From NCBI RefSeq assembly GCF_900218015.1, contig NZ_UFQQ01000005.1, positions 1-64,000 of the forward strand: DNA of 64,000 nt. The letters are read 5' to 3'. The position numbers and the translations under genes are program-made. Shown here piece after piece: positions 1 through 64,000 of the stretch (positions are counted from its first letter, which is position 1; every line of letters starts with the position of its first letter). The notes under the pieces are model-generated. The model searched no databases. It was given only the letters and a program-made list of their open reading frames with translations, and was not told where the DNA came from. Source of the DNA: Rhodopseudomonas pentothenatexigens (GTDB lineage Bacteria > Pseudomonadota > Alphaproteobacteria > Rhizobiales > Xanthobacteraceae).

Positions 1-95
1 CATCTCGATCGAAGTCTGTTGCGGTGAGGGTTTGCGAAGCATCCCCCATGGAATCAAAAGCCCCCGCCAATGGCGAGGACTTTGTCAGCAGTCTG

Positions 96-118
96 ACGCG
101 GGCCCCGGGGGCCCGCGT
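96..118 (-). terminator. GC-rich hairpin downstream of rpsU
   Basis: Perfect 9-bp inverted repeat (ACGCGGGCC / GGCCCGCGT) with a 5-nt loop, about 40 bp beyond the rpsU stop codon. No run of U follows it on the minus strand, so intrinsic termination is only suggested; it may instead stabilise the 3' end of the mRNA. Confidence 0.35.
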
Positions 119-156
119 TCTTCAAACTCAGTTCGTTTCGTCGCCGAAAGGCGCGA

Positions 157-420
157 TCAGCGCGCCGCCGCGCTCGGACGGCGATCCGCGCCGAAAGCCG
201 GCTTCGGCTTGCTCGGCAGCAGGCCTTCGCGCTGCAGCTTCTTGCGGGCGAGCTTGCGGGCGCGGCGCACGGCTTCCGCCTTCTCGCGCGCCTTCTTCTC
301 GGACGGCTTCTCGTAATGTCCGCGCAGCTTCATCTCGCGGAAAATCCCCTCGCGCTGCATCTTCTTCTTCAGCGCCTTGAGGGCTTGATCGACGTTGTTA
401 TCGCGAACGAGAACCTGCAC
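157..420 (-). CDS. rpsU: 30S ribosomal protein S21
   Basis: Small basic protein of 87 residues that begins [20 protein letters not shown], the usual start of bacterial S21, followed by the [11 protein letters not shown] segment and a Lys/Arg-rich C-terminal tail. S21 joins the 30S subunit late and helps mRNA base-pair with the anti-Shine-Dalgarno region of 16S rRNA. The tail (from about residue 70) is longer than in enteric S21 (about 71 residues), as is common in Rhizobiales. It stands alone here, with purK 157 bp upstream on the same strand. The identification is secure. Confidence 0.95.
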
Positions 421-576
421 GCGGCATCCTCTTCAGAGTGATCGGATCGGAATTTATTGGATTAGGCGGGGCCGACAACGGCCAGGCCCTCCACCTAGAG
501 GGCGCCCATGTATCAGATCGGGCCGGCAATGTCCACCTGAGCCGACAATTAAGTTTTGCGACGTTGGTCGGTTCCG

Positions 577-1677
577 TCAGGGTTTTCCGGGATCGACCAC
601 GGTGACATGGCCCATCTTGCGGCCGGGCATCGCGAGACGCTTGCCGTACAGATGTACAGTGGCACCGGGAACCGTCAGCCAACCGGCATAGTCGTGCACA
701 TCGTCGCCGATCAGGTTGGTCATGGTCACGGTCCCGTGGCGCAGCGGCTCGGCCAGCGGCCAGCCGGCAATCGCCCGGATGTGCTGCTCGAACTGCGACA
801 CCGAGGCGCCGTCCAGGGTCCAATGGCCGGAATTGTGCACCCGCGGCGCGATCTCGTTGACCAGCACCTGCGGCCCGTCCGCGCCCGGCACCACGAACAT
901 CTCGACTCCGAGCACGCCGACATAGCCGAGCGCGTCGGCGATCGTCTTGGCGATCCGGCGCGCCTCGTCGGCGACCGCGTCCGGGATCGCCGCCGGTGCC
1001 TTGGAGATCTTCAGAATGTGGTCGCTGTGCTCGTTCTCGGTGACGTCGTAGCTCACCACCTGGCCGTCGGCGCCGCGCGCGGCGATCACCGAAATCTCGC
1101 GTTCGAACGGCACAAAGGCTTCGAGAATCGCGGCGCGGGTCTCCAGGCTGGCCCAGGCCGCTTCCGGATCGTCGCCCGGGCGCAGCATCATCTGGCCCTT
1201 GCCGTCGTAGCCGAACCGCCGGGTCTTCAGCACGGCCGGCAGGCCCAGCCTGGCGACCGCGTCGCGCAGCGTCTGCGGCGAGGTGACGTCCGCATAACCG
1301 GCGGTGCCGATGCCGAGCCGGGTGACGAAGTCCTTCTCGGCCAGCCGGTCCTGGGTGGTCTCCAGGATGGTGTGATCCGGCAGCACCGGCTTGCGTGCCG
1401 CCAGCACCAGCGCGGCCGAGGCCGGCACGTTTTCGAACTCGTAGGTGATGACGTCGACCTCGGAGGCGAACGCTTCCAGCGCCTCGACATCGGCATATTC
1501 GGCGCAGGTGGCGTTCTGCACCACGTCGAACGCCGGCGAATCCGGGTCGGGCGAGAACACTTGGCACTTCAGCCCGAGCCGGGCAGCGGCGAGCGCCAGC
1601 ATCCGGCCGAGCTGGCCGCCGCCGAGGATCCCGATGGTGTCGCCCGGCTTCAGCGGTTCACGACGGGATGCACTCAC
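577..1677 (-). CDS. purK: 5-(carboxyamino)imidazole ribonucleotide synthase
   Basis: ATP-grasp enzyme of de novo purine synthesis: converts AIR, bicarbonate and ATP to N5-CAIR in the cytosol. The N-terminus (about residues 12-30) has [20 protein letters not shown], the typical PurK glycine-rich start; [10 protein letters not shown] near residue 80 and [11 protein letters not shown] near residue 155 are also characteristic, and [14 protein letters not shown] near residue 275 carries metal/ATP ligands. At 366 residues the length is normal. It overlaps the end of purE by 4 bp (ATGA), so purE-purK form a coupled operon. The product feeds PurE. Confidence 0.96.
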
Positions 1678-2162
1678 GCGGCGCCCTCCGGGCGGGCGGC
1701 GACCGAATCGGTCTGCGCCTTGCGCCAGGCTGCCAGCCGTGTCGCCAGTTCGGAGTCAGTCAGCGCCAATACGCTCGCGGCGAGGAGGGCGGCGTTGACT
1801 GCGCCGGCCTTGCCGATCGCCAGCGTGCCGACCGGGATGCCGGCCGGCATCTGCACGATCGAATACAGCGAATCCAGGCCCGACATGGTCTTGGACTCGA
1901 CCGGCACGCCGAACACCGGCAGCTCGGTCAGCGCCGCGGTCATCCCCGGCAGATGCGCAGCCCCTCCGGCGCCGGCGATGACGATGCGGTAGCCGGCTGC
2001 CTTGGCGCCCTTGGCAAAGGCGTAGAGCCGGTCCGGGGTGCGGTGCGCGGAGACGATCTGGCTGTCATGGGCAACGCCGAGGGCGGTCAGGGTGTCGGCG
2101 GCATGCCGCATCGTTTCCCAGTCCGACTGGCTGCCCATGATGATCGCGACGGGAGCTGTCAT
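1674..2162 (-). CDS. purE: N5-carboxyaminoimidazole ribonucleotide mutase, class I PurE
   Basis: Converts N5-CAIR to CAIR, the step after PurK. The N-terminal [15 protein letters not shown] is the class I PurE signature (GSxSD), with [11 protein letters not shown] near residue 40 and the [12 protein letters not shown] segment near residue 70 that holds the catalytic loop. Length 162 residues fits class I. First gene of the purE-purK pair, with a 4-bp overlap to purK; about 150 bp separate it from the divergent diguanylate cyclase gene, which is where its promoter should lie. Confidence 0.96.
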
Positions 2163-2314
2163 TCAAACGGGTCTTTCGAACGATTCTGTCGTGAATCCAG
2201 AAACATGGGTGAGAGTTGAAGGGATCGCAACGGCGCCGGCCGAGGCATCCGGAATGGACTATCCTTTCTTGGTGAAGAGCGGCAAGTGTTGTGGCGGTTC
2301 TCCGGCTGATTCTC

Positions 2315-3043
2315 ATGAAAAAGAAGCCCATCCGCCCCTCATCCGCCCGCCGATCGGTCGACCGCGGGACAGCCAAGCCTGCCGCCAAGAAGCGAAAACT
2401 GCCGCCTGCCGGGCCGCGCCCGGCGCCGGCGACGCCGCGGGCGCGGGTTGCCGGGGGGCGGCTGCCGGCCGATCCGCAGCTCAAGATCCGGCGGCTGAAG
2501 GCCCAGCTCGCCGCCGCGCTGGCGGAGATCGACGTGCTGCGCGCTTCCGCCGAAACCGACTTCCTGCTCGGCATCGCCAACCGCCGCGGCTTCGAGCGCG
2601 AGCTCGGTCGGGCACTGGCCTACATCAAGCGCTACGGCGCCGGCGGCGCGCTGATCATGCTGGATGTCGATCGGCTCAAGCCGGTCAATGACACGCTCGG
2701 CCACGCCGCCGGCGACGTGGTGCTGAAGGCTGTGACCGAAGCGCTGCTGCGCCACGTCCGTGCGTCGGATCTGATCGGCCGGCTCGGCGGCGACGAGTTT
2801 GCGCTGCTGCTATGGAATCTCGACGAAACCGACGCCCGCGCCAAAGCGTTGGGCTTGGAGGCTGCGGTCGACGAACTCGCGATCCGCTATGGCGATCAAA
2901 CGATCGCGGTCGGAATCTCCGCCGGCGTGGCAATGCTGACGCCGGAGATGGACGCGGCCGAAGCGTTCGCGCTTGCCGATCGGGCGATGTACGCCCGCAA
3001 GGCGGAGCGCCGCGCCGCTTCGGGTGCAACGATCAGGCGATGA
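2315..3043 (+). CDS. Diguanylate cyclase (GGDEF domain)
   Basis: A soluble 242-residue protein: a basic Pro/Ala-rich N-terminus (about residues 1-55), a short coiled-coil-like stretch (KIRRLKAQLAAALAEIDVLR) and one GGDEF domain from about residue 75 to the end. The active-site motif is the canonical RLGGDEFALL, and RASD lies five residues before it, matching the inhibitory I-site RxxD. This predicts active, feedback-inhibited synthesis of c-di-GMP from two GTP. The ATG at 2315 (MKKKPIRPS) is preferred; an upstream in-frame ATG at 2291 is possible. No PAS or transmembrane sensor is present, so the input signal is unknown. The last bases overlap the convergent DUF465 gene. Confidence 0.9.
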   Translation: MKKKPIRPSSARRSVDRGTAKPAAKKRKLPPAGPRPAPATPRARVAGGRLPADPQLKIRRLKAQLAAALAEIDVLRASAETDFLLGIANRRGFERELGRALAYIKRYGAGGALIMLDVDRLKPVNDTLGHAAGDVVLKAVTEALLRHVRASDLIGRLGGDEFALLLWNLDETDARAKALGLEAAVDELAIRYGDQTIAVGISAGVAMLTPEMDAAEAFALADRAMYARKAERRAASGATIRR

Positions 3044-3239
3044 TGTCGGGCGTGATCTGATCTTCGATGAAGGAGATGCGGTCGCGCAGCGCCAGCTTGC
3101 GTTTCTTCAGGCGCTGCAGTCGCAACAGGTCGGGCGCCGGCGAATGATGCAGCGCGTCGATCGCGGCATCGAGATCGCGGTGCTCTTGTTGCAGCCTGGC
3201 CAGCTCTGCACCGAGGTCGCCCTCGTCTTCATCGGTCAT
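3033..3239 (-). CDS. DUF465 (YdcH-like) small coiled-coil protein
   Basis: A 68-residue acidic/basic helical protein with the DUF465 pattern: an N-terminal helix (LGAELARLQQEHRDLDAAID), a turn, then LLRLQRLKKRKLALRDRI. The family is widespread in proteobacteria and its function is unknown. The gene overlaps the 3' end of the convergent GGDEF gene by 11 bp. A second DUF465 gene lies 360 bp away on the opposite strand, so the two may be diverged duplicates. Confidence 0.85.
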   Translation of the reverse strand: MTDEDEGDLGAELARLQQEHRDLDAAIDALHHSPAPDLLRLQRLKKRKLALRDRISFIEDQITPDIIA

Positions 3240-3597
3240 GATCAGTGTCGGCTTGAACCGGCGCCGATCGGCGGGCCGGTTGCTGAGGATTGTCGATCAG
3301 TTCGGCGTCATTATCGCCTTTGCGGCGTTGCGAGCAAGCGGCGCCGTTCTGCATCGCGTCGTGTACGACCTTCGTCAGGTGAATAATCCGGGAACGCGGT
3401 CGGTCGAATTGTCGGACGTGCCGTGCAGGTTGCTTCCTCGGTCGTTTCCGAGGGCGGTGCGCACGCAGCTACGAATCATTTCGTTCCGCCCGCGAAATTA
3501 TGACGCGCGTATTTCAAACCTATCGACAGACGCCACCAGAGATGTACACTTCTTCGTCCGGATGGAAACTCAGTCTCACCAAAAGAGGAGGTTTCGT
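3240..3597. other. Divergent intergenic region between two DUF465 genes
   Basis: 358 bp without a convincing gene; reading frames here lack family signatures. It should hold the promoters of both flanking DUF465 genes. A purine-rich ribosome-binding site (AAAGAGGAGG) sits just before the ATG at 3598. I see no strong repeat or palindrome. Confidence 0.5.
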
Positions 3598-3780
3598 ATG
3601 GCAATTCAGGCACATCTCGTCGAACTGGAACGCAAGCACAAAGTTCTGGAGACCGAATTGCACGACGCTCTCGCCCATCCTTCCACCGACGACGCGCGTA
3701 TCGCCGAACTGAAGCGCCGCAAGCTGATGGTTCGGGACCAGATCGCCAAGCTGAGGCAGACCACCACCAGCCTCCACTGA
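3598..3780 (+). CDS. DUF465 (YdcH-like) small protein
   Basis: A 60-residue protein (start MAIQAHLVELERKHKVLETE) with the two-helix DUF465 layout and the conserved second-helix core AELKRRKLMVRDQIAKL. The start is chosen because a strong AGAGGAGG ribosome-binding site lies about 8 nt upstream, although the frame stays open further upstream. Function unknown; members often occur in multiple copies. Nearby are the paralogue at 3033-3239 and, convergently, the LhgO-like gene. Confidence 0.85.
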   Translation: MAIQAHLVELERKHKVLETELHDALAHPSTDDARIAELKRRKLMVRDQIAKLRQTTTSLH

Positions 3781-3953
3781 ATCTCCTCACCGCACTGCAG
3801 CAGAGCTGATCCCCGCGTCTTCGGCGTGCGCGATGCACGCCACGGCGCGGGCCGCAAGCCGCGGGACCTCGTTTCCGCCGACGCCGAAGAGCCTTCCGGG
3901 CGGCGTCAGCGGAAGACTGGAGCTGTCCCGATCCGAAGGTGATCCTGCGCCGG

Positions 3954-5057
3954 TCATGCCGCCGCGAGTTCGGCGACGTGATCGGCAATCGCCAATGAGG
4001 CGGTGAGGCCGGGCGACTCGATCCCGAACAGGTTGATCAGCCCCGACACCCCGTGCTCGCGCGGGCCCTGCACGACGAAGTCCTGCACCGCGACCGACTT
4101 CGGTACGATCTTCGGCCGGATACCGGAGTAGCCCGGCGACAGCGCGCCGTCCGGCAGACCAGGCCAATATTTGCGGATCGCCGGATAGAATCGCGCCGCG
4201 CGGGCGGGATCGACCACGTAGTCGATCTCGTCGATCCACTCGACGTCCGGACCGAATTTGGCCTGGCCTCCCAGGTCCAGCGTCAGATGCACGCCGAGCC
4301 CGCCGGGCTCCGGCACCGGATAGATCAGGTGCGAGAACGGCGCCCGCGCGCTGCAGGTGAAGTAATTTCCCTTGGCGTAATATGCGGTCGGCACCAGCTC
4401 GGCCGGCATCGTGGCGATCGCGCGCGCCACCGCCGGCGCGCCGAGGCCGGCGGCGTTGATCAGCAGCCGGCAGCCGAGCGTCATCGGCATTTCGCCGCCG
4501 ATGTCGAGCGCGAGCGCCTCGCCGTCACGGCGCGCCGACAGCAGCGGTGCATGAAACGCGAACGCCGCGCCGGCCGCTTCGGCATCGCCGCGCAGCGCCA
4601 GCATGTAGCCGTGGCTGTCGACGATGCCGGTCGAGGGCGACAGCAACGCGGCGACGCAGGCGAGCGACGGCTCCATCGCCCGCGCCTCCGCGCCGTCGAG
4701 CACGCGCATGTCGTCGACGCCGTTGGCGGCGGCGTGGGCACGGATCGCGGCGAGCTTCTCGGCCTCCGCTTCGTTGGTGGCGACGATCAGTTTGCCGCAG
4801 CGGCGATGCGCGACGCCGTGATCGCCGCAATAGTCGTACAGCGCCCGCCGGCCGGCGACGCAGAACCGCGCCATCAGGCTGCCGGCGCGATAATAAATCC
4901 CGGCGTGGATCACTTCGCTGTTGCGCGACGAGGTGCCGGTGCCGATCGATTCCGCCGCTTCGACCACGATCACTTCGCGGCCCTGCTGTGCCAGCTTTCG
5001 CGCGATCGCCAGACCGACCACGCCGGCGCCGACCACGACGCATTCCACTTCTTCCAT
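3954..5057 (-). CDS. lhgO: FAD-dependent oxidoreductase, L-2-hydroxyglutarate oxidase-like
   Basis: A 367-residue DAO-family flavoprotein. The N-terminal [17 protein letters not shown] is a Rossmann FAD-binding GxGxxG motif, and [14 protein letters not shown] near residue 43 is typical of the LhgO/YgaF subgroup that oxidises L-2-hydroxyglutarate to 2-oxoglutarate. The C-terminus has [10 protein letters not shown] and [15 protein letters not shown], the second flavin-contact region. Length matches the family (about 370-400). It is monocistronic here and divergent from the large GGDEF-EAL gene. The substrate is inferred from subgroup resemblance; related 2-hydroxy acids cannot be excluded. Confidence 0.8.
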
Positions 5058-5227
5058 CGATCCCGCGCTCTTGTTGCAGTTCTCTCGTCAGGCGGCGTTT
5101 ATGATCGGGTTAACCATCTCGGGTCAATTGATGAAAATCCACCCCATCGCCGTTTGTCGGACCAGCGGTGTTTACATGTTCCAAAGGTCTCTTGCAGCAA
5201 ACTCCCGCTGCAATTTCTGGGTGTTGT

Positions 5228-7906
5228 ATGACGGCGTGGATTGGGAAGGCGGGCAGCGGGGCAGCGTTGGCTGCGGTGACGACCGGTCTTTCTCCATCGG
5301 GAGCGATCGCGGCGCAGGGGCTCGCGCCGGCCAGCTACATCGGCGGCATCGAACCTGAGTTCGTCTGGGAACTGTTGATCGGCGGTTTCGTCGTGGCGTC
5401 GTTCACCTGCGCGATCGCGTTGTGGGCGACCTCGATGCTGCGCAAGCAGCGCCGCGCCCAGCGCCGCAAAAACATGCTGGTGGATTCGGTCCTCAACAAG
5501 CTGCAGCAGGGCGTGGTGATCGCCGACGCCTCGGGCCGCATCGTGTTCTGCAACGACCGCTATCTCGAGATGTACGGGCTGAGCCGAGCCGAGGTGCCGC
5601 GCGGCCTGCCGGGTCGCGAATTGCTGGCGCTGCGTCGCGCCCGCGGCATGCTCGATCTGTCCAACGACGACTTCTATCGCAGCGCCGGAGCGCCGGGCGG
5701 CTACGTGTCCGAACTGGCGGACGGGCGCTGCATCCAAGTGAAATTCTCGCAACTCGCCAATGGCAGCACGATCGCGACCCACGACGAGTGCAGCGAGCTG
5801 CGCCGGGTGTCCAAGCAACTGGCCACCACCAAGCAGTTCCTGGAGTCGGTGATCGACAACATCCCGGTCTGCGTCGCCGCCAAGACCATCGAGGACGGGC
5901 GTTACATCCTCGCCAATCGCGCGTTCGAAGCTCTGTCCGGTCTGAGCCGCGATCGCATCGTCGGCGCCACCGCCGAGGAGCTGTATCCCGCACGATCCGC
6001 GGCGAGCATCCGTGAGGCGGATCACTGCGCGCTGAGCTCGAGCACCGGCGCCTACACCTCCGAGCTGACCGTCGAGATCGGGCGAGGCGAACGCGTGCTC
6101 GCCAGCAACCGCGTGGTCGCGCGCAACGAGCAGGGCGAACCGGAATTCCTGATCGCGCTGTTCGAGGACGTCACCAACCGGCGCGCGCTGTCGCTGGAAC
6201 TGGAGAGGACCAAGCGCTTCCTCGAACTGGTGATCGACAATATTCCGGTCGCACTGACGGTGCAGAACACCGCCGACGGCCGCTACGTGCTCGCCAACCG
6301 CGGCGCCGAGATCATCCTCAATCGTCGCCGCGAGGACGCCACCGGGCTGACCACCGCGGAAATCTTCAACGCCAAGGAAGCGCGGCTGATCGCCGAACGC
6401 GACGAGCTGGCGATCCGCAAGGGCGGCCTGGTGGTCGAGGAACATCCGATCTCGACCGCCGGCGGGTTGCGCCTGTTCGTGACGCGGCGGATGACCGTCA
6501 TCGACGACACCGATCAGGCGCATTATCTGATCAAGACCCATGTCGACGTCACCGACCGCCGCCAGACCGAGGCGCGGATGGCCCATATGGCGTATCACGA
6601 CGGCCTCACCGATCTGCCGAACCGCGACGCGTTCCTGAAATCGCTGACTCAGATGATCGAGGCATGTGACGACGCGGTCGACGAATTCGCCGTGCTCAGC
6701 GTCGATCTCGACGGCCTGAAGGAAATCAACGACGTGTTCGGCCATGCGATCGGCGACAAGCTGCTGATCGAGGTGGCGCGCCGGATCGAATGGGCGGCGC
6801 GTGGCGGCGTGGTGGCGCGCCTGTCCGGCGACGAATTCGGCCTGATCATCGACGGTCCGCAGCCGGGGGCTGCGCTCGAACTGGCGAGCGTGGTGGCCAA
6901 GGCGCTGGCGCCGGGCTTCGTGATCGACGGCAAGACGGTTCGGATCGGCGTCACCACCGGGGTCGCGCTGTTCCCCGCCAACGGCACCGATGCGGCGTCG
7001 CTGCTCGCCAATGCCGGTGCCGCGCTGTTCCGCGCCAAGGCGAAGGCGCGCGGCTCGGTCACGGTGTTCGAGCCGGAAATGGACATGCAGATCCGCGACC
7101 GACGGGTGCTGCACCAGGACCTGTCGAACGCGATCCGCAACGGCGAAATGTCGCTGTACTACCAGCCGCAGGCGTCGAGCACGAAGCGGGTCGGCAACAA
7201 CGACATCGTCGGCTTCGAGGCTCTGACGCGGTGGCGCCATCCGACCCGCGGCTTCGTACCGCCGAGCGAGTTTATTCCGCTCGCCGAAGAGAGCGGACTG
7301 ATCGTCGAGCTCGGCGAATGGATCTTGCGCGAAGCCTGCCGTCAGGCGGCCTCGTGGGCGCGGCCGCTGCAGGTCGCGGTCAACCTGTCGCCGGCGCAGT
7401 TTCTCAACACCGATCTGGTCGCGTTCGTTCACGAGGTATTGCTGCAGACAGGGCTGGAGCCGGGGCGTCTGGAGCTGGAGATCACCGAGGGCGTGCTGAT
7501 CGAGGACTTCGATCGCGGCCTGTCGCTGCTGCGCCGGCTGAAGGCGCTCGGGGTCCGGGTGTCGATGGACGACTTCGGCAGCGGCTATTCCTCGCTGACC
7601 TATCTGCAGGCGTTCCCGTTCGACAAGATCAAGATCGACCGCGCCTTCATCATGAATCTCGGCCGCAACCCCCAATCGGCCGCCATCGTCCGCGCCGTGA
7701 TCGGGCTCGGCCACGGCCTCGGCGTGACGCTGGTCGCTGAAGGCGTCGAGACCCAGGACCAGCTCGACTTCCTGGTCGACGAGGCCTGCGACGCGGTACA
7801 GGGCTATCTGATCGGCAAGCCGGCGCCAATCGATCAGTATCGCTGCCTGGTCGGACTGGACTCCGAGGACGGCAACGCCCAGGCGCGCGCACGCGAAGCG
7901 AGCTGA
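5228..7906 (+). CDS. Membrane PAS-GGDEF-EAL cyclic-di-GMP protein
   Basis: About 892 residues. One transmembrane helix lies near residues 40-65 (FVWELLIGGFVVASFTCAIA), followed by three PAS-like modules (about 75-175, 205-320 and 335-450), a GGDEF domain (about 455-620) and an EAL domain (about 630-880). The GGDEF signature reads RLSGDEFGLI, an S variant, with no RxxD I-site five residues before it. The EAL domain looks intact: FEALTRW, ITEGVLIED, MDDFGSGYSSL, KIDRAF and VAEGVET are all present. It is therefore probably a c-di-GMP phosphodiesterase, with the cyclase half either weakly active or regulatory. An in-frame ATG also exists at 5168; neither start has a clear ribosome-binding site. 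Confidence 0.88.
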   Translation: MTAWIGKAGSGAALAAVTTGLSPSGAIAAQGLAPASYIGGIEPEFVWELLIGGFVVASFTCAIALWATSMLRKQRRAQRRKNMLVDSVLNKLQQGVVIADASGRIVFCNDRYLEMYGLSRAEVPRGLPGRELLALRRARGMLDLSNDDFYRSAGAPGGYVSELADGRCIQVKFSQLANGSTIATHDECSELRRVSKQLATTKQFLESVIDNIPVCVAAKTIEDGRYILANRAFEALSGLSRDRIVGATAEELYPARSAASIREADHCALSSSTGAYTSELTVEIGRGERVLASNRVVARNEQGEPEFLIALFEDVTNRRALSLELERTKRFLELVIDNIPVALTVQNTADGRYVLANRGAEIILNRRREDATGLTTAEIFNAKEARLIAERDELAIRKGGLVVEEHPISTAGGLRLFVTRRMTVIDDTDQAHYLIKTHVDVTDRRQTEARMAHMAYHDGLTDLPNRDAFLKSLTQMIEACDDAVDEFAVLSVDLDGLKEINDVFGHAIGDKLLIEVARRIEWAARGGVVARLSGDEFGLIIDGPQPGAALELASVVAKALAPGFVIDGKTVRIGVTTGVALFPANGTDAASLLANAGAALFRAKAKARGSVTVFEPEMDMQIRDRRVLHQDLSNAIRNGEMSLYYQPQASSTKRVGNNDIVGFEALTRWRHPTRGFVPPSEFIPLAEESGLIVELGEWILREACRQAASWARPLQVAVNLSPAQFLNTDLVAFVHEVLLQTGLEPGRLELEITEGVLIEDFDRGLSLLRRLKALGVRVSMDDFGSGYSSLTYLQAFPFDKIKIDRAFIMNLGRNPQSAAIVRAVIGLGHGLGVTLVAEGVETQDQLDFLVDEACDAVQGYLIGKPAPIDQYRCLVGLDSEDGNAQARAREAS

Positions 7907-7946
7907 TCGCCGTTCGCGCGACGCGCCGCGGCAGCTTCGCGGACGC

Positions 7947-8182
7947 TCAGTCTCCGGCACCGCCCGCGACCGATTTGCCGCCGAACGCCACCGGTGTCTG
8001 CCGCCTGTCGTCGACACGCAGCGTGATCAGGTCCGGCCGCGCCCAGTGCCCGAGCGCGCCGAATTCGCCGCCTTCTCCAGGCCTCGATGTTCGACGCGAT
8101 GGGGAGCTTCAGTACGCCCGACGGCGAGGGCTGAGCGAAGTCACCGGCGTTCCCGACGGTTGAGCCGCGTGCGATAGGTCGC
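7947..8182 (-). pseudogene. Frameshifted coding remnant (unknown protein C-terminus)
   Basis: Reading the minus strand upstream from a TGA at 7947-7949, one frame gives a protein-like C-terminal stretch containing FGALGHWARPDLITLRVDD. Before it the sensible frame shifts by one: the adjoining frame reads AQPSPSGVLKLPIASNIEAW, with the break near 8060-8075. No start codon or complete ORF remains, and a TAG at 8183-8185 closes the upstream frame. This suggests a decayed gene between the GGDEF-EAL gene and the Pot importer. I do not recognise the family. The remainder of the 329-bp gap (7907-8235) shows only a ribosome-binding site (GAGGAA) before the next ATG. Confidence 0.4.
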
Positions 8183-8235
8183 TACAGCTTGCGGTTCTGA
8201 TCGAACCGGCCTGGAGCTGCAGAGACGCTGAGGAA

Positions 8236-9381
8236 ATGACGGAGCACGCTGGATATCCCGCGCCGGCCGAGGTTGCCGGCGAGCCGCTGTTGCGTATCGA
8301 AGCCGTGGAGAAACGGTTCGGCGGGTTCGTCGCCGTCGACCGGCTGTCGCTGGACATCAACGCCGGCGAGTTCTTCGCGCTGCTCGGCCCCAGCGGTTGC
8401 GGCAAGACGACGCTGCTGCGGATGCTGGCGGGATTCGAGACGCCGGATGCCGGGCGCATCCTGCTGAACGGCGTGGATATCGCCGCAGTGCTGCCGCACG
8501 AGCGTCCCGTCAATATGATGTTTCAGAACTACGCGCTGTTTCCGCATCTCTCTGTCGCCGACAACATCGCGTTCGGGCTGAAGCGGGCCCGGCTGCCGCG
8601 CAAGGAGATCAAGGCGCGGGTCGCCGAGATGGTCGCGCTGGTGAGGCTGGAGGGCATGGAGAAGCGGCGGCCGGACCAGCTCTCCGGCGGCCAGCAGCAG
8701 CGCGTCGCGCTGGCGCGGGCGCTGGCGCGGCGGCCGAGCCTGTTGCTGCTGGACGAACCGATGGCGGCGCTCGACAAGAAGCTGCGTGAAAGCACTCAGC
8801 TCGAACTGATGGCGCTGCAGAAGCGGCTCGGTACCACCTTCGTGATCGTCACCCACGATCAGCAGGAGGCGATGACGGTCGCGGACCGCATCGGCGTGAT
8901 GCGCGCCGGCCGGCTCGACCAGGTCGCGGCGCCGCGGCAGCTGTACGAGGCGCCGGCGTCGCGCTGGGTCGCAGAGTTCGTCGGCGACGTCAACATGCTG
9001 GAAGGCAGCGTCGCCGGCCGTGAGCACGGCCGCATCACGGTGGCCACCGGCGGGGCCGGCGCGGTGGTGGCGGCGGAGCCGCGCGAGGCGCTGGACGCCG
9101 ATGCGATCTGCGTCGCGATCCGGCCGGAGAAGATCAAGCTGTCGCTGCGCGGCCCGGCTGCCGACGCCGGCCACGCCGACGCGATCAACCGGCTCGACGG
9201 CACCATCACCGACATCGGCTACGCCGGGGGCATGACCAGCTACAAGGTCCGGCTCGATCACGGCGCGACGCTGCTGGCCGCGATGGCGAATACGACGCGG
9301 CTCGACGTCGACGCCTATCACGCCGGTCAGCACGTGGTGGCGTGGTTCGCCCCCGACGATTGCGTGGTGCTGACCCGATGA
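8236..9381 (+). CDS. potG: Polyamine-type ABC transporter ATP-binding protein
   Basis: 381-residue ATPase energising import of spermidine/putrescine-like substrates. Walker [15 protein letters not shown] (about residue 53), signature [15 protein letters not shown] (about 153), Walker [13 protein letters not shown] (about 171) and H-loop [10 protein letters not shown] (about 208) are all intact. After residue 240 comes a TOBE-type regulatory domain ([11 protein letters not shown]), typical of the PotA/PotG group. The stop overlaps the ATG of the first permease (ATGA), so this is the first gene of a coupled potGHI-like operon. No periplasmic binding protein gene is nearby. PotG is chosen over PotA because the partners resemble PotH and PotI; exact substrate is inferred. 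Confidence 0.9.
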
Positions 9382-10292
9382 GCGGCCGCCGGATCTTCAC
9401 CAAGCCGGCGCGGCTCGCGGCGGTCGCGCCGTATGTCTGGATGCTGCTGTTCTTCCTGGTGCCGTTCGGCTTCGTGGTGAAGATCGGCCTGTCGCAGACC
9501 GCTGTGGCGCAGCCGCCTTATACGCCGGTGTTCGACCTCGCGGCCGGCTGGGCGGCGCTGCAGTCGGCGTTCGGGTCGCTGTCGCTCGACAATTTCAGGC
9601 TGATCTTCGGCGACGATCTGTACCTTCTGTCCTATTTGCGCAGCCTCACGGTGGCGGCGGTGTCGACCGCGATCCTGCTTCTGATCGGTTATCCGATCGC
9701 GTTCGCGATGGCGCGGCTGCCGCGCGGCTGGCAGCCGATGGCGATGATGCTGGTGATCGTGCCGTTCTGGACCTCGTTCCTGATCCGGATCTACGCCTGG
9801 ATCAACATCCTGCAGCACGACGGCCTGCTCAATCAGCTTCTGCTGGCGCTGCACATCGTGTCGAAGCCGGTGGTGTGGCTGTCGACCGACACCGCGATGT
9901 ATATCGGCCTCGTCTATTCGTATCTGCCGTTCATGGTGCTGCCGCTGTACGCGACGCTGGCGAAGCTGCCGCATGCGCTGTCGGAAGCCGCCGCCGACCT
10001 CGGCGCCTCGCCGCGCCAGGCGTTCTGGCTGGTGACGTTCCCGCTGTCGCTGCCCGGCATCGGCGCCGGCGTGCTGCTGTGCTTCATTCCGATCGTCGGC
10101 GAGTTCGTGATCCCGGACCTGCTCGCCGGCTCGACATCGCCGATGATCGGCCAGACGCTGTGGCTGGAGTTCTTCACCAACCGCGACTGGCCGGTGGCCT
10201 CGGCGCTCGCGGTGCTGCTGCTCGGGGTGCTGCTGCTGCCGCTGCTGATCTACGAGCGGGCGCAGCGGCGCCAGCTCGAGGGGAGGTCGTGA
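9378..10292 (+). CDS. potH: Polyamine-type ABC transporter permease (PotH-like)
   Basis: 304-residue inner-membrane protein with about six transmembrane helices, the first being VAPYVWMLLFFLVPFGFVV. The large periplasmic loop after helix 1 and the EAAADLGASPRQAFWLVTFP cytoplasmic EAA loop (about residues 210-230) are typical of PotB/PotH permeases that pair with PotC/PotI. The EAA loop docks on the ATPase. The start is the ATG overlapping the ATPase stop. The next permease lies 160 bp downstream, separated by a GC-rich palindromic repeat that is out of character for such operons. Confidence 0.9.
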   Translation: MSGRRIFTKPARLAAVAPYVWMLLFFLVPFGFVVKIGLSQTAVAQPPYTPVFDLAAGWAALQSAFGSLSLDNFRLIFGDDLYLLSYLRSLTVAAVSTAILLLIGYPIAFAMARLPRGWQPMAMMLVIVPFWTSFLIRIYAWINILQHDGLLNQLLLALHIVSKPVVWLSTDTAMYIGLVYSYLPFMVLPLYATLAKLPHALSEAAADLGASPRQAFWLVTFPLSLPGIGAGVLLCFIPIVGEFVIPDLLAGSTSPMIGQTLWLEFFTNRDWPVASALAVLLLGVLLLPLLIYERAQRRQLEGRS

Positions 10293-10332
10293 TGGCGTTG
10301 CTGATGACAGACCTCACCGCGAGCGTTGCCTT

Positions 10333-10437
10333 CTCCCTCCCCCCTTGCGGGGGAGGGGCGGGGTGGGGGGGAGCCACGAGGCGAGGCTTCCGTCTTGGAC
10401 CCCCACCCCCGACCCCTCCCCGCAAGGGGGAGGGGAG
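10333..10437. repeat. GC-rich intergenic palindrome inside the pot operon
   Basis: Two arms of about 36 bp are near-perfect reverse complements; the core is CCCCTTGCGGGGGAGGGG on the left and CCCCTCCCCGCAAGGGGGAG on the right, separated by about 30 bp. It sits between potH and potI and can form a long hairpin in the operon mRNA. It resembles the short palindromic intergenic elements scattered through Bradyrhizobium-family genomes. Confidence 0.85.
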
Positions 10438-10452
10438 CAGAGGGTGCATGCC

Positions 10453-11253
10453 ATGAGGCTCTCCCGTTTCAACCTCGTCTCGCTGACGCTGGGGCTGGCG
10501 TTCCTGTATCTGCCGATCGTGATCCTGGTGATCTACTCGTTCAACGATTCCCGCCTGGTCACGGTGTGGGGCGGCTGGTCGCTGCGATGGTATCGCGAAT
10601 TCTTCGAGGATCAGCCGATGCTCGACGCCGCCTGGATGAGCCTGCGAGTGGCGCTGACCTCGGCCACCGCGGCGGCGGTGCTCGGCACGCTGGCGGCGGT
10701 GGCGCTGTCGCGGGCAGGGCATTTCAGGGGCCGCACGCTGTTCTCCGGCATGCTGTACGCGCCGCTGGTGATGCCGGAAGTGATCACCGGCCTGTCGCTG
10801 CTGCTGTTGTTCGTCGCGATCAGCGCCGAGCGCGGGTTCTGGACGGTGGTGATCGCCCACACCACTCTGACGATGTGCTTCGTCGCAGTAGTGGTGCAGT
10901 CGCGGCTGCACGCGCTCGACCGCAGCGTCGAGGAGGCCGCGATGGATCTCGGCTGCGCCCCGGTGGAGGCGTTCCTGCGCGCCACCGTGCCGCTGATCTG
11001 GCCGGCGATCGCGGCGGGCTGGATGCTGGCGTTCGCGCTGTCGCTCGACGATCTGGTGATCGCCAGCTTCACCACCGGCCCCGGCTCGACCACGCTGCCG
11101 ATCCGGATCTATTCGGAAGTGCGGCTCGGGGTGAAGCCGGAGATCAACGCGATCTGCACCCTGATCATCTCCGCCGTGACGGTGCTGATCGTGATCGCGT
11201 CGCTGGCGTCGAAGCTGTCCAAGAGCCAGGCCGACAACGCCGCGCCGATGTGA
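10453..11253 (+). CDS. potI: Polyamine-type ABC transporter permease (PotI-like)
   Basis: 266-residue inner-membrane permease, second of the heterodimeric pair. The N-terminal LTLGLAFLYLPIVILVIYSF is the first of about six helices and is followed by the NDSRLVTVWGGWS segment typical of PotC/PotI. The EAA loop reads EEAAMDLGCAPVEAFLRATV (about residues 158-178), and ALSLDDLVIASFTTGPGS near the C-terminus is a PotC/PotI hallmark. The start at 10453 is favoured by alignment of the first helix; the frame is open further upstream only through the palindromic repeat. Confidence 0.9.
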   Translation: MRLSRFNLVSLTLGLAFLYLPIVILVIYSFNDSRLVTVWGGWSLRWYREFFEDQPMLDAAWMSLRVALTSATAAAVLGTLAAVALSRAGHFRGRTLFSGMLYAPLVMPEVITGLSLLLLFVAISAERGFWTVVIAHTTLTMCFVAVVVQSRLHALDRSVEEAAMDLGCAPVEAFLRATVPLIWPAIAAGWMLAFALSLDDLVIASFTTGPGSTTLPIRIYSEVRLGVKPEINAICTLIISAVTVLIVIASLASKLSKSQADNAAPM

Positions 11254-11273
11254 GGTGCGCAACACGTCCAATG

Positions 11274-11371
11274 TCATCCTGAGGTGCGCGCCCTTGCGCG
11301 CCTCGAAGGATGGGCCGCGCGTGTTGCCGACGTCCTTCGAGGCCCGCCTGCGGGAGGACGCCTCAGGACGA
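11274..11371. repeat. Intergenic palindromic repeat after potI
   Basis: The outer arms TCATCCTGAGG (left) and CCTCAGGACGA (right) are inverted, with inner matching blocks CCTCGAAGGA / TCCTTCGAGG. The structure forms a branched hairpin between potI and the convergent AsmA gene. This layout matches a common dispersed element of Rhodopseudomonas/Bradyrhizobium genomes (established pattern, from memory). Confidence 0.75.
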
Positions 11372-11418
11372 CGCGCTCAGAATGATTGTCCGATCGTCGG
11401 GGCCCTGGCGGGAACGGA

Positions 11419-13365
11419 TCAGTTCGCCTTCGGCTCGGCCGGCGCCGCGGCCGGAGCTTCGGCCGGCGGCTCGGCATCCTGCTTCTTGCCGGTGATGCGT
11501 TCGAGCACCGAACGGACCGTGTCGCGGGTCTTGCGGTCCTTGACCGCGTCGAGCAGCGGCGCCGAGGCCGGCGAGCGGCGGATCAGGCTTTCCGGGTCGG
11601 GGAAGATCAGCGGGTCGTCCCATGGCCCCTGCACGATGAACGGCAGGTCGAAGCCGGGCTTGGCGGCGGAGCCGTTCGCCAGGCTGGCGACGCCCTTGAG
11701 GTCGTATTCCCGTGCCGGCACCGAGGCGGTGCCGCTCAGCGCGATCCGCGCGGTCGGCCCTTCGATCCGGACCTCGTCGGCGGTGGCGACGCCGTCGGCG
11801 AACCGCACCGCCACGGTGAGCTTGTCGAACGGCGTCTTGCCGCTGCGGAAATTGCCGCCGCCGGACAGCGGCCGCCGTTCCAGCCGCTTCAATAGCTGTT
11901 CGACATTGAAGCCGCTGATCGCGCCGTCGTGGCCGGTGAGCAGCGCCGAGCCGTCGAGCGACTGCGCCAGGCCGAACGGGCTGGCGCCCTCGGCCTCGAG
12001 CGAAACCGTCAGGTTGCCGCGCCCGGACAGGTTGCGCACCCCGAGCAGATCGGCGGCGCAGGTCTGCAGGTCGACGTCGTTGAACTGGAATTGCGCCTTG
12101 ACGCTGGCGGCTTTGTCGGAGCGCCCGATCCCGAAAGTGCCTTGCGCGATGCCGCCGTAGACCTGGGCCTCGCCGACGCTGAGCGCCAGCGCGCCGCCGC
12201 GCAGATTGGCGCTGAGCGCGGTGCGGCCGAGAGTGGTGGAGCCGATCGTCACCTTGGCGGCCGACAGCCGCATGTCGAGGTCGACCGGGTCGGTCGAGGT
12301 CAGGTCAAACAATTGCCGATTCCAGTCGCGCGCGCCGCTGGCGAGCAGCCGGATCGTCGACAGATACGGCGTGACGTCGATACTGCCGGCGGCGAGCGTC
12401 GCCTGCAGGCCCTGATGGCCGCCGGCGATCGTGTAGGTCATCACCCCTTCGGCGACGTTCTTGTCGAGCTCGACATTGACGTTGGTCAGCGCCACCGACG
12501 GACCGACCAGGTTGGCCCGGGCCTTCAGCGCGAACCGGCCGAAGCCGCCGGTGCCGGGCGGCTCCTGCCCGGCCCAGCGCAACGCATTGCGCAGCGAAAC
12601 GCTGTCGGCGCTCACCGTGCCGGTCAGCACCAGGCTGGCCTTGTTGGCGATGGTGCCGTCGAACGCGATCTTCATCGGCGCTCCGGCGACCCGCAGCTTC
12701 AGGCCGGAGCGCTCGCCCGACAGCGCGGCGATGAAGTCAGCGACGGTGATCGAGCCGTCGATGCGTTCGCCGCGCCAGTCGAACTGGCCGGTGGCGGCGA
12801 AAGTCCGCGAGATCGACGGCCATGCCAGCGACAGGTCGATGTCGCTGATGTGCTCGTGCAGACCGTTGGCCTGGTCGCGATAGCTGAGCTCGCCGTCCTG
12901 CAGCCGGATTTCGGAGAACGACACCTGGTCGTCGAGGCCGGGCTTCATCGTCCGGGTCAGGCTGTCGATGAACGGCGTCCAGTTGCTGCGGCCGTCGGTA
13001 TCGCGCACCACGTGGATCGACGGACGGCCCAGCTCCACGTCGGCAATCTCGAACCGCCGCAGCAACAGCGGCAGCAGCCGCAGATTGGCGGTCAGCGTCT
13101 TGACGCTGAGTGCGGCATCGCCGTTGCCGTCCCCGTCGCTCTTCAGCCGGACGTCGCTGAACACCACCGTGCTGCGCGGAAAGATGGTAACGTCGATGGC
13201 GCCGTCGACCGCGAGCTGCAGCCCGGTCGCGGCGCGAAGCTGCATCTCCACCGCCTGGCGCAGGGCGCCGCGGTCGATCGTCAGCGACAGCGCGAACGCC
13301 CCTGTCACGGCGACGGCGATCAGCACCGCGACCGAGATCCCGAGGCGCTTAATTCCTTGGGCCAT
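11419..13365 (-). CDS. AsmA-family protein
   Basis: About 648 residues. The N-terminal segment IKRLGISVAVLIAVAVTGAF is a single membrane anchor; the rest is predicted periplasmic and rich in beta-strands, as in AsmA/TamB/YhdP-like proteins implicated in lipid transport to, or assembly of, the outer membrane. DVRLKSDGDGNGDAALSVKT (about residue 75) and the C-terminal AsmA_2-like region with GVASLANGSAAKPGFDLPF support this. The C-terminal tail (EPPAEAPAAAPAEPKAN) is Pro/Ala-rich. MAQGIKRLG at 13365 is preferred as start because it places the anchor at the very N-terminus; an in-frame ATG exists at 13422. Confidence 0.82.
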   Translation of the reverse strand: MAQGIKRLGISVAVLIAVAVTGAFALSLTIDRGALRQAVEMQLRAATGLQLAVDGAIDVTIFPRSTVVFSDVRLKSDGDGNGDAALSVKTLTANLRLLPLLLRRFEIADVELGRPSIHVVRDTDGRSNWTPFIDSLTRTMKPGLDDQVSFSEIRLQDGELSYRDQANGLHEHISDIDLSLAWPSISRTFAATGQFDWRGERIDGSITVADFIAALSGERSGLKLRVAGAPMKIAFDGTIANKASLVLTGTVSADSVSLRNALRWAGQEPPGTGGFGRFALKARANLVGPSVALTNVNVELDKNVAEGVMTYTIAGGHQGLQATLAAGSIDVTPYLSTIRLLASGARDWNRQLFDLTSTDPVDLDMRLSAAKVTIGSTTLGRTALSANLRGGALALSVGEAQVYGGIAQGTFGIGRSDKAASVKAQFQFNDVDLQTCAADLLGVRNLSGRGNLTVSLEAEGASPFGLAQSLDGSALLTGHDGAISGFNVEQLLKRLERRPLSGGGNFRSGKTPFDKLTVAVRFADGVATADEVRIEGPTARIALSGTASVPAREYDLKGVASLANGSAAKPGFDLPFIVQGPWDDPLIFPDPESLIRRSPASAPLLDAVKDRKTRDTVRSVLERITGKKQDAEPPAEAPAAAPAEPKAN

Positions 13366-13571
13366 CGCCAACCAGTTTCCGGAACGTGAGCGTGAATGAG
13401 GTGTGTGAGAGGCGGCTCCCAACAGGGCCGGACCCGGGGCGCAACTTGCTCGGTTTTCTTGGCGCTTTCAAGGCTTTCCGGGTGTTGCGGGGCCTGGTGC
13501 AATTGACGGGTTGCGGGGTTTTTGCCTAATAGACCTAATCGCAGCAAAGCCCGCTCAAAGGTCCCTGCATC

Positions 13572-14288
13572 ATGAACAAGGTCTACCCCGACGCCAAGGC
13601 GGCACTCGACGGCATCTTGCGGGACGGCATGATGATCATGTCCGGCGGCTTCGGCCTTTGCGGCATTCCCGAGACCCTGTCCGACGCGATCCGCGATGCG
13701 GGCGTCAAGGATCTCACCTTCGTTTCCAATAACGCGGGCGTCGACGGCATCGGCCTCAGCCGCCTGCTCGAGACCCGGCAGATCAAGAAGATGATCTCGT
13801 CCTATGTGGGCGAGAACAAGCTGTTCGCGCAGCAGTTTCTGGCCGGAGAGCTGGAACTGGAATTCGCCCCGCAGGGCACCCTGGCCGAGCGCATCCGCGC
13901 CGGCGGCGCCGGCATCCCGGCGTTCTTCACCAAGACCGGTGTTGGCACGCTGGTGGCGGAAGGCAAGGAAATCCGCGAGTTCGACGGGGAGAAATACGTG
14001 ATGGAACGCGGCCTGTTCGGCGACGTCGCGATCGTGCACGCCTGGAAGGGCGATACCGCCGGCAACCTCGTGTACCGGAAGACCGCGCGCAACTTCAATC
14101 CGATGATGGCCACCGCGGCCAAGATCACCATCGCCGAGGTCGAGCATCTGGTGCCGGCGGGCGCGATCGACCCGGATCATATCCACACCCCGGGCATCTT
14201 CGTGCAGCGCATCGTCCACGTGCCGAACGCGAAGAAACACATCGAGCAGCGCACCACCCGCAAGCGTGCCGAACCGGCGGCGAGCTGA
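13572..14288 (+). CDS. scoA: 3-oxoacid CoA-transferase subunit A
   Basis: 238-residue alpha subunit of succinyl-CoA:3-ketoacid CoA-transferase, which moves CoA from succinyl-CoA to acetoacetate. [16 protein letters not shown] (about residue 20) is the glycine-rich N-terminal motif, and [15 protein letters not shown] (about 52) and [20 protein letters not shown] (about 150) are family hallmarks. The gene lies 11 bp upstream of the B subunit. In a PHB-storing organism (phasins lie at 34 kb) the enzyme would return acetoacetate to central metabolism; that link is inference. Confidence 0.95.
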
Positions 14289-14299
14289 GGAGAACCCTG

Positions 14300-14950
<651 letters not shown>

Positions 14951-15012
14951 CGTTCGCCGCGACGGCTGCTGTCCCGGCCAGTGCGGCGGCCCGCCGCGCT
15001 GTGTCCGATGAT

Positions 15013-15040
15013 CTTGAAACCCGCCATTGTTCCCTTAGAT
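15013..15040 (+). promoter_or_regulatory. Candidate sigma-32 (RpoH) promoter upstream of ftsH
   Basis: CTTG followed by exactly 17 nt and CTTAGAT. The alphaproteobacterial heat-shock consensus is CTTG-N17-CYTATNT, so 10 of the 11 defined positions match. It lies about 270 bp before the ftsH start, giving a long leader. ftsH is a classical heat-shock gene. The rest of this 360-bp gap (14951-15310) holds no other gene I can support. Confidence 0.6.
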
Positions 15041-15310
15041 CGACGGGTGCCGGCTCTGTGATGCAGAGACCGGCGCGCTGCCCGGTCGCATCGCTCGGCA
15101 ACCGCGTCTCCGCCCGTCGCCGTGTCGCTGCGATCGACCGGACTGCCAGACAGACGCAATCCTCAGCACGCCGTATCGCTTGCGGCCCGGCTATGAGCCG
15201 CGCATGCTGCTGCGTGCGGGGGCGGGAACTCGGCTGCGGGCAGCGGCGTCTTCAGTCGGACGACAAGGAGCACTGCTCCCGTCGCGGGAGCGCAGCGGGG
15301 AGTCACCGTC

Positions 15311-17182
15311 GTGGAGCTCAACAAGAAGACCCAGTTCAATATCTGGTACTGGCTGATCGCACTCTTCGTTCTGCTCGGCTTTCAATACCTGTTCACCACC
15401 GCGACGCTGGTCGCGCAAATTCCCTACAGCCAGTTCGAGACTTATCTGGGCGAAGGCAAGGTCGCCGAGGTCGCGGTGTCGGATCGCTTCATCCAGGGGC
15501 GGTTCAAGGAGCCGATCGACGGCAAGCCGATGTTCATCACCACGCGGGTCGAGCCGGATTTGGCACGCCAGCTCCAGGACAAGGGCGTCGTCGTCACCGG
15601 GCGGATCGAGAGCACGTTCTTTCGCGATCTGCTGTCGTGGGTGGTGCCGGTGCTGCTGTTCGTCGGCGTCTGGGTGTTCATCATGCGCCGGATGGGCGGC
15701 GGCGTCGGTGGCGGCTTGATGCAGATCGGCAAGTCGAAGGCCAAGGTCTATGTCGAGTCCGACACCGGCGTGTCGTTCGCCGACGTCGCCGGCGTCGACG
15801 AAGCCAAGGACGAGCTGAAGGAGATCGTCGATTTCCTGAAGGATCCGGAGGGCTACGGTCGGCTTGGCGGCCGGATGCCGAAGGGCATTCTGCTGGTCGG
15901 CCCGCCCGGCACCGGCAAGACCCTGCTGGCGAAAGCCGTGGCGGGCGAGGCCGGCGTGCCGTTCTTCTCGATCTCCGGTTCGGAGTTCGTCGAGATGTTC
16001 GTCGGCGTCGGCGCCGCGCGGGTGCGCGATCTGTTCGAACAGGCCCGCGCCAAGGCTCCGGCGATCATCTTCATCGACGAGCTCGACGCGCTCGGCCGTG
16101 CCCGCGGCATCGGGCCCTATGCCGGCGGCCACGACGAGAAGGAGCAGACGCTGAACCAGCTCCTGGTCGAGCTCGACGGCTTCGACTCCTCGACGGGCCT
16201 GGTGCTGCTCGCCGCCACCAACCGGCCTGAAATCCTCGACCCGGCGCTGCTGCGCGCCGGCCGGTTCGATCGCCAGGTGCTGGTCGATCGTCCCGACAAG
16301 GCCGGCCGTATCCAGATCCTCGGCGTGCATCTGACCCGGGCGAAGCTGGCGCCCGACGTCTCGCCCGAGCAGATCGCGGCGCTGACGCCGGGCTTCACCG
16401 GTGCCGATCTGGCGAACCTCGTCAACGAGGCGACGCTGCTCGCCACCCGCCGCAAGGCCGATGCGGTGACGATGCAGGATTTCAACAACGCGATCGAGCG
16501 CATCGTCGCGGGCCTGGAGAAGCGCAACCGGCTGCTCAATCCGAAGGAGCGCGAGATCGTCGCCTATCACGAGATGGGCCACGCGCTGGTGGCGATGGCG
16601 CTGCCCGGGGTCGATCCGGTGCACAAGGTGTCGATCATCCCGCGCGGCGTCGGCGCGCTCGGTTACACCATCCAGCGCCCGACCGAGGATCGCTTCCTGA
16701 TGACCCGCGAGGAGCTGGAGAATAAGATGGCGGTGCTGCTCGGCGGCCGCGCTGCCGAGAAGATCGTGTTCGGCCACCTGTCGACCGGCGCCGCCGACGA
16801 CCTGATGAAGGTCACCGACATCGCCCGAGCCATGGTGACGCGCTACGGCATGAGCGAGCGGCTCGGTCACGTCGCGCTGGAGAAGGATCGCCGCTCGTTC
16901 CTGGCGAGCGACCAGCCGTATTACGGGCCGCAGGAGCGCAGTTACTCGGAGGAGACCGCGGCGGCCGTCGACGACGAGGTCAAGCGCATCGTCGACGCCA
17001 CCTTCGACCGCACCGTCAAGCTGCTCGGCGAGCGCCGTGACCAGCTCGAACGCTCGGCCCGCCGGCTGATGGAGAAGGAAACGCTCGACGAGCAAGATCT
17101 GCGGTCGTTTGCCGGTCCAGGTGCGCGAGCGCTGCAATCCCCGGCCGATGCAGCGGCCCGGGTCGGCGCCGACAGCGACTGA
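15311..17182 (+). CDS. ftsH: ATP-dependent zinc metalloprotease FtsH
   Basis: 623-residue membrane-anchored AAA+ protease degrading misfolded membrane proteins and some regulators. Two transmembrane helices flank a periplasmic domain (about residues 10-30 and 100-120). Then come the AAA module with Walker [14 protein letters not shown] (about 195), Walker [13 protein letters not shown] (about 253) and the SRH region [20 protein letters not shown], and the protease domain with zinc site HEMGH (about 420). Translation starts at GTG (15311), with GGGGAG 8 nt upstream. Many alphaproteobacteria carry a main ftsH next to tilS; this copy lacks that neighbour, so it may be a second, specialised FtsH. 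Confidence 0.94.
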
Positions 17183-17821
17183 CTACCGTCGCCCGCCCGA
17201 GAACATCGGCGACTCGCCCGGCAGCAGATTGGAGCGGATGTCACTGTCGGTGGTGCCGTTGTACTGGGTGTAGCCGGCCGAGAACGACAGGCTGACATTC
17301 GAGGTCGGCTTGATCTCGATGCCGGCGTTGACGCTGGTGGCGGCGGTGGTGCTGCTGGCGAAGCCCGGCGAGGTCAGCGTGGTAAACACGTCCGGCTTGT
17401 ACTTCAGGCTGTCGACGCCGCCGAACAGCGTGACCGGCATGTCGCCGACGCCTTTGAAGCGGTAGCCGTATTGCGAGCCCTCGGCGGCAAGCGAGCCGAA
17501 ATTGCCGAACGCGCCGGCGCCGCCCGGGGCGCGCCAGCCGAGACCGCCGGCCAGCGGCGTGACCGGAGCGCTGTAGCTGCGGGCGACGAAGCCGCTGCGC
17601 AGTTCGCCGTTCTCGTCAGTTTCCGCGGTGAAGCCCGGCACATCGCTCCAGTTCAGCGAGCGCCAATTCTCGATCGCGCCGCCGCCGAAGCCGAACGGCC
17701 CGCCAGGGACCCAATAGCGGATCGGTGCTACCTGCGCCTGTGCGGCCGCTCCGGCGAGGAGCATTGCGGCGAGGGTGAGGCCACAGCGGGCGGCAAAAGG
17801 GGAGATCCGGATCTGCTTCAT
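17183..17821 (-). CDS. Hypothetical secreted, possibly outer-membrane beta-barrel protein
   Basis: 212 residues, starting MKQIRISPFAARC. A clear Sec signal peptide (LTLAAMLLAGAAAQAQ, cleavage after AQA near residue 30) is followed by a Gly/aromatic-rich region with WVPGGPFGFGGG and WRAPGGAGAFGNFGS. The C-terminal half has alternating polar/hydrophobic strands (GIEIKPTSNVSLSFSAGYTQ), which suggests part of a barrel. It ends in GGRR rather than the usual terminal aromatic, so outer-membrane insertion is uncertain. It is convergent with ftsH, ending one base after it. I do not recognise a family. Confidence 0.65.
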   Translation of the reverse strand: MKQIRISPFAARCGLTLAAMLLAGAAAQAQVAPIRYWVPGGPFGFGGGAIENWRSLNWSDVPGFTAETDENGELRSGFVARSYSAPVTPLAGGLGWRAPGGAGAFGNFGSLAAEGSQYGYRFKGVGDMPVTLFGGVDSLKYKPDVFTTLTSPGFASSTTAATSVNAGIEIKPTSNVSLSFSAGYTQYNGTTDSDIRSNLLPGESPMFSGGRR

Positions 17822-17952
17822 CGGGCGAATTATACGTTCGTGGACGGGCCGAGGCCAGCCGGTGCTGCGGATCGCCGCAGTGCCGAAGTTCCAGGGCCAT
17901 GATCCACGCGATGACGGCGGCAGCGTGGCGCACCCGCCGAGTCCGATCGTGT

Positions 17953-19593
17953 TCATTCCGGCAGGTCGGAGAACCGCGTCAGCCAGACCACCGGCGGAAT
18001 GCTGGCGGCAACGATGATCAGGGCCGCCAGTGCGCCGTCCTCGAAGCTGCCGCGGCTGGCGTATTGATAGATCGAGGTCGACAGCGTCTCGACGTTCAGC
18101 GGCCGCAGCAGCAGCGTCGCCGGCAGCTCTTTCAGACAATCGACGAACACCAGGATCGCGGCGCCGACCAGCGCCGGGCGCAGCAGCGGAAGGTCGATCT
18201 TCCACAGCGTGATCAGACGACCGGCACCGGCGGCGCGGGCGGAGTCGTCATAGTCGCGCGGAATCCGATCGAATCCGGCCTTGGCCAGTCCGGTCGGCAC
18301 CGCGAGGAAGCGGATCACATAGGCGGCCACCACGGCGCCGCCGGTGCTCATCAGGATCAGGCCGGGCGACGGATAGCCGAACGCGCGGAACAGATTGGCG
18401 ACGGTGCCGTCGATCACCAGCACCGGCGTCAGCAGCCCGAGCGCCAGCACCAGGCCCGGAAGGGCATAACCGAGCTGGGTGACTGTGACGGCCGCGCGGG
18501 TCGCTCGCTCCTCCCGCCAGCGCGCGGCCAGCACCACGATCAGCCCCAGCGTCAGCGCGATCACGGTCGCCAGAGCGGCCAGCGTCACGGTGTGCAGGGC
18601 GTCGCGCCACAGCGCAGGGTCGATCCCGATCGACAGGCTGCGGCGTAGGCTCTCGCCGAGTAGATAGGCGGCCGGCAGCACGAAGCCGAACAGCGGCGGC
18701 AGCAGGCAGGCCGCGGTTGCGAGGCCGCCCTTGGCGCCGCGCAGCTGCGTCCGCGTCCGCAGCCGCGGGCTTTCGGCGGACAGTTCGACGCTGGCGTTGC
18801 GCCGGCCGATCCGCTCGATCGCGATCAAGAGCGCGGCGAAGCCGAGCAGCACCAGCGACAGCTGCGCGGCGCCGGCGAGGCTGCCGCGGTTGAGCCAGGT
18901 GGTGAACACCGAGACGGTGAGGGTGCGGACGCCGAGATATTCCGAAGCGCCGATGTCGTTCAACGTCTCCAGCGCGGCCAGCGCGACGCCGACCGCGAGT
19001 GCCGGCCGCGCCATCGGCAGCACCACCCTGAACAGAATGGTGAAACGCCCGGCGCCGAGCGTGCGCGCGGCCTCGATCGCGTCGGTGCCCTGCGCCTGGA
19101 ACACCGCGCGGGCCGACAGATACACGTAAGGATACAGCACCAGCGCCAGCAGCAGCATCGCGCCGGACAGCGAGCGCATCTGCGGCAGCCACTGCACCGC
19201 CTCGGCCGGCGGCATGATCAGGCCGAGCGCGCGATGCACCAGCCCGAGCGGTTCGAACAGATCGACATAGACGTAGGCCGACAGATAGGTCGGCACCGAC
19301 AGCGGCAGCGGCAGCAGCCAGATCAGCGCGGCGCGGCCGGGAAAATCGTGCGACGACACCAGCCAGGCGGTGCCGGTGCCGATCAGCAGCGTCAGCGTGC
19401 CGACGCCGGCGATCAAGAGCGCGGTGTCGCCGACCGCGCGCGGCAGCACATAGGCGATCAGATGCGACCACACCTCGCCCGCCGGCTGCAGCGCGATCAG
19501 CACCAGGCTGATCACCGGCGCGGCGACGAGCAGGGCGGTGAGCAGGGCGAGACCGAGAACTACCTGGTCGGAGGGCGGTGACGTCCTCATCGC
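17953..19593 (-). CDS. fbpB: Ferric iron ABC transporter permease (FbpB/SfuB type)
   Basis: About 546 residues: a fused two-domain permease with about twelve transmembrane helices and two EAA-like loops, AIEAARTLGAGRFTILFRVV (about residue 185) and DDSARAAGAGRLITLWKIDL (about 470). Double-length permeases of this kind belong to the Fe3+ (FbpB, SfuB, AfuB) and thiamine (ThiP) importers. The binding protein upstream on the same strand looks like FbpA, supporting iron. No ATP-binding subunit (FbpC) lies within reach; it must be elsewhere or a shared ATPase is used. The ATG at 19593 is preferred over 19614. Confidence 0.85.
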   Translation of the reverse strand, partial: AMRTSPPSDQVVLGLALLTALLVAAPVISLVLIALQPAGEVWSHLIAYVLPRAVGDTALLIAGVGTLTLLIGTGTAWLVSSHDFPGRAALIWLLPLPLSVPTYLSAYVYVDLFEPLGLVHRALGLIMPPAEAVQWLPQMRSLSGAMLLLALVLYPYVYLSARAVFQAQGTDAIEAARTLGAGRFTILFRVVLPMARPALAVGVALAALETLNDIGASEYLGVRTLTVSVFTTWLNRGSLAGAAQLSLVLLGFAALLIAIERIGRRNASVELSAESPRLRTRTQLRGAKGGLATAACLLPPLFGFVLPAAYLLGESLRRSLSIGIDPALWRDALHTVTLAALATVIALTLGLIVVLAARWREERATRAAVTVTQLGYALPGLVLALGLLTPVLVIDGTVANLFRAFGYPSPGLILMSTGGAVVAAYVIRFLAVPTGLAKAGFDRIPRDYDDSARAAGAGRLITLWKIDLPLLRPALVGAAILVFVDCLKELPATLLLRPLNVETLSTSIYQYASRGSFEDGALAALIIVAASIPPVVWLTRFSDLPE

Positions 19594-19645
19594 GGACGTC
19601 GCTCCGTCTTCCATGCCGGTGGCAGGATATCGCGGTCCTGAAAGT

Positions 19646-19735
19646 CGTCATGCCCGGGCCTGTCCCGGGCATCGCTGCCTTCAGGCTCCGCTTCGCGCGT
19701 GGCCGTGGATGGCCGGGACGAGCCCGGCCATGACG
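19646..19735. repeat. Intergenic palindromic repeat between fbpA and fbpB
   Basis: Outer arms CGTCATGCCCGGGC... and ...GCCCGGCCATGACG are inverted; each arm also contains its own small palindrome (GCCCGGGCCTGTCCCGGGC on the left). It separates fbpA from the permease gene in the same transcription unit and could uncouple their expression. The design is typical of the dispersed GC-rich repeats of Bradyrhizobium relatives. Confidence 0.8.
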
Positions 19736-19753
19736 GAAAGTCAGTCCCGTTTG

Positions 19754-20764
19754 TCAGTTGTCGAATCCGACCTTGTCGACCAGCGTCGCGGCCGCCTTGC
19801 GGTTGGCGGCGATCTTGGCGATCGGCAGCGGGTCGGGCTTCAGCTTGCCGTAGCTGGCGATCACCGGATTGAGGGCGACGCCGGCGCGGATCGGATATTC
19901 GTAGTTGGCGTCGGCGTAGATCTGCTGCGCCTTTTCGCCGGCGAGCCATTCGATCAGCTTCACGGCGCTCGCCTTGTTCGGCGCGTTCTTGGTCAGCAGC
20001 ACGCCGGACAGGTTGACGTGGGTACCGCCGCCTTCGAATGTCGGCAGGATCACCTTCGTGGCATCCGCCCAGGCCTTCTTGTCCGGGTCCTTCAGCATCA
20101 GCGCCCAGTAATAGGTGTTGCCGATGCCGAGATCGCATTTGCCGGCTGCGACGTCGCGCGCGGTCTCGCGGTCGCCGCCCGACGGCTTCTGCGCCAGATT
20201 GGCCTTCAGGCCGCGCAGCCATTCCTCGGCCTTGGCCTCGCCGTGCTTGGCCACATAGGCGGCGAACAGCGCGTTGTTGTAGATGTGCTGGCCGGAGCGG
20301 ATGCAGATCTTGCCCTTCCACTTCGGGTCGGCCAGTTCCTCGTAGGTGATCGCTTCCTGCTTGACGCGATCCTTCGAGGCGTAGATCACCCGCGCCCGCA
20401 TCGAGATTCCGGCCCAGTGGCCGTTCGGGTCGCGGAACTGCGCCGGCACGATCTCGTCGATCACCGCCGAGTTGATCGGCTGGCTGATGCCCGCCGCGAC
20501 CGCGTCGTCGATCCGGCCGATGTCCACGGTCAGCAGCACGTCGGCCGGGCTGTCGGCGCCCTCGGCCTTGATCCGCTGCTCCAGGCCCGAACTGGCCGAG
20601 ATCACGTTGACGGCGATACCGGTGTCCTTGGTGAAGGCGTCGAACAGCGGCTGCACCAGCTTGGTTTCACGATAGGTGTAGACGTTCACCTGTTCGGCGG
20701 CCTCGGCGGCGAACGGCACCAGAATGGCGGCAACGGCAAGGGCAGCGGCGCGAAGGCGGCTCAT
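19754..20764 (-). CDS. fbpA: Periplasmic Fe(3+)-binding protein (FbpA/FutA family)
   Basis: 336 residues with a Sec signal peptide (ALAVAAILVPFAAEAAE, cut near residue 22). The mature protein starts QVNVYTYRE, the usual first strand of ferric-binding proteins. ASSGLEQRIKAEG (about residue 58) and GNTYYWALML (about 212) are family landmarks; the paired tyrosines of TYYW are the Fe3+ ligands in FbpA. It captures ferric iron in the periplasm for the permease downstream. It is first in its transcription unit. I found no convincing iron-response (Irr or Fur) operator upstream by eye. Confidence 0.9.
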   Translation of the reverse strand: MSRLRAAALAVAAILVPFAAEAAEQVNVYTYRETKLVQPLFDAFTKDTGIAVNVISASSGLEQRIKAEGADSPADVLLTVDIGRIDDAVAAGISQPINSAVIDEIVPAQFRDPNGHWAGISMRARVIYASKDRVKQEAITYEELADPKWKGKICIRSGQHIYNNALFAAYVAKHGEAKAEEWLRGLKANLAQKPSGGDRETARDVAAGKCDLGIGNTYYWALMLKDPDKKAWADATKVILPTFEGGGTHVNLSGVLLTKNAPNKASAVKLIEWLAGEKAQQIYADANYEYPIRAGVALNPVIASYGKLKPDPLPIAKIAANRKAAATLVDKVGFDN

Positions 20765-20935
20765 ACGGCGGCTCCTGGAGAGACTGCGATACCGCTGTCA
20801 CTACCGCAGCCGATGGGGACAATGCAGCGACGCAATGTCGCGATTAGAGCAATTCCAACGGGATTGCGAGGCCGATTCTGGGGCTCGGCGCGGGCCCGGG
20901 AATCCTACCTGGCGAAAAGCAGGCGCGGCCTCGCG

Positions 20936-21145
20936 TCAGATCAGGTGATGGCCGTTGCCGCCCTGGCAGGCCGGACATTTGCAGTTGTGGAAATTGACCT
21001 CGGCGGCGACATATTCGGTGCCGCAATGGATGCAGGCGATCTTCAATTGCGGGCGCCGGTCGATGCTGCAACTGGTGGTGCGGGCCACCAGATACTGACC
21101 GAGCGCATTCTGATCGCCTTCGGCGACGTGATAATTCGCACTCAC
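20936..21145 (-). CDS. Small zinc-ribbon-like protein of unknown function
   Basis: 69 residues. Two CxxC knuckles, CIHCG (about residue 38) and CPACQGGNGHH (about 57), plus a Cys in NFHNCKC and terminal histidines, suggest one bound zinc. The N-terminal third (MSANYHVAEGDQNALGQYLV) has no recognised motif. It stands alone between fbpA and the beta-CASP cassette, both also on the minus strand. Function unknown; the Cys pattern argues that it is real. Confidence 0.7.
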   Translation of the reverse strand: MSANYHVAEGDQNALGQYLVARTTSCSIDRRPQLKIACIHCGTEYVAAEVNFHNCKCPACQGGNGHHLI

Positions 21146-21322
21146 GAGCGTCCCCCGGCTTGTGCATCTGCGAGATAATCTAGCACACAGCCCGCGGGGG
21201 AATGCAATTCGAATAGCTGCAATCGAATCGCGCTTCCCGCCATGCTGGCGGTGTTGGAATGCCGAGGGTGAATCAAACCTTGCATCAATGGTATTCAGGC
21301 CATGGAGTCGGATGCGGGCCGG

Positions 21323-22945
21323 CTATCGCCGCGCCGCGTTCGCGCCATCGCCGTTCTCCTCGAGCGCACGGCGCAGCCGGCGGATGATCACGTTGCGCGC
21401 ACGTTCGTCGGCCGCGGCCTCGACGTTGGCGTTGATGTCGAGCAGCAGCTTCGACATCTCGTTGTGCCAGTCGAGCCTGACCACGGACTCCGGTTCGAGT
21501 CGGCGGCGATGCTTGCCGTCGAGCGCGGTCGGCACCGGCGCGGCGAGTTCGTAGACGTCGTCGAGCAGCGGCTGAAAGATCTTCGCCGCCGGCAGCACGC
21601 CGTCGCAGAGGCGCTCGGCCAATGCGGCGATCGCCGCTTCCTCGCCATGGCTGAGAAACAGCCCGCGGTCGATCGGGCGGCGCTCCGTGATCCAGCGGAC
21701 CAGTTCGCCGGCGTCGGCATGACCGGAGTAATCGTCAATGCGCCGGATCTTGGCTTTGACCCGGACCTCCTCGCCCATGATCCGCACCGCCTCGGCGCCG
21801 TCTTCGAGAAAGCGGCCGAGCGTGCCGCTCGCCTGATAGCCGACCAGCAGCACGGTGCCGGACGAGCGGCACAGCCAGCGCTTGAGATGATGCCGGATGC
21901 GGCCGGCGTCGCACATGCCGCTGGCCGCGATGATGACGTGGAAACCATTCAGCCTGGCGATCGCCTTGCTTTCCTCCACGGTCTCGGTGAAGCGCAGATG
22001 TGGCGAGGCCAGCAGCCGTTCGACATCGACGTCCTCGTCGAGATCGGCGGCGTGGTGGCGGAACACTTCGGTGGCGCGGATCGCCAGCGGCGAATCCAGG
22101 AAGATCGGCGCGCTCGGGATGGTGCCTTTCTCCATCAGGTCGATCAGGTCGACGATCAGCTCCTGGGTACGTTCGACCGCGAAGGCCGGGATCACCAGCG
22201 CGCCGCGCGCTGCGGCGGCGGCGTTGACCTCGGCGGCGAGTCGCTGGTGGCGAAGCGCGGGCGAAGTCGGCTCGCGCACCCGGTCGCCATAGGTCGATTC
22301 GCAGATCACGTAGTCGAAATGCGACGGCGCTTCCGGATCGGGCTGCAACAGCTTGCCGTCGGGGCCGATGTCGCCGGAGGCGAGCAACCGCAGCGCCGAC
22401 GACGAGCGGCCTTCGCCGTCGATCTCGATTTCGATCGAGGCCGAGCCGAGCAGATGGCCGGCGTTCCAGAACCGCGCGCGCACGCCGGGGAGAACGGTTA
22501 TCCAGCTCTGATAATCGACGGGATAGAACGACGACAGCGTCGCGATCGCGTCGGCCTGGGTATAGATCGGGCTGACCTCGGGCTTGCCGCGCGCGGCGTT
22601 GCGGCGGTTCAGCATGATCACTTCCGATTCCTGGATGCTGCCGGCGTCGGGTAGCATGTAGGAGCACAGATCGATGGTGCCGCGCGTCGCCAGGATTCGC
22701 CCGTTGAAGCCGTCGCGCACCAGCTTGGGCAACAGGCCGCAATGATCGATATGGGCGTGCGTCAGCAGCACCGCGTCGATCTCGGACGGGCGGAACGGAA
22801 ACGCGCCGTAGTTCAGCTCCTTCAGCGTCTTCTGGCCCTGGAACAGGCCGCAATCGACCAGGAAGCGCTTGCCCTTGGTCTCGAACAGATAACAGGAGCC
22901 GGTGACGGTGCGCGCAGCGCCGCAAAATCGGATGGTGACGCTCAT
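21323..22945 (-). CDS. MBL-fold beta-CASP ribonuclease
   Basis: 540 residues. The metallo-beta-lactamase motif HAHIDHCG (about residue 63) and DCGLFQGQK (about 31) give the two-zinc site; the beta-CASP insert follows, with ICESTYGDR (about 210), IPAFAVERTQELI (about 250) and IIAASGMCDAGRIRHHLK (about 345). This architecture is that of CPSF73-like bacterial and archaeal RNases acting as endo- and/or 5'-3' exoribonucleases. Its start codon overlaps the stop of the PRPP-synthase-like gene (ATGA), so it is the third gene of a coupled operon with nucleotide-metabolising enzymes. The C-terminal 80 residues lack KH domains. Confidence 0.88.
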   Translation of the reverse strand: MSVTIRFCGAARTVTGSCYLFETKGKRFLVDCGLFQGQKTLKELNYGAFPFRPSEIDAVLLTHAHIDHCGLLPKLVRDGFNGRILATRGTIDLCSYMLPDAGSIQESEVIMLNRRNAARGKPEVSPIYTQADAIATLSSFYPVDYQSWITVLPGVRARFWNAGHLLGSASIEIEIDGEGRSSSALRLLASGDIGPDGKLLQPDPEAPSHFDYVICESTYGDRVREPTSPALRHQRLAAEVNAAAAARGALVIPAFAVERTQELIVDLIDLMEKGTIPSAPIFLDSPLAIRATEVFRHHAADLDEDVDVERLLASPHLRFTETVEESKAIARLNGFHVIIAASGMCDAGRIRHHLKRWLCRSSGTVLLVGYQASGTLGRFLEDGAEAVRIMGEEVRVKAKIRRIDDYSGHADAGELVRWITERRPIDRGLFLSHGEEAAIAALAERLCDGVLPAAKIFQPLLDDVYELAAPVPTALDGKHRRRLEPESVVRLDWHNEMSKLLLDINANVEAAADERARNVIIRRLRRALEENGDGANAARR

Positions 22946-23853
22946 GCGCGGGTCTCCTTGGTCGTCTTGCCGATCTCGCCCTGCAGCGTCTCGACGAACA
23001 GCTCGTCGAGCATAATCGCATTGGTCGGGTGCGGCACGGTGTGGGTGGAGCGGATGCTGCGGATGCCGGCGGCGGCGAAGTCGCGCAGCATTGCCGGTGG
23101 AAACAGCGCGTGGGTGATCACCGCGTCGACCGACGTCGCGCCTGCACCGAGCAGCGCGCGGGTGCAGGCGATCAGCGTGCCGCCGGAGGAGACGATGTCG
23201 TCGACCAGCAGTGCCGGCCGGCCCGCGATCGCGCTGGCGTCAGGGAGTGCGATTTCCACCGAGCGGTCGCCGTGGCGGATCTTCTGCGCCACCGCGGATC
23301 GTGTGCCGATCAGTTTGGCGAGCGCATCCACCCATTGCTGGGATTCGGAATCCGGTCCGACCACCACCGTGTCAGGATCGAGCGTGCCGCGCAGCGCCGC
23401 GGCGATCGCCGGCATCGCCGACAATTCATCGGCTGCGATCCCCGGGAAGACGTCGCCGAGCCGCGGCGTGCGATGCAGATGCGGATCGACGGTGATGACG
23501 CGGTCGACCAGCCCCGCGAGCAGCCGCCCCATCGCCTTCTGGCTGATCGCGTCGCCGGGGCGGAACGCGACGTCCTGGCGCATGTAGCAGAGATACGGCG
23601 CCAGCAGCACCAGCCGGCTGCAGCCTTCGCGGCGCAGAGCTTCGGCGGCGAACAGGATGGTCACCAGCTTGTCGTTGGGTTGGTCGAGCGGCAGATACAG
23701 GATGGTGGTCGCGGCTGTGGGGGCGACATTGACGGCGATCTCGCCGTCCGGAAAGCGGTGCTGCGTGATCAGATGCGCTGGGATCCCGAGCCGTGTCGCG
23801 AGCCGGGTCGCATCGTCCGCAGCGGAGTCCAGATAGCGCAGCGCGACGCTCAC
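22942..23853 (-). CDS. prs: Ribose-phosphate pyrophosphokinase homologue
   Basis: 303 residues from a GTG start at 23853 that overlaps the upstream stop (GTGA). The phosphoribosyl loop reads [20 protein letters not shown] (about residue 205), equivalent to the DDIIDTGGT motif of PRPP synthases; QRFPDGE-like [12 protein letters not shown] (about 30), [15 protein letters not shown] (about 88) and VDPHLHR (about 120) match the ATP/ribose-5-P site in divergent form. It makes, or in reverse consumes, PRPP. It is clearly not the standard housekeeping form, and sits between an AMP/thymidine phosphorylase homologue and a beta-CASP RNase. Confidence 0.85.
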
Positions 23854-25394
23854 GACACCAAGTCCAGGTCGGCGGGTGTGTGATGATTGATCGAGTAGCC
23901 GGACTCCGTCTGCGCCGCTGCCAGCGCCAGATCGAATTCGGCGCGGTCGGACGCGTACACGCGATACAGAGGTTCGCCCTTTTCGACGCGGTCGCCGATC
24001 TTCTTGAACAGGTCGATGCCGGCGCCCTTGGCGACCGGTGCGCCGGCGGTGCGGGCGAGGCGATTGATCCGCAGGCAGTCGATGCCGTTGACGACGCCGT
24101 CGGCGCTCGCCAGCACGTCGGCGGCGAGGTGTCCGAGCTCGGCGGGGCACGGCGACGGCCCTTGCGCGTCGATGATCTGCTGCATCTTCTTGAGCGCCGC
24201 GCCGCTGTCGAGCAGTTGCTTGGCGCGGGCATAGCCGGTGCCGCCGCGGAGCTTCGGATCGTATTCCAAGAGATGCGCGGCGAGCCGCAGCGACTTTTCG
24301 CGCAGGTCCGCCGGCGCGTCCGGCTCGTTGCCGAGCACCGCCATCACGTCGCGCGCTTCCAGCACCGGCCCGATGCCGCGGCCGATCGGCTGGCGGCCGT
24401 CGGTGGTCACCACCTCGACGCCGATGCCGAAATGATCGCCGACGAACTCGAACAGCTTGCGCAGCCGCATCGCCTCGTTGGCGTTGGCGACCTTCGCCGA
24501 CGGGCCGACCGGGAAGTCGATCAACAGCCGGGTCGAGCCGGCGGCGAGCTTCTTCGACATGATCGAGGCGACCATCTGCTCGGGCGTGTCGAGGCTGAGC
24601 GGACGTTCGACCGAAATCAGGATGTCGTCGGCCGGCGACAGGTTGACGTGGCCGCCCCACACCAGGCAGCCGCCGCAACTGTGCACAACGCGCTTCATCT
24701 GCTCGACGTCGAGATCGACCCGCGCCAGCACCTCCATGGTATCGGCGGTGCCGGCCGGTGAGGTGATGGCCCGCGACGAGGTCTTCGGGATCAACAGCCC
24801 GTGCGCGGCGACGATCGGCACCACCACCATGGTGGTGCGGTTGCCCGGAATGCCGCCGATGCAGTGCTTGTCGACGACGATCGGGGTGTCCCAGGCCAGC
24901 TTGGTGCCGACCGAGGCCATCGCGCCGACCAGCGCCAGCAGCTCGTCGGTCGAGGTGAAGCGCGCGGCGCTGATCAGGAACGCGGCGATCTCCATGTCGG
25001 AGTAGCGGAAGTGCGCGAGGTCGTCGACGATCGCGGTGATCTCCGCGGCCGACAGCGTGTGGCCCTGGATCTTGGCGCGTACCGCGTCCAGGCTCGCCGG
25101 TGAGCGCGCCGGCGTCACCGACACCGCACTGCCGACCGGCTCGGCGAAGCGGCGGAACGCCGGCTCGGACAGGCCGAGTTCGTCGGGGCCGATCAGCGCG
25201 TCGTCGTCGGTGATCATCAGCGTCGCCAGCAGCACCTTGCCGCCGATCCGCAGTTCGACGCGGCTGAAGCCGCGGAACACGTCGGGACGCAAGGCATGAG
25301 AGCGGCGGGAGATCACCGCGACGTTCTCGCGGCCGGTGTCGAGGCTGATCCGCCGGATGGTCAGCGGCGGGCGGGTGAGATCGGGAGCATTCAA
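23850..25394 (-). CDS. Thymidine phosphorylase / AMP phosphorylase family enzyme (long form)
   Basis: 514 residues, longer than enteric DeoA (about 440) because of an extra N-terminal domain (residues 1-85), as in archaeal AMP phosphorylases. [16 protein letters not shown] (about residue 172) is the phosphate-binding segment, and [20 protein letters not shown] (about 205) the substrate-binding segment. The C-terminal domain has [15 protein letters not shown]. Reactions in the family are nucleoside or NMP plus phosphate giving base plus ribose 1-phosphate or ribose 1,5-bisphosphate. First gene of a three-gene coupled operon. Whether it prefers thymidine or NMPs cannot be told from sequence; context favours NMPs (inference). 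Confidence 0.85.
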
Positions 25395-25544
25395 GATCGC
25401 GCAACTCCGCGCAGCGGCCGGGCGGCCTGTCAGGAGTGCGTGTCGAGGCGCCTACGGGCGGGACACGCGATGCACAAGGCTAGAAGCTGACGCCGCAGGT
25501 CCGTTTGACCGGTGTCAATGTCGTGCGCGGCCTTGGGTCGCGCT

Positions 25545-26426
25545 TCAGATGCCGGCCGATGCCATCGCGCGGCCCAGTTGCTCGCGCAGCCGCGCCAGCG
25601 GCGCATCATGTTCGCGCACCAGGCGGAAACCGAGATGGATCGGCGGCAGCCCGGCCGAGCAGCCGCCGGCCTTGGCGTCACGGATGAAATCGGACACGTA
25701 GGCGCGGTGCCGGCCCTCGGCGACCCGCACGCCACAATTGGCGGTTTGCGCCTGCGGCCGGCCGACCGTATCGATCGCGGTGCGGTCGAAGCAGGTGGTG
25801 GTCCATTCCCAGACGTTGCCGGACAGATCGAGCAGCCCGCGCTCGTTGGCGCCGAAGCCGCCGAAGCTGCGCAGGGTGGTCGAGAGATCGTCACGATCGG
25901 ATTCGCGCTCGTAGCGGGCAATCCAGCGCACCGATGGATCGTCGCTGTCGGATGCCAGGCCGTCGTCCTTGAATTTGCTGCCGGCCGCATAGGCCCATTC
26001 GGCGTCGGTCGGCAGCCGGTAGTGCGCGCCGGTCCTGCGCGACAACCACCCGGCATAGGCGGTGGCGTCCTGCCACGACACCTGCACCGCGGCGCGATCG
26101 GCACGGATCGCGGTGCCGGCGGGCATCGGGTGGCAGGTGCCGTCGTCGACGCAGAGCTGATAATCGGCCGCGCTGACCTGATGCAGCATGATCGACAGCG
26201 GCCGGTCGAAGCGTAGCTCGGTCCGCGGCGCCTCGATCTGTCGGCCGTCGCGGGTGAATTCGCCGGGCAGCCGATAGTCCGTCGCGCCCGGCGCGATCTC
26301 GACCATCGCCTGCCGGCCGTCGAGCCCCGCATCGCCCTGGCCGATCACCAGCGGCGTCACCGCCAAAGGCGTGGCGAACCCGACGAGGGCGACGAGGGCG
26401 ATCTTGGCTTTGAAGGCGAGCAGCAT
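25545..26426 (-). CDS. nirV: NirV-like formylglycine-generating-enzyme-family protein
   Basis: 293 residues. An N-terminal hydrophobic stretch (IALVALVGFATPLAVTPLV) suggests export or anchoring. The SUMF1/FGE domain is visible: SWQDATAYAGWLSRRTG (about residue 127), YRLPTDAEWAYAAGS (about 147) and LDLSGNVWEWTTTCFD (about 208). It lies directly downstream of nirK, the usual location of nirV in denitrifying alphaproteobacteria. The function of NirV is not settled; maturation or support of nitrite respiration is assumed from gene association. A palindromic repeat separates it from nirK. Confidence 0.85.
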   Translation of the reverse strand: MLLAFKAKIALVALVGFATPLAVTPLVIGQGDAGLDGRQAMVEIAPGATDYRLPGEFTRDGRQIEAPRTELRFDRPLSIMLHQVSAADYQLCVDDGTCHPMPAGTAIRADRAAVQVSWQDATAYAGWLSRRTGAHYRLPTDAEWAYAAGSKFKDDGLASDSDDPSVRWIARYERESDRDDLSTTLRSFGGFGANERGLLDLSGNVWEWTTTCFDRTAIDTVGRPQAQTANCGVRVAEGRHRAYVSDFIRDAKAGGCSAGLPPIHLGFRLVREHDAPLARLREQLGRAMASAGI

Positions 26427-26469
26427 GGCGGTGGACCGGATCGTTTCGATCGAATCAAAAGCCGCTCTC

Positions 26470-26558
26470 CGTCATTGCGAGCCGAAGGCGAAGCAATCCA
26501 AAGCCCGGAACGTGGTGCTTCGGGATTGCTTCGTCGGCTTCGCCTCCTCGCAATGACG
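26470..26558. repeat. Intergenic palindromic repeat between nirK and nirV
   Basis: Left arm CGTCATTGCGAGCCGAAGGC and right arm ending CCTCGCAATGACG are inverted, with inner GCGAAGCAATCC / GGATTGCTTCGTC also inverted. This is a widely dispersed element type in Bradyrhizobium-family genomes. It lies just after the nirK stop, so it may act as a transcription-processing hairpin between nirK and nirV. Confidence 0.85.
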
Positions 26559-26566
26559 AAGGCGAG

Positions 26567-27691
26567 TTAGTTGGTCGGGCCGCCCGGGATCGGGCCGGGG
26601 GCGCTGACCTGCTTCATCAGGTCGTCGTTCCACTTGCCGTCGACCTTGAAGTGCGCGGTGGCGCCGAGTTCGACCGCTTCGATCAGGTTGTGGTTGACAT
26701 AGGCGTACACGCCCGGCTGCTTGAAGGTGTACAGCGCAGCTCCGGCCGAGCCGCCGCGGATGAACCAGGTTTCCAGATTGGTCTCCGGCGGATTGGCGAA
26801 TTTGCCGGTCTCCCAGACGTAGTCACCGTGGCCGCCGATGATGTGCGGGCGGGTGTCGCGGTTGGCCTGCGAATGCACGATCAGCACCGTCTCGCCGACC
26901 TTGGCGGGCATCGCGTTCTTGCCGGTCAGCGCCCCGACCTTGCCGTTGAACACCACATGGGTCGGGGTCAGCTTGCGCATCACTTCCACCGTGTCGGTGT
27001 AGGATTCGGCCGGCGAGCCGTAGGCCTTGTATTTTCCGTGCTCGTCCTTCGGCACGTACATGTCCTGCTCGCCGACGTAGTAGATGCGGTCGTAGTGCAG
27101 CGGCTTGCCGTCGCGGTCCTTCAGTCCCTCGCGCGGCAGCACCATCATGGCGCCGTTCATGCCGGAGACGACGTGCCACGGGATCATGTTGCCGCCCGGG
27201 GCGCAGTGATACACGAAGGTGCCGGCGCGGTCGGCCTTGAACCGCAGCACCACCTGTTCGCCGGGATTGATCAGCGTCAGCGCGCCGCCACCGAGCGCGC
27301 CGGTCGAGGCGTGAAAGTCGATATTGTGAGGCATCGTGTTGGTGGCGGGATTGACCAGCGTCAGTTCGACATAGTCGCCCTGGTGCACCACCATCAGCGG
27401 TCCGGGCATCGAACCGTTGAAGGTCATTGCCTGGAATTTGGTGCCGTCTTCGTCGATCACCACTTCCTTTTCCTGCACCACCATCTTGAATTCGACGATC
27501 TTGGGGCCGTCCTTGGTGGCCTGCTGATGCGCGTGCACGAACGGCGGTGCGACCAGTTCGACCTTCTGGCGCGGCAGCTTGGAGATGTCCGGCTCGGCGG
27601 CTGCTGCGGCGGCAGGCACCACGGTCGGTGCGGCGCTCATCAACAGGGCGGTCGCGGCGACGCTCAGCAGAGTATCTCGACGATTCATCAT
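26567..27691 (-). CDS. nirK: Copper-containing nitrite reductase (NO-forming)
   Basis: 374 residues from ATG 27691, with AAGGA about 8 nt upstream. A twin-arginine signal ([20 protein letters not shown]) sends the folded trimer to the periplasm, where nitrite is reduced to NO. Copper motifs are intact: [15 protein letters not shown] (about residue 120; type 1 and type 2 His ligands), [20 protein letters not shown] (about 160; Cys and His of the type 1 site) and [10 protein letters not shown] with the Met ligand. [11 protein letters not shown] (about 285) carries the third type 2 His region. Divergently placed Crp/Fnr-type boxes and the neighbouring nnrR suggest induction by NO under low oxygen. 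Confidence 0.97.
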
Positions 27692-27759
27692 GGCGGTGGT
27701 CCTTGCGGCTGGATTGAAACTCGGCTGGCGCAACCATGCTCCTGCCGCGCTGCCGCTAT

Positions 27760-27773
27760 TTGTTCCAGCACAA
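27760..27773 (-). promoter_or_regulatory. Candidate NnrR/FNR-type box for nirK
   Basis: TTGTTCCAGCACAA, i.e. TTG-N8-CAA with partial inner symmetry, a Crp/Fnr-family operator shape. Its centre is about 76 bp before the nirK ATG, so a start site 41.5 bp downstream would leave a leader of about 35 nt. The match is weaker than the second box at 27866. Confidence 0.5.
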
Positions 27774-27865
27774 GCTCAGTGATGAATACCTTTCAACTCC
27801 GGGACTCACCGCATCCGTCGTTCGTCGGATGTGACAACTACGAAGTGTGGGAACCCGCCGAAACG

Positions 27866-27879
27866 TTGTCGCGCGACAA
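27866..27879 (+). promoter_or_regulatory. Perfect NnrR/FNR-type box (TTGTC-N4-GACAA)
   Basis: TTGTCGCGCGACAA is a perfect 14-bp palindrome with the TTGNC-N4-GNCAA form used by NNR/NnrR regulators. The centre is 56 bp before the DUF1858 start and about 180 bp from nirK, so it best fits control of the rightward DUF1858 gene at the -41.5 position. The nnrR gene is the next gene to the right. Confidence 0.7.
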
Positions 27880-27928
27880 AGAACGCAGTCGCCCCGCGCC
27901 TCAGCATGGCGGGTCAACGGAGACGACA

Positions 27929-28153
27929 ATGGCGATTGACCGCACCCTCGTAGTCGAAGACGTGATGCGCCGCTGGCCGGCGACGATCCGGGTGTTCCTG
28001 GATTTCAAGCTCGCCTGCGTCGGCTGCCCGATCGCGACGTTTCACACGATCGAGGATTCCTGTCATGAGCACGGCATCGCCGAGGCGCCGTTCCTGGCGG
28101 CGCTGCGTGAGGCAGTGGCGAAGTCTCAGGAGGTCTTGTCGTCGGGCGCCTGA
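27929..28153 (+). CDS. DUF1858 domain protein
   Basis: 74 residues. VVEDVMRRWPATIRVFLDF followed by KLACVGCPIATFHTIEDSC is the DUF1858 pattern (CxGCP), also found at the N-terminus of ScdA/RIC iron-sulfur repair proteins and near hybrid-cluster proteins. The cysteine pair CVGC may sense or handle NO or bind metal (inference). A perfect NnrR-type box precedes it, placing it in the nitrosative-response group with nirK. Its 3' end overlaps the convergent nnrR gene by 28 bp. Confidence 0.85.
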   Translation: MAIDRTLVVEDVMRRWPATIRVFLDFKLACVGCPIATFHTIEDSCHEHGIAEAPFLAALREAVAKSQEVLSSGA

Positions 28154-28836
28154 TCGGCCAGCACCACGAGCTGATGCGGCTCGCGCAGCACGATCTTCTG
28201 CCGGCCGCTTTCGATCAGGCCCTTCTGCTCCCAGCCGGACAGCAGCCGGCTGACGGTGTGCAGCGTGGTGCCGGTCATCTGCGCGATGTCCTGGCGGCTG
28301 ATTGGAAAGTCGATCTGCACGCCATTTTCGACCTTACGGCCGCTCTGCTTGGCGAGCCGCAGCAGCGCATGGGCGACGCGCTGCTCGACCTGCTGGGTCG
28401 ACATCTCCACCACCCGGGAATGCGTCTCCTGCAGCCGGCTGCCGACGGTGAGCAGCGTGTTGGTGGCGAGCTCCGGATATTGCTCGACCAGCCGCGGCCA
28501 CGCCGCGGTCGGCCATGCCAGCACGATCGAGTCGTCGACCGCGGTAGCAGTCGCGGGATAGCGGCTCAGCCCGATCGCCATCGCCACGCCCAGCGTCTCG
28601 CCGGGCGCGACGTATCGCACCACGATCTGCTCGCCGGCGGGCGTCACCTTGCTGGCGCGGACGTGGCCGTGCAGCAGCACGAAGAACGAATGCGCATCCT
28701 CGCCCTGTTCGAACACATGGCCGTTCTTGGGAACCCGGATCGACCGCGCCTCCTGCAGCACGGCGTCGAGCTCCGCCGGGCTCAGCCCAGCAAACAGCGG
28801 CAGTTTCGCAACCAGGGAAGTGTCGATCGTCGCCAT
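28126..28836 (-). CDS. nnrR: Crp/Fnr-family regulator, NnrR-like
   Basis: 236 residues from MATIDTSLVAKLPLFAGL. A cyclic-nucleotide-binding fold (about residues 15-130) lacks the cysteine cluster of FNR, so it is not a [4Fe-4S] oxygen sensor. The C-terminal winged helix has ISRQDIAQMTGTTLHTVSRL (about residue 175), whose recognition helix fits TTG-type half sites. Position beside nirK and two TTG-N8-CAA boxes support NnrR, the NO-responsive activator of denitrification genes. The effector mechanism (probably haem-NO) is from family knowledge. Confidence 0.85.
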   Translation of the reverse strand: MATIDTSLVAKLPLFAGLSPAELDAVLQEARSIRVPKNGHVFEQGEDAHSFFVLLHGHVRASKVTPAGEQIVVRYVAPGETLGVAMAIGLSRYPATATAVDDSIVLAWPTAAWPRLVEQYPELATNTLLTVGSRLQETHSRVVEMSTQQVEQRVAHALLRLAKQSGRKVENGVQIDFPISRQDIAQMTGTTLHTVSRLLSGWEQKGLIESGRQKIVLREPHQLVVLADQAPDDKTS

Positions 28837-28919
28837 CGAGGCTCTCGCGCCAGGGTTCGGTCCGCGCCAGCTAAATCGCGATTGCCGGCGGGGAGCAAGG
28901 GGTAAGCCCAGGGAGAGAT

Positions 28920-29324
28920 CTACGCGACAAGCGGAATATCGGTCAGCGGAAAGTCGTTGCCCTTGCACAGCAAGGGGGCATTCAGAGCTTTGGCCAGCGC
29001 GTAGGCGAAGCAATCTCCGTAGTTGAGAGCTGCTTTGTGGCCGGTCCCTTTCCCGAACCGCAAATGCGCCGAACGCGCGTATCCGGCCTGCTCGGTGGTC
29101 ACGGGCTCGATCCGGATGCCGGCCTCCGCGATGAAGTCATCAAGCCATCGTTCGGCTTTGGCCGGCTGAACGTCCTTTAGTCCACGGAGAACGATCGCAA
29201 TCTCCAGCAAATTGCCCGAGGATAGGACCGGTTGATCGTCGGAGGCGATCAGCCGCGCGAACTGGGCTGCCTCCTGCTCCTCGCGAAAGATCGCAATGAT
29301 CGCCGACGTGTCGATGACGATCAC
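28920..29324 (-). CDS. vapC: VapC-type PIN-domain toxin
   Basis: 134-residue PIN ribonuclease. The acidic active-site residues are all visible: MIVIDTSAIIAI (Asp5), SGNLLEIAIVL (Glu near 41), YGDCFAYALAKA (Asp near 105) and LLCKGNDF (Asp near 124). VapC toxins cut specific tRNAs or rRNA and stop translation when the antitoxin is lost. It overlaps the stop of the antitoxin gene by 4 bp (ATGA), so the antitoxin is made first, as usual. Confidence 0.92.
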   Translation of the reverse strand: MIVIDTSAIIAIFREEQEAAQFARLIASDDQPVLSSGNLLEIAIVLRGLKDVQPAKAERWLDDFIAEAGIRIEPVTTEQAGYARSAHLRFGKGTGHKAALNYGDCFAYALAKALNAPLLCKGNDFPLTDIPLVA

Positions 29325-29572
29325 GTGGGCAATCCATTCTCATCGTAGCCGAGAATCTCGTCTGGAGTTCGCCCGGTGTCAGGCAACGCGGCGTAACGGC
29401 CCCCGATCTTCAGCAGTCGTTGCGCGATCTGGTCGGTTTGCCGGCGACGATGCTCGCGTGCGAGCTGTTCGCGCAGCGCATTGGTCACCGCCGCAGTGAG
29501 GCTCTCCCCGGTCATGCGGGCCAGCTCTGTCGCTAACTGATGAGCTTCGTCGTTCTTGATGTTGAGATGCAT
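29321..29572 (-). CDS. vapB: VapB-type antitoxin (Rv0623/PSK family)
   Basis: 83 residues. The N-terminal half MHLNIKNDEAHQLATELAR plus TGESLTAAVTNALREQL is a ribbon-helix-helix DNA-binding domain of the PSK_trans_fac/Rv0623 type. The acidic C-terminal tail (TPDEILGYDENGLPT) would wrap and block the toxin. Usually autoregulatory through an operator upstream; the 70 bp before its start are AT-richer than their surroundings but I see no clear palindrome. Confidence 0.9.
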   Translation of the reverse strand: MHLNIKNDEAHQLATELARMTGESLTAAVTNALREQLAREHRRRQTDQIAQRLLKIGGRYAALPDTGRTPDEILGYDENGLPT

Positions 29573-29641
29573 GCGATCTCCGATTGGTAGAGAAATAGCA
29601 TTTGTCTACCGCACCCTTCAATTTGGCTTCGCGGGAGGTCC

Positions 29642-29671
29642 TTGACAAGGGGATTGTTTAAGGACTGTATT
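29642..29671 (+). promoter_or_regulatory. Sigma-70-like promoter before a non-coding element
   Basis: TTGACA (29642-29647), an 18-nt spacer and TGTATT (29666-29671). The -35 is a perfect consensus, unusual in this GC-rich genome, and the surrounding DNA is AT-rich. A start site about 7 nt downstream would fall at the first base of a 10-bp inverted repeat. No protein gene follows on this strand. Confidence 0.55.
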
Positions 29672-29677
29672 CCTAAT

Positions 29678-30060
29678 GCCTCATCCCATCGAGGGGCGTT
29701 TCCGGGACGCTGTGAGATGCGGGATGAGGCGGTGGCGCCTGCGGGCGGGAAGCAGACGTGCTTCCTTCCTCCGGGAGGCTAAGGTCGCCGTCCGCCGCTA
29801 CTACGAGCGGCTGCCCTGTGCGTGGCTGGACGGGCGCAGAGGATACGGGGAAATCCCGCGGTCGCTGTGTTCGCGGAAGAACGGTCCCGATGCCAGAAAT
29901 CGCCACGGTGGAGCGTCGAAAGGCGTTCCGCGACGGTTCTCTCCGGCGATCCGGCGGGGACGGTCGCGGCCACTAATACCAAGGTCGCGCCTTTCGGCGC
30001 TCCGCCTCCCTCGGCCTGTTGGTCGCCGGGAGGGCCCCAGAGCCGGTCTCTCATGCAATC
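29678..30060 (+). ncRNA. Candidate structured non-coding RNA or dispersed repeat element
   Basis: A 550-bp gap (29573-30122) without a protein gene. From 29678 there are strong inverted repeats: GCCTCATCCC / GGGATGAGGC (29678-29687 with 29721-29730) and GGAAGCA-GACG-TGCTTCC (29748-29765), plus CTCCGGGAG-type local stems. All six frames are low-complexity Arg/Gly/Ser-rich with no family signature. A consensus -35 promoter precedes it. The left end resembles, from memory, a repeated several-hundred-bp element found in Bradyrhizobium genomes. The right end is uncertain because no intrinsic terminator is evident. Confidence 0.45.
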
Positions 30061-30122
30061 ACTTGCGTGATAACGCCTACTCATGCCCGGAGCTCAGGCT
30101 TCGAACGCGACGCCAGATCCGC

Positions 30123-33100
30123 TCATACCGCCGCAGGTGCGTGGGCGAACACCACTTCGATCAGCGTGCCGGATTGCGGCGCGCTTTTGACATGAAAGCT
30201 CGCGCGGTTGGCTTCGACCAACGCCTTGGTCAGCGACAGGCTGACGCCGGCGGCTTCGGTGCGATCGCTCGGCGCCGGCGTGCGGAACGGCTGCAGCGCG
30301 GCGGCGAGTTCGTCGTCGTTGAGGCGATTGCCGGTGTCGCGGACGCGGAGCACCACCTCGCCGGCATCGCTGAGTGCGGTCGAGACGATCACCTGGCCGC
30401 CGGCATTGGCCAGATGGATCGATGTGCCGATCAGGTTGATGATGATCTGGCGTAGCGCCTGCGCGTCCGCCACGACGGTGGGCAGCAGGTGCGCCAGCGA
30501 GGTGCGGATGATAATGCGCTCGCGGTTGGCCCGCGGCTGCATCACCGCGACGCTCTGTTCGACCAGCTCGTTGAGATTGACGCTGGCGAAGGAGAGATCG
30601 AGCTTGCCGGTCTCGATCCGCGACAGATCGAGCAGATCGTCGACGATGCCGATGACGCGTTCGCCCGAAGCGCGGATGTCCTTTAGGTAATCGACGTAAC
30701 GCTCGTTGCCGAGCGGTCCGAACCGCTCCTCGATCATCACTTCGGCGAAGCCGATGATGGCGTTGAGCGGCGCGCGGATCTCGTGGCTGAGCCGCGCCAG
30801 CACGTCGGCCTTGGCGCCGGCGGCCCGTTCGGCGAGCCGCTTGGCCTGGCTGAGTTCGGTCTCGGTGCGCTGCACCTGCGACAGGTCGCGGAACACGGCG
30901 AAGAAGTTCGGCCCGTCGGCGCGGGTCCGGCCGATCGTCATGCTGAGCGGAAACAGCCCGCCTTCGCGGACCTGGCCGAGCGCTTCGAGGCCGTGGTCGA
31001 GCACGCTCTGAGCGCGGCCGCTCTCGATGCTGCCCAAGTAATCGAGCACGGCGGCGCGGCTTTCCGGCGCGAACAGTTCGATCAGGTTGCGCTCCACCAA
31101 CGCGTCGCCGCCATAGCCGAACAGCGCCTCGGCGCTGCGGTTGGCGGCGCTGATCTGGCCGCTCTCGTCGAACATCAGCACGCCTTCGGCGGTGGTGTCG
31201 AGGATCGCGCCGAGCTCTTCGGCGTTCGCGGCGCCGACCGCGGACGGCGTATCCTCGATCGCGGTCGCCGGCGCGAACGGCAACTCGGCGACGGCATGGG
31301 ATGCGGTCTCGGCCGAGCAGATCAGCGCCAGCGCCTGAGCGCCGTCCCAGGCGATGGTGAACAGCCGCGCCTCGGTCGGTGCCGCGTCGCCGCCTTGCGC
31401 CGCGGTGATGGTGATCGGCGTGCCGGTCTCCGAGCTGCTGCTGGATTCGCCGACGCCGGAATCGACATACAGCGCGTCGAGGCCGCCGGCGTCTTCCAGC
31501 GCGGCGACGCTCGGAAATCCCATCCGCGCCAGAAATGCCGGGTTGGCATAGAGCAGCCGGTCGAGCCGGTAGATCAGCACGCCGACCGGCATCAGGTCGA
31601 GCAGCACGCGATCGCGCGCGCCATTGCCGCTCGCCGGCGCGGGCGTCGGCGCCAGCCAGTCGGCGCGCGGCGGCTCCGGGACTTCGCTCGGCGCCGCGTC
31701 CGGCTCCGGCGCGATCTCGTCCGCGACGATGGCCGGCGCATCGGCACCCGGCGCCGCTTCGCTTTCGAGCCGGGCTGCCAATTGCCGCGCCAGTTCGTGG
31801 AAAGCGCTGTTCTCGCCCGGCGTCAGCGACGGTGCACGCGCGTCGTTGGCAGCTCGGAATGGCAGGACGTTTTTCGGGGTATCCACGGGCGTGTCCAAAG
31901 TGTTCAGGAGCGGGTCCAGAGCAGGGGCCTGGTCTGAAGCGGTGTCGTGCGATGCCCGATCGGCCGACAGCGGCTGCGGCCGCGGCGGTGACTCGGTCGA
32001 GCCGTGCCGGCGTAGCGCGACGAGTTGATCGAGCGCGGCGAGATCGCGGCAGACGCCGAAGCCGCGATAGCCGGCGAATGCACCAACCTGATCCTGCACC
32101 GGTAGTCCGGACATTTCGATCGGCAGCCGCAGCGCGGTGCCGTCCGCCGGCCATTGCAGCGTGATGCCGCTCCAGGTGTGGTGTGTGTCCAGCGCTGCTG
32201 CAACCTGGCCGTCCGGATCGAGCCCGAGCCGATCCGCGACCTCGCTCCAGCGCTCGCCGACATTAGCGATGGTGAGCGGCCCGATCAGGCGGAGGAATTC
32301 ATCCGAGGCGATCGCCAGCCGGCCGTCGCGGTCGATCTGCCAGACGAAGCGGAGCGGATGCCGCCGTGGCGGAGGCGTGTCGGACATCGGCTCGGCCGCA
32401 GGCGCGGTGTCGCTGGTCTCCGGTTCCGCAGCGACAGGATCGGGGGCTGCGGATTGTTCCGCGACGACCGGCTGTTGCTCGGCCGCGCCGGGCTCCTCTG
32501 CGGCGGGCTCGTCGGCGACGGTTTCGACAAAGGGCGAGGGCTCATCCGCCGGCTCCGGCGCGGCGGACGGCTGATCGGTGGTCGGCTGAACGGTGGACGC
32601 TGGTTCGTCGCAGGGCTCGTCTGCAGCTGTCGCCGGCGGCGACAGAGCAGCGTCTGCGTCGCCGGCTAACGGCGGCGTTGCGGTGGCTTCGGCCTCAACC
32701 TCGGCTGGCGCGACATCGTCGAGCAAGGTGAACTCGGCCGGTGCTTCGCTGAGAGTGTCGAAGGCCTCATAGTCGGGCGAAGCCGTAGCAGCGGCGGCCT
32801 CCGATGGTGGCTCGGGCGGCAAGGGCTCTGGAGCGGTCTCCGGCTCGGGCGGCGCTGCAACTGGCGATGGCTCGGCTTCCGGCTGCGACTCCGGCATTTC
32901 GGGCTGCGGTTCCGGTCCGGTCGATGGCGGCTGCGGATTTGGCTCAGTAGCGACGCCCGGCGCCAGCAGTGCGATCAGTCCGACATCGGCACCGCTGCCG
33001 ACGCGCTGCAGCACCAGGTGGCCGAACCCGATCGGGGTCTCGGCGCGGCCGAGCCGCAGCGCGTCGGCGCGAGCCTGATCGAGGCCGGCTTCGCTCAGGT

Positions 33101-33602
33101 TACGGAAACCGAGCAGGGTGCGGGCGGCGGCGCTGGAGCCGACGAACAGACCGTCGCTGGCGAACGCTGCGATCGGGGTGTCGACGCCTTCGACCAGACT
33201 GCGTAGCCGGTCGATCAGCGGCATCGGCCTGCCGATCGATTCCACGGCGGCGATCAGCACGCCGGTGCTGCCGTCGGCGAAGCCGAGGCGGGTGCAGGCA
33301 CAGGTCACCGGCGCGCCGAGCGGGGCGCCGAAGCCGCGCAGCCGCTCCAGCCGGGTCGCGCCGTTCGGCGGCAGTTTGGCTGCGAGCTGGGCGACCTGGC
33401 GGCGGTGCGGGTCGGCCGGGCGGAAGCTGCGGCGGGCGAGCTCGGCCGCATTGGCGGCGCCGAACAGCTTGGCGGCGACCGGGTTGGCCCACAGCACGCG
33501 GGTGCCGTCGCTCGACCACAGCCAAGCCGGCAACGTCCGGGTCGCGTGCACCGCGAGCCGGGGATCGTCGACCCCTCGCAATTGGAAGTCCCAGTTGGTC
33601 AT
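30123..33602 (-). CDS. Large PAS histidine kinase, PdhS/DivJ/PleC-like, with degenerate ATPase domain
   Basis: 1159 residues, no transmembrane helix. PAS modules lie near residues 20-110, 430-540, 690-790 and 800-905; residues 225-420 are a low-complexity Pro/Glu/Ala linker. The phospho-acceptor region LSHEIRAPLNAIIGFAE (His940) plus FGPLGNERYVDYLKDI is the PdhS/DivJ/PleC subfamily signature. The catalytic domain is unusual: the N box reads NLIGTSIHLA (Asn to Thr), G1 reads DTGNRLND (second Gly lost) and G2 reads GVSLSL (GTGLGL expected). Autophosphorylation is therefore doubtful. It may act as a phosphatase, scaffold or allosteric partner, like DivL. A CtrA-like box precedes it. Confidence 0.88.
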   Translation of the reverse strand: MTNWDFQLRGVDDPRLAVHATRTLPAWLWSSDGTRVLWANPVAAKLFGAANAAELARRSFRPADPHRRQVAQLAAKLPPNGATRLERLRGFGAPLGAPVTCACTRLGFADGSTGVLIAAVESIGRPMPLIDRLRSLVEGVDTPIAAFASDGLFVGSSAAARTLLGFRNLSEAGLDQARADALRLGRAETPIGFGHLVLQRVGSGADVGLIALLAPGVATEPNPQPPSTGPEPQPEMPESQPEAEPSPVAAPPEPETAPEPLPPEPPSEAAAATASPDYEAFDTLSEAPAEFTLLDDVAPAEVEAEATATPPLAGDADAALSPPATAADEPCDEPASTVQPTTDQPSAAPEPADEPSPFVETVADEPAAEEPGAAEQQPVVAEQSAAPDPVAAEPETSDTAPAAEPMSDTPPPRRHPLRFVWQIDRDGRLAIASDEFLRLIGPLTIANVGERWSEVADRLGLDPDGQVAAALDTHHTWSGITLQWPADGTALRLPIEMSGLPVQDQVGAFAGYRGFGVCRDLAALDQLVALRRHGSTESPPRPQPLSADRASHDTASDQAPALDPLLNTLDTPVDTPKNVLPFRAANDARAPSLTPGENSAFHELARQLAARLESEAAPGADAPAIVADEIAPEPDAAPSEVPEPPRADWLAPTPAPASGNGARDRVLLDLMPVGVLIYRLDRLLYANPAFLARMGFPSVAALEDAGGLDALYVDSGVGESSSSSETGTPITITAAQGGDAAPTEARLFTIAWDGAQALALICSAETASHAVAELPFAPATAIEDTPSAVGAANAEELGAILDTTAEGVLMFDESGQISAANRSAEALFGYGGDALVERNLIELFAPESRAAVLDYLGSIESGRAQSVLDHGLEALGQVREGGLFPLSMTIGRTRADGPNFFAVFRDLSQVQRTETELSQAKRLAERAAGAKADVLARLSHEIRAPLNAIIGFAEVMIEERFGPLGNERYVDYLKDIRASGERVIGIVDDLLDLSRIETGKLDLSFASVNLNELVEQSVAVMQPRANRERIIIRTSLAHLLPTVVADAQALRQIIINLIGTSIHLANAGGQVIVSTALSDAGEVVLRVRDTGNRLNDDELAAALQPFRTPAPSDRTEAAGVSLSLTKALVEANRASFHVKSAPQSGTLIEVVFAHAPAAV

Positions 33603-33668
33603 CGCTACTCGTACGCCGCGGCTCGCCAGCGGTGCGCCTGTGGCCGACAGGGCGCGGGCCTGAGAACC

Positions 33669-33683
33669 TTAACAATTCATTAT
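33669..33683 (-). promoter_or_regulatory. CtrA-like box upstream of the kinase
   Basis: TTAA-CAATTCA-TTAT matches the CtrA consensus TTAA-N7-TTAA at seven of eight positions, 67 bp before the kinase start. The rest of the 322-bp gap (33603-33924) is divergent promoter space toward the phasin gene and contains another TTAA pair with 12-bp spacing. A functional site is an inference. Confidence 0.35.
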
Positions 33684-33924
33684 CGTCAGCGGCGATCGTC
33701 AGGTCCACGTTCGCGATCACGCTATCCCGTCTTAAGCGCGGATAACCTTAATTCGGCCACGCACAAGGACCTGGAAAGCCCCGATTGCGTTGAAGGTTGC
33801 AAAACCGGGACGATCGGTCACGATGCGCTAGTCGACATCCGCCGGTCACACCGGCGATGCGATTGTTGGCTAGAGTTTCCGGTGCCGGGTCGGAAGCGGC
33901 GAAACAGGCGGTAAGGAGCTGAGG

Positions 33925-34308
33925 ATGGATCAGGAACAGCGTGATCGGTTCGAGATTCCCAAGGAGATGCGCTCGATGGCCGAGGCAGGGTTCGATCAGG
34001 CCCGCAAGGCGTTCGAGCACATGCTCTCCAGCGCCCAGCAGACCGCCGCCACCATCGAGGATCGCGGTGCCGCCGCCCGGGCCAACGCCAAGGAGATCAC
34101 TACCCGCGCCGTCGGCTTCGCCGAGCGCAATGTCCACGCCGCGCTGGACTACGCCCAGCAGCTCGTCCACGCCAAGGACCTCGGCGACGTGATGCGGCTG
34201 CATAGCGAATACGTCCAGGCCCAGATGAAGGCACTCGCCGAGCAGGCCAGCGAGATCGGTCAGGTCGTCACCAAGGCGGCTCAGGACGCCGCCAAGCCGA
34301 AGAGCTGA
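33925..34308 (+). CDS. Phasin family protein
   Basis: 127 residues, almost entirely helical, Ala/Gln/Glu-rich. FEIPKEMRSMAEAGFDQARK (about residue 9) and the repeated amphipathic pattern through QTAATIEDRGAAARANAKEI match the Phasin_2 family. Phasins coat polyhydroxybutyrate granules and limit their size. A ribosome-binding site (AAGGAG) precedes the ATG. A second phasin gene lies 235 bp downstream in the same direction; the two are related but distinct. Confidence 0.88.
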   Translation: MDQEQRDRFEIPKEMRSMAEAGFDQARKAFEHMLSSAQQTAATIEDRGAAARANAKEITTRAVGFAERNVHAALDYAQQLVHAKDLGDVMRLHSEYVQAQMKALAEQASEIGQVVTKAAQDAAKPKS

Positions 34309-34388
34309 GGTCGCGCCGCGGCCGTGACCGGGAGACCAGGGGGATCCCCCTGGCTCCAGGCATCTCCCCCAGATGCAGAATGTGGCAC

Positions 34389-34415
34389 TGCAATGCAATT
34401 TCATGTTGCATTGCA
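34389..34415 (+). promoter_or_regulatory. TGCAATGCAA palindrome before phasin gene, likely PhaR operator
   Basis: A perfect 10-bp inverted repeat, TGCAATGCAA-N7-TTGCATTGCA, about 130 bp before the second phasin start and embedded in unusually AT-rich DNA. PhaR repressors, which bind PHB and control phasin genes, recognise TGC-rich paired sites; the motif type and place fit (inference). Confidence 0.6.
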
Positions 34416-34543
34416 CAATTTTTGTGATACTTTGTGGCTCCTGGATGACCCCGGTCATCCCCTTGGCTCGGCGTACAGCCTGAAGATTACGCAGGCCGCT
34501 CGCGCGGGTCACTTCGATTTCCCACCAGCGAAGGATGCACCCT

Positions 34544-34975
34544 ATGGCCGACTCGAGCGATCCGTTTTCCACCGTGATGCCGTTCCAGCTCCCGGAGCAG
34601 GTCCGCGCCTTCGCCGAAAAGGGCGTGTCGCAGGCGCGCGAGAACTACGCCAAGCTGAAGGACGTCGCCGAGACCCAGAACGGCACGATCGAGGCGGTGT
34701 TCACCTCGGCCAGCAAGGGCGCGACCGACTATTCGGCCAAGGTGTTCGATTTCGTGAAGACCAACACCAGCGCCTCCTTCGACTTCGCGCAGAGCCTGAT
34801 GGGCGCCAAGACCCTGCCGGACATGATGGAATTGTGGACCTCCCACGCCAAGAAGCAGATCGAGACGCTGACCGCGCAGACCAAAGAGCTCACTGAGCTC
34901 ACCCAGAAGGTCGCCGCCGACACCGTCGAGCCGATCAAGGCTAACGCCACCAAGATCTTCAAGCCGGCGGCCTGA
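34544..34975 (+). CDS. Phasin family protein
   Basis: 143 residues. MPFQLPEQVRAFAEKGVSQA (about residue 9) is the Phasin_2 N-terminal signature, followed by amphipathic helices (FVKTNTSASFDFAQSLMGAK) and a C-terminal KVAADTVEPIKANATKIFKP. Start 34544 is chosen because GAAGGA lies 8 nt upstream; the ATG at 34535 would overlap that site. Preceded by a TGC-rich palindrome and followed by an intrinsic-type terminator, so it is probably a single-gene unit. It should associate with PHB granules. Confidence 0.9.
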   Translation: MADSSDPFSTVMPFQLPEQVRAFAEKGVSQARENYAKLKDVAETQNGTIEAVFTSASKGATDYSAKVFDFVKTNTSASFDFAQSLMGAKTLPDMMELWTSHAKKQIETLTAQTKELTELTQKVAADTVEPIKANATKIFKPAA

Positions 34976-35001
34976 TCCACCCGGTTTTCGACGTTTTCCA
35001 G

Positions 35002-35030
35002 GCCCGGGCCGTGCGCCCGGGCTTTGTCGT
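35002..35030 (+). terminator. Terminator after the second phasin gene
   Basis: Inverted repeat GCCCGGG / CCCGGGC with a 7-nt loop, followed by TTTGTCGT. The stem is strong and the T tract short. It lies 27 bp after the phasin stop. Confidence 0.6.
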
Positions 35031-35149
35031 CGGCAGCTTGTTGTCGACAGCACCCCCGACATTGGTCTTGCGGTCGATCACGGCCTTGCCAAAACGCGGC
35101 GTTGCACCTAGTTTCCGCCCGTTCGCGGGCCGCCTCGCCCGCGCCGGAT

Positions 35150-35226
35150 GCAGTTGTAGCTCAGTTGGTTAGAGCGCCTGTCTGTGGAACAGGAGGTCGG
35201 TGGTTCGAGCCCACCCAACTGTACCA
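35150..35226 (+). tRNA. tRNA-His (GTG anticodon)
   Basis: A full 77-nt cloverleaf: acceptor GCAGTTG / CAACTGT, D-stem GCTC / GAGC, anticodon stem CCTGT / ACAGG with loop CTGTGGA (anticodon GTG), T-arm GGTGG-TTCGAGC-CCACC and an encoded CCA. Discriminator base 73 is A and the base before position 1 is T, so there is no encoded G-1 and no C73. This is the atypical tRNA-His form known from a large group of alphaproteobacteria, whose HisRS and tRNA co-evolved. Confidence 0.96.
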
Positions 35227-35397
35227 CCCGCTTTTTCTCCGCTTCCGCCCTCCAACGACCGCCGTTTGCTCCCGCTCGAAACGATGCCGTTGCGCGCGCT
35301 CCCGCCGCGTTGCAGCGGTGCCGCACTCACCTGCCGTTCGGAACCGAATGACCGACGCTCACGTTGCTGGAGCGTAGGGCGGACAATGGAGATCGCC

Positions 35398-35628
35398 ATG
35401 ACCGAGCGGAAGTTGAGCGACCAGGCGGTCTCGGTGCTGGTGGATGTCGCGCGCACCGCCGGCCGTGATCTCAATGCCGGACAGCGACTCGAACTCGACC
35501 GTCTGGTGTCCGACGGTCTAGTTGCGGTCAGCGATCTGGGTGACCCGGCCGGCCGCAGTCATTATCGGATCACTGCGGAAGGCCAGCGCGCGCTCGACAG
35601 CCGCGGCGTCGGCGCCAACGAGGCGTGA
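35398..35628 (+). CDS. Small protein, possible winged-helix fold
   Basis: 76 residues. The start at 35398 is chosen because GGAG lies 6 nt upstream. The second half (LDRLVSDGLVAVSDLG then SHYRITAEGQRALDSRG) resembles the wing and final helix of PadR/MarR-like winged-helix domains, with the N-terminal helices MTERKLSDQAVSVLVDVAR. It is too short for a complete regulator of those families. Function unknown; conservation in relatives would confirm it. Confidence 0.6.
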   Translation: MTERKLSDQAVSVLVDVARTAGRDLNAGQRLELDRLVSDGLVAVSDLGDPAGRSHYRITAEGQRALDSRGVGANEA

Positions 35629-35770
35629 CGGTTCGCTTCTGATCTTGCCTGGCGCAGTTTCCCACCCCGCTTGCGAATCCGTGGCTGCTCCCGCACACTT
35701 TGCCCAATAGCAACACGGGGTCGGTGGCGACGTTCGCTGCCGGGAAACGCCAGCAGAGCAGGGGGCATTG

Positions 35771-36100
35771 ATGATCTCAAACCGATCCGTCTTCCGACGT
35801 CGCGTCGGCGGCCGCCTTGTTGCGATGGCGATCGGCTTCGGCGCGTCGCTCGCCGCGACCGGTGCATTCGCCTACACGGCCGAGCAGCAGCAAGCCTGTT
35901 CCGGCGATGCGATGCGGTTGTGCGGCGCGTTCGTTCCCGACGTCGACCGCATCACCGTCTGCATGATCCGCAACAAGTCGCAGCTCACGCCGGGGTGCCG
36001 CGCGCATTTCGGGCCGACGCCGGTCGCGATGCGCTCCGGCAAGGCGGTGCGATCCAAGGTCTCGAAGCCGCGCAAGCTGCAGCAGCGGGCGCGCCGTTAA
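35771..36100 (+). CDS. Secreted cysteine-rich-repeat protein
   Basis: 109 residues. An Arg-rich N-terminus and a hydrophobic stretch (LVAMAIGFGASLAATGAFA) form a signal peptide cut near residue 35. The mature part has one copy of a Cys-rich repeat: QQACSGDAMRLCGAFVPDVD, then ITVCMIRNKSQLTPGCRAHF, with four cysteines likely forming two disulfides in the periplasm. The tail is strongly basic (RSGKAVRSKVSKPRKLQQRA). Such proteins are frequent in Bradyrhizobium relatives; function unknown. Confidence 0.7.
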   Translation: MISNRSVFRRRVGGRLVAMAIGFGASLAATGAFAYTAEQQQACSGDAMRLCGAFVPDVDRITVCMIRNKSQLTPGCRAHFGPTPVAMRSGKAVRSKVSKPRKLQQRARR

Positions 36101-36193
36101 TCTTCCGTCTCCTCTGGTTTCGCGGATCCACGCGACAGCTTGCCGCGTTGGTGTCGAAATCCACGCGCATATCTCGCGGCTGAGGAGAGCTTT

Positions 36194-36571
36194 GTGACAG
36201 ACGTCGATCACCGCGCCGAACTCGACCGCCATCTGCAGTGGTTCGAGTCCAAGCTGCCGCCCCGGCCGGCGCATTTCGTCGGCTGGCTGCGGCGGCCGTC
36301 CTCGAAATACGTCCGGCTGCCGCTCGGTGTGGTGTTGGTCGGCGGCGGCGTGCTCAGCTTTCTGCCTGTACTCGGTCTGTGGATGCTGCCGCTCGGCTTA
36401 GTGCTGATCGCGCAGGACGTGCCGGCGCTGGAGAAGCCGACCGCGCGGACGCTGAACTGGATCGAGCGCAAATGGCTCGAACGGCAGCGCGCACGCGGAA
36501 TCGATATCACGCCGTTCGATCCGCACCAGGAACCCCCATCTGCGGACTCTTCGGCCAAGCCGGCCGCATAA
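36194..36571 (+). CDS. Small membrane protein of unknown function
   Basis: 125 residues from a GTG start with GAGGAGA five nt upstream. A hydrophobic region (YVRLPLGVVLVGGGVLSFLP plus LGLWMLPLGLVLIAQD, residues about 38-75) could form two short membrane helices or one hairpin. Flanks are charged and cytoplasmic in character, with a Pro/Ser/Ala tail. No enzyme motif is seen. The nearest neighbours on the same strand are small unrelated genes. I do not recognise a named family. Confidence 0.65.
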   Translation: MTDVDHRAELDRHLQWFESKLPPRPAHFVGWLRRPSSKYVRLPLGVVLVGGGVLSFLPVLGLWMLPLGLVLIAQDVPALEKPTARTLNWIERKWLERQRARGIDITPFDPHQEPPSADSSAKPAA

Positions 36572-36685
36572 GTCCGTCGTATCAGCTCGCGGTTGTGCGG
36601 ATGCGCGAGTCAGAAACCGTCCTTGTGACTCAACCAGCGGCCTTGGTGCAGCGCATTTCCAAGGAGTCGGTGTGACTCAAAACAT

Positions 36686-36704
36686 GCAGATTGCTACAAT
36701 CTGC
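36686..36704 (+). promoter_or_regulatory. Palindrome GCAGATTG-CTA-CAATCTGC upstream of parA-like gene
   Basis: A perfect 8-bp inverted repeat with a 3-nt centre, about 90 bp before the ParA-like start. Two GTGACTCAA direct repeats lie just to its left (about 36624 and 36673). The arrangement suggests an operator, perhaps for autoregulation, but the binding protein is unknown. Confidence 0.45.
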
Positions 36705-36795
36705 CGAAGCGGCGGTGATTGCTTGCAATTTTAGCTTTCACGAATCAACGAGCTGATTCACTTTCACCCGCGAAGGTCAATCGGGAGGCCAGCGG

Positions 36796-37470
36796 ATGAA
36801 TGTTATCGTTTTTGCTTCGCGTAAAGGCGGGTCGGGGAAGAGTACCCTCGCCGCTCACTTGGCTGCACAGGTTCACAAAGCATCGCGTCCCTGCCTGCTG
36901 ATCGATGCGGATCCGCAAGGCTCGCTGACGCTGTGGCACAAGCTTCGCGGAACTAACGAGCCGCCGTTGCGCACCGCCACCAGGTCGATCAGCGACATCG
37001 TCGCCGCCGCCAAGCGAGACGGTGTCGAATGGGTGTTCGTCGACACTCCGCCGAACCTGTCCGCCGTCGTCGACGATGCGATCCGTAACGCCACGATGGT
37101 GATCATTCCGGCGCGGCCGGGCGTGTTCGACGTCAACGCGGTGCAGGACACGATCCAGACCTGCCGCTCGCACCGCAAGCCCTATGCGGTCGTGCTCAAC
37201 GGCGCGCCGGCGCTGCGCGACGAGGTCGAAAGCCGCATCGTCACCATCGCGCGGGACGCGCTGGCGAAATTCCGTGCACCGGTATGGGGCGGGCAGATCA
37301 CCAACCGCGCCGACCTGCTGATGGCCCTCGGTGAGGGGCAGGGCGCACGCGAATACGCAGCCGAGGGCCGCGCGGCCTACGAGATCAGCCGGCTGTGGGC
37401 GGCGATCGAGCGCTCGGTCAAGGCGATCCGCGGTGCCGGAAACTCCGGCATGCACAAGCAGGCGGCTTAG
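36796..37470 (+). CDS. ParA/MinD-family ATPase (orphan)
   Basis: 224 residues. The deviant Walker A motif ASRKGGSGKSTLAAHLA (about residue 7) has both signature lysines, Walker A' is LLIDADPQGSL (about 36) and Walker B VFVDTPPNL (about 80). This is a dimerising, cargo-positioning ATPase of the ParA superfamily. No parB or other partner gene is adjacent, so it is not the chromosomal ParAB pair; positioning of another cargo is likely. An upstream palindrome may control it. Confidence 0.88.
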   Translation: MNVIVFASRKGGSGKSTLAAHLAAQVHKASRPCLLIDADPQGSLTLWHKLRGTNEPPLRTATRSISDIVAAAKRDGVEWVFVDTPPNLSAVVDDAIRNATMVIIPARPGVFDVNAVQDTIQTCRSHRKPYAVVLNGAPALRDEVESRIVTIARDALAKFRAPVWGGQITNRADLLMALGEGQGAREYAAEGRAAYEISRLWAAIERSVKAIRGAGNSGMHKQAA

Positions 37471-37571
37471 ACTGGAGCTGGCATCGTCCTGGCTCGCTCC
37501 GCAGGGGCGAGCTGCCTGATCCGCACTACGCGGATCCGCTGCGCGACGATTCTGAAAAGTCATCGTGTCAG

Positions 37572-37600
37572 AAAAAAACCGGGCTCACGCGGAGCCCGGT
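37572..37600 (-). terminator. Rho-independent terminator of the small RNA
   Basis: Perfect 8-bp stem ACCGGGCT / AGCCCGGT (37578-37585 with 37593-37600), 7-nt loop, followed on the minus strand by seven T residues (37572-37578). A textbook intrinsic terminator pointing left. Confidence 0.85.
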
Positions 37601-37708
37601 CTAAGGTCTTTGGCCTGATAGGCCGACACAATCACCTTCCAAGAGGGATAACTGAGCCGCCGCGCTACAGGAGGAGGGGGACTGTGTGTAGCGCAACCCC
37701 TCAGCATG
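37572..37708 (-). ncRNA. Candidate anti-Shine-Dalgarno small RNA downstream of lsrB
   Basis: About 137 nt on the minus strand. From 5' to 3': a CCTCA-TGC-TGAGG hairpin; a stem GCGCTACA / TGTAGCGC (37662-37669 with 37687-37694) whose 17-nt loop contains CCCCCTCCTCC, complementary to Shine-Dalgarno sequences; then a strong terminator. A promoter-like TTGCCG-N17-TCAAAT precedes it. Small RNAs with exposed CCUCCUCCC loops (the alpha-r14 or 'cuckoo' type) are known in alphaproteobacteria and are thought to pair with ribosome-binding sites. A proline-rich reading frame here ends inside the terminator stem and is not believed. Confidence 0.65.
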
Positions 37709-37714
37709 AGGACG

Positions 37715-37743
37715 ATTTGATCCGCGATCGGCGGTCGCGGCAA
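37715..37743 (-). promoter_or_regulatory. Candidate promoter of the small RNA
   Basis: On the minus strand TTGCCG (37738-37743), 17-nt spacer, TCAAAT (37715-37720). Spacing is ideal and the -35 fits alphaproteobacterial housekeeping promoters. It lies between the lsrB stop and the predicted RNA start near 37708. Confidence 0.5.
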
Positions 37744-37752
37744 GCGGTCCCC

Positions 37753-37771
37753 CCGCATGTCAGACATGCGG
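37753..37771. repeat. Palindrome CCGCATGTC-A-GACATGCGG after lsrB
   Basis: Perfect 9-bp arms around a single base, 13 bp after the lsrB stop codon and just upstream of the small-RNA promoter. It may be a weak 3'-end hairpin for lsrB (no U tract follows) or an operator for the RNA promoter. Confidence 0.5.
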
Positions 37772-37784
37772 AGCCGGAGGGCGC

Positions 37785-38708
37785 TCAGCCCGGCCAGCGC
37801 TGCGCCTTGTTGACGACGAAATCGCGGAACACCTGCACGCGCGCCACCGTCTTGAGTTCCTCCGGATAGACGAAGTAGGTGTCGAGCTGGATCGAGTCTT
37901 CTTCGCCGAACAACTGCACCAAGCGGTTGGTGTCCTCGATCAGATAGTCCGGCAGCGCGGCGATGCCGAGGCCCTGCTGGCAGGCGCGCACCAGACCGAG
38001 GATGTTGTTGACCTTGAAGTACGGCTCGCGCGGCCCCGTGCCGTTGCGGCCGGCCTCGATCAGCCAGCTCCGGTTCTGCAGATGCGGCGGCACCTGGCTG
38101 TCGCTCAGCATGATCAGCCGATGATCGTCGAGCTCCTCCAGCGTCCGCGGCGTGCCGAAATTCTTGATGTATTCCGGCGAGCAATAGGCGTGGAAGCCGA
38201 TCGAGAACAGCTTGCGCTGGATCAGATCGGGCTGGGTCGGCTTGCGGGTGCGGATCGCGACGTCGGCCTCGCGCATCGACAGGTCGAGCTCTTCGTCGGT
38301 CACGATCAGCGAAATCCGGATTTCCGGATACAGCGCGGTGAACTCGCCGAGCCGCGGCACCAGCCAGTGAATGCCGAGCCCCGGCGTGGTGGTGACCTTG
38401 AGGTCGCCGCTCGGTCGCTCGCGGCTGTCGGTCAGCTTGGCGCGGGCCGCCTGCAACTGCATGAACACGTCGTGCGCGGTGCGAAACAGCAGGTCGCCCT
38501 GTTCGGTGAGGATCAGGCCACGCGCGTGACGATGAAACAGCGACACCGAGAGCTCCTGCTCCAGCGCGCTGACCTGGCGTGACACCGCCGACTGCGACAG
38601 TCCGAGCTGCTCGCCGGCATGTGTGAAACTTCCCGCTTCGGCAGCGGCGTGGAAGACCTTCAGCTTGTCCCAGTCCATATCGGTGAACCCGTCGCGGTGT
38701 CGCGCCAT
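37785..38708 (-). CDS. lsrB: LysR-type regulator, LsrB/VtlR-like
   Basis: 307 residues. The N-terminal helix-turn-helix DKLKVFHAAAEAGSFTHAGE and LSQSAVSRQVSALEQELSVS is LysR type, followed by a LysR substrate domain (VTTTPGLGIHWLVPRLGEF, about residue 110). The sequence and its place directly after trxB match LsrB/VtlR of Rhizobiales, regulators linked to oxidative stress, envelope and small RNAs such as AbcR. The start at 38708 has GGAG nine nt upstream and lies 6 bp after the trxB stop, implying co-transcription; an alternative ATG is 38678 (MDWDKLKV). Confidence 0.85.
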   Translation of the reverse strand: MARHRDGFTDMDWDKLKVFHAAAEAGSFTHAGEQLGLSQSAVSRQVSALEQELSVSLFHRHARGLILTEQGDLLFRTAHDVFMQLQAARAKLTDSRERPSGDLKVTTTPGLGIHWLVPRLGEFTALYPEIRISLIVTDEELDLSMREADVAIRTRKPTQPDLIQRKLFSIGFHAYCSPEYIKNFGTPRTLEELDDHRLIMLSDSQVPPHLQNRSWLIEAGRNGTGPREPYFKVNNILGLVRACQQGLGIAALPDYLIEDTNRLVQLFGEEDSIQLDTYFVYPEELKTVARVQVFRDFVVNKAQRWPG

Positions 38709-38714
38709 CAGAAA

Positions 38715-39680
38715 TCACTCCGCCGCTTGGCGGTCGCCGGCGCGCAGCGCCAGGAAGCGTTCGGCTTCGAGGGCCGCCATGCAGCCCATCCCGGCAGCGG
38801 TGACGGCCTGCCGGTAGGTGTCGTCGGCGACATCGCCGGCGGCGAATACGCCCGGCACCGAGGTCGCGGTCGAATTCGCCGCGACCTCGACGTAGCCGGA
38901 CGGTTTCAGCTTGATCTGGTCCTTGAACAGTTCGGTCGCCGGCGCGTGGCCGATCGCGATGAACACGCCGTCGGCCTTGATCTCGCTGATCGCGCCGGTC
39001 TTGATGTTCTTCAGCCGGACATGGGTGACCTTGGTCGGGTTCTCGGCGCCACAGACCTCCTCGACCGCGACATCCCAGACCACCTTGATCTTGGGATGTT
39101 TGAACAGCCGGTCCTGCAGGATTCGCTCGGCGCGGAAATGATCGCGCCGGTGCACGATGGTGACGCTGGCGGCGAAGTTGGTCAGGAACAGCGCCTCCTC
39201 GACCGCGGTGTTGCCGCCGCCGACCACCACGACGTCCTTGCCGCGGTAGAAGAAGCCGTCGCAGGTGGCGCAGGCGGAGACGCCGAAGCCCTTGTAGGTC
39301 TGCTCTGAGGGAATGCCGAGCCAGCGCGCCTGCGCGCCGGTGGCGAGGATCAGCGTGTCGGCGAGATAAACGTCGCCGCTGTCGCAGGTCAGGCGGAACG
39401 GCCGCTGGCTGAGGTCAAGATCGACCACCAGATCGGTCTTGATCCGGGTACCGACGTGGAGCGCCTGCTTTTCCATCTGCTCCATCAGCCAGGGCCCCTG
39501 GATCACATCCGCGAAGCCGGGATAGTTCTCGACGTCGGTGGTGATGGTGAGCTGGCCGCCGGGCTGCATGCCCTGGATTAGGATCGGCTCCAGCATCGCG
39601 CGGGCGGCGTAGATCGCGGCGGTATAGCCGGCCGGTCCTGATCCGATGATGACGACCTTGGCTTGAACCGGACTCGACAT
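38715..39680 (-). CDS. trxB: Thioredoxin-disulfide reductase
   Basis: 321 residues. FAD-binding VVIIGSGPAGYTAAIYAARA at the N-terminus, redox-active CATC in GVSACATCDGFFYRGKD (about residue 138), NADPH-binding GGGNTAVEEALFLTNFA (about 158) and the C-terminal FAD motif VFAAGDVADDTYRQAVTAAG (about 283). It reduces thioredoxin with NADPH. First gene of a trxB-lsrB unit. The 256-bp gap to the divergent Lrp gene contains an AT-rich stretch near 39850-39880 that probably carries promoters. Confidence 0.96.
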   Translation of the reverse strand: MSSPVQAKVVIIGSGPAGYTAAIYAARAMLEPILIQGMQPGGQLTITTDVENYPGFADVIQGPWLMEQMEKQALHVGTRIKTDLVVDLDLSQRPFRLTCDSGDVYLADTLILATGAQARWLGIPSEQTYKGFGVSACATCDGFFYRGKDVVVVGGGNTAVEEALFLTNFAASVTIVHRRDHFRAERILQDRLFKHPKIKVVWDVAVEEVCGAENPTKVTHVRLKNIKTGAISEIKADGVFIAIGHAPATELFKDQIKLKPSGYVEVAANSTATSVPGVFAAGDVADDTYRQAVTAAGMGCMAALEAERFLALRAGDRQAAE

Positions 39681-39936
39681 GAATCAGTCCCCGAGACTGA
39701 GGGCGGCGCGACGCAGGAAGTGGCCTGGCTGGGGCATCGCCAATGGGCGGAAGATGAGACAGAAGTCTATGTCATTTGGTGAGCTATGCAAGATTTGCAA
39801 TACCTCCGTGCAGGATTTCCCACGGGGTTTGGAAAACGAGTTGTGAGCATCGCGAAATAAAATTACCCAAATTTCCCCGGGTGCGCTAAGAGAGGCTGGT
39901 TCTAAGCCGAATCCGCCTTGCGGGAATAGCACCAGC

Positions 39937-40419
39937 GTGACCAAGAGCCTCGACCAGATCGATCTCAAGATCTTGCAGGAAATCCAGGACGACGGTCGAA
40001 TCACCAACGTCGAACTGGCCAAACGCGTCGGGATTTCGCCGCCGCCGTGCCTGCGGCGGGTGCGGACTCTCGAGGAGGAAGGCTACATCCTTGGCTATCG
40101 CGGCCTGCTCGATCCGGCCCATCTCGGCTTCGACGTCACGGTGTTCGCCTCGGTGCACCTTTCGAGCCAGGCCGAGGCCGACCTGCGCGGATTCGAGGAA
40201 TTCGTCCGCAACGAGCCGTTGGTGCGCGAGTGCTGGATGCTGTCGGGCGAGGTCGACTTCATCCTGAAATGCGTTGCGCCCGATATGGCGACGTTTCAGA
40301 ATTTCGTCGCGCATCTGACCGCGGCGCCGCATGTCCGCAACGTTCGCACCTCGCTGGTGCTGCGCAATTCGAAATACGCCGCTGCGGTGCCGCTGGAGTT
40401 GAAGGCGGCGACAGCCTGA
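39937..40419 (+). CDS. Lrp/AsnC-family transcriptional regulator
   Basis: 160 residues from a GTG start. The N-terminal helix-turn-helix (LDQIDLKILQEIQDDGRITN and LAKRVGISPPPCLRRVRTLE) is followed by an RAM/ligand domain with VDFILKCVAPDMATFQNFVA (about residue 108). The PPPCLRRV variant is typical of the alphaproteobacterial Lrp subgroup found beside trxB. Effector probably an amino acid; targets unknown. Confidence 0.9.
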   Translation: MTKSLDQIDLKILQEIQDDGRITNVELAKRVGISPPPCLRRVRTLEEEGYILGYRGLLDPAHLGFDVTVFASVHLSSQAEADLRGFEEFVRNEPLVRECWMLSGEVDFILKCVAPDMATFQNFVAHLTAAPHVRNVRTSLVLRNSKYAAAVPLELKAATA

Positions 40420-40455
40420 CGCCGTCGCCGCGGTCTTTTCAGCGCTGGTGCGATA

Positions 40456-40866
40456 TCAGCGATCGCGTCGCAGTACGCGGTCGAGGCTGACCGGACCGCC
40501 GCCCGCCGTCGCCAGGTACAGACATGCGAAGCACAGCGCGATCGCCAAAGTGCCTCCATTGAGCAGCGGCAGCCACACCGGCGTCGCGCCCTTGAAGACG
40601 TGGCCGAGAAAATAGGCGAACGCCATCTCGCCGGACAGGATGAACGCCACTGGCCGGGTGAACAGGCCGAGCATCAATAGCGCACCGAGGATCAGCTCCA
40701 GACTGCCGGCCGCGCCGTGGAGCGAGAACAGCTCCACCTTGGCGAACATCGGCACCGGCGGGTATTTGAACAGCTTGGCGACGCCATATTGAAACAGCAA
40801 CAGGCCGGTGATGAAGCGGAGCAGGCTCAGAGCGAGCGGCTGCCAACTGGCGAACAACTGATTCAT
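40456..40866 (-). CDS. DoxX-family membrane protein
   Basis: 136 residues with four predicted transmembrane helices. LLRFITGLLLFQYGVAKLF (about residue 14) and GAAGSLELILGALLMLGLFT (about 50) are the family core, followed by AFILSGEMAFAYFLGHVF. DoxX-like proteins associate with redox enzymes or envelope stress, but the function here is unknown. It lies downstream of greA on the same strand, separated by a strong greA terminator, so it is expressed on its own. Confidence 0.88.
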   Translation of the reverse strand: MNQLFASWQPLALSLLRFITGLLLFQYGVAKLFKYPPVPMFAKVELFSLHGAAGSLELILGALLMLGLFTRPVAFILSGEMAFAYFLGHVFKGATPVWLPLLNGGTLAIALCFACLYLATAGGGPVSLDRVLRRDR

Positions 40867-41054
40867 GGGCGATCCTGACCTCGAGGTGGGGAGATGGTCG
40901 AACGGCGGCCCGCTGTAGGCCGCCCGGAACCTTGCAGCATGAGCAATGTGTCAGCGACTGAATTCGCCGTGAGGGCGCCGCTTTCGGCATGTTCGAAGCG
41001 AGGCACGACCCATGTCTGCGCCATGAAGGCGAGGCGAAACTGCAGCGCCGGCAA

Positions 41055-41080
41055 CAAAAAAGCCGCGACAATGCGCGGCT
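41055..41080 (-). terminator. Rho-independent terminator of greA
   Basis: Stem AGCCGCG / CGCGGCT with a 6-nt loop, followed on the minus strand by TTTTTT. It lies 26 bp after the greA stop codon. Confidence 0.85.
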
Positions 41081-41105
41081 TCTTCGTCTGATCGATGAGA
41101 CGCGG

Positions 41106-41582
41106 TCAGCGCCACTCGACCTTGGCGATCTCGTAGGCCTTGGCGCCGCCCGGGGCGACGACCTCGACCGAGGAGCCCGCTTTCTTGCCGATCAGCGCCC
41201 GCGCCAGCGGCGAGGTGATCGAGATCTTGCCCTTCTTGGCGTCGGCTTCGGCCTCACCGACGATCTGCCACACCGCCTTCTTCTCGGTGTCCTCGTCGAT
41301 CAGAGTGACGGTGGCACCGAACTTGACGGTGTCGCCCGACAGCTTGCTGACGTCGATGATGTCCGCGCGCGCCAGCTTGTCCTCGAGTTCGTTGATCCGG
41401 CCTTCGTTGTGGGACTGCTCTTCCTTGGCGGCGTGGTACTCGGCGTTCTCCGAGAGGTCGCCATGCGAGCGCGCTTCGGCGATGTGCTCGATGATGCGCG
41501 GACGATCCACCGACTGGCGATGCTTCAACTCGTCCGAAAGTGCGGCGTACCCGCTCGCAGTCATCGGTATCTTTTCGACCAT
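41106..41582 (-). CDS. greA: Transcription elongation factor GreA
   Basis: 158 residues. An N-terminal coiled coil ([40 protein letters not shown], with the acidic Asp/Glu tip) enters the RNA polymerase channel to trigger cleavage of backtracked RNA; the C-terminal FKBP-like domain ends [12 protein letters not shown]. The start at 41582 ([11 protein letters not shown]) is supported by the purine-rich AAGGATGAAGAG just upstream. Followed by its own terminator; carB lies 225 bp upstream on the same strand. Confidence 0.96.
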
Positions 41583-41806
41583 CGTCTCTTCATCCTTCAA
41601 GAATACGTTGCGGATCGCCGAACCCATGCTCGCCCGCAGCGTCGTCGGCAGTTAACGGCGGTGCCGCGCCTGTGCGGCGTCCGAAGTCGGTTCAAAACGG
41701 CACCAGAGCTGTCCGGCAAACGCCGGAGAGAACATTTCCAATGCGGGCGGGTTCCCCGGCCGGACGGCCTGTCAGTCGATAGCCGGCCGTGCGGGCCGGG
41801 CGACGA

Positions 41807-44800
41807 TCAGCTTTCGGAAAAGTAGCTCTGCAGGGTCCGGACCTCAAGGTCCCCATCCAAATAGGCCCGGATGCCCTTTGCGGCGGCGACCGCGCCCGAA
41901 AGAGTGGTGTAATAGGGAACTTTATGCAAGAGGGCAGCGCGCCGCAGCGACCGGCTGTCGGCCAGTGCCTGCGGTCCCTCAGTGGTGTTGAACACCAATT
42001 GCACTTCGCCGTTCATGATGGCGTCGACGATATGCGGGCGACCTTCCAGCACCTTGTTGATCTTCTCCGCCGGCACACCGTGGTCAGCCAGATAGCGCTG
42101 GGTGCCGGAGGTGGCGATCACCCTGAACCCGACCGAGTGCAGCAGCTTCACCGCGTCAAGAATCCGCGCCTTGTCGTTCTCGCGGACCGACACGAACACC
42201 GTGCCTTTGCGCGGCACGCGGGTGCCGCCGCCGAGCTGGCTCTTGGCGAAGGCGATCTCGAACGAGCGGTCGATGCCCATCACTTCGCCGGTCGAACGCA
42301 TTTCCGGGCCGAGCACGGTGTCGACGCCGGGGAAGCGGGCGAACGGGAACACCGATTCCTTGACCCCGACGTGATCGAGATCGCGCTTCTTCAGCCCGAG
42401 ATCGGCGATCTTCTCGCCGGCCATGATGCGCGCCGCGAGCTTGGCGACCGGCATGCCGATCACCTTGGCGACGAACGGCACGGTGCGGGAGGCCCGCGGA
42501 TTGACTTCGAGCACGTAGATCTCGCCGTCCTTGATGGCGTACTGCACGTTCATCAGGCCGACGACGTCGAGGCCGAGCGCCAGTTCGCGGGTCTGGCGTT
42601 CCAGTTCGGCGATGGTCTCCGTGCTGAGCGAATGCGGCGGCAGCGAGCAGGCCGAGTCGCCCGAGTGGATACCGGCCTCTTCGATGTGCTCCATGATGCC
42701 GACGATGAAAGTGTCCTTGCCGTCGGACAGGCAGTCGACGTCGACTTCCGTGGCGTCCGACAGATAGCGGTCGAACAGCAGCGGGTTGGTTCCGAGCACG
42801 GTGTTGATCTGCCCGGTCTTGTCGTTCGGATAGCGCGCCTTGACGTCGCCCGGCACCAGCTCGGGCAGGGTGCCGAGCAGGTAGTCGCTGAGCTGGTTGT
42901 CTTCGCGGATGATCTGCATCGCGCGGCCGCCGAGCACGTAGGACGGCCGTACCACCAGCGGCAGCCCGAGTTCGGCGGCGACCAGACGGGCCTGCTCGAC
43001 CGAATAGGCGATGCCGTTCTTCGGCTGCTTGAGGCGCAGCTTGTCGAGGATGCGCTTGAAGCGGTCGCGGTCCTCGGCGAGGTCGATCGCGTCCGGCGAG
43101 GTGCCGAGGATCGGCACGTCGGCGGCTTCCAGTGCGCGCGCCAGCTTCAGCGGGGTCTGGCCGCCGAACTGCACGATGACGCCCTTCAGGCTACCCTTGC
43201 TGCGTTCGGTATCGATGATCTCGAGCACGTCTTCGGCGGTCAGCGGCTCGAAATACAGCCGGTCCGCGGTGTCGTAGTCGGTCGACACGGTTTCCGGATT
43301 GCAGTTCACCATGATCGATTCGTAGCCGGCGTCGTGCAGCGCGAAGCAGGCATGGCAGCAGCAATAATCGAACTCGATGCCCTGGCCGATCCGGTTCGGA
43401 CCGCCGCCGAGGATGATCACCTTGTTCTTCTCCGACGGCTGGCTCTCGTCCGAGGCCGGGCCGGCGAACGGGGTTTCGTAGGTCGAGTACATGTAGGCGG
43501 TCGGCGAGGCGAACTCCGCCGCGCAGGTGTCGATGCGCTTGAACACCGGACGCACCCCCAGCGCGCGACGCCTGGCCTTGACGTCGGCTTCGGTGGTAGC
43601 GGCCAGCACCGCGAGGCGGGCGTCGGAGAAGCCCATGGCCTTCAGCGTCCGCATGCCGAAGGCGTGCTCCGGCAGGCCGCTGGCGCGGACCTTGTTCTCC
43701 ATGTCGACGATGCCGCGGAGCTGCGCCAGGAACCACGGGTCGATCTTGCAGGAATTGAAGATCTCGTCGTCCGACCAGCCGAGCCGCATCGCCTGCGCGA
43801 CCTGCAGCAGCCGGCTCGGCGTCGGGGTGCCGAGCGCCGCGCGGATCGCGTTCTTGTCGTCGCCGCGGCCGAGGCCGTCGATCTCGATCTCGTCGAGGCC
43901 GGTGAGGCCGCTCTCCAGGCCGCGCAACGCCTTCTGCAAGCTTTCTTGGAAAGTACGGCCGATCGCCATCACTTCGCCGACCGACTTCATCGAGGTGGTC
44001 AGGTTGGCCGAGGCGCCGGGGAACTTCTCGAAGGCGAAGCGCGGAATCTTGGTGACGACATAGTCGATCGTCGGCTCGAACGATGCCGGGGTGGCGCCGC
44101 CGGTGATGTCGTTGGCGATCTCGTCCAGCGTGTAGCCGACCGCCAGCTTGGCGGCGACCTTGGCGATCGGGAAGCCGGTGGCCTTCGACGCCAGCGCCGA
44201 GGATCGCGACACCCGCGGGTTCATCTCGATCACGACCAGCCGGCCGTCCTCGGGATTGACCGCGAACTGCACATTGGAGCCGCCGGTCTCGACGCCGATC
44301 TCGCGCAGAACCGCCAGCGAGGCGTCGCGCATGATCTGGTATTCCTTGTCGGTCAGCGTCAGCGCCGGCGCCACCGTGATCGAGTCGCCGGTGTGCACTC
44401 CCATCGGATCGAGGTTCTCGATCGAGCAGACGATGATGCAGTTGTCCTTTTTGTCGCGGACAACCTCCATCTCGTATTCTTTCCACCCCAGGATGGATTC
44501 CTCGATCAGCACCTCGCTGGTCGGCGAGGCGTCGATGCCGCTCTCGACGATCTCGATGAACTCCGCCTTGGTGTAGGCGATGCCGCCGCCGGTGCCGCCC
44601 ATGGTGAAGGACGGGCGGATCAAAGCCGGGAACCCGATTTCGTCGAGCGCGCGCAGTGCATCGGGCAGGTTCTTGACCTGGCGCGAGCGCGGCGTCTCCA
44701 GCCCGATCTTGGTCATCGCCTCGCGGAACCGCTCGCGGTCCTCGGCCTTGTCGATCGCGTCGGCGGTGGCGCCGATCATCTCGACATCGAATTTGTCCAG

Positions 44801-45136
44801 CGTGCCGAGCTTGCGCAGGCTCAGCGCGCAGTTCAGCGCGGTCTGGCCGCCCATCGTTGGCAGCAGCGCAAAGCCGCCGGGGATGACGTAGCGTTCCTTC
44901 TCGACGATCTTGGCGACGATCTCGGGCGTGATCGGCTCGATATAGGTCGCGTCCGCCAGCTCCGGGTCGGTCATGATCGTCGCCGGATTGGAATTGACCA
45001 GGACGACCCGATAGCCCTCCTGCTTCAGCGCCTTCACCGCCTGGGTGCCGGAATAGTCGAATTCACAGGCCTGGCCGATCACGATGGGACCGGCGCCGAT
45101 GATGAGGATGGTGGAGATGTCGGTTCGTTTGGGCAT
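41807..45136 (-). CDS. carB: Carbamoyl-phosphate synthase large subunit
   Basis: 1109 residues from [20 protein letters not shown]. Two homologous ATP-grasp halves are present, with [20 protein letters not shown] at the front and [20 protein letters not shown] opening the second (about residue 560); metal/ATP loops [11 protein letters not shown] and [15 protein letters not shown] are intact, and the C-terminal allosteric MGS-like domain ([20 protein letters not shown]) is complete. With CarA it makes carbamoyl phosphate for arginine and pyrimidines. carA is not adjacent. A strong terminator ends 37 nt before the start codon, so transcription must read through or begin after it. Confidence 0.97.
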
Positions 45137-45172
45137 CAAATCTCGCTGACGCGGGCGGGGAATCTCGGGCAC

Positions 45173-45203
45173 AAAAAAAGGGCGCGCAGCCGCGCGTCCC
45201 TTT
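45173..45203 (-). terminator. Strong intrinsic terminator in the carB leader
   Basis: On the minus strand AAAGGG-A-CGCGC-GGCT-GCGCG-CCCTTT, an 11-bp stem with one bulge and a 4-nt loop, then TTTTTTT. It ends only 37 nt before the carB ATG. It could end the tRNA-like transcript upstream or act as a carB attenuator. Confidence 0.85.
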
Positions 45204-45308
45204 GCTCACAAGCGCCGGGCAGCCCAGGCGCGCGGCGTGTCTTAGACCAGTTTCCCCGGCTGCGAAAGGGCTCAGAAGCCGTCGTCAACCGACATTTCGG
45301 GCGGATAT

Positions 45309-45383
45309 TGGAGGCCCAGCCTGGACTTGAACCAGGAAAAAGAGCGTTGCACCGCCCCCGCGTTGATCTTCCGCCACCGGGCC
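45309..45383 (-). ncRNA. tRNA-like element (pseudo-tRNA) upstream of carB
   Basis: 75 nt that fold as a near-cloverleaf on the minus strand: acceptor GGCCCGG / CTGGGCC (7 bp, one G-U), T-arm CCTGG-TTCAAGT-CCAGG with a normal T-loop, encoded CCA end, and exactly 40 nt for the D, anticodon and variable parts. The D-stem is only 3 bp (GCG/CGC) with no GG in the loop, and the anticodon hairpin is best drawn as GGGCG-GTGCAA-CGCTC with a 6-nt loop lacking T33. It is not a decoding tRNA of normal type. The remaining carB leader (45137-45308) holds the terminator and no gene; 45384-45458 shows nothing. Confidence 0.5.
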
Positions 45384-45458
45384 GCGGCCATCCTGGCATT
45401 TCACGAAGGGGTGATCCAGTGGGGAGCTGTCGTATCCTTAATCAATCCGTTGGCCGGC

Positions 45459-46535
45459 TCATTTCGGGATGGGGTCCTGCAGCCCGCGGTCCGGCGACTG
45501 CAATTGTCCGCTGCGGTGCAACAGTACCGCGTTGCCGAGCGCCCGCGCGGCGTTGCGGACCTCCTCCTGAAAGCCGGTGTCGCGATCCAGCGCCTGGTGC
45601 GAGGTCGCGTACGGCTCCATGTAGCCGACATAGCCGTCGGCGAGGCTTTTGCGGCCGGCCTCGATCAGCTTCATGTCGGTCAGCCAGTCGCTGAGGCTCC
45701 GCCGCAGCGTTTCGGCACCGGCGGCGTCGCCATGCGCCACGATGCCGAAAAACCGGCCGGCGAGGTGACGCGGGTAGGACCAGCCTTCGAGTTCGAGCGC
45801 CTTGGCTTCCGCAGGGGTCTTGCCGTGGGTGGAGGACGGATCGGGATTGCCGCCGTCGGCGCACACCAGCCGGTCGATCATCGCCTTCAGCCCGGTCGGG
45901 GCTTGATACCAATTCACCGGCGTCACGATCATGATGCCGTGCGCCGCCACCCACATCGGATAAATCTCGTTCATCCAGTCGTCGGTTTGGCCGAGCGAGT
46001 AGTTGGGATAGCAACTGCACGGCCAGTGACACAGTGGCATCGCGGTCGAGACGCAGGTCTTGCACGGAAGGATGTGCTTGCCGAATTCGGAGGCGAGCCG
46101 CGACAGATCGAGAATGTCGACCACGAGGCCCATCTGCTGCAGCACCGGCTGCGCAGTCTCGACCAGGCGCCAGCTCTTCGACATCTCGCCCGGGCAGGTG
46201 TGCTCGCTGCGGGTGGCGCCGTTGATCAGCAGAATTCGCGGCGGTTGTTCGGGATCGTCGTGGCGGCGCTGGGCCTCGGTGATCGCGTCGCGGGCCTCCA
46301 GCCAATCCACCGCGATCTCGTAGTCCGGATCGGCGAAGCCAGGACCAGCTTTTCTGGTCAGCGGCGCTTTGCGCGAATTCGCATAGGCGTCCCATGCCGC
46401 GGCGACGATCGCCGAGATCTCGCGATCGAGCGGTGCGAACGCCGGATCTTTGAAGCGGCCGCGATAGCGCCGTTCGAATTCGGCGCGGGTGAGCTGTGCC
46501 GGGGGCATCCCCGTGCGCACGTCCGGCTCCGTCAT
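45459..46535 (-). CDS. NADPH-dependent FMN reductase / flavodoxin-like protein with cysteine cluster
   Basis: 358 residues; ATG 46535 has AGAGGA upstream. About 100 N-terminal residues of unknown type precede a flavodoxin-like FMN domain: ILLINGATRSEHTCPGEMSK (about residue 100), TPVNWYQAPTGLKAMIDRLV (about 200) and GRFFGIVAHGDAAGAETLRR (about 260). Inside it, LPCKTCVSTAMPLCHWPCSC (about 155) gives five clustered cysteines, as in iron-sulfur flavoproteins, though spacing is not the classical one. It probably transfers electrons or reduces quinones/xenobiotics; substrate unknown. Divergent from msrA. Confidence 0.75.
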   Translation of the reverse strand: MTEPDVRTGMPPAQLTRAEFERRYRGRFKDPAFAPLDREISAIVAAAWDAYANSRKAPLTRKAGPGFADPDYEIAVDWLEARDAITEAQRRHDDPEQPPRILLINGATRSEHTCPGEMSKSWRLVETAQPVLQQMGLVVDILDLSRLASEFGKHILPCKTCVSTAMPLCHWPCSCYPNYSLGQTDDWMNEIYPMWVAAHGIMIVTPVNWYQAPTGLKAMIDRLVCADGGNPDPSSTHGKTPAEAKALELEGWSYPRHLAGRFFGIVAHGDAAGAETLRRSLSDWLTDMKLIEAGRKSLADGYVGYMEPYATSHQALDRDTGFQEEVRNAARALGNAVLLHRSGQLQSPDRGLQDPIPK

Positions 46536-46730
46536 TGCATCCTCTGGTGTGTCGGTCGAAGTGGCATGAACGCCGGCATCCGGAACCCGTTGCTGCCGGG
46601 GTAGGTGGGCCGCGGTCACGAACTCGTGTCCGCGTTTCCGTAACAAGCCGGCGGCAGACACGTATCTTGGAGCGCAACAGCGAGGGCAGTTTCGGTGCTT
46701 CCGCCCGCCGCAACATCGCGAGGACAGCTC

Positions 46731-47441
46731 ATGCGCGCTTTATTTGGTCGTCTTGCTTTCTGCGCCGCCGCCGTGGGGCTGCTGGGATGGTCCGCACTCG
46801 GGCCGTCTCGAGCTGCCGAAGAGCCGGTGGTGATTCCGCCGCCGCAGCTCGACGCCAAGGAGGCCGGCGGCATCCAGACCGCAGTTTTCGCCGGCGGCTG
46901 TTTCTGGGGCGTGCAGGGCGTGTTCCAGCATACGGCTGGCGTGGTGAATGCGCTGTCGGGCTATGCCGGCGGCAGCAAGGCGAGCGCGAGCTATCCGTTG
47001 GTCTCGACCGGCACGACGAGTCATGCCGAGGCGGTCGAGGTCAAATACGATCCGAAGCGAATCTCCTACGGCAAGCTGCTGCAAATCTACTTCTCGGTCG
47101 TGCACGATCCGACCCAGCTCGACCGCCAGGGTCCGGACGTCGGGCCGCAGTATCGCTCGGCGATCTTCGCCACCACGGATGACCAGAAGAAGGTTGCGGA
47201 CGCCTATATCGCGCAACTCGACGCTGCCAAGGTGTTCGGGGCGCCGATCGTCACCAAGGTCGGTCCGCTAAAGGGGTTCTATGCGGCGGAAGCTTATCAC
47301 CAGGACTACCTGACGCTGCACCCGACGCAGCCCTATATTGCGTACAACGACCTGCCGAAGATCGAGGCCCTGAAGAAGCTGTTTCCGACGGAGTACCTCG
47401 AGAAGCCGACGCTGGTGAGCAGCGCCAAGGCGACCAACTGA
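46731..47441 (+). CDS. msrA: Peptide-methionine (S)-S-oxide reductase, exported
   Basis: 236 residues. A signal peptide ([20 protein letters not shown]) directs it to the periplasm. The catalytic motif is [12 protein letters not shown] (about residue 55), with [14 protein letters not shown] (about 80) and [12 protein letters not shown] typical of MsrA; the EAYHQDYL motif (about 190) completes the site. It repairs S-form methionine sulfoxide. It is 29 bp upstream of msrB, so the pair repairs both stereoisomers; msrB has no signal peptide, so the two may act in different compartments. Confidence 0.95.
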
Positions 47442-47470
47442 CGGCGGGGCTCGACGATTCAGGAGGAACG

Positions 47471-47887
47471 ATGTCCGACACCAAGACCATTGCGTCCGGC
47501 AAAATCGAGAAGAGCGAGGCCGAGTGGCGCAAGGAACTGACGCCGATGCAGTATGCCGTGCTGCGCGAGAAGGCGACCGAGCGGCCATTCACTGGTGACT
47601 ACGAATACGAGACCCGGCCCGGCACCTATGTGTGTGCCGGCTGCGGTCAGACCCTGTTCGAGTCCGACGCCAAGTTCGACTCCGGCTGTGGCTGGCCGAG
47701 CTTCACCGCGCCGGCGGAGGCGGCCGCGATCGACGAGGAGCGCGATGTCAGCCACGGCATGATCCGCACCGAAGTGCTGTGCTCGCGCTGCAATGGCCAT
47801 CTCGGCCACGTTTTTCCCGATGGCCCCGGACCCACCGGGCTGCGCTATTGCATCAATTCGGCGGCGCTGAAGCTGCAGCCGAAATAG
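47471..47887 (+). CDS. msrB: Peptide-methionine (R)-S-oxide reductase
   Basis: 138 residues. Two zinc-binding CxxC pairs ([10 protein letters not shown] and [13 protein letters not shown]), DSGCGWPSF (about residue 74) and the catalytic cysteine in [13 protein letters not shown] near the C-terminus. Length and motifs are standard. No signal peptide, so cytosolic. Second gene of the msrA-msrB unit; a hairpin follows at 47923. Confidence 0.96.
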
Positions 47888-47922
47888 CGCCTCTGCATCG
47901 GCCGGACGAGACAGGACCAGCG

Positions 47923-47951
47923 ACAGCGGGCGCCCTCGCGGCCCCCGCTGT
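47923..47951 (+). terminator. Hairpin after msrB
   Basis: Inverted repeat ACAGCGGG / CCCGCTGT with a 13-nt loop, 36 bp after the msrB stop. The following sequence (TGTCATC) is only mildly T-rich, so intrinsic termination is uncertain. Confidence 0.4.
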
Positions 47952-48125
47952 TGTCATCTGCGTAATAAAAATCCGATATTTCATCAAGTTAGCGCAATTC
48001 TGGGCGGTCGCGAGTCGCAAATTCGGCGGGGCGTTCCTATATTAGGACGATCGGAATAGAGCCGCAGGTGCCGATCGTCAGGTCGCGCCGGGCGGCGCGT
48101 CAATCGTCAGGAGGCTTTTTCAGCC

Positions 48126-48371
48126 ATGGCATTCAGCTACGACACGGCCGCAGAACTGTTTCCCGCCGCGATCCGCAAGAAGCGCCGCACCGGCGTCGCC
48201 TATCGCCGTTTCAGCAAGGCGGCGGATGCGGTGCGCTACGCGATCGAGGAATTGCCGGCCGATTGTCTCAACGGCGCCTATCTGCAGGTCGACGAAGCGC
48301 GTTTCGACCACAATGGCATCCGCACGCTGTACGAAAGCGATGACTATCCGCTGCAGCGCCGCGCGTCGTAA
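48126..48371 (+). CDS. Small conserved-type protein of unknown function
   Basis: 81 residues (MAFSYDTAAELFPAAIRKKR...). An AGGAGG ribosome-binding site lies about 12 nt upstream. YRRFSKAADAVRYAIEELPA and CLNGAYLQVDEARFDHNGIR have the look of a compact alpha/beta protein. No catalytic motif is apparent. A promoter-like AT-rich patch (TATATTA at about 48040) precedes it. I do not recognise the family. It ends back to back with the convergent lipoprotein gene. Confidence 0.65.
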   Translation: MAFSYDTAAELFPAAIRKKRRTGVAYRRFSKAADAVRYAIEELPADCLNGAYLQVDEARFDHNGIRTLYESDDYPLQRRAS

Positions 48372-48716
48372 TCAGAACGGCCTGAAGCTCTGCACGTCGC
48401 AGCGGTCGACGATTGCCGCGAACCGATAGGTTTCGAGTTTGCCGCTCTTGTAGAACAGCGCATAGGTCTGCCGCGTCTGGTCCGGCGCCTTACTGCGCAG
48501 ACAGACGATCCACGGCGTCACCGTGACCGGATCGGCCTCGATCGGCCCGGCGATCTCCCACGGCTGCGGCAGCTTGGTTTCTTCCCCGACCCTCTTGAGA
48601 TCGACAGCGGTCGCCGCAGCTTTCGGCGCCTTGTCGCCACCGTCCGGCAGCACGTCGAGAATCGACGAGCAGCCGGCGAGGGCGAGGCCCGCCGCAAGGC
48701 CGACTGCAATCCGCAC
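48372..48716 (-). CDS. Probable lipoprotein of unknown function
   Basis: 114 residues from a GTG start at 48716. RIAVGLAAGLALAGCSS is a lipoprotein signal with lipobox LAGC, so the cysteine near residue 14 should be lipidated. The mature part contains PQPWEIAGPIEADPVTVTPW, then CLRSKAPDQTRQTYALFYKS and RCDVQSFRPF, with two further cysteines probably joined in the periplasm. Small lipoproteins of this kind are common in Bradyrhizobium relatives; function unknown. A longer frame to 48782 exists but would bury the signal. Confidence 0.7.
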   Translation of the reverse strand: MRIAVGLAAGLALAGCSSILDVLPDGGDKAPKAAATAVDLKRVGEETKLPQPWEIAGPIEADPVTVTPWIVCLRSKAPDQTRQTYALFYKSGKLETYRFAAIVDRCDVQSFRPF

Positions 48717-48868
48717 AATATCGCCGAAACGTCGAATAGGCTGCCCTCCGTCCGCCAGGCCCAGAGCGCCTCCAAGCAGCACGGCCTCCAGATGATCGCA
48801 ACCCTGTAGTCGATCTTGATCGACAAATCAAAAGCCCGCGCCTGCTACCGATCTGGTCGGTGGCGGGC

Positions 48869-50365
48869 TCAGATCGTCTGGTTGTAGGCGCCGACTTCGG
48901 GATGCTGGCGCAGCACCACATTCACGGCTTCGAACATGTCGTGCATCCGCTGCTCGGACACCGGGCTTTCGACCACGACAACCAGCTCGGGCTTGTTCGA
49001 GGAGGCGCGGACCAGGCCCCAGCTGCCGTCGACGCAGGTGACGCGGACGCCGTTGACGGTGACGAGATCGCGGATCGGCTGGCCGGCGACCGTGTCGCCG
49101 TTGGTCTGCGCCGCTTCGAAATGCTTCACGATCTGATCGATCACCCGATACTTCACCTCGTCGGCGCAATGCGGCGACATCGTCGGCGACGACCAGGTCT
49201 TCGGCAGCGCGTCCTTGAGCTGCGATATCGATTTGTCCGGCGCGCGGTCGAGCATCTCGCAGATCGCGATCGCTGACACCAGGCCGTCGTCGTAGCCGCG
49301 GCCGAGCGGGGCGTTGAAGAAGAAGTGGCCGGACTTCTCGAACCCGGCGAGCGCGTTCAGCTCGTTGGTGCGGCGCTTCATATAGGAGTGGCCGGTCTTC
49401 CAATATTCGGTTTCGGCGCCCTGCTGTTGCAGCACCGGATCGGTCGCAAACAGGCCGGTGGATTTGACGTCGACCACGAACCGCGCGTTCGGATGAATGG
49501 CCGACATGTCGCGCGCCAGCATCACCCCGACTTTGTCGGCGAAGATCTCCTCACCGGTGTCGTCGACCACGCCGCAGCGGTCACCGTCGCCGTCGAAGCC
49601 GAGCCCGAGATCGGCCTTGTGCTGCAGCACCGCATCGCGGATCGCGTGCAGCATCTCCATGTCTTCGGGGTTGGGATTGTATTTCGGGAAGGTGTGGTCG
49701 AGCTCGGTGTCGAGCGGGATCACCTCGCAGCCGATCGCTTCCATCACCTGCGGCGCGAACGCGCCAGCGGTGCCGTTGCCGCAGGCGACCACCACCTTCA
49801 GCTTGCGCTTCAGCTTGGCGTGCTTGGTCAGGTCGGCGATGTAGCGCGCCGGATAGTTCGAGTGGAACGCGTAGGAGCCGGCACCCTGGATGAACTGCGC
49901 GCCGAGCACGATCTCCTTCAGCCGGTTCATCTCGTCGGGGCCGAAGGTGAGCGGCCGGTTGGCGCCCATCTTGACGCCGGTCCAGCCGTTGTCGTTGTGC
50001 GACGCGGTGACCATCGCGACGCACGGCACGTCGAGATCGAACTGCGCGAAATACGCCATCGGCGTCACCGCCAGCCCGATGTCGTGGACCTTGCAGCCCG
50101 ACGCCATCAGTCCGGCGATCAGCGCGTATTTGATCGAGGCCGAATAGCCGCGGAAGTCGTGCCCGGTGACGATCTCCTGCGGCCGGCCGAGCTCGGCGAT
50201 CAGGGTGCCGAGCCCCATGCCCAGCGCCTGCACCCCCATCAGATTGATCTCTTTGCCGAACAGCCAGCGCGCGTCGTATTCGCGGAAGCCGGTCGGCTTC
50301 ACCATCGGCTCGGATTCGTAGGCGTAGGTGTTGGCCGTCAGAAGCGGTTGCGGCGTCGGAAACAT
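48869..50365 (-). CDS. manB: Phosphomannomutase/phosphoglucomutase
   Basis: 498 residues. The phosphoserine motif is VTASHNDNGWTGVKMG (about residue 108), the metal loop GFDGDGDRCGVVDD (about 244) and the sugar-binding loop GFEKSGHFFFNAPL (about 336). It interconverts mannose-6-P and mannose-1-P (and glucose phosphates), supplying ManC immediately upstream on the same strand (44-bp gap). Start at MFPTPQPLL (50365). It lies at the edge of a polysaccharide locus, which argues for use in GDP-mannose synthesis. Confidence 0.93.
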   Translation of the reverse strand: MFPTPQPLLTANTYAYESEPMVKPTGFREYDARWLFGKEINLMGVQALGMGLGTLIAELGRPQEIVTGHDFRGYSASIKYALIAGLMASGCKVHDIGLAVTPMAYFAQFDLDVPCVAMVTASHNDNGWTGVKMGANRPLTFGPDEMNRLKEIVLGAQFIQGAGSYAFHSNYPARYIADLTKHAKLKRKLKVVVACGNGTAGAFAPQVMEAIGCEVIPLDTELDHTFPKYNPNPEDMEMLHAIRDAVLQHKADLGLGFDGDGDRCGVVDDTGEEIFADKVGVMLARDMSAIHPNARFVVDVKSTGLFATDPVLQQQGAETEYWKTGHSYMKRRTNELNALAGFEKSGHFFFNAPLGRGYDDGLVSAIAICEMLDRAPDKSISQLKDALPKTWSSPTMSPHCADEVKYRVIDQIVKHFEAAQTNGDTVAGQPIRDLVTVNGVRVTCVDGSWGLVRASSNKPELVVVVESPVSEQRMHDMFEAVNVVLRQHPEVGAYNQTI

Positions 50366-50409
50366 CGGTGGTCTTTCGCGAGCGGAAGGGACGGGCGGAC
50401 GGCGGCCGT

Positions 50410-51822
50410 TCAGGAGCGACGATAGTCGTCGTCGAACCGGATGATGTCGTCTTCGCCCAGATAGCTGCCGGTCTGCACTTCGATCAACTCCAGCGTTATC
50501 TTGCCGGGATTTTCCAGCCGGTGCGTGGCGCCTATCGGGATATAGATCGACTCGTTCTCGTGGATGGTCTTGATCAGCTCGTCCACCGTCACCCGCGCGG
50601 TGCCACGGACCACGATCCAGTGCTCGGAACGGTGGTGATGCTTCTGCAGCGACAGCCGTTCGCCCGGCTTGACGATGATGCGCTTGACCTGATGGCGCGA
50701 TCCTGAATCGAGCGACCGATACGAGCCCCACGGCCGATGCACCTGGGCGTGATGACTGGTCAGGCCGGGCGCAGTCTTCTTCACCTTGGCGACGAGACGT
50801 TTCAGTCCGCCGCCGTCTTTCTGGCGAGAGACCAGCACGGCGTCTTCGGTCGCGACCACCACCAGATCGTCGACGCCTTCGAGCGACACCAGCACACCAT
50901 CCGAGGAGACGTGGCAATTGCGCGTGTCCTCGAACACCGCCGGCCCCTGTGCCGCATTGCCGGCTTCGTCCTTCCCAGACAATTCCCACACCGCACGCCA
51001 GGAACCGACATCGGACCAGCCGCACGACACCGGGATCACTGCAGCGCGGCTGGTCTTCTCCATCACCGCATAGTCGATCGAGATCGGCTTGGCCTTGCCG
51101 AAGGCGGCTTCCGGCAAGGTGACGAAGCCGAGGTCGCGGCCGGCGGAATTCACCGCCTCGGCGAGGGTCGACACGCTGTCCGGGTCGACGGCATTGTATT
51201 CGTCGATCAGCGCCGCGGCGGGAAACATGAAGTTGCCGCTGTTCCAGAAGTACCCGGACTCGACGTATTGCGCCGCCGTCGCGGCATCCGGCTTTTCAAC
51301 GAACTCGACGACGGCGCGAACATCGCCGATGATCGGATCGCCGGGACGGATGTAGCCGTAATCCGTCGCCGCCCGCTCCGGCTTGACGCCGAACGTCACG
51401 ATCCGGCCGTTCTGCGCGGCGGTGAGCCCCGCGCTGCACGCGGCGACGAATGCACCGTTGTCCCGCACCACGTGGTCGGCGGCCAGCGCCAGCACGATCG
51501 CGCCCGCCGCGCGTTGCTCGGCGAATACGGCGCCTGCGACGATGGCCGGGCCGGAGTCCCGGCGCATCGGCTCGAGTAGCACGTCGGCCTCGATGCCGAT
51601 CTCGGCGAGCTGCTCGCGGACCAGGAAGCGGTAGGCCGCATTGGTGATCACGATCGGCCGGCCGAACAGTATCGGATCCGACACCCGCAGAAGTGTTTCC
51701 TGGAACGTCGAGCGCGGACCGAACAGCGGCAGAAACTGCTTCGGACGAACCTCCCGCGATGCCGGCCAGAGCCGCGTTCCCGCGCCACCGCACATGATCA
51801 GGGGGGTGACATGCTGCGTCAT
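50410..51822 (-). CDS. manC: Bifunctional mannose-1-phosphate guanylyltransferase / mannose-6-phosphate isomerase
   Basis: 470 residues from MTQHVTPLIMCGGAGTRLWP (start 51822). The pyrophosphorylase signature GGAGTRLWPASREVRPKQ is complete, GNFMFPAAALIDEY and ISIDYAVMEKT follow, and the C-terminal cupin is a type II isomerase with VKPGERLSLQKHHHRSEHWI (about residue 390). It makes GDP-mannose from mannose-1-P and GTP and can also produce mannose-6-P from fructose-6-P. It pairs with manB downstream and is divergent from gmd. Confidence 0.95.
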   Translation of the reverse strand: MTQHVTPLIMCGGAGTRLWPASREVRPKQFLPLFGPRSTFQETLLRVSDPILFGRPIVITNAAYRFLVREQLAEIGIEADVLLEPMRRDSGPAIVAGAVFAEQRAAGAIVLALAADHVVRDNGAFVAACSAGLTAAQNGRIVTFGVKPERAATDYGYIRPGDPIIGDVRAVVEFVEKPDAATAAQYVESGYFWNSGNFMFPAAALIDEYNAVDPDSVSTLAEAVNSAGRDLGFVTLPEAAFGKAKPISIDYAVMEKTSRAAVIPVSCGWSDVGSWRAVWELSGKDEAGNAAQGPAVFEDTRNCHVSSDGVLVSLEGVDDLVVVATEDAVLVSRQKDGGGLKRLVAKVKKTAPGLTSHHAQVHRPWGSYRSLDSGSRHQVKRIIVKPGERLSLQKHHHRSEHWIVVRGTARVTVDELIKTIHENESIYIPIGATHRLENPGKITLELIEVQTGSYLGEDDIIRFDDDYRRS

Positions 51823-53144
<1,322 letters not shown>

Positions 53145-53392
53145 GCCGGTGTGATGGCAAAGTCGGCAAACTCGGTTCGAACGCGATATCCTCGGAGTCA
53201 GTGATGTCGTGCGGCTGATGTCGTCGCGGTATTGCGGGAGAAGGTGCTCGCGGCGGGCTGAGTCTTCAACCTCGCCGCCGACGCGCCCGTCCGCATTGGA
53301 TGCTGCAGGCCTCGCTGAGCGGTTCGGATCGCGAGATCGCCGCCGATGCCCGTCTCGGCCGTTTGAAGCGCCGGGCTCAAGCGCAGTTCAAA
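53145..53392. other. Convergent gap with possible decayed coding remnant
   Basis: 248 bp between gmd and the convergent acyltransferase gene. On the plus strand short protein-like fragments appear in different frames (VVAVLREKVLAAG, then MLQASLSGSDREIAADARL from 53300), broken by stops. They may be the frameshifted tail of a lost gene. No complete gene is supported. Confidence 0.3.
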
Positions 53393-54052
53393 TCACGGAT
53401 TCGCCCGGACGATCCGGGCCGGGTTGCCGAACGCCACGACGTTGGCCGGGACGTCGCGCACCACCACCGCGCCGGCGCCGATGATGGTGTCGGCGCCGAT
53501 CTGAACCCCGGATGCGATCACCGCGCCGGGCCCGACAAACGACCGGTTGCCGATCTCGACTTCGCCGGCCAGCACGGCGCCGGGGGCGATATGCACGCCG
53601 TCGCCGAGCACGCATTCGTGGTCGACGCTGCAACTGGTGTTCAGGATGCACGCCGCGCCGATCCGCGCTTCCGCGCCGAGCGCGGCATGCGCCAGCACGT
53701 GCGAGCCGGTGCCGACCACGGCGTCTCCGGCGACGAACGCGGCCGGATGCACGGCTTCGACCACGCGGATTCCCATCGCACTCATCAGCGCCTGGATCTC
53801 GATCCGGTCGCGGCCACGAAATCCGCCGATCGCGACGATGCCGGCAAGAGCGCCGCGGTGGCGCGCCACGAAGTCCGCCAGACCGTCTCGCCCGGTGACG
53901 ACCGGCACGCCGGCGAACGGCGGAGCGATGGTGGGGTTGTTGTCGATCAGCGCGACGATCCGGTAGTTCTGCGACGGCATGAATTCGCGCAGCACCTTGG
54001 CGTGGCCTTTGGCGCCCCAGATCACCAGATCGGTCGGCTCGATCGTGCTCAT
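53393..54052 (-). CDS. NeuD/PglD-type sugar O- or N-acyltransferase
   Basis: 219 residues from MSTIEPTDLVIWGAKGHAKV. The N-terminal Rossmann-like domain (LVIWGAKGHAKVLREFM, IVALIDNN) binds sugar nucleotide; the C-terminal half is a left-handed beta-helix of hexapeptide repeats (HPAAFVAGDAVVGTGSHVLA, SVDHECVLGDGVHIAPGAVL). These enzymes acetylate amino-sugar nucleotides (PglD) or sialic acids (NeuD). Last gene of a five-gene coupled run; the ATG overlaps the upstream stop (ATGA). The DegT aminotransferase at 57.9 kb could provide an amino-sugar acceptor (inference). Confidence 0.85.
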   Translation of the reverse strand: MSTIEPTDLVIWGAKGHAKVLREFMPSQNYRIVALIDNNPTIAPPFAGVPVVTGRDGLADFVARHRGALAGIVAIGGFRGRDRIEIQALMSAMGIRVVEAVHPAAFVAGDAVVGTGSHVLAHAALGAEARIGAACILNTSCSVDHECVLGDGVHIAPGAVLAGEVEIGNRSFVGPGAVIASGVQIGADTIIGAGAVVVRDVPANVVAFGNPARIVRANP

Positions 54053-54582
54053 GCCTGAAAATCCGGATAACCGAGGTCCTTGTCGGACATGATCCGCCTC
54101 GGCACCGCCGGCCACTCGATCGCGAAGGCCGGGTCGTCGAACCGCGCGCCGCGGGCCGCGTCGGGCGCGAACCGGGCGGTCATCTGATAGAACACTTCGG
54201 TATCGTCGCAGAGCGTCTGGAAACCGTGCGCAAAGCCCTTCGGAATATACAGGGTGCGCTGATTGTCGGCGCTGAGTTCGACCGATACCCAGCGCAGGTA
54301 GCTCGGCGACTGCGGCCGCAGGTCGACGATCGCATCGTACACCGCGCCGCGGGTGCAGCGCACGTATTTGGTCTCGGCATGCTCTTCGGTCTGCCAGTGC
54401 ATGCCGCGCAGCGTCCCGCTCTTGGCGTTGAACGAGACGCTGGACTGCACGATCGCGACGTCGAGGCCGGCGTCCGCCAGCTCGTCGGCGCAGAACACCC
54501 GGGCGAAGTGACCGCGGGCATCGACGATCCGGTCGACCTCGATCAGGATAGCGCCATCGAGACCGAGCGGCGTCAGGCGCAT
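54049..54582 (-). CDS. NDP-4-keto-6-deoxyhexose 3,5- (or 3-) epimerase, RfbC/RmlC-like
   Basis: 177 residues from MRLTPLGLDGAILIEVDRIV. The RmlC cupin motifs are visible: RGHFARVFCADEL (about residue 23), GTLRGMHWQTEEHAETKYVR (about 57; catalytic His) and YIPKGFAHGFQTLCDDTEVF (about 113; substrate pocket). It epimerises a 4-keto-6-deoxy sugar nucleotide. In this operon the only such product is CDP-4-keto-6-deoxyglucose from RfbG, so the usual dTDP assignment is doubtful. Overlaps both neighbours by 1-4 bp. Confidence 0.88.
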   Translation of the reverse strand: MRLTPLGLDGAILIEVDRIVDARGHFARVFCADELADAGLDVAIVQSSVSFNAKSGTLRGMHWQTEEHAETKYVRCTRGAVYDAIVDLRPQSPSYLRWVSVELSADNQRTLYIPKGFAHGFQTLCDDTEVFYQMTARFAPDAARGARFDDPAFAIEWPAVPRRIMSDKDLGYPDFQA

Positions 54583-55808
54583 CAGAACACCTGGACGTTT
54601 GGAATCGGGACGACGAAACGGCCGCCCCATTCGCGGACGAACGCGAGCTGATCGGCGATTTCCTCGCGCAGATTCCAGGGCAGGATCAGTACGTAGTCCG
54701 GCTTGGTCTCCGCGATCCGTTCCGGCGCGACCACTGGGATGTGGGTGCCCGGCAGGTATAACCCCTGCTTGTGCGGACTGCGGTCGGCGACATAGTCGAC
54801 GAAGTCGGAGCGGATGCCGCAGAAGTTGAGCAGCGTGTTGCCCTTGGCCGCGGCGCCGTAGCCGACGATCGATTTGCCCGCGGACTTGGCCTTGATCAGG
54901 AACGTCAGCAGCGCCCGCTTGGTGGCCTGCACCTGGCGATCGAACGAGGTGTAGGTCTCGATCGTGCGCAGCCCGTGCGCCTGTTCGCGATCGAGCAGCG
55001 CCGGCACCGACGGCGCGATCTCGGCGGCGGCGGCGTGGCGCGCGTGGATGCGCAGCGATCCGCCGTGGGTCGGCAATTCGTCGACGTCGACGACCACCAG
55101 CCCGTGCCGCCGGAACAGCGTATCGACCGCGGTGAGCGACAGGTACGAGAAGTGCTCGTGGTAGATCGTGTCGAACTGGTTGGATTCGATCAGCCGCAGC
55201 AGGTGCGGAAACTCCATCGTCACCCGACCGTCCGGCTTGAGCAGAATGGCGATGCCCTCGACGAAGTCGTTCAGCGCGGGAACGTGGGCCAGGACGTTGT
55301 TGCCGAGCAGCAGGTCGGCGGCCTTGCCGTCGTCGCGCAGCCGCCGCGCCACCTCGGCGCCGAAGAAGTCGACATGGGTCGGCACGCCCTTGGCACGCGC
55401 GACCTCGGCGACGTTCGCCGCCGGCTCGATGCCCAGCGCCGGAATCCCCTTGGCGACGAAGTACTGCAGCAGATAGCCGTCATTGCTGGCGAGCTCGACG
55501 ACTTGGCTGGAGCCGCCGAGCGACAGCTTCTGCGTCATCTCCTCGACATATCGCTTGGCGTGGTCGAGCCAGGAGGTCGAGAACGAGGAGAAATACAGAT
55601 AGTCGCCGAAGATGTTCTCCGGGCTTTCGAACTCGGCGAGCTGCACCAGGAAGCAGCTGTCGCAGACGAAGGCCTGCAGCGGGTAGAACGTCTCGCCGTT
55701 GCCGAGCCGTTGCGGCGCCACGAAGGCGTTCGACAGCGGCGACATGCCGAGATCGCAAAAGCTGGTGTGCAGCGTCGCTCCGCAGGAGCGGCAGGAGTAG
55801 CCTATCAT
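54582..55808 (-). CDS. Sugar-nucleotide C-methyltransferase (TylCIII/CloU-like)
   Basis: 408 residues. An N-terminal zinc-binding domain (YSCRSCGATLH and FVCDSCFLVQLAEF; four Cys) is followed by a SAM-binding domain (VVELASNDGYLLQYFVAKGI, about residue 97) and a C-terminal domain with IVGYGAAAKGNTLLNF (about 315). This three-part architecture (Methyltransf_13/_11/_14) defines C-methyltransferases that add a methyl branch to 4-keto-6-deoxysugar nucleotides. It starts in the rfbG stop (ATGA) and overlaps the epimerase start. The expected product is a branched-chain deoxysugar. Confidence 0.88.
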   Translation of the reverse strand: MIGYSCRSCGATLHTSFCDLGMSPLSNAFVAPQRLGNGETFYPLQAFVCDSCFLVQLAEFESPENIFGDYLYFSSFSTSWLDHAKRYVEEMTQKLSLGGSSQVVELASNDGYLLQYFVAKGIPALGIEPAANVAEVARAKGVPTHVDFFGAEVARRLRDDGKAADLLLGNNVLAHVPALNDFVEGIAILLKPDGRVTMEFPHLLRLIESNQFDTIYHEHFSYLSLTAVDTLFRRHGLVVVDVDELPTHGGSLRIHARHAAAAEIAPSVPALLDREQAHGLRTIETYTSFDRQVQATKRALLTFLIKAKSAGKSIVGYGAAAKGNTLLNFCGIRSDFVDYVADRSPHKQGLYLPGTHIPVVAPERIAETKPDYVLILPWNLREEIADQLAFVREWGGRFVVPIPNVQVF

Positions 55809-56866
55809 TGCGTGACGATGTCCTGGTACCGGTCGATTTGCGCTTCGCTCAATGTGCGGGCGGTCTCACCGCGATGGTGGCCTTGATACCACTCGACCAC
55901 CCAGTCGAGCGCCTGTGAAAGCGGCAGCTTCGGGGTCCATTTCAACACCTGCCGCGCCTTGCTGCAGTCGAGCCGGAGCTGGTTGGCCTCGTGAGGATTG
56001 GCGGCGTTGTCGAGGGTCCAGGCCGCGCCGTTGCCCCAGCGCGTGCGCATGTGCTCGACGATGGCGCGGACAGGCTGGGCGTCGGTCTCCTCCGGCCCGA
56101 AATTGAAGGTGGGATCGGCTTGCAGACGCTGCTTCACGATCGCCTCGGCGATCACCAGATAGCCGTGCAGCGGTTCCAGCACGTGTTGCCACGGCCGCAC
56201 CGCGTCGGGATACCGGATCACGACCTGCTGCCCCGCCATGAAGCCGCGGACGATATCCGGGATCAGCCGGTCGCGCGCCCAGTCACCGCCGCCGATCACA
56301 TTCCCGGCGCGCGCGCTGCCGACGACCAGCTTCTGCGCGTCGAAGAACGAACGGCGATAGGCGTCGATCGCCAGTTCGCAGCACGCCTTACTGTTGGAGT
56401 AGGGATCGAACCCGCCGAGCCTGTCGGTTTCGCGATAGCCCCAGGCCCATTCCTTGTTGTCGTACACCTTGTCGGTGGTGATCATCACCGCGGCTTCGAT
56501 GCTCGGGGTGTGCCGGATCGCTTCGAGGACGTTGACGGTGCCCATCAGATTGGTCGCGTAAGTCTCGACCGGGTCGGCATAGGATTGCCGGACGATCGCC
56601 TGCGCGGCCAGATGAAACACGATTTGGGGCCGAGACGTCTCGAACACCCGGCGGAGCGCGGCGAGATCGCGGATGTCGGCCTCATGATGCGCGACGACGC
56701 TGCCGATCTCCGCCTGAGCGAACAGGCTGGGCGTGGTCGGAGGCGCGAGCGCGTAGCCGGTCACCTCGGCGCCGAGCCGCGACAGCCACAGCGTCAGCCA
56801 GCTTCCCTTGAAGCCGGTGTGGCCGGTGACGAGGATGCGCCGTCCTTTCCAGAATGCGGCGTCCAT
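55805..56866 (-). CDS. rfbG: CDP-glucose 4,6-dehydratase
   Basis: 353 residues from MDAAFWKGRRILVTGHTGFK. The NAD motif GHTGFKGSWL is diagnostic for RfbG; HLAAQAIVRQSYADPVETYA (about residue 81) and ITTDKVYDNKEWAWGYRETD (about 125) with the YSNSK catalytic pair at PYSNSKACCE also fit. It converts CDP-glucose to CDP-4-keto-6-deoxyglucose. Its start overlaps the stop of rfbF (TGATG). The next step in known pathways is RfbH dehydration, but no RfbH gene lies here. Confidence 0.95.
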   Translation of the reverse strand: MDAAFWKGRRILVTGHTGFKGSWLTLWLSRLGAEVTGYALAPPTTPSLFAQAEIGSVVAHHEADIRDLAALRRVFETSRPQIVFHLAAQAIVRQSYADPVETYATNLMGTVNVLEAIRHTPSIEAAVMITTDKVYDNKEWAWGYRETDRLGGFDPYSNSKACCELAIDAYRRSFFDAQKLVVGSARAGNVIGGGDWARDRLIPDIVRGFMAGQQVVIRYPDAVRPWQHVLEPLHGYLVIAEAIVKQRLQADPTFNFGPEETDAQPVRAIVEHMRTRWGNGAAWTLDNAANPHEANQLRLDCSKARQVLKWTPKLPLSQALDWVVEWYQGHHRGETARTLSEAQIDRYQDIVTQ

Positions 56867-57630
56867 CACCAGATCTTCCAGGGGGCCTTCGTTTCCCACA
56901 TGCGCTCGAGATTGATCTTGTCGCGCAGCGTGTCCATCGGCTGCCAGAAGTCGCGATGGACGAAGGCGGACAAATTACGCTCGCGCGCGAGGCGCTCCAT
57001 CGGCTCGCGTTCCCAGATGGTGGCGTCGTCCTCGATGTAGTCGATCACCTTGGGCGACAGCACGAAGTATCCGCCGTTCACCCAGCCGCCTTCGCCGGCC
57101 GGCTTCTCCTGAAAGCCGATGATTCGATCGCTCTCCATGTCGAGGACGCCAAAACGTCCGGGCGGCTGCACCGCCGTCACCGTCGCGAGGCAGCCCTCCG
57201 CCTTGTGGAACGCGATCAGCGCATTGACGTCGACATTGGAGAGACCGTCGCCATAGGTGAAGCAGAACGCGTCGCCACGAATGTGGCTGCGGACGCGCTT
57301 CAACCGGCCGCCGGTCTGGGTCTCTTCACCGGTGTCGATGAAGGTGACGCGCCATGGCTCGGCGTGAACTTGGTGGACCTCGATCTTGTTGTTGGCGATG
57401 TCGAGTGTCACGTCCGACATGTGCAGGAAATAATTGGCGAAGTATTCCTTGAACATGTACCCCTTGTAGCCGAGGCAGACGATGAAGTCGTTCAGACCGA
57501 AGCAAGAGTAATATTTCATAATATGCCAAATGATCGGTCTGTTTCCGATCTCGACCATCGGCTTGGGACGTGCCGAAGTCTCCTCGGCAATGCGCGTGCC
57601 CTTACCGCCCGCAAGGATAACGACCTGCAT
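56866..57630 (-). CDS. rfbF: Glucose-1-phosphate cytidylyltransferase
   Basis: 254 residues from MQVVILAGGKGTRIAEETSA (start 57630). The nucleotidyltransferase signature GGKGTRIAEETSARPKPMV is specific for RfbF; YKGYMFKEYFANYFLH and FTYGDGLSNVDVNALIAFH (about residue 130) and HRDFWQPMDTLRDKINLE at the C-terminus confirm it. It makes CDP-glucose from glucose-1-P and CTP. First gene of a five-gene minus-strand operon in which all junctions overlap. Confidence 0.96.
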   Translation of the reverse strand: MQVVILAGGKGTRIAEETSARPKPMVEIGNRPIIWHIMKYYSCFGLNDFIVCLGYKGYMFKEYFANYFLHMSDVTLDIANNKIEVHQVHAEPWRVTFIDTGEETQTGGRLKRVRSHIRGDAFCFTYGDGLSNVDVNALIAFHKAEGCLATVTAVQPPGRFGVLDMESDRIIGFQEKPAGEGGWVNGGYFVLSPKVIDYIEDDATIWEREPMERLARERNLSAFVHRDFWQPMDTLRDKINLERMWETKAPWKIW

Positions 57631-57876
57631 GTTCTCTCGCCAAGCTCGGGAAGTTGCCAATAAGACACAGATTTTCGGCTTCTATCGCATCAATTCCGGC
57701 ATCCTGCAATTGGATTGCCCCGATTGTCGAGCGTGCTCCACACCTCCGACCGTGCTTGGCTTCGTCGGTCTCTTGAAGGCATTTCGGCTTTAACGTAATA
57801 AAGCAGCGCGGTGGTGACATGCTGCGCCGGGACATCTCCAGACTGTCGTCGTTGGCAATCCTGAAAGGCAGATCGC

Positions 57877-59043
57877 TTGGAACGTATTCCGGTTTTTGCG
57901 CCGTATATCGGCGTCGACACGCTTAAGCATCTCACCGATGCGCTCGATGTCGGCTGGTTGGGCATGGGTGCCACCACCAAGGACTTCGAAGAGCGGATAC
58001 AGACTTTTCTGGAGACGGATCGGATCGTCGTCGCGACCAATACGGGAACTTCGGCCCTGCATATCGCGCTGTTGGCAGCTGGTTTGCAGCCGGGCGACGA
58101 GGTGATCGTTCCCTCGTTCGATTATGTCGCCGACCATCAGGCCATCCGGCTGGCGGGCGGTGTCCCGGTGATGTGTGACATCCGCGACGACAATCTCGGA
58201 ATCGATGTCGAAAAGGCGGCGAGCCTGGTGACCGACCGGACCCGCGCGATCATTCCGCTGCACTTCGCCGGCATCCCCTGCGACCAGGCGGGCGTCTATG
58301 CGCTGGCGAACAAGCATGGGCTGCGCGTCATCGAGGACGCGATGCACGGCTTCGGCACCCGGATCGACGGACGGCGGATCGGCTCCTACGGCGACATCTG
58401 CACCTACAGCTTCGATCCGGTGAAGATCGTCACCAGCATCGACGGCGGCTGCGTCGTGCTGAAAAGCGAGCAGGAGGCCGAGCACCTGCAGCGGATGCGG
58501 TTTCTCGGGGTCAACAAGGAGACCTCGCTGCGCTACAAGAACAAGCGTGCCTGGGATTATGACGTTCACTGCGACGGCTTCCGCTATCACCTGACCAACA
58601 TCATGGCCAGCGTCGGCGTCTCGCAGATCAAGCGCGCGGAAGAATTCATCTCGACCCGCCAGGCGGTTTGCCGCGCCTACAGCAACGCTTTTCGGACGCT
58701 CGACGGGGTGCGTGTCCCGGCCACCGATTTCACCGACGTTTCACCGTTCATCTATTCGCTGCGCGTGCTCGACGGGCGTCGCGAGGCGCTGATCGCCCAT
58801 ATGGACGCGTGCGGGATCGACGTCGGCATCCACTTCATCCCGGTGCACAAGCACACGCATTTCGCGAACTGTCGCCGCAGCGACATGAGCGTCACCGACA
58901 AGGTGGTCGAGGAGGTGCTGACGCTGCCGCTGCACTCGCGCATGGCGCCGGAAGCCGTCGAGCGGGTGATCGACGGCGTCACCAGCTTCTTCGGCGCGTC
59001 GGCTGCGGTCCCGGCCTATTCCCGGCGAACCGCGGCGGTCTGA
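57877..59043 (+). CDS. DegT/DnrJ/EryC1/StrS sugar aminotransferase
   Basis: 388 residues from a TTG start preceded by GAAAGG at 8 nt. PLP-enzyme landmarks: ATNTGTSALHIALLAAGLQP (about residue 54), PSFDYVADHQAI, PLHFAGIPCD and VIEDAMHGFGTRIDG. The catalytic lysine is present in TYSFDPVKIVTSIDGG (about 186), so it is an aminotransferase, not a His-type dehydrase. It aminates a keto-sugar nucleotide; GDP-4-keto-6-deoxymannose from Gmd (giving GDP-perosamine) or the CDP-sugar are candidates. Followed after 4 bp by the next gene. Confidence 0.88.
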   Translation: MERIPVFAPYIGVDTLKHLTDALDVGWLGMGATTKDFEERIQTFLETDRIVVATNTGTSALHIALLAAGLQPGDEVIVPSFDYVADHQAIRLAGGVPVMCDIRDDNLGIDVEKAASLVTDRTRAIIPLHFAGIPCDQAGVYALANKHGLRVIEDAMHGFGTRIDGRRIGSYGDICTYSFDPVKIVTSIDGGCVVLKSEQEAEHLQRMRFLGVNKETSLRYKNKRAWDYDVHCDGFRYHLTNIMASVGVSQIKRAEEFISTRQAVCRAYSNAFRTLDGVRVPATDFTDVSPFIYSLRVLDGRREALIAHMDACGIDVGIHFIPVHKHTHFANCRRSDMSVTDKVVEEVLTLPLHSRMAPEAVERVIDGVTSFFGASAAVPAYSRRTAAV

Positions 59044-59047
59044 TCGA

Positions 59048-60778
59048 ATGTCGACCCTGTTACGCAAGATCAAGGCGCTGTTTCGGCCCGTCGTCGAAGA
59101 GGTGCGCGTTGCCAAGGGCACCCAGAAGCGTAGCGGCGAACTACCGGACTGGGCCGCAATCATCGCGACCAATCCGACATTGTGGGCCGATGCCAAGAAG
59201 CGCGCGGAGACCGGTCCGCGCGTGCTGATGGCGACGGCGGTCGGCGGCCATCCGCAGTTCACCGTTCTGGAAAGCGCGCTCAACATCGCCCTGACGTTGC
59301 GCGGCGTGAAAGTCGACACTCTGATCTGCGATGCGGCGTTGCCCGCCTGCCTGCGTTCCAAGATCAGCGGCATCGATCCGCAGCGGCTGGTCCGGGGCGA
59401 GTTGTCCCAGGTGTTCTGCGAAGGCTGCTACGAGCGCGGGAAGGCGGTTTTCGGCAAGACCGATCTGGAGCGCATCGAACTCGGACGTCTGCTGACCGAT
59501 GAAGATCGCCAGCGCGCCCAGGAATTGTCGCGCACCGTTCCGACCGCCGAGATCGCCGACTTCCAGTTCGACGGATTGCCGGTCGGCGAGCACTGCAGCG
59601 CGGGTGCGCTTCGCTATTACGGCATCGGCGATCTTTCCGGCGAGCCGGAAGGTGACGAGGTGCTGCGCCGCTATCTCGAATCCGGACTGCTCGTAGTGCT
59701 GGCGATGCGTCGCCTGCTGCAGACGAACCGCTACGACGCCATCGTCACCAATCACGGGATCTATACCCCGCACGGCATCATCAACGCGGTGGCGCGGTCC
59801 GCGAACATTCACACCGTGGCCTGGAATCTGGCCTATCGCGCGCAATGCGCGATCTTCAGCCACAACGACACCTATCATCACACCCTGATGAACGAGCCGG
59901 TGTCGGCCTGGGAAAACATGGCGTGGTCGCCGAAGCACGAGAAGGACATCCTGACCTATCTCGACAGCCGGCGCGGCGGCAGTCGCGACTGGATCTGGTT
60001 CAATCGCGACGCCGACGAGGATATGGCGCGCTTCGCCGCGGAGGTCGGGCTCGATCTCAAGAAGCCGATCATCGGGATGCTGACCAATGTCGTCTGGGAC
60101 GCGCAGCTGCATTATCCGGCGAATGCCTTCTCGGGCATGCTCGATTGGGTCGAGCAGACCGTGAAGTACTTCGCCGGCCGCCCCGATTTGCAACTGGTTG
60201 TTCGGGTGCATCCCGGCGAGCTGGCGCCGCCCGGTGGTCAGACGGTGTCGCGCCAGCCGGTCGCCGAGGCGATCATGAGCTATTGCGGCGGCAACCTGCC
60301 GCCGAATATCTTCATCATCCCTCCGGAGAGCAAGACCAGCACCTACGCCGTCGCCGACCGCTGCAATGCGGTCATCATCTACGGCACCAAGACCGGCGTC
60401 GAGCTGACCGCGCGGGGCATTCCGGTAATCGTCGCCGGCGAGGCGTGGATCCGCAACAAGGGGCTCACGATGGATGTCGAGAGCTCGGCGGCGTATTTCA
60501 GCCTGCTCGACACGTTGCCGCTGGCGAGCCGGCTGGACGAGGCGCAGACGGTGCGTGCGCGTAAATACGCGTATCACTTCTTCTTCCGACGAATGGTCCC
60601 GGTGCCGTTCCTGGTGTCGGTTCCGGATTCGTGGCCGCCGTACCGGATCGAGCTGTCGCGGCTCGACGAATTGCTGCCGACGCGGTTTCCGGGGCTGGAC
60701 GTGCTCTGCGACGGCATCGTCTCGGGTGCGCCGTTCATCTACGAAGCCGAACGGCTGACTCCGCACGATCTGCACTGA
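59048..60778 (+). CDS. Capsule-type polysaccharide biosynthesis protein (KpsC/KpsS-like)
   Basis: 576 residues, predicted cytosolic. Near the C-terminus LVVRVHPGELAPPG (about residue 390), FIIPPESKTSTYAVADRCNA (about 425) and IIYGTKTGVELTARGIPVIV (about 445) have the pattern of Capsule_synth and CDP-glycerol-type transferases (HP motif, then G-x-E-x(4)-G-x-PV). The N-terminal half contains GPRVLMATAVGGHPQFTVLE. It probably transfers a sugar or Kdo-like unit to a lipid-linked chain; the exact reaction is unknown. Coupled to the DegT gene (4-bp gap). Confidence 0.7.
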   Translation: MSTLLRKIKALFRPVVEEVRVAKGTQKRSGELPDWAAIIATNPTLWADAKKRAETGPRVLMATAVGGHPQFTVLESALNIALTLRGVKVDTLICDAALPACLRSKISGIDPQRLVRGELSQVFCEGCYERGKAVFGKTDLERIELGRLLTDEDRQRAQELSRTVPTAEIADFQFDGLPVGEHCSAGALRYYGIGDLSGEPEGDEVLRRYLESGLLVVLAMRRLLQTNRYDAIVTNHGIYTPHGIINAVARSANIHTVAWNLAYRAQCAIFSHNDTYHHTLMNEPVSAWENMAWSPKHEKDILTYLDSRRGGSRDWIWFNRDADEDMARFAAEVGLDLKKPIIGMLTNVVWDAQLHYPANAFSGMLDWVEQTVKYFAGRPDLQLVVRVHPGELAPPGGQTVSRQPVAEAIMSYCGGNLPPNIFIIPPESKTSTYAVADRCNAVIIYGTKTGVELTARGIPVIVAGEAWIRNKGLTMDVESSAAYFSLLDTLPLASRLDEAQTVRARKYAYHFFFRRMVPVPFLVSVPDSWPPYRIELSRLDELLPTRFPGLDVLCDGIVSGAPFIYEAERLTPHDLH

Positions 60779-60852
60779 ACCACATGGCCGGCGATGATCG
60801 CCGCCGGCAGGAGAGGGGCACATCGTCTCTGCGGGTCCGCCGCGATCGGCGG

Positions 60853-62274
60853 CTAGGCCAGCATTTCCTTCAGCAGCGCAGCCTGCCTGTCGTTGAGCGG
60901 CCGTCCGGCCGCGTGCCGATACACCGTCATGAACATGTCGGCGAGTTTTGCGGGGTCGGGAAAGGCTTCCTCGACTCGGCGTGTGCCGCGCGCGGCGAGA
61001 TCCCGAAGCAATTCGGGCGATTGTTCGGCCTTGGCGATCGCGTCGGCAATGCTGCGCTCGTCGAGCGCGTCGAACAGAATCGCGGCGTCGCCGACGACCT
61101 CGGGCTTGCAGGTCGCGGTCGAGGACAGCACCGGCAGGCCGTACTGGAACGCTTCGATCAGTGGAAGGCCGAGGCCTTCGAAGGTCGAGGGATGCACCAG
61201 ATAGCTGGCCTTCTTGAACAGCGCGATCAGCTGCGGCAGCGGAATCGATCCAGGGAACAGGACCTGGTCCTGCAGCTTCAGCCGCTCCCATTCGGCCTTG
61301 ATCTCCGGCCAGTTGGTCGTCTTGGTGCGGCCGGGACAGACCAGGTTGACGCGAAGACCGCGCTCGTCGCGCAGCAATGCGACTGCCCGCAACAGCCGAA
61401 TGTGATTCTTGGTCGGCCACGTGGTCGACGGAAACAGGCCGAACCGCTCCGGCGTTCCGGGAGGAAGTTCAACCAGGGACGTATCTTCCTTGAACAGCGG
61501 CGGCTTGCGGGGAATGACGGCGATCTTGTCGGGGTCCAGGCCGTAGTGCCGGGCGAGGTCCTGTTTCACCCAGCGCGTCGCCGTCACCACCATCTTCGCC
61601 TTGCGGCAACCGTCGCCGAACAGCTCGTCCATCCATTCCGCCTCGCCCTCCGAGAACAGCTCCTTCTCGTGCAGGTGCGGCAGACCCCAGGGTTCGAACA
61701 CGAACGGGACCGACGTGTCGAAGTGATGCGGATAGGGGAAGTGGATGACGTCGACACCCTGGTCTTTCAGGATTCGATCGCCGTTGCCGGGCGGAAGACT
61801 CGCAGCGCCGTAGCGTAGCCCGGCGTAGACGCGCCAGACAATCGGGGTCCAGTGTCGGAAAACGCGGTACTTCCTGGCGAGCGCGGTTACGCGGGGACTC
61901 ATCGGCCGTTCCATGAAACGCCGATGGAATTGCGCGATGGTCTCTTCACCGAGCGGCAGCGCCGCTGCCAGTTTCTGGAAGCGAGGGCTGTAGCGCTTCG
62001 CCTGTGCTTCTTGCGCCACGTACCAGGTGTAGCTGACCGGCCATGGAATCGAGCGCATGCTGGGCCCAAGGAACGGGTCCAGTTCGTGCGTGCTCTTCGT
62101 CAGCCCGATCACCAAAACGGGGTCGTCCGGGCGCGTGTCCCGCAACGCCTCCAGCAGAGTGAACAGCGCAGTTTCCGTGCCGCCGGTGACCTTGGTCGAC
62201 ACCTGCGCGTCGATCGCAACCAGAAACGGCCGAGGGCTGGGAACGTTCAATGCGGCTTCCGAAGATCGAGGCAC
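60853..62274 (-). CDS. Glycosyltransferase family 4 (GT-B)
   Basis: 473 residues from a GTG start at 62274 that lies inside the end of the upstream gene. The C-terminal Rossmann domain has the retaining GT4 motif HPSTFEGLGLPLIEAFQYGL (about residue 365, E-x7-E) and SSTATCKPEVVGDAAILFDA; the donor loop LFPSTTWPTKNHIRLLRAVA (about 270) is also typical. The N-terminus VAIDAQVSTKVTGGTETALF is the acceptor-side glycine loop. It adds one sugar to the surface polysaccharide; donor unknown (GDP- or CDP-sugars are made locally). Confidence 0.88.
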   Translation of the reverse strand: MPRSSEAALNVPSPRPFLVAIDAQVSTKVTGGTETALFTLLEALRDTRPDDPVLVIGLTKSTHELDPFLGPSMRSIPWPVSYTWYVAQEAQAKRYSPRFQKLAAALPLGEETIAQFHRRFMERPMSPRVTALARKYRVFRHWTPIVWRVYAGLRYGAASLPPGNGDRILKDQGVDVIHFPYPHHFDTSVPFVFEPWGLPHLHEKELFSEGEAEWMDELFGDGCRKAKMVVTATRWVKQDLARHYGLDPDKIAVIPRKPPLFKEDTSLVELPPGTPERFGLFPSTTWPTKNHIRLLRAVALLRDERGLRVNLVCPGRTKTTNWPEIKAEWERLKLQDQVLFPGSIPLPQLIALFKKASYLVHPSTFEGLGLPLIEAFQYGLPVLSSTATCKPEVVGDAAILFDALDERSIADAIAKAEQSPELLRDLAARGTRRVEEAFPDPAKLADMFMTVYRHAAGRPLNDRQAALLKEMLA

Positions 62275-63152
62275 ACGACGGCGCGCGCAGCCGCGGGCAT
62301 ATCTGGGTCGCGTTCCGGCTGCTTGACGAAATTATAGTAGCGAAGCCCGGCGGCGGCCTCCGGGGTGGTGACCTGCCAGCCGTTCGGCGAGGTGCTGTAG
62401 ATCGTTCGGTTGGCGACTTCGCCGCCGAAGCTCTGAACGACATCGTCGACCCCGGCGCTGTCGAAGATCTGCAGCCAGTCCTGATCTTCCTTGTATCCGT
62501 AGGGCAGCGTCAGCAGCAACTGGCCACCGGGAATGAGAAGGTCGCGGAACGTCGCCAGAGCGGACCGATAGCCGAACAGATCCTTGGCCGGCTGAGGTTT
62601 GGCCAGATTCTCCGCGAACGGCGGAGACGGAATTGGCCACATCCCGACGTGCTCGAGAGTCGAAATGCACACGATCGAGTCGAACGTGCCGGATCGCAGC
62701 AGCGGCTTGCGGAAGTCGCCGTGGACGAAGGACAGATTGCGTCGCATCGGAAACTGATCGATGATCAGCGACCAGATCACCAGCTCGCGCTTGGTGAGCT
62801 TGTCGTGAGCGAGGATCCACGGCTCGTTCAGCACCGAGCCGGCGTCGATCATCGGTCTATCGGACGCTTTGAGATTGGCCAGCGACCACGGAATTTCCAC
62901 GCATCGCTCGTCGATATGCGGGCCGTAGCCGTCCGGCAAAGGCGCCTGTTCGGCGAACCGCCGCATCATGTCGGCGCTGGCGATCGTGTCGATCATCAGC
63001 TGATTCTTGAACTTGGCGTATCCCGGGGACCACGGAATCCGGCCGCCCCGGATGTACTGGTCGAGAAAGCTCAATTTGCCCGACGTGGCCGCGGCGATGG
63101 TCGCCGGCGGTGCGACCTTCGAGGCGAGGCGGCGGAGAATTCGATTGAACAT
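62247..63152 (-). CDS. SAM-dependent methyltransferase-like protein
   Basis: 301 residues. The core FDSIVCISTLEHVGMWP (about residue 160) resembles motif IV of class I methyltransferases, preceded by LSFVHGDFRKP and followed by LLIPGGQLLLTLPYGYKEDQ (about 205). The usual glycine-rich SAM motif I is replaced by PMIDAGSVLNEPWILAH (about 97), which is divergent. It might methylate the terminal sugar of the polysaccharide. First of a two-gene minus-strand unit with the GT4 gene (28-bp overlap). Confidence 0.75.
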   Translation of the reverse strand: MFNRILRRLASKVAPPATIAAATSGKLSFLDQYIRGGRIPWSPGYAKFKNQLMIDTIASADMMRRFAEQAPLPDGYGPHIDERCVEIPWSLANLKASDRPMIDAGSVLNEPWILAHDKLTKRELVIWSLIIDQFPMRRNLSFVHGDFRKPLLRSGTFDSIVCISTLEHVGMWPIPSPPFAENLAKPQPAKDLFGYRSALATFRDLLIPGGQLLLTLPYGYKEDQDWLQIFDSAGVDDVVQSFGGEVANRTIYSTSPNGWQVTTPEAAAGLRYYNFVKQPERDPDMPAAARAVVCLDLRKPH

Positions 63153-63682
63153 TGTCTGGAGTCCGTCGCTGCCGGGATGGCACTATCGTGCCGTTCGGTC
63201 GTCTGGGCACGTCTGCGAAAGGCTTGATTTGTCGTCGAGAACCGCGTCGCACGGGAAATCGGGACCGGACCGCTGCGCTTGTCGCCGGTGCTGTTAGCAC
63301 ACTCCATTTTGCACCGACAACCCATATTATCCGGGCGGCCCGATCTGTGGATTGTGATTGCGTGCGGCGACGTCTCGGCGGTCCGGCCAACCGTGAAATC
63401 TGCGGGCGCGGACATCGTCGGGAAGAGACTCGCCCGGCCTTGAATCCGCGCCGTTGGTTGATCGGCGCACGGCGGCGGGAGCCGTGCCGACTCGCCCGAT
63501 TTCCCCGATTGTGGCCGCGGTTCCGCTCTCGCGGGAATTTGGGAGGGGGGCGTCTTTGGGGTAGATTTCCGGCCTGCAAATCCGTATCGGAGGGAGGGCG
63601 AAGCCGGGTCCGGGCGGGCGCGGCCGAGCCTGTTGGGCTGCCGTTTCGAACGGCGGCGCCGGCCTTCAAAGTGCCCGAACAG
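63153..63682. other. Divergent intergenic region upstream of the exporter gene
   Basis: 530 bp without a supported gene. Reading frames on both strands are short and Arg/Pro-rich. AT-richer patches near 63290-63350 (CATATTAT) may hold promoters for the divergent methyltransferase and exporter genes. I see no tRNA-like fold or strong repeat. Confidence 0.5.
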
Positions 63683-64000
63683 ATGGCTTTCATGACAGCA
63701 AATTCGAACAGGCAGGACGACGACGGCGGCATGCAGTCGGCCGGCGGCACGATCCTGATCCGGCCGCACAGCGGATTGACCCGGCTGGGCATCCCGCAGG
63801 TGTTCGAATACAGCTATCTGCTGAAGTTCTTCGTGCTGCGCAATCTACGTGCACGCTATCGTCCGACGCTTCTCGGCTACGGCTGGATCGTGCTGCGGCC
63901 CGCGCTGCTCTGCCTGGTCTACGCCCTCGTGTTCGGCCATCTACTCGGGGTGCAGAGCCCCGGCGTACCGATGGTGCTGTTCGTGTTCTTCGGCGTGGTC
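63683..64000 (+). CDS. Polysaccharide ABC-2 transporter permease, N-terminal part (Wzm/KpsM-like)
   Basis: 106 residues before the window edge. After a variable N-terminus (RQDDDGGMQSAGGTILIRP), LLKFFVLRNLRARYRPTLLG and YGWIVLRPALLCLVYALVFG are the hallmark start of ABC-2 permeases exporting O-antigen or capsule: an amphipathic R-x-R helix then the first transmembrane helix. An ATP-binding subunit (Wzt/KpsT) is expected just past the right edge. Alternative ATG at 63692. Its presence indicates that the locus uses the ABC-dependent export route. Confidence 0.85.
   Translation, partial: MAFMTANSNRQDDDGGMQSAGGTILIRPHSGLTRLGIPQVFEYSYLLKFFVLRNLRARYRPTLLGYGWIVLRPALLCLVYALVFGHLLGVQSPGVPMVLFVFFGVV

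Follow-up and report, generated by a model that had tools for sequence, protein, structure and literature searches.

A conserved phosphorylase, PRPP-synthase-like and RNase operon in Proteobacteria as a candidate low-oxygen module for nucleotide dissimilation

We describe a three-gene arrangement that is a real and widely conserved bacterial operon, and we consider it fairly probable that it serves the dissimilation of nucleotides as a microoxic module, in which NMPs would pass through ribose 1,5-bisphosphate (R15P) to R5P or PRPP and on to phosphoketolase. The operon lies in a 64-kb stretch of DNA (the window, which is the whole stretch analysed) and reads, 5' to 3' on the minus strand, from a phosphorylase gene (AMPP) through a PRPP-synthase-like gene (PRS) to a beta-CASP RNase gene (CASP; Table 1). 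The R15P-forming phosphorylase is best known from archaea; here one of its relatives occurs in a widespread proteobacterial operon with other partners and a predicted low-oxygen switch, suggesting a possible way for purple bacteria, rhizobia and methanotrophs to use RNA under oxygen limitation. Should this interpretation hold, the substrate is wrong in many annotations of 'thymidine phosphorylase' and 'ribose-phosphate diphosphokinase'.

Table 1. Coordinates of the operon, its predicted control site and neighbouring genes in the window
Feature	Positions	Strand	Remarks
CASP, MBL/beta-CASP/RMMBL RNase-like	21323..22945	(-)	ATG start, 540 aa
ATGA, 4-bp overlap between the PRS stop and the CASP start	22942..22945	(-)	read from the sequence
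PRS, PRK07199/NF005537 PRPP-synthase-like	22942..23853	(-)	GTG start, 303 aa
GTGA, 4-bp overlap between the AMPP stop and the PRS start	23850..23853	(-)	read from the sequence
AMPP, NMP-phosphorylase-like, NF003338/TIGR02645	23850..25394	(-)	TTG start, 514 aa, transcribed first
FNR/FixK/Nnr-type box TTGACACCGGTCAA, predicted	25505..25518	(-)	in the 150-base gap upstream of AMPP
FGE-sulfatase-domain neighbour, NirV-like by position beside nirK (a name we presume)	25545..26426	(-)	family scan
Copper nitrite reductase NirK, neighbour	26567..27733	(-)	TIGR02376, 539.7 bits against a cut-off of 296.3
Crp/Fnr-family regulator, neighbour	28126..29013	(-)	family scan

Operon structure and conservation

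A first-pass annotation of this DNA had proposed three genes joined by 4-bp overlaps, and both overlaps are confirmed; its title, by contrast, listed the genes in the reverse of their transcription order. Its family calls were matched throughout, by NF003338/TIGR02645 for the phosphorylase, by NF005537 for the PRPP-synthase homologue and by the MBL, Beta-Casp and RMMBL domains, all over their Pfam cut-offs, for the RNase. Operon conservation, for which it had suggested a check, is evident as well. PRS belongs to the same gene string as the phosphorylase in 113 of 144 phosphorylase loci, counts that are a little redundant because three pairs of loci share identical phosphorylase DNA. The 4-bp overlap recurs in 62 of 103 phosphorylase–PRS pairs and in 32 of 51 PRS–RNase pairs, although taking the start codon closest to the preceding stop biases this comparison towards small gaps. 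Since PRS accompanies the phosphorylase so often and the overlaps recur, the grouping is not a product of chance.

The nearest solved relative of CASP is TTHA0252 (2.6e-73), and the protein stays under the beta-CASP equivalog cut-offs for aCPSF1 (238.8 against 580.2 bits) and Cas14 (340.2 against 800 bits); type VII Cas14, its best NCBIfam match, was rejected as its identity on the latter score. CASP may contribute to the breakdown of RNA into small fragments. RNA is not a general source, however, because 34 of the 80 best-matching loci, which are the named ones, have PRS without a same-strand RNase within 6 kb, some of the 34 ending early or carrying an RNase on the opposite strand.

Predicted low-oxygen control

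The predicted box upstream of AMPP is the sole exact TTGAN6TCAA in the window, where 0.38 would be expected. Across the 102 loci whose phosphorylase is best matched by the window protein (type A), an exact box occurs in 12 (2.0 expected) and a box with at most one mismatch in 48 (12.5 expected), one of the 144 loci having been left out of the box count because its upstream sequence is too short. Type B loci carry an exact box in none of the 20 cases in which the phosphorylase is not the first gene and in two of the six in which it is; of these two, L042 lies at a contig end, where positions are meaningless, and in L168 the site overlaps the start. None of the 15 type C loci has an exact box.

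Further evidence comes from Bradyrhizobium diazoefficiens, whose bll3117-bll3116-bll3115 genes encode the same three products. In the available portions of two published studies these genes are a predicted operon, induced microoxically, with a box at -74, and a fixK2 deletion lowers bll3117 and bll3115 along with the phosphoketolase gene bll2518 (PMC6515984, PMC9104804); the operon is given no function there. The half-site given there is ATGA, whereas that of the window is TTGA. The coordinated expression of the Bradyrhizobium orthologues supports the earlier proposal in this respect, and the published induction and FixK2 dependence, together with the matching site here, suggest that an FNR/FixK-type regulator would turn on transcription. 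Neither the box nor the control by low oxygen figured in the first-pass annotation, which saw no oxygen link.

Might the three proteins be united by a regulator only, in an operon that answers low-oxygen stress in general and serves no shared pathway? Some copies do have universal-stress, MgtC and CBS-domain genes nearby, and the RNase is often missing. We nevertheless regard this as improbable, given the tight pairing of phosphorylase and PRS across the phylum, with its 4-bp overlaps, and recurring partners, PhnN and phosphoketolase, that act on neighbouring metabolites.

Phosphorylase specificity

Database names for the family of AMPP read thymidine phosphorylase, and two residues that we take to belong to the base site, S277 and K281, match both the AMP phosphorylase and the thymidine families. 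The remaining evidence supports a closer resemblance to the archaeal NMP (AMP) phosphorylase, in agreement with the earlier reading of the protein as NMP-phosphorylase-like. AMPP exceeds the NF003338 and TIGR02645 cut-offs (706.6 over 434 and 697.6 over 434.6 bits) and misses every cut-off for thymidine or pyrimidine-nucleoside phosphorylases (190.5 against 269, 183 against 409.05, 141.7 against 559 and 135.2 against 570.7). In a comparison with PDB chains it scores 346.7 bits to 4ga5, presumably the Thermococcus AMP phosphorylase, whereas no thymidine or pyrimidine-nucleoside phosphorylase gives it more than 129.9. Of 49 invariant core columns, 42 are common to AMPP and 4ga5, as against 23 and 25 for two thymidine-type enzymes, the comparison with human thymidine phosphorylase covering the first three alignment blocks; in 18 core columns AMPP carries the residue found only in the AMP phosphorylase, and in two the opposite holds. 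NF003338 is passed in three of 14 controls, at the stricter threshold all of them archaea (M. jannaschii, Haloferax and Methanosarcina).

The residues and the missed cut-offs led us to reject AMPP as a thymidine phosphorylase. An operon for ordinary deoxynucleoside catabolism, built around a thymidine or pyrimidine-nucleoside phosphorylase, is accordingly very improbable, the more so as relatives of AMPP are fused to an R15P kinase, which is hard to square with an enzyme making deoxyribose 1-phosphate.

Among the closest known systems is the 'NMP shunt' of Thermococcus kodakarensis, whose NMP phosphorylase is a homologous long-form enzyme, 44 percent identical to AMPP across 449 aligned residues and sharing the SSRAITS and GGxPGN motifs with it. 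The two differ in that no R15P isomerase passes its cut-off here, and the bacterial setting brings in PRK07199, a beta-CASP RNase or phosphoketolase, and low-oxygen control. AMPP also scores 488.6 bits on the AMP phosphorylase equivalog TIGR03327, under its cut-off of 535, for which reason we describe the protein as working like that family and do not file it there. Kinship with the archaeal enzyme suggests that AMPP would split NMP with phosphate into base and R15P.

The link to PhnN

Further indication of this chemistry comes from relatives of the window protein. PhnN, the ribose-1,5-bisphosphate phosphokinase of the C-P lyase pathway, acts on R15P, and in type C loci it is fused or adjacent to the phosphorylase. 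Within the family set, ten loci have an in-frame fusion, called where no stop separates the domains, and three more have PhnN adjacent; two fused proteins scanned whole both exceed the TIGR02322 and NF003338 cut-offs, and PhnN stands beside the phosphorylase in L180 and L181. The R15P chemistry put forward in the first-pass annotation is thereby supported, if indirectly.

The distribution of the two partners is exclusive: among the 144 loci, 113 have PRS, 15 have PhnN, none has both and 16 have neither. PhnN is absent from the window operon, and the PhnN-type phosphorylases share only about 45 percent identity with AMPP. Beside the phosphorylase, PRK07199 may do the job of the fused PhnN in the other branch. 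The replacement concerns the gene string and not the genome, as the genome of the window keeps a separate PhnN gene adjoining phnM.

The PRPP-synthase homologue

PRS exceeds the NF005537 (PRK07199) cut-off (397.4 over 322 bits). Its nearest solved relative is 1u9y, which we take to be the class III PRPP synthase of Methanocaldococcus jannaschii, an organism that itself gives a PRK07199 match under cut-off. The Prs motifs FPDGE, RQD, H, PD, KxR and the DD-loop are kept, the residues named, which serve catalysis in Prs, being present in 109 to 114 of 114 relatives. In contrast to class III PRPP synthase, the PRS family is tied to the phosphorylase and has two motifs of its own, HLHR (residues 125-128) and PDxE (residues 167-170), both found in all 114 relatives. 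The second position after PD is glycine in five solved Prs chains (1u9y, 4twb, 3dah, 5t3o and 7pn0, the last two nearly identical in sequence) and glutamate in all 114 relatives; PRS lacks this glycine.

The occurrence of the family is equally distinctive. Of 31 genomes with a phosphorylase that is not of the PhnN type, 30 carry PRK07199 over cut-off, as against none of 118 others. Across the phylum, 32 of 35 phosphorylase genomes have it, 31 of them with a score over cut-off, and none of 45 others does; the three phosphorylase genomes without it are G348 and G394, both of the PhnN type, and G352. A protein annotated as PRPP synthase yet occurring, among the tested genomes, only alongside the phosphorylase yields a sharp enzymatic prediction. 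PRK07199 is moreover an extra copy, as another Prs-like match is present in 29 of 30 carrier genomes; the remaining one, G126, is 68 percent complete.

These observations bear on the possibility that the phosphorylase works backwards or as part of a salvage loop, with PRS an ordinary second PRPP synthase providing PRPP for the re-use of bases in microoxia. Phosphorolysis is reversible in principle, and the Prs catalytic residues are kept; we still think salvage unlikely, since a plain PRPP synthase would not be expected to be tied to the phosphorylase or to alternate with PhnN in the gene string. Co-occurrence and mutual exclusion suggest instead that PRK07199 would move R15P into the pentose pool, as R5P or via PRPP.

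A bolder version, which we offer tentatively, takes PRK07199 for an R15P:AMP phosphotransferase (R15P + AMP -> R5P + ADP) instead of a PRPP synthase, one that performs the Prs reaction backwards minus one phosphate. Together with the phosphorylase it might then make RNA ribose a source of substrate-level ADP and, by way of adenylate kinase, of ATP, while phosphoketolase drains R5P. Were this so, Proteobacteria would own a respiration-free energy pathway fed by their own RNA when oxygen fails.

Proposed fate of the released sugar

The first-pass annotation had envisaged a route from RNA to the Calvin cycle, with an R15P isomerase to be sought elsewhere in the genome. Such an archaeal-type pentose bisphosphate pathway, leading from NMP through R15P and RuBP to RuBisCO, has some circumstantial appeal. 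The genome of the window carries two strong RuBisCO matches and two weaker RuBisCO-like ones, and phosphorylase and RuBisCO co-occur above chance (18 of 39 phosphorylase genomes against 50 of 260 others, p 7e-4 with relatedness ignored); RuBisCO-family genes at E<=1e-60 are found in 14 of 18 type A genomes. No isomerase was found over cut-off, however: TIGR00511 is exceeded in none of 299 genomes of the phylum, as against three of 14 controls, and the match in the window's own genome reaches 140.8 bits, where the cut-off is 314.1. That genome has a single IF-2B-family gene, which we take to be mtnA because the adjoining gene was read as mtnP. MtnA moonlighting as R15P isomerase might serve this one genome but was rejected as a general solution, 19 of 39 phosphorylase genomes having no IF-2B-like match at E<=1e-15 (a hand count). 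RuBisCO itself is absent at E<=1e-100 from 21 of the 39, and RuBisCO-family genes are found in just one of 13 type-B-only genomes. A feed into RuBisCO therefore seems improbable as the purpose of the operon, and it is probably not CO2 fixation but the pentose-phosphate and phosphoketolase route that takes up the sugar of R15P.

Along this latter route, R5P would pass through pentose-phosphate enzymes to phosphoketolase and yield acetyl phosphate, providing energy without respiration, as the operons that include phosphoketolase suggest. The resemblance to the known phosphoketolase pathway is qualified by the origin of the pentose, which here would derive from nucleotides and not from hexoses. 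Phosphoketolase is part of the gene string in 11 of the 144 loci, from three taxonomic orders; it goes undetected in 24 of 39 phosphorylase genomes, and the genome of the window has a phosphoketolase gene on another contig.

Operon layout and co-occurrence

Our analysis suggests, as its stronger story, that the PRPP-synthase-like protein (PRS) is nearly inseparable from the phosphorylase of the type that would form ribose-1,5-bisphosphate (R15P), and that together they belong to a conserved low-oxygen module. In the window, the genes for the phosphorylase (AMPP), PRS and the beta-CASP RNase (CASP) overlap by 4 bp at both junctions (GTGA for AMPP/PRS, ATGA for PRS/CASP), and their coordinates bear out the three-gene layout described in the first-pass annotation. 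PRS is a member of NF005537/PRK07199 (397.4 bits against a cut-off of 322), and CASP carries MBL, Beta-Casp and RMMBL domains, with TTHA0252 as its closest solved relative. The genome containing the window measures 5.38 Mb; the best named relative among the matches listed is Rhodopseudomonas sp. B29, whose phosphorylase is 91 percent identical, which makes a Rhodopseudomonas the probable host.

Coordinates of features in the window and in other loci (L)
Feature	Sequence	Coordinates	Strand	Start codon
Phosphorylase (AMPP)	window	25394-23850	minus	TTG
PRPP-synthase-like gene (PRS)	window	23853-22942	minus	GTG
Beta-CASP RNase (CASP)	window	22945-21323	minus	ATG
Exact TTGAN6TCAA box	window	25505-25518
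Nitrite-reductase/regulator region	window	26567-29013
Two exact FNR/FixK-type boxes	L164	6388-6434
NadC-like gene in a string with PhnN and phosphorylase	L079	5138-10543
MgtC/DUF4010 membrane protein	L068	7482-8765
MgtC/DUF4010 membrane protein	L071	11101-12387

Gene strings and co-occurrence in genomes support conservation of the operon. PRS is present in the string at 113 of 144 loci and the R15P kinase PhnN at 15, while no locus has both and 16 have neither. In a 149-genome draw from the family to which the window belongs, PRK07199 exceeds its cut-off in 30 of the 31 that have a non-PhnN-type phosphorylase and in none of the remaining 118, 11 of which hold the PhnN type only (Fisher p 1e-30, kinship ignored). 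Across the phylum, 80 genomes of a 299-genome draw were compared, 35 with and 45 without phosphorylase, 27 of the latter coming from f32, the most sampled family. Of the 35, 32 carry PRK07199, one of them at 299.6 bits and the other 31 over cut-off; none of the 45 does. Two of the exceptions, G348 and G394, have PhnN-type enzymes (L180, L181), and the third, G352, has a broken match with an internal stop; with all three omitted and kinship ignored, Fisher p is 2e-22 (32/32 vs 0/45).

The 80 named loci are the best-matching 80 of at least 576 relatives and thus no random sample; in them the gene directly after the phosphorylase is PRS in 67, the RNase in nine and neither in four, and 43 of them encode the RNase on the same strand no more than 6 kb away. 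Nine named loci (L091, L096, L113, L116-L118, L122, L123, L155), one from a Bradyrhizobium diazoefficiens strain, have phosphorylase-RNase strings without PRS.

Identity of the phosphorylase

AMPP belongs to NF003338/TIGR02645 (706.6 and 697.6 bits); three archaeal controls also score above the NF003338 cut-off, and E. coli does not. Its best solved match, at 346.7 bits, is 4ga5, which carries the PDB name 'putative thymidine phosphorylase' and which we take to be the Thermococcus kodakarensis AMP phosphorylase; thymidine-type enzymes reach at most 129.9 bits. Over the stretches compared, AMPP shares 44.1 percent of residues with 4ga5 (198/449), 33.5 percent with 2dsj and 30.7 percent with 1uou. 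Of 49 columns invariant among 15 bacterial members (residues 172-290, alignment A1), 42 are identical in 4ga5, compared with 23 for 2dsj and 25 for 1uou; 18 match the AMP phosphorylase only and two show the opposite. These residues, together with scores under every listed thymidine and pyrimidine-nucleoside phosphorylase cut-off, largely support the earlier assignment of AMPP as an NMP phosphorylase-type enzyme, as judged by sequence, although it misses the AMP-phosphorylase equivalog TIGR03327 (488.6 vs 535 bits). The T. kodakarensis enzyme, formerly annotated as a thymidine phosphorylase, is described as taking all natural NMPs and yielding R15P (2021, PMC8376864).

Gene fusions provide evidence independent of similarity scores. 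In the family draw, phosphorylase is found at E<=1e-60 in 42 genomes and PhnN in 86 (85 over cut-off). PhnN and phosphorylase are joined in frame in ten loci (L037-L041, L076, L079-L082) and adjoin in different frames in L075, L077 and L078. Both fused proteins scanned, from L079 and L037, pass for PhnN (183.1 and 178.1 vs 156 bits) and for phosphorylase (611.7 and 606.2 vs 434 bits). As PhnN is reported to use R15P and form PRPP (PMC9700705), its fusion argues that this bacterial branch makes or uses R15P, with the caveat that the PhnN-type (type C) proteins are only ~45 percent identical to AMPP. A NadC-like gene stands in the string of 14 of 15 type C loci (the family scan covered the L079 copy), possibly as part of a PRPP-generating base-exchange pathway. 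In L079 this phosphoribosyltransferase gene lies near ABC-transporter genes.

Candidate reactions of PRS

Alignment of 114 PRS sequences from phosphorylase loci with the genome's ordinary paralogue shows H125, D168, K191 and R193 (window numbering), which we take to be the Prs catalytic residues, in 114/114. H127, R128 and E170 are equally invariant, where the paralogue has G, Q and G; five solved Prs chains also have G at the E170 position. This combination suggests that PRS is probably an active enzyme with an altered substrate site. The simplest putative reaction, R15P + AMP -> R5P + ADP, would fit both Prs geometry and the R15P supply; alternatively, PRS might run PRPP synthesis in reverse following PhnN, or form PRPP directly from R15P. 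In the window genome, PhnN is encoded separately, next to phnM.

'NMP shunt' genes are reported to occur in a number of bacterial species (PMC9700705), and CPR bacteria are mentioned as well (PMC12628685). Among the papers that our searches of the open-licence PMC library listed, we recognised none on the function of the bacterial operon, the PhnN fusion or the PRK07199 link.

Probable low-oxygen control

The only exact TTGAN6TCAA box in the window lies in the 150-base gap 5' of the operon. With 0.38 expected per 64 kb and at least one in 28 of 100 shuffles, its position is informative rather than its presence. Over 330 bases scanned, exact boxes occur in 12 of 102 loci with a window-like phosphorylase (2.0 expected), boxes with at most one mismatch in 48 (12.5 expected), and none in the 15 PhnN-type loci. 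Directly upstream stand nirK (copper nitrite reductase), a gene for an FGE-domain NirV-like protein, a DUF1858 (hybrid-cluster-protein-associated) domain and a Crp/Fnr regulator, so that this organism's control of denitrification may extend to the operon. The arrangement is kept in L044 and L084.

Induction of the orthologous operon under low oxygen has already been published: in B. diazoefficiens microoxia, the bll3117, bll3116 and bll3115 proteins rise by log2 2.1, 4.4 and 2.9 and their transcripts 5.1-, 7.7- and 15.4-fold (PMC6515984). Deletion of fixK2 lowers bll3117 6.6-fold and bll3115 30.6-fold, a box ATGATCTGGGTCAA is placed at -74, and the same table has bll2518-bll2517 (phosphoketolase, acetate-kinase-family) ~10-fold down (PMC9104804). 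In the excerpted text the operon is unmarked as a direct FixK2 target (PMC6515984), and neither excerpt proposes a function for it (PMC6515984, PMC9104804).

Fate of the ribose

Where could the ribose go? We infer its flow, like all the reactions; gene order, co-occurrence, the exclusion of PRS and PhnN from each other's strings, the fusions and the box are direct observations. The RNA-to-CO2-fixation route via RuBisCO, put forward in the first-pass annotation, is not supported: the R15P-isomerase model TIGR00511 exceeds its cut-off in none of 299 genomes (3 of 14 controls pass), and the window genome's only IF-2B gene, by sequence reading and IF-2B match, follows an mtnP-like gene. We know of no step from R15P to RuBP without an isomerase; one of no recognised type may exist. 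Among the 299 genomes, 39 have phosphorylase, 68 RuBisCO and 56 phosphoketolase (XFP). Phosphorylase meets RuBisCO in 18 (p 7e-4) and XFP in 15 (p 1.7e-3), both mild associations confounded by relatedness, and neither in 15. In the family draw, RuBisCO-family genes occur in 14 of 18 genomes with type A phosphorylase (best matched by AMPP) vs 1 of 13 with only the further type B.

XFP lies between PRS and RNase in some type B loci (Pfam E 8.8e-41). It is in the string at 11 of 144 loci, ordered PRS-XFP-CASP-AMPP (8), AMPP-PRS-XFP (2) or CASP-AMPP-PRS-XFP (1). These loci belong to f1, which is the family of the window itself, and to f11, f31, f32 and f61; four of eight PRS/XFP pairs overlap by 4 bp. 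The window genome's own phosphoketolase (L164, 1474.5 vs 962 bits) has two exact boxes upstream, their starts 33 bases apart, whose target is uncertain since they lie ~250-280 bases before its likely start. In four XFP-bearing loci, two of them with identical phosphorylase DNA, an MgtC/DUF4010 membrane protein gene follows the phosphorylase.

Follow-up and report, generated by a model that had tools for sequence, protein, structure and literature searches.

The lsrB-proximal locus

The DNA analyzed here (the window) is a stretch of 64,000 nucleotides from Rhodopseudomonas pentothenatexigens. On its minus strand, trxB and lsrB are followed by a compact unit comprising a promoter, a small RNA region and an intrinsic terminator, beyond which lies a convergent gene for a ParA-type ATPase (Table 1). 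We infer a 5′ end for the RNA at ∼37707, 77 bp past the lsrB stop codon. The gene was found as a single copy in a genome-wide search using a covariance model of the Bradyrhizobium/Rhodopseudomonas clade that includes the window (model R1; match at 37572-37716, E = 1.4e-38). Rfam's sole match in the window was a tRNA gene at 35150-35223 (71.2 bits).

An earlier reading made from the sequence alone (the sequence-only reading) had proposed a TTGCCG-N17-TCAAAT promoter, a small hairpin, an 8-bp stem exposing a loop motif and a strong terminator. The promoter is present exactly as described. The loop CCCCCUCCUCC lies inside the stem formed by GCGCUACA and UGUAGCGC (37694-37687 paired with 37669-37662), and the terminator was found as CCGGGCUC-N5-GAGCCCGG-U7 (37599-37572), with the loop CGCGU in the window. 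The separate small hairpin placed before the main stem is unconserved; outside the 8-bp stem, the 5′ CUGAG (37704-37700) pairs instead with CUCAG (37656-37652), giving one long interrupted stem-loop. The proposed extent of the unit held from promoter to terminator and fell short at its upstream end, where a palindrome had gone unlisted.

Table 1. Features of the small RNA locus and its neighbors, in window coordinates.
Feature	Position	Strand	Remarks
AbcR-like small RNA gene	37572..37707	-	∼136 nt; single copy in genome; follows lsrB
lsrB/vtlR-type LysR regulator gene	37785..38708	-	Pfam HTH_1 and LysR_substrate
trxB, thioredoxin reductase	38715..39680	-	conserved neighbor upstream of lsrB
ParA-type ATPase gene	36796..37470	+	convergent with small RNA gene
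LsrB-box palindrome GCATGTCTGACATGC	37755..37769	-	37769-37757 fits GCAT-N3-TG-N3-T
-35 element TTGCCG	37738..37743	-	TTG 92-100% conserved; fixed distance from box
-10 element TCAAAT	37715..37720	-	CATAAT or CATACT in most relatives; 17-nt spacer to -35
Stem-loop 1	37652..37704	-	outer CUGAG/CUCAG and inner GCGCUACA/UGUAGCGC; both-side changes in 11 of 16 aligned pairs
Anti-Shine-Dalgarno loop CCCCCUCCUCC	37670..37680	-	aSD1/M1 position
Near-invariant 28-nt core UCCCUCUUGGAAGGUGAUUGUGUCGGCC	37621..37648	-	aSD2/M2 position; follows stem-loop 1
Intrinsic terminator, U7 tail	37572..37600	-	5 of 9 pairs covary

Conservation and structure of the small RNA

Of 16 Rhodopseudomonas genomes, 15 contain the small RNA region, all but an 800-contig draft; it aligns at about 78-90% identity within the genus. 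Matching DNA was also present in 10 further genomes of the GTDB family, and trxB-lsrB precedes the small RNA stretch in all matched loci. GTDB genomes were then scanned with a pattern consisting of the loop plus the core, making no use of gene context, which gave at least 119 loci. Of the 119 matches listed, 118 come immediately after lsrB and belong to Bradyrhizobium, Afipia, Tardiphaga, Rhodopseudomonas or other relatives; the one remaining locus, in a spirochaete, is probably a chance match. The spacer between the end of lsrB and the loop varies, from about 99 to 319 nt in nearly all homologues.

Loss of the RNA from relatives that keep the flanking genes had been named in the sequence-only reading as evidence that would count against it. 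Such loss was seen in one genus (g20; G034, G222 and G243, with genomes of 3.4-3.9 Mb), where lsrB is retained at 84-85% identity. Two of its loci (L274 and L275) have neither the LsrB box nor the small RNA, and a third (L272) has a decayed copy without the core (36 bits). Elsewhere in the clade, retention is near-universal. As a separate observation, loci L298-L302, from some genera of the same family, keep the LsrB box and a CAGCUGUUCCCCUCUGGAAGG core with stem-loop 1 and its CCUCC loop shortened or missing, as if the second anti-Shine-Dalgarno motif alone remained.

The calculated fold energy was -60.8 kcal/mol, versus -46.2 ± 3.7 kcal/mol for shuffled sequences (z = -3.9). Across 39 non-redundant sequences, the consensus structure consists of the long interrupted stem-loop 1 and the terminator. 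Changes on both sides were seen in 16 of 25 pairs, compared with 7.4 ± 1.6 in shuffles, none of 500 shuffles reached 16, and 95% of cells in the same alignment were paired, as opposed to 27-48% when the partners were slid. The loop CCCCCUCCUCC is largely unpaired in the structure ensemble. Note that the minimum for the single sequence pairs CUGAGG with CCUUAG, which is 4.3 kcal/mol better than the conserved form; the conserved form of stem-loop 1 thus rests on covariation. A middle hairpin, GGCC-N5-GGCC, is plausible and shows no covariation. The sequence-only reading is supported in seeing a small RNA that bears an anti-Shine-Dalgarno loop and, judged by these comparisons of sequence, the small RNA gene beside lsrB is real and is conserved through Bradyrhizobium and its relatives.

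LsrB box and promoter

The palindrome upstream of the promoter corresponds to the LsrB/VtlR consensus GCAT-N3-TG-N3-T from Brucella and Agrobacterium (PMC7486931). In the promoters of the clade it is near-invariant as GCATGWCTGACATGC. Among 38 non-redundant relatives, 13 of its 15 columns are 95-100% identical, versus about 30-55% in most flanking columns, and the -10 region is also conserved above background. The exact published box occurs in 106 of the 118 lsrB-linked loci (among the matches listed) and in 32 of 39 non-redundant relatives. Assuming a start at 37707, the 13-bp core of the box lies at about -62 to -50 and the full palindrome at about -62 to -48. The S. meliloti promoter PabcR1 carries an LsrB box at -61 to -49; removing this box lowers activity more than 22-fold, and almost no activity remains when either the box or LsrB is missing (PMC8844928). 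In rhizobia, LsrB is a redox-responsive regulator (PMC8844928, PMC11975290).

Comparison of the window's LsrB with LsrB proteins from other genera and families showed 79-100% identity in the HTH region and 54-82% over the remainder. This conservation of the DNA-binding region supports a shared binding site. A link between lsrB and the small RNA, which the sequence-only reading had suggested, gains both from the perfect published box at the expected promoter position and from the adjacency of the two genes at 118 of the 119 loci listed. The predicted control of the small RNA by LsrB is well supported by sequence.

A search of the genome for the LsrB box with one mismatch allowed gave 15 matches, versus 1 for the reversed control. 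Several of the 15 begin coding sequences, GCATGGCTGAC- being similar to an ATG start context, and only at the small RNA locus does a full palindrome stand at a promoter. A near-match, GCATGTCTGATAT (L249; G000:C66:2287-2299, plus strand), lies upstream of a gene whose start, judged by eye, resembles that of a dusB-type tRNA-dihydrouridine synthase; the gene is a possible further LsrB target. In some genomes of the family (L281, L277 and L279), two tandem LsrB-box-like palindromes were found downstream of lsrB, for example CATGGCAGGCATG or CATGGCAGACATG near CATGGCTGACATG or CATGGCTGGCATG.

LsrB might not be the activator, with the palindrome serving another regulator or with LsrB acting as a repressor. 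LsrB control in this genome is predicted from sequence, and one VtlR-dependent Agrobacterium sRNA lacks the proposed box (PMC7486931). Against this stand the exact match to the consensus at the promoter position seen in PabcR1, the adjacent and co-conserved lsrB with its conserved HTH region (79-100% identity to other genera and families), and the position of the genome's sole promoter-borne full palindrome at this very locus. We consider such a scheme rather unlikely.

Relationship to AbcR RNAs

In S. meliloti, AbcR1 and AbcR2 are located between lsrB and SMc01226 (PMC3712013, PMC8844928). At the corresponding site in other families of the Hyphomicrobiales, a box, a promoter, a CCUCCUCCC-like hairpin, CAGCUGUUCCCCUCUGGAAGGUGAUU, a further hairpin and a terminator were often found, and the clade core UCCCUCUUGGAAGGUGAUUGUGUCGGCC corresponds to CAGCUGUUCCCCUCUGGAAGGUGAUU in the AbcR-like RNAs of other genera. 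Many genera of the same GTDB family carry intermediates downstream of lsrB (for example L026, L273 and L293).

With profiles of AbcR-like RNAs drawn from other families, the small RNA locus ranked first in the window (E = 1.1e-5); profiles built on other same-family genera gave the same outcome at E = 3.5e-7. With the terminator removed from the profiles the locus was still the best match, at E values of only 0.18 and 0.47. Most of the homology signal from primary sequence includes the terminator. Model R1 matched outgroup RNAs over their full length with scores up to 54.9 bits, compared with a maximum of about 22 bits for matches to the terminator only. In genome-wide R1 searches, 11 same-family genera outside the clade gave matches; in each of them the top match lay on the lsrB strand, within about 0.5 kb after that gene. 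Among 6 genomes from other families, the top match likewise followed closely on lsrB in 3.

Searched at E values up to 5, the Rfam alpha-r15 model (ar15, RF02345; cut-off 40 bits) did not match the region, and over the whole genome it gave only a 14.2-bit chance match elsewhere. Among lsrB-adjacent RNAs of other genomes, one (L158) exceeded the cut-off at 40.4 bits and others fell under it (L195, 37.5 bits; L230, 33.4 bits; L232, 32.5 bits; also L162).

Brucella AbcR RNAs act via two targeting hexamers, CUCCCA (M1, in the loop) and GUUCCC (M2) (PMC5461406). CUCCCA was present in none of 39 clade members and GUUCCC in one of 39, versus 15 and 17, respectively, of 23 same-family sequences from outside the clade. 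Those 23 had been selected with CU-rich core patterns and not with GUUCCC by itself. A further 19 sequences from other families were chosen by a pattern containing UUCCC, and their GUUCCC is not countable as evidence. The loop of the clade reads CCCCCUCCUC in 38 of 39 sequences, and CCCCCTCCTC is likewise present in 38 of 39. Replacements resembling anti-Shine-Dalgarno motifs occupy both the M1 and the M2 positions.

Because position, promoter, architecture and sequence agree, the small RNA is assigned as an AbcR1-type orthologue. It is called an AbcR-like orthologous branch, not a formal member of ar15, because the Rfam score falls short and the M1 and M2 hexamers are absent. The rhizobial AbcR RNAs block translation of mRNAs; the window RNA seems to belong to a branch of them that diverged long ago and has rewritten binding motifs, and a variant within the known AbcR kind is the safe claim. 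The standard RNA databases miss the lsrB-adjacent small RNA of this clade.

Other RNA families and alternative readings

The sequence-only reading had likened the RNA to the alpha-r14 (cuckoo) family, a kinship that the analysis does not support. A covariance search with Rfam RF02344 (ar14; cut-off 58.8 bits) gave no match at the locus, the best score in the genome being 26.3 bits elsewhere, and the weak ar14 matches elsewhere in the genome are unconvincing as RNAs. There is one loop of this type where ar14 has three hairpins, each bearing the motif, the terminator loop lacks it, and related RNAs at this locus resemble AbcR/alpha-r15. An alpha-r14/NfeR1 RNA, or a fresh anti-Shine-Dalgarno RNA that arose beside lsrB and is unrelated to AbcR, would suit the loop CCCCCUCCUCC, which is closer to the alpha-r14 motif CCUCCUCCC than to AbcR M1. 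NfeR1, an anti-Shine-Dalgarno RNA of the alpha-r14 family, is also LsrB-activated in S. meliloti (PMC10746234), and two lsrB-adjacent loci match ar14 weakly (L163, 37.0 bits; L166, 29.0 bits). However, intermediates at the same position within the GTDB family connect the window RNA to AbcR-like RNAs, and together with the failed model match and the single motif this makes either origin improbable.

At L163 and L166 the ar14 scores exceed those for ar15, and several CU-rich loops are present, one of them in the terminator loop of L163. The alpha-r14 and alpha-r15 families may share an origin. With fairly low probability, AbcR and NfeR1 could be branches of one ancient LsrB-activated family, with the window clade as a transitional form that has the AbcR position, promoter and scaffold and an alpha-r14-like loop; seed replacement would then have switched its regulon without any change in the LsrB input. 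The weak ar14 matches at L163 and L166 fit such common ancestry.

No Rfam family searched at gathering and relaxed thresholds fits the locus. The suhB/MmgR model (RF00519; cut-off 41 bits) reached 19.7 bits at the terminator end only. A 132.7-bit match to BjrC1505 (RF02356) sits at another locus (G000:C37:26482-26619) with a different sequence; BjrC1505 was also found in most of the relatives that were searched, including some from other families of the order. BjsR1 of B. japonicum USDA 110 (transcription start at 1,134,665, minus strand) is reported to be conserved in Bradyrhizobium and Rhodopseudomonas and to have an RpoD promoter (PMC5082802); compared by description only, it could be the same RNA. 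The literature searched, which covered part of the key papers, held no account of the small RNA in Rhodopseudomonas or of AbcR in Bradyrhizobium.

The unit might be the mere 3′ end of the lsrB mRNA, given that both lie on one strand, with the predicted start 77 bp past the lsrB stop codon, and that a strong terminator closes the unit, but the box, -35 and -10 are conserved although the spacer from lsrB varies, and the loop and core are near-invariant, which leaves this reading very little room. It is equally hard to credit that the core GGAAGGUGAUUGUG serves a small protein as ribosome-binding site and initiation codon: GGAAGG does stand a few nucleotides before UUG/GUG, with almost no variation in the clade, but the frame is lost after GUG UCG GCC, with peptide lengths and frames differing through indels in the next hairpin (alignment read by eye).

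Proposed mechanism and significance

The reading that we prefer, at a probability of roughly 80%, is that the small RNA is the clade's orthologue of AbcR1, activated by LsrB, and that its anti-Shine-Dalgarno loop and core block translation of mRNAs in trans, probably with Hfq. LsrB, encoded just upstream, would bind the palindrome and activate the sigma-70 promoter. The resulting transcript of ∼136 nt, ended by its own terminator, would present CCCCCUCCUCC as the loop sequence of stem-loop 1, and a second CU-rich stretch, UAUCCCUCUUGG, would follow that stem-loop. Both stretches would pair with ribosome-binding sites and so block translation of target mRNAs, probably many of them for nutrient uptake. 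A U7 tail, the feature considered for Hfq, is present at the 3′ end.

By duplex energy, predicted pairing with the start regions of 30 Peripla_BP_6 (ABC-transporter) genes did not exceed that with 27 dehydrogenase genes taken as controls (p = 0.26). The pattern GGAGGAGG-ATG occurred 16 times, versus 11 in the control, and was hardly enriched. We infer, from its likeness to AbcR, that the small RNA works in the same manner.

In the Rhizobiaceae and Brucellaceae, AbcR RNAs exert major post-transcriptional control over nutrient uptake, symbiosis and virulence, and the Rfam AbcR model falls short of the Bradyrhizobium/Rhodopseudomonas clade. If the AbcR1-type reading is true, the LsrB-AbcR circuit spans much of the Hyphomicrobiales, soybean symbionts and phototrophs included. 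The clade would then show a small RNA whose regulator and scaffold stayed fixed while its targeting motifs changed, and would amount to a natural experiment on the rewiring of small RNA regulons.

Comparison with known systems

VrsA of Agrobacterium is directly activated by VtlR through an LsrB/VtlR box (PMC7486931). It shares the box with the window RNA but lies between atu4669 and atu4670, not beside lsrB. BjrC1505, an sRNA of Bradyrhizobium and Rhodopseudomonas, is from the same lineage and of similar length, and differs in locus and sequence. NfeR1/alpha-r14 (RF02344) shares the CU-rich anti-Shine-Dalgarno loop motif and the activation by LsrB, shown in S. meliloti; its three hairpins each bear CCUCCUCCC, whereas the window RNA has one such hairpin and no match to the model.

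AbcR1/alpha-r15 (RF02345) of Sinorhizobium, Agrobacterium and Brucella has the loop UCCUCCC/CUCCCA where the window clade has CCCCCUCCUCC. Alpha-r15 RNAs of the Rhizobiaceae and Brucellaceae occur in multiple copies per genome (PMC3712013); the window RNA, by contrast, is single-copy, its clade lacks GUUCCC in the core of 38 of 39 members and has an extra near-invariant UUGGAAGGUGAUUGUGUCGGCC, and the Rfam model is unmatched. The two are alike in lying next to lsrB, in the promoter position of the LsrB box, in the anti-Shine-Dalgarno loop of stem-loop 1, and in the conserved CU-rich core and terminator, and they are joined by continuous intermediates in related genera.
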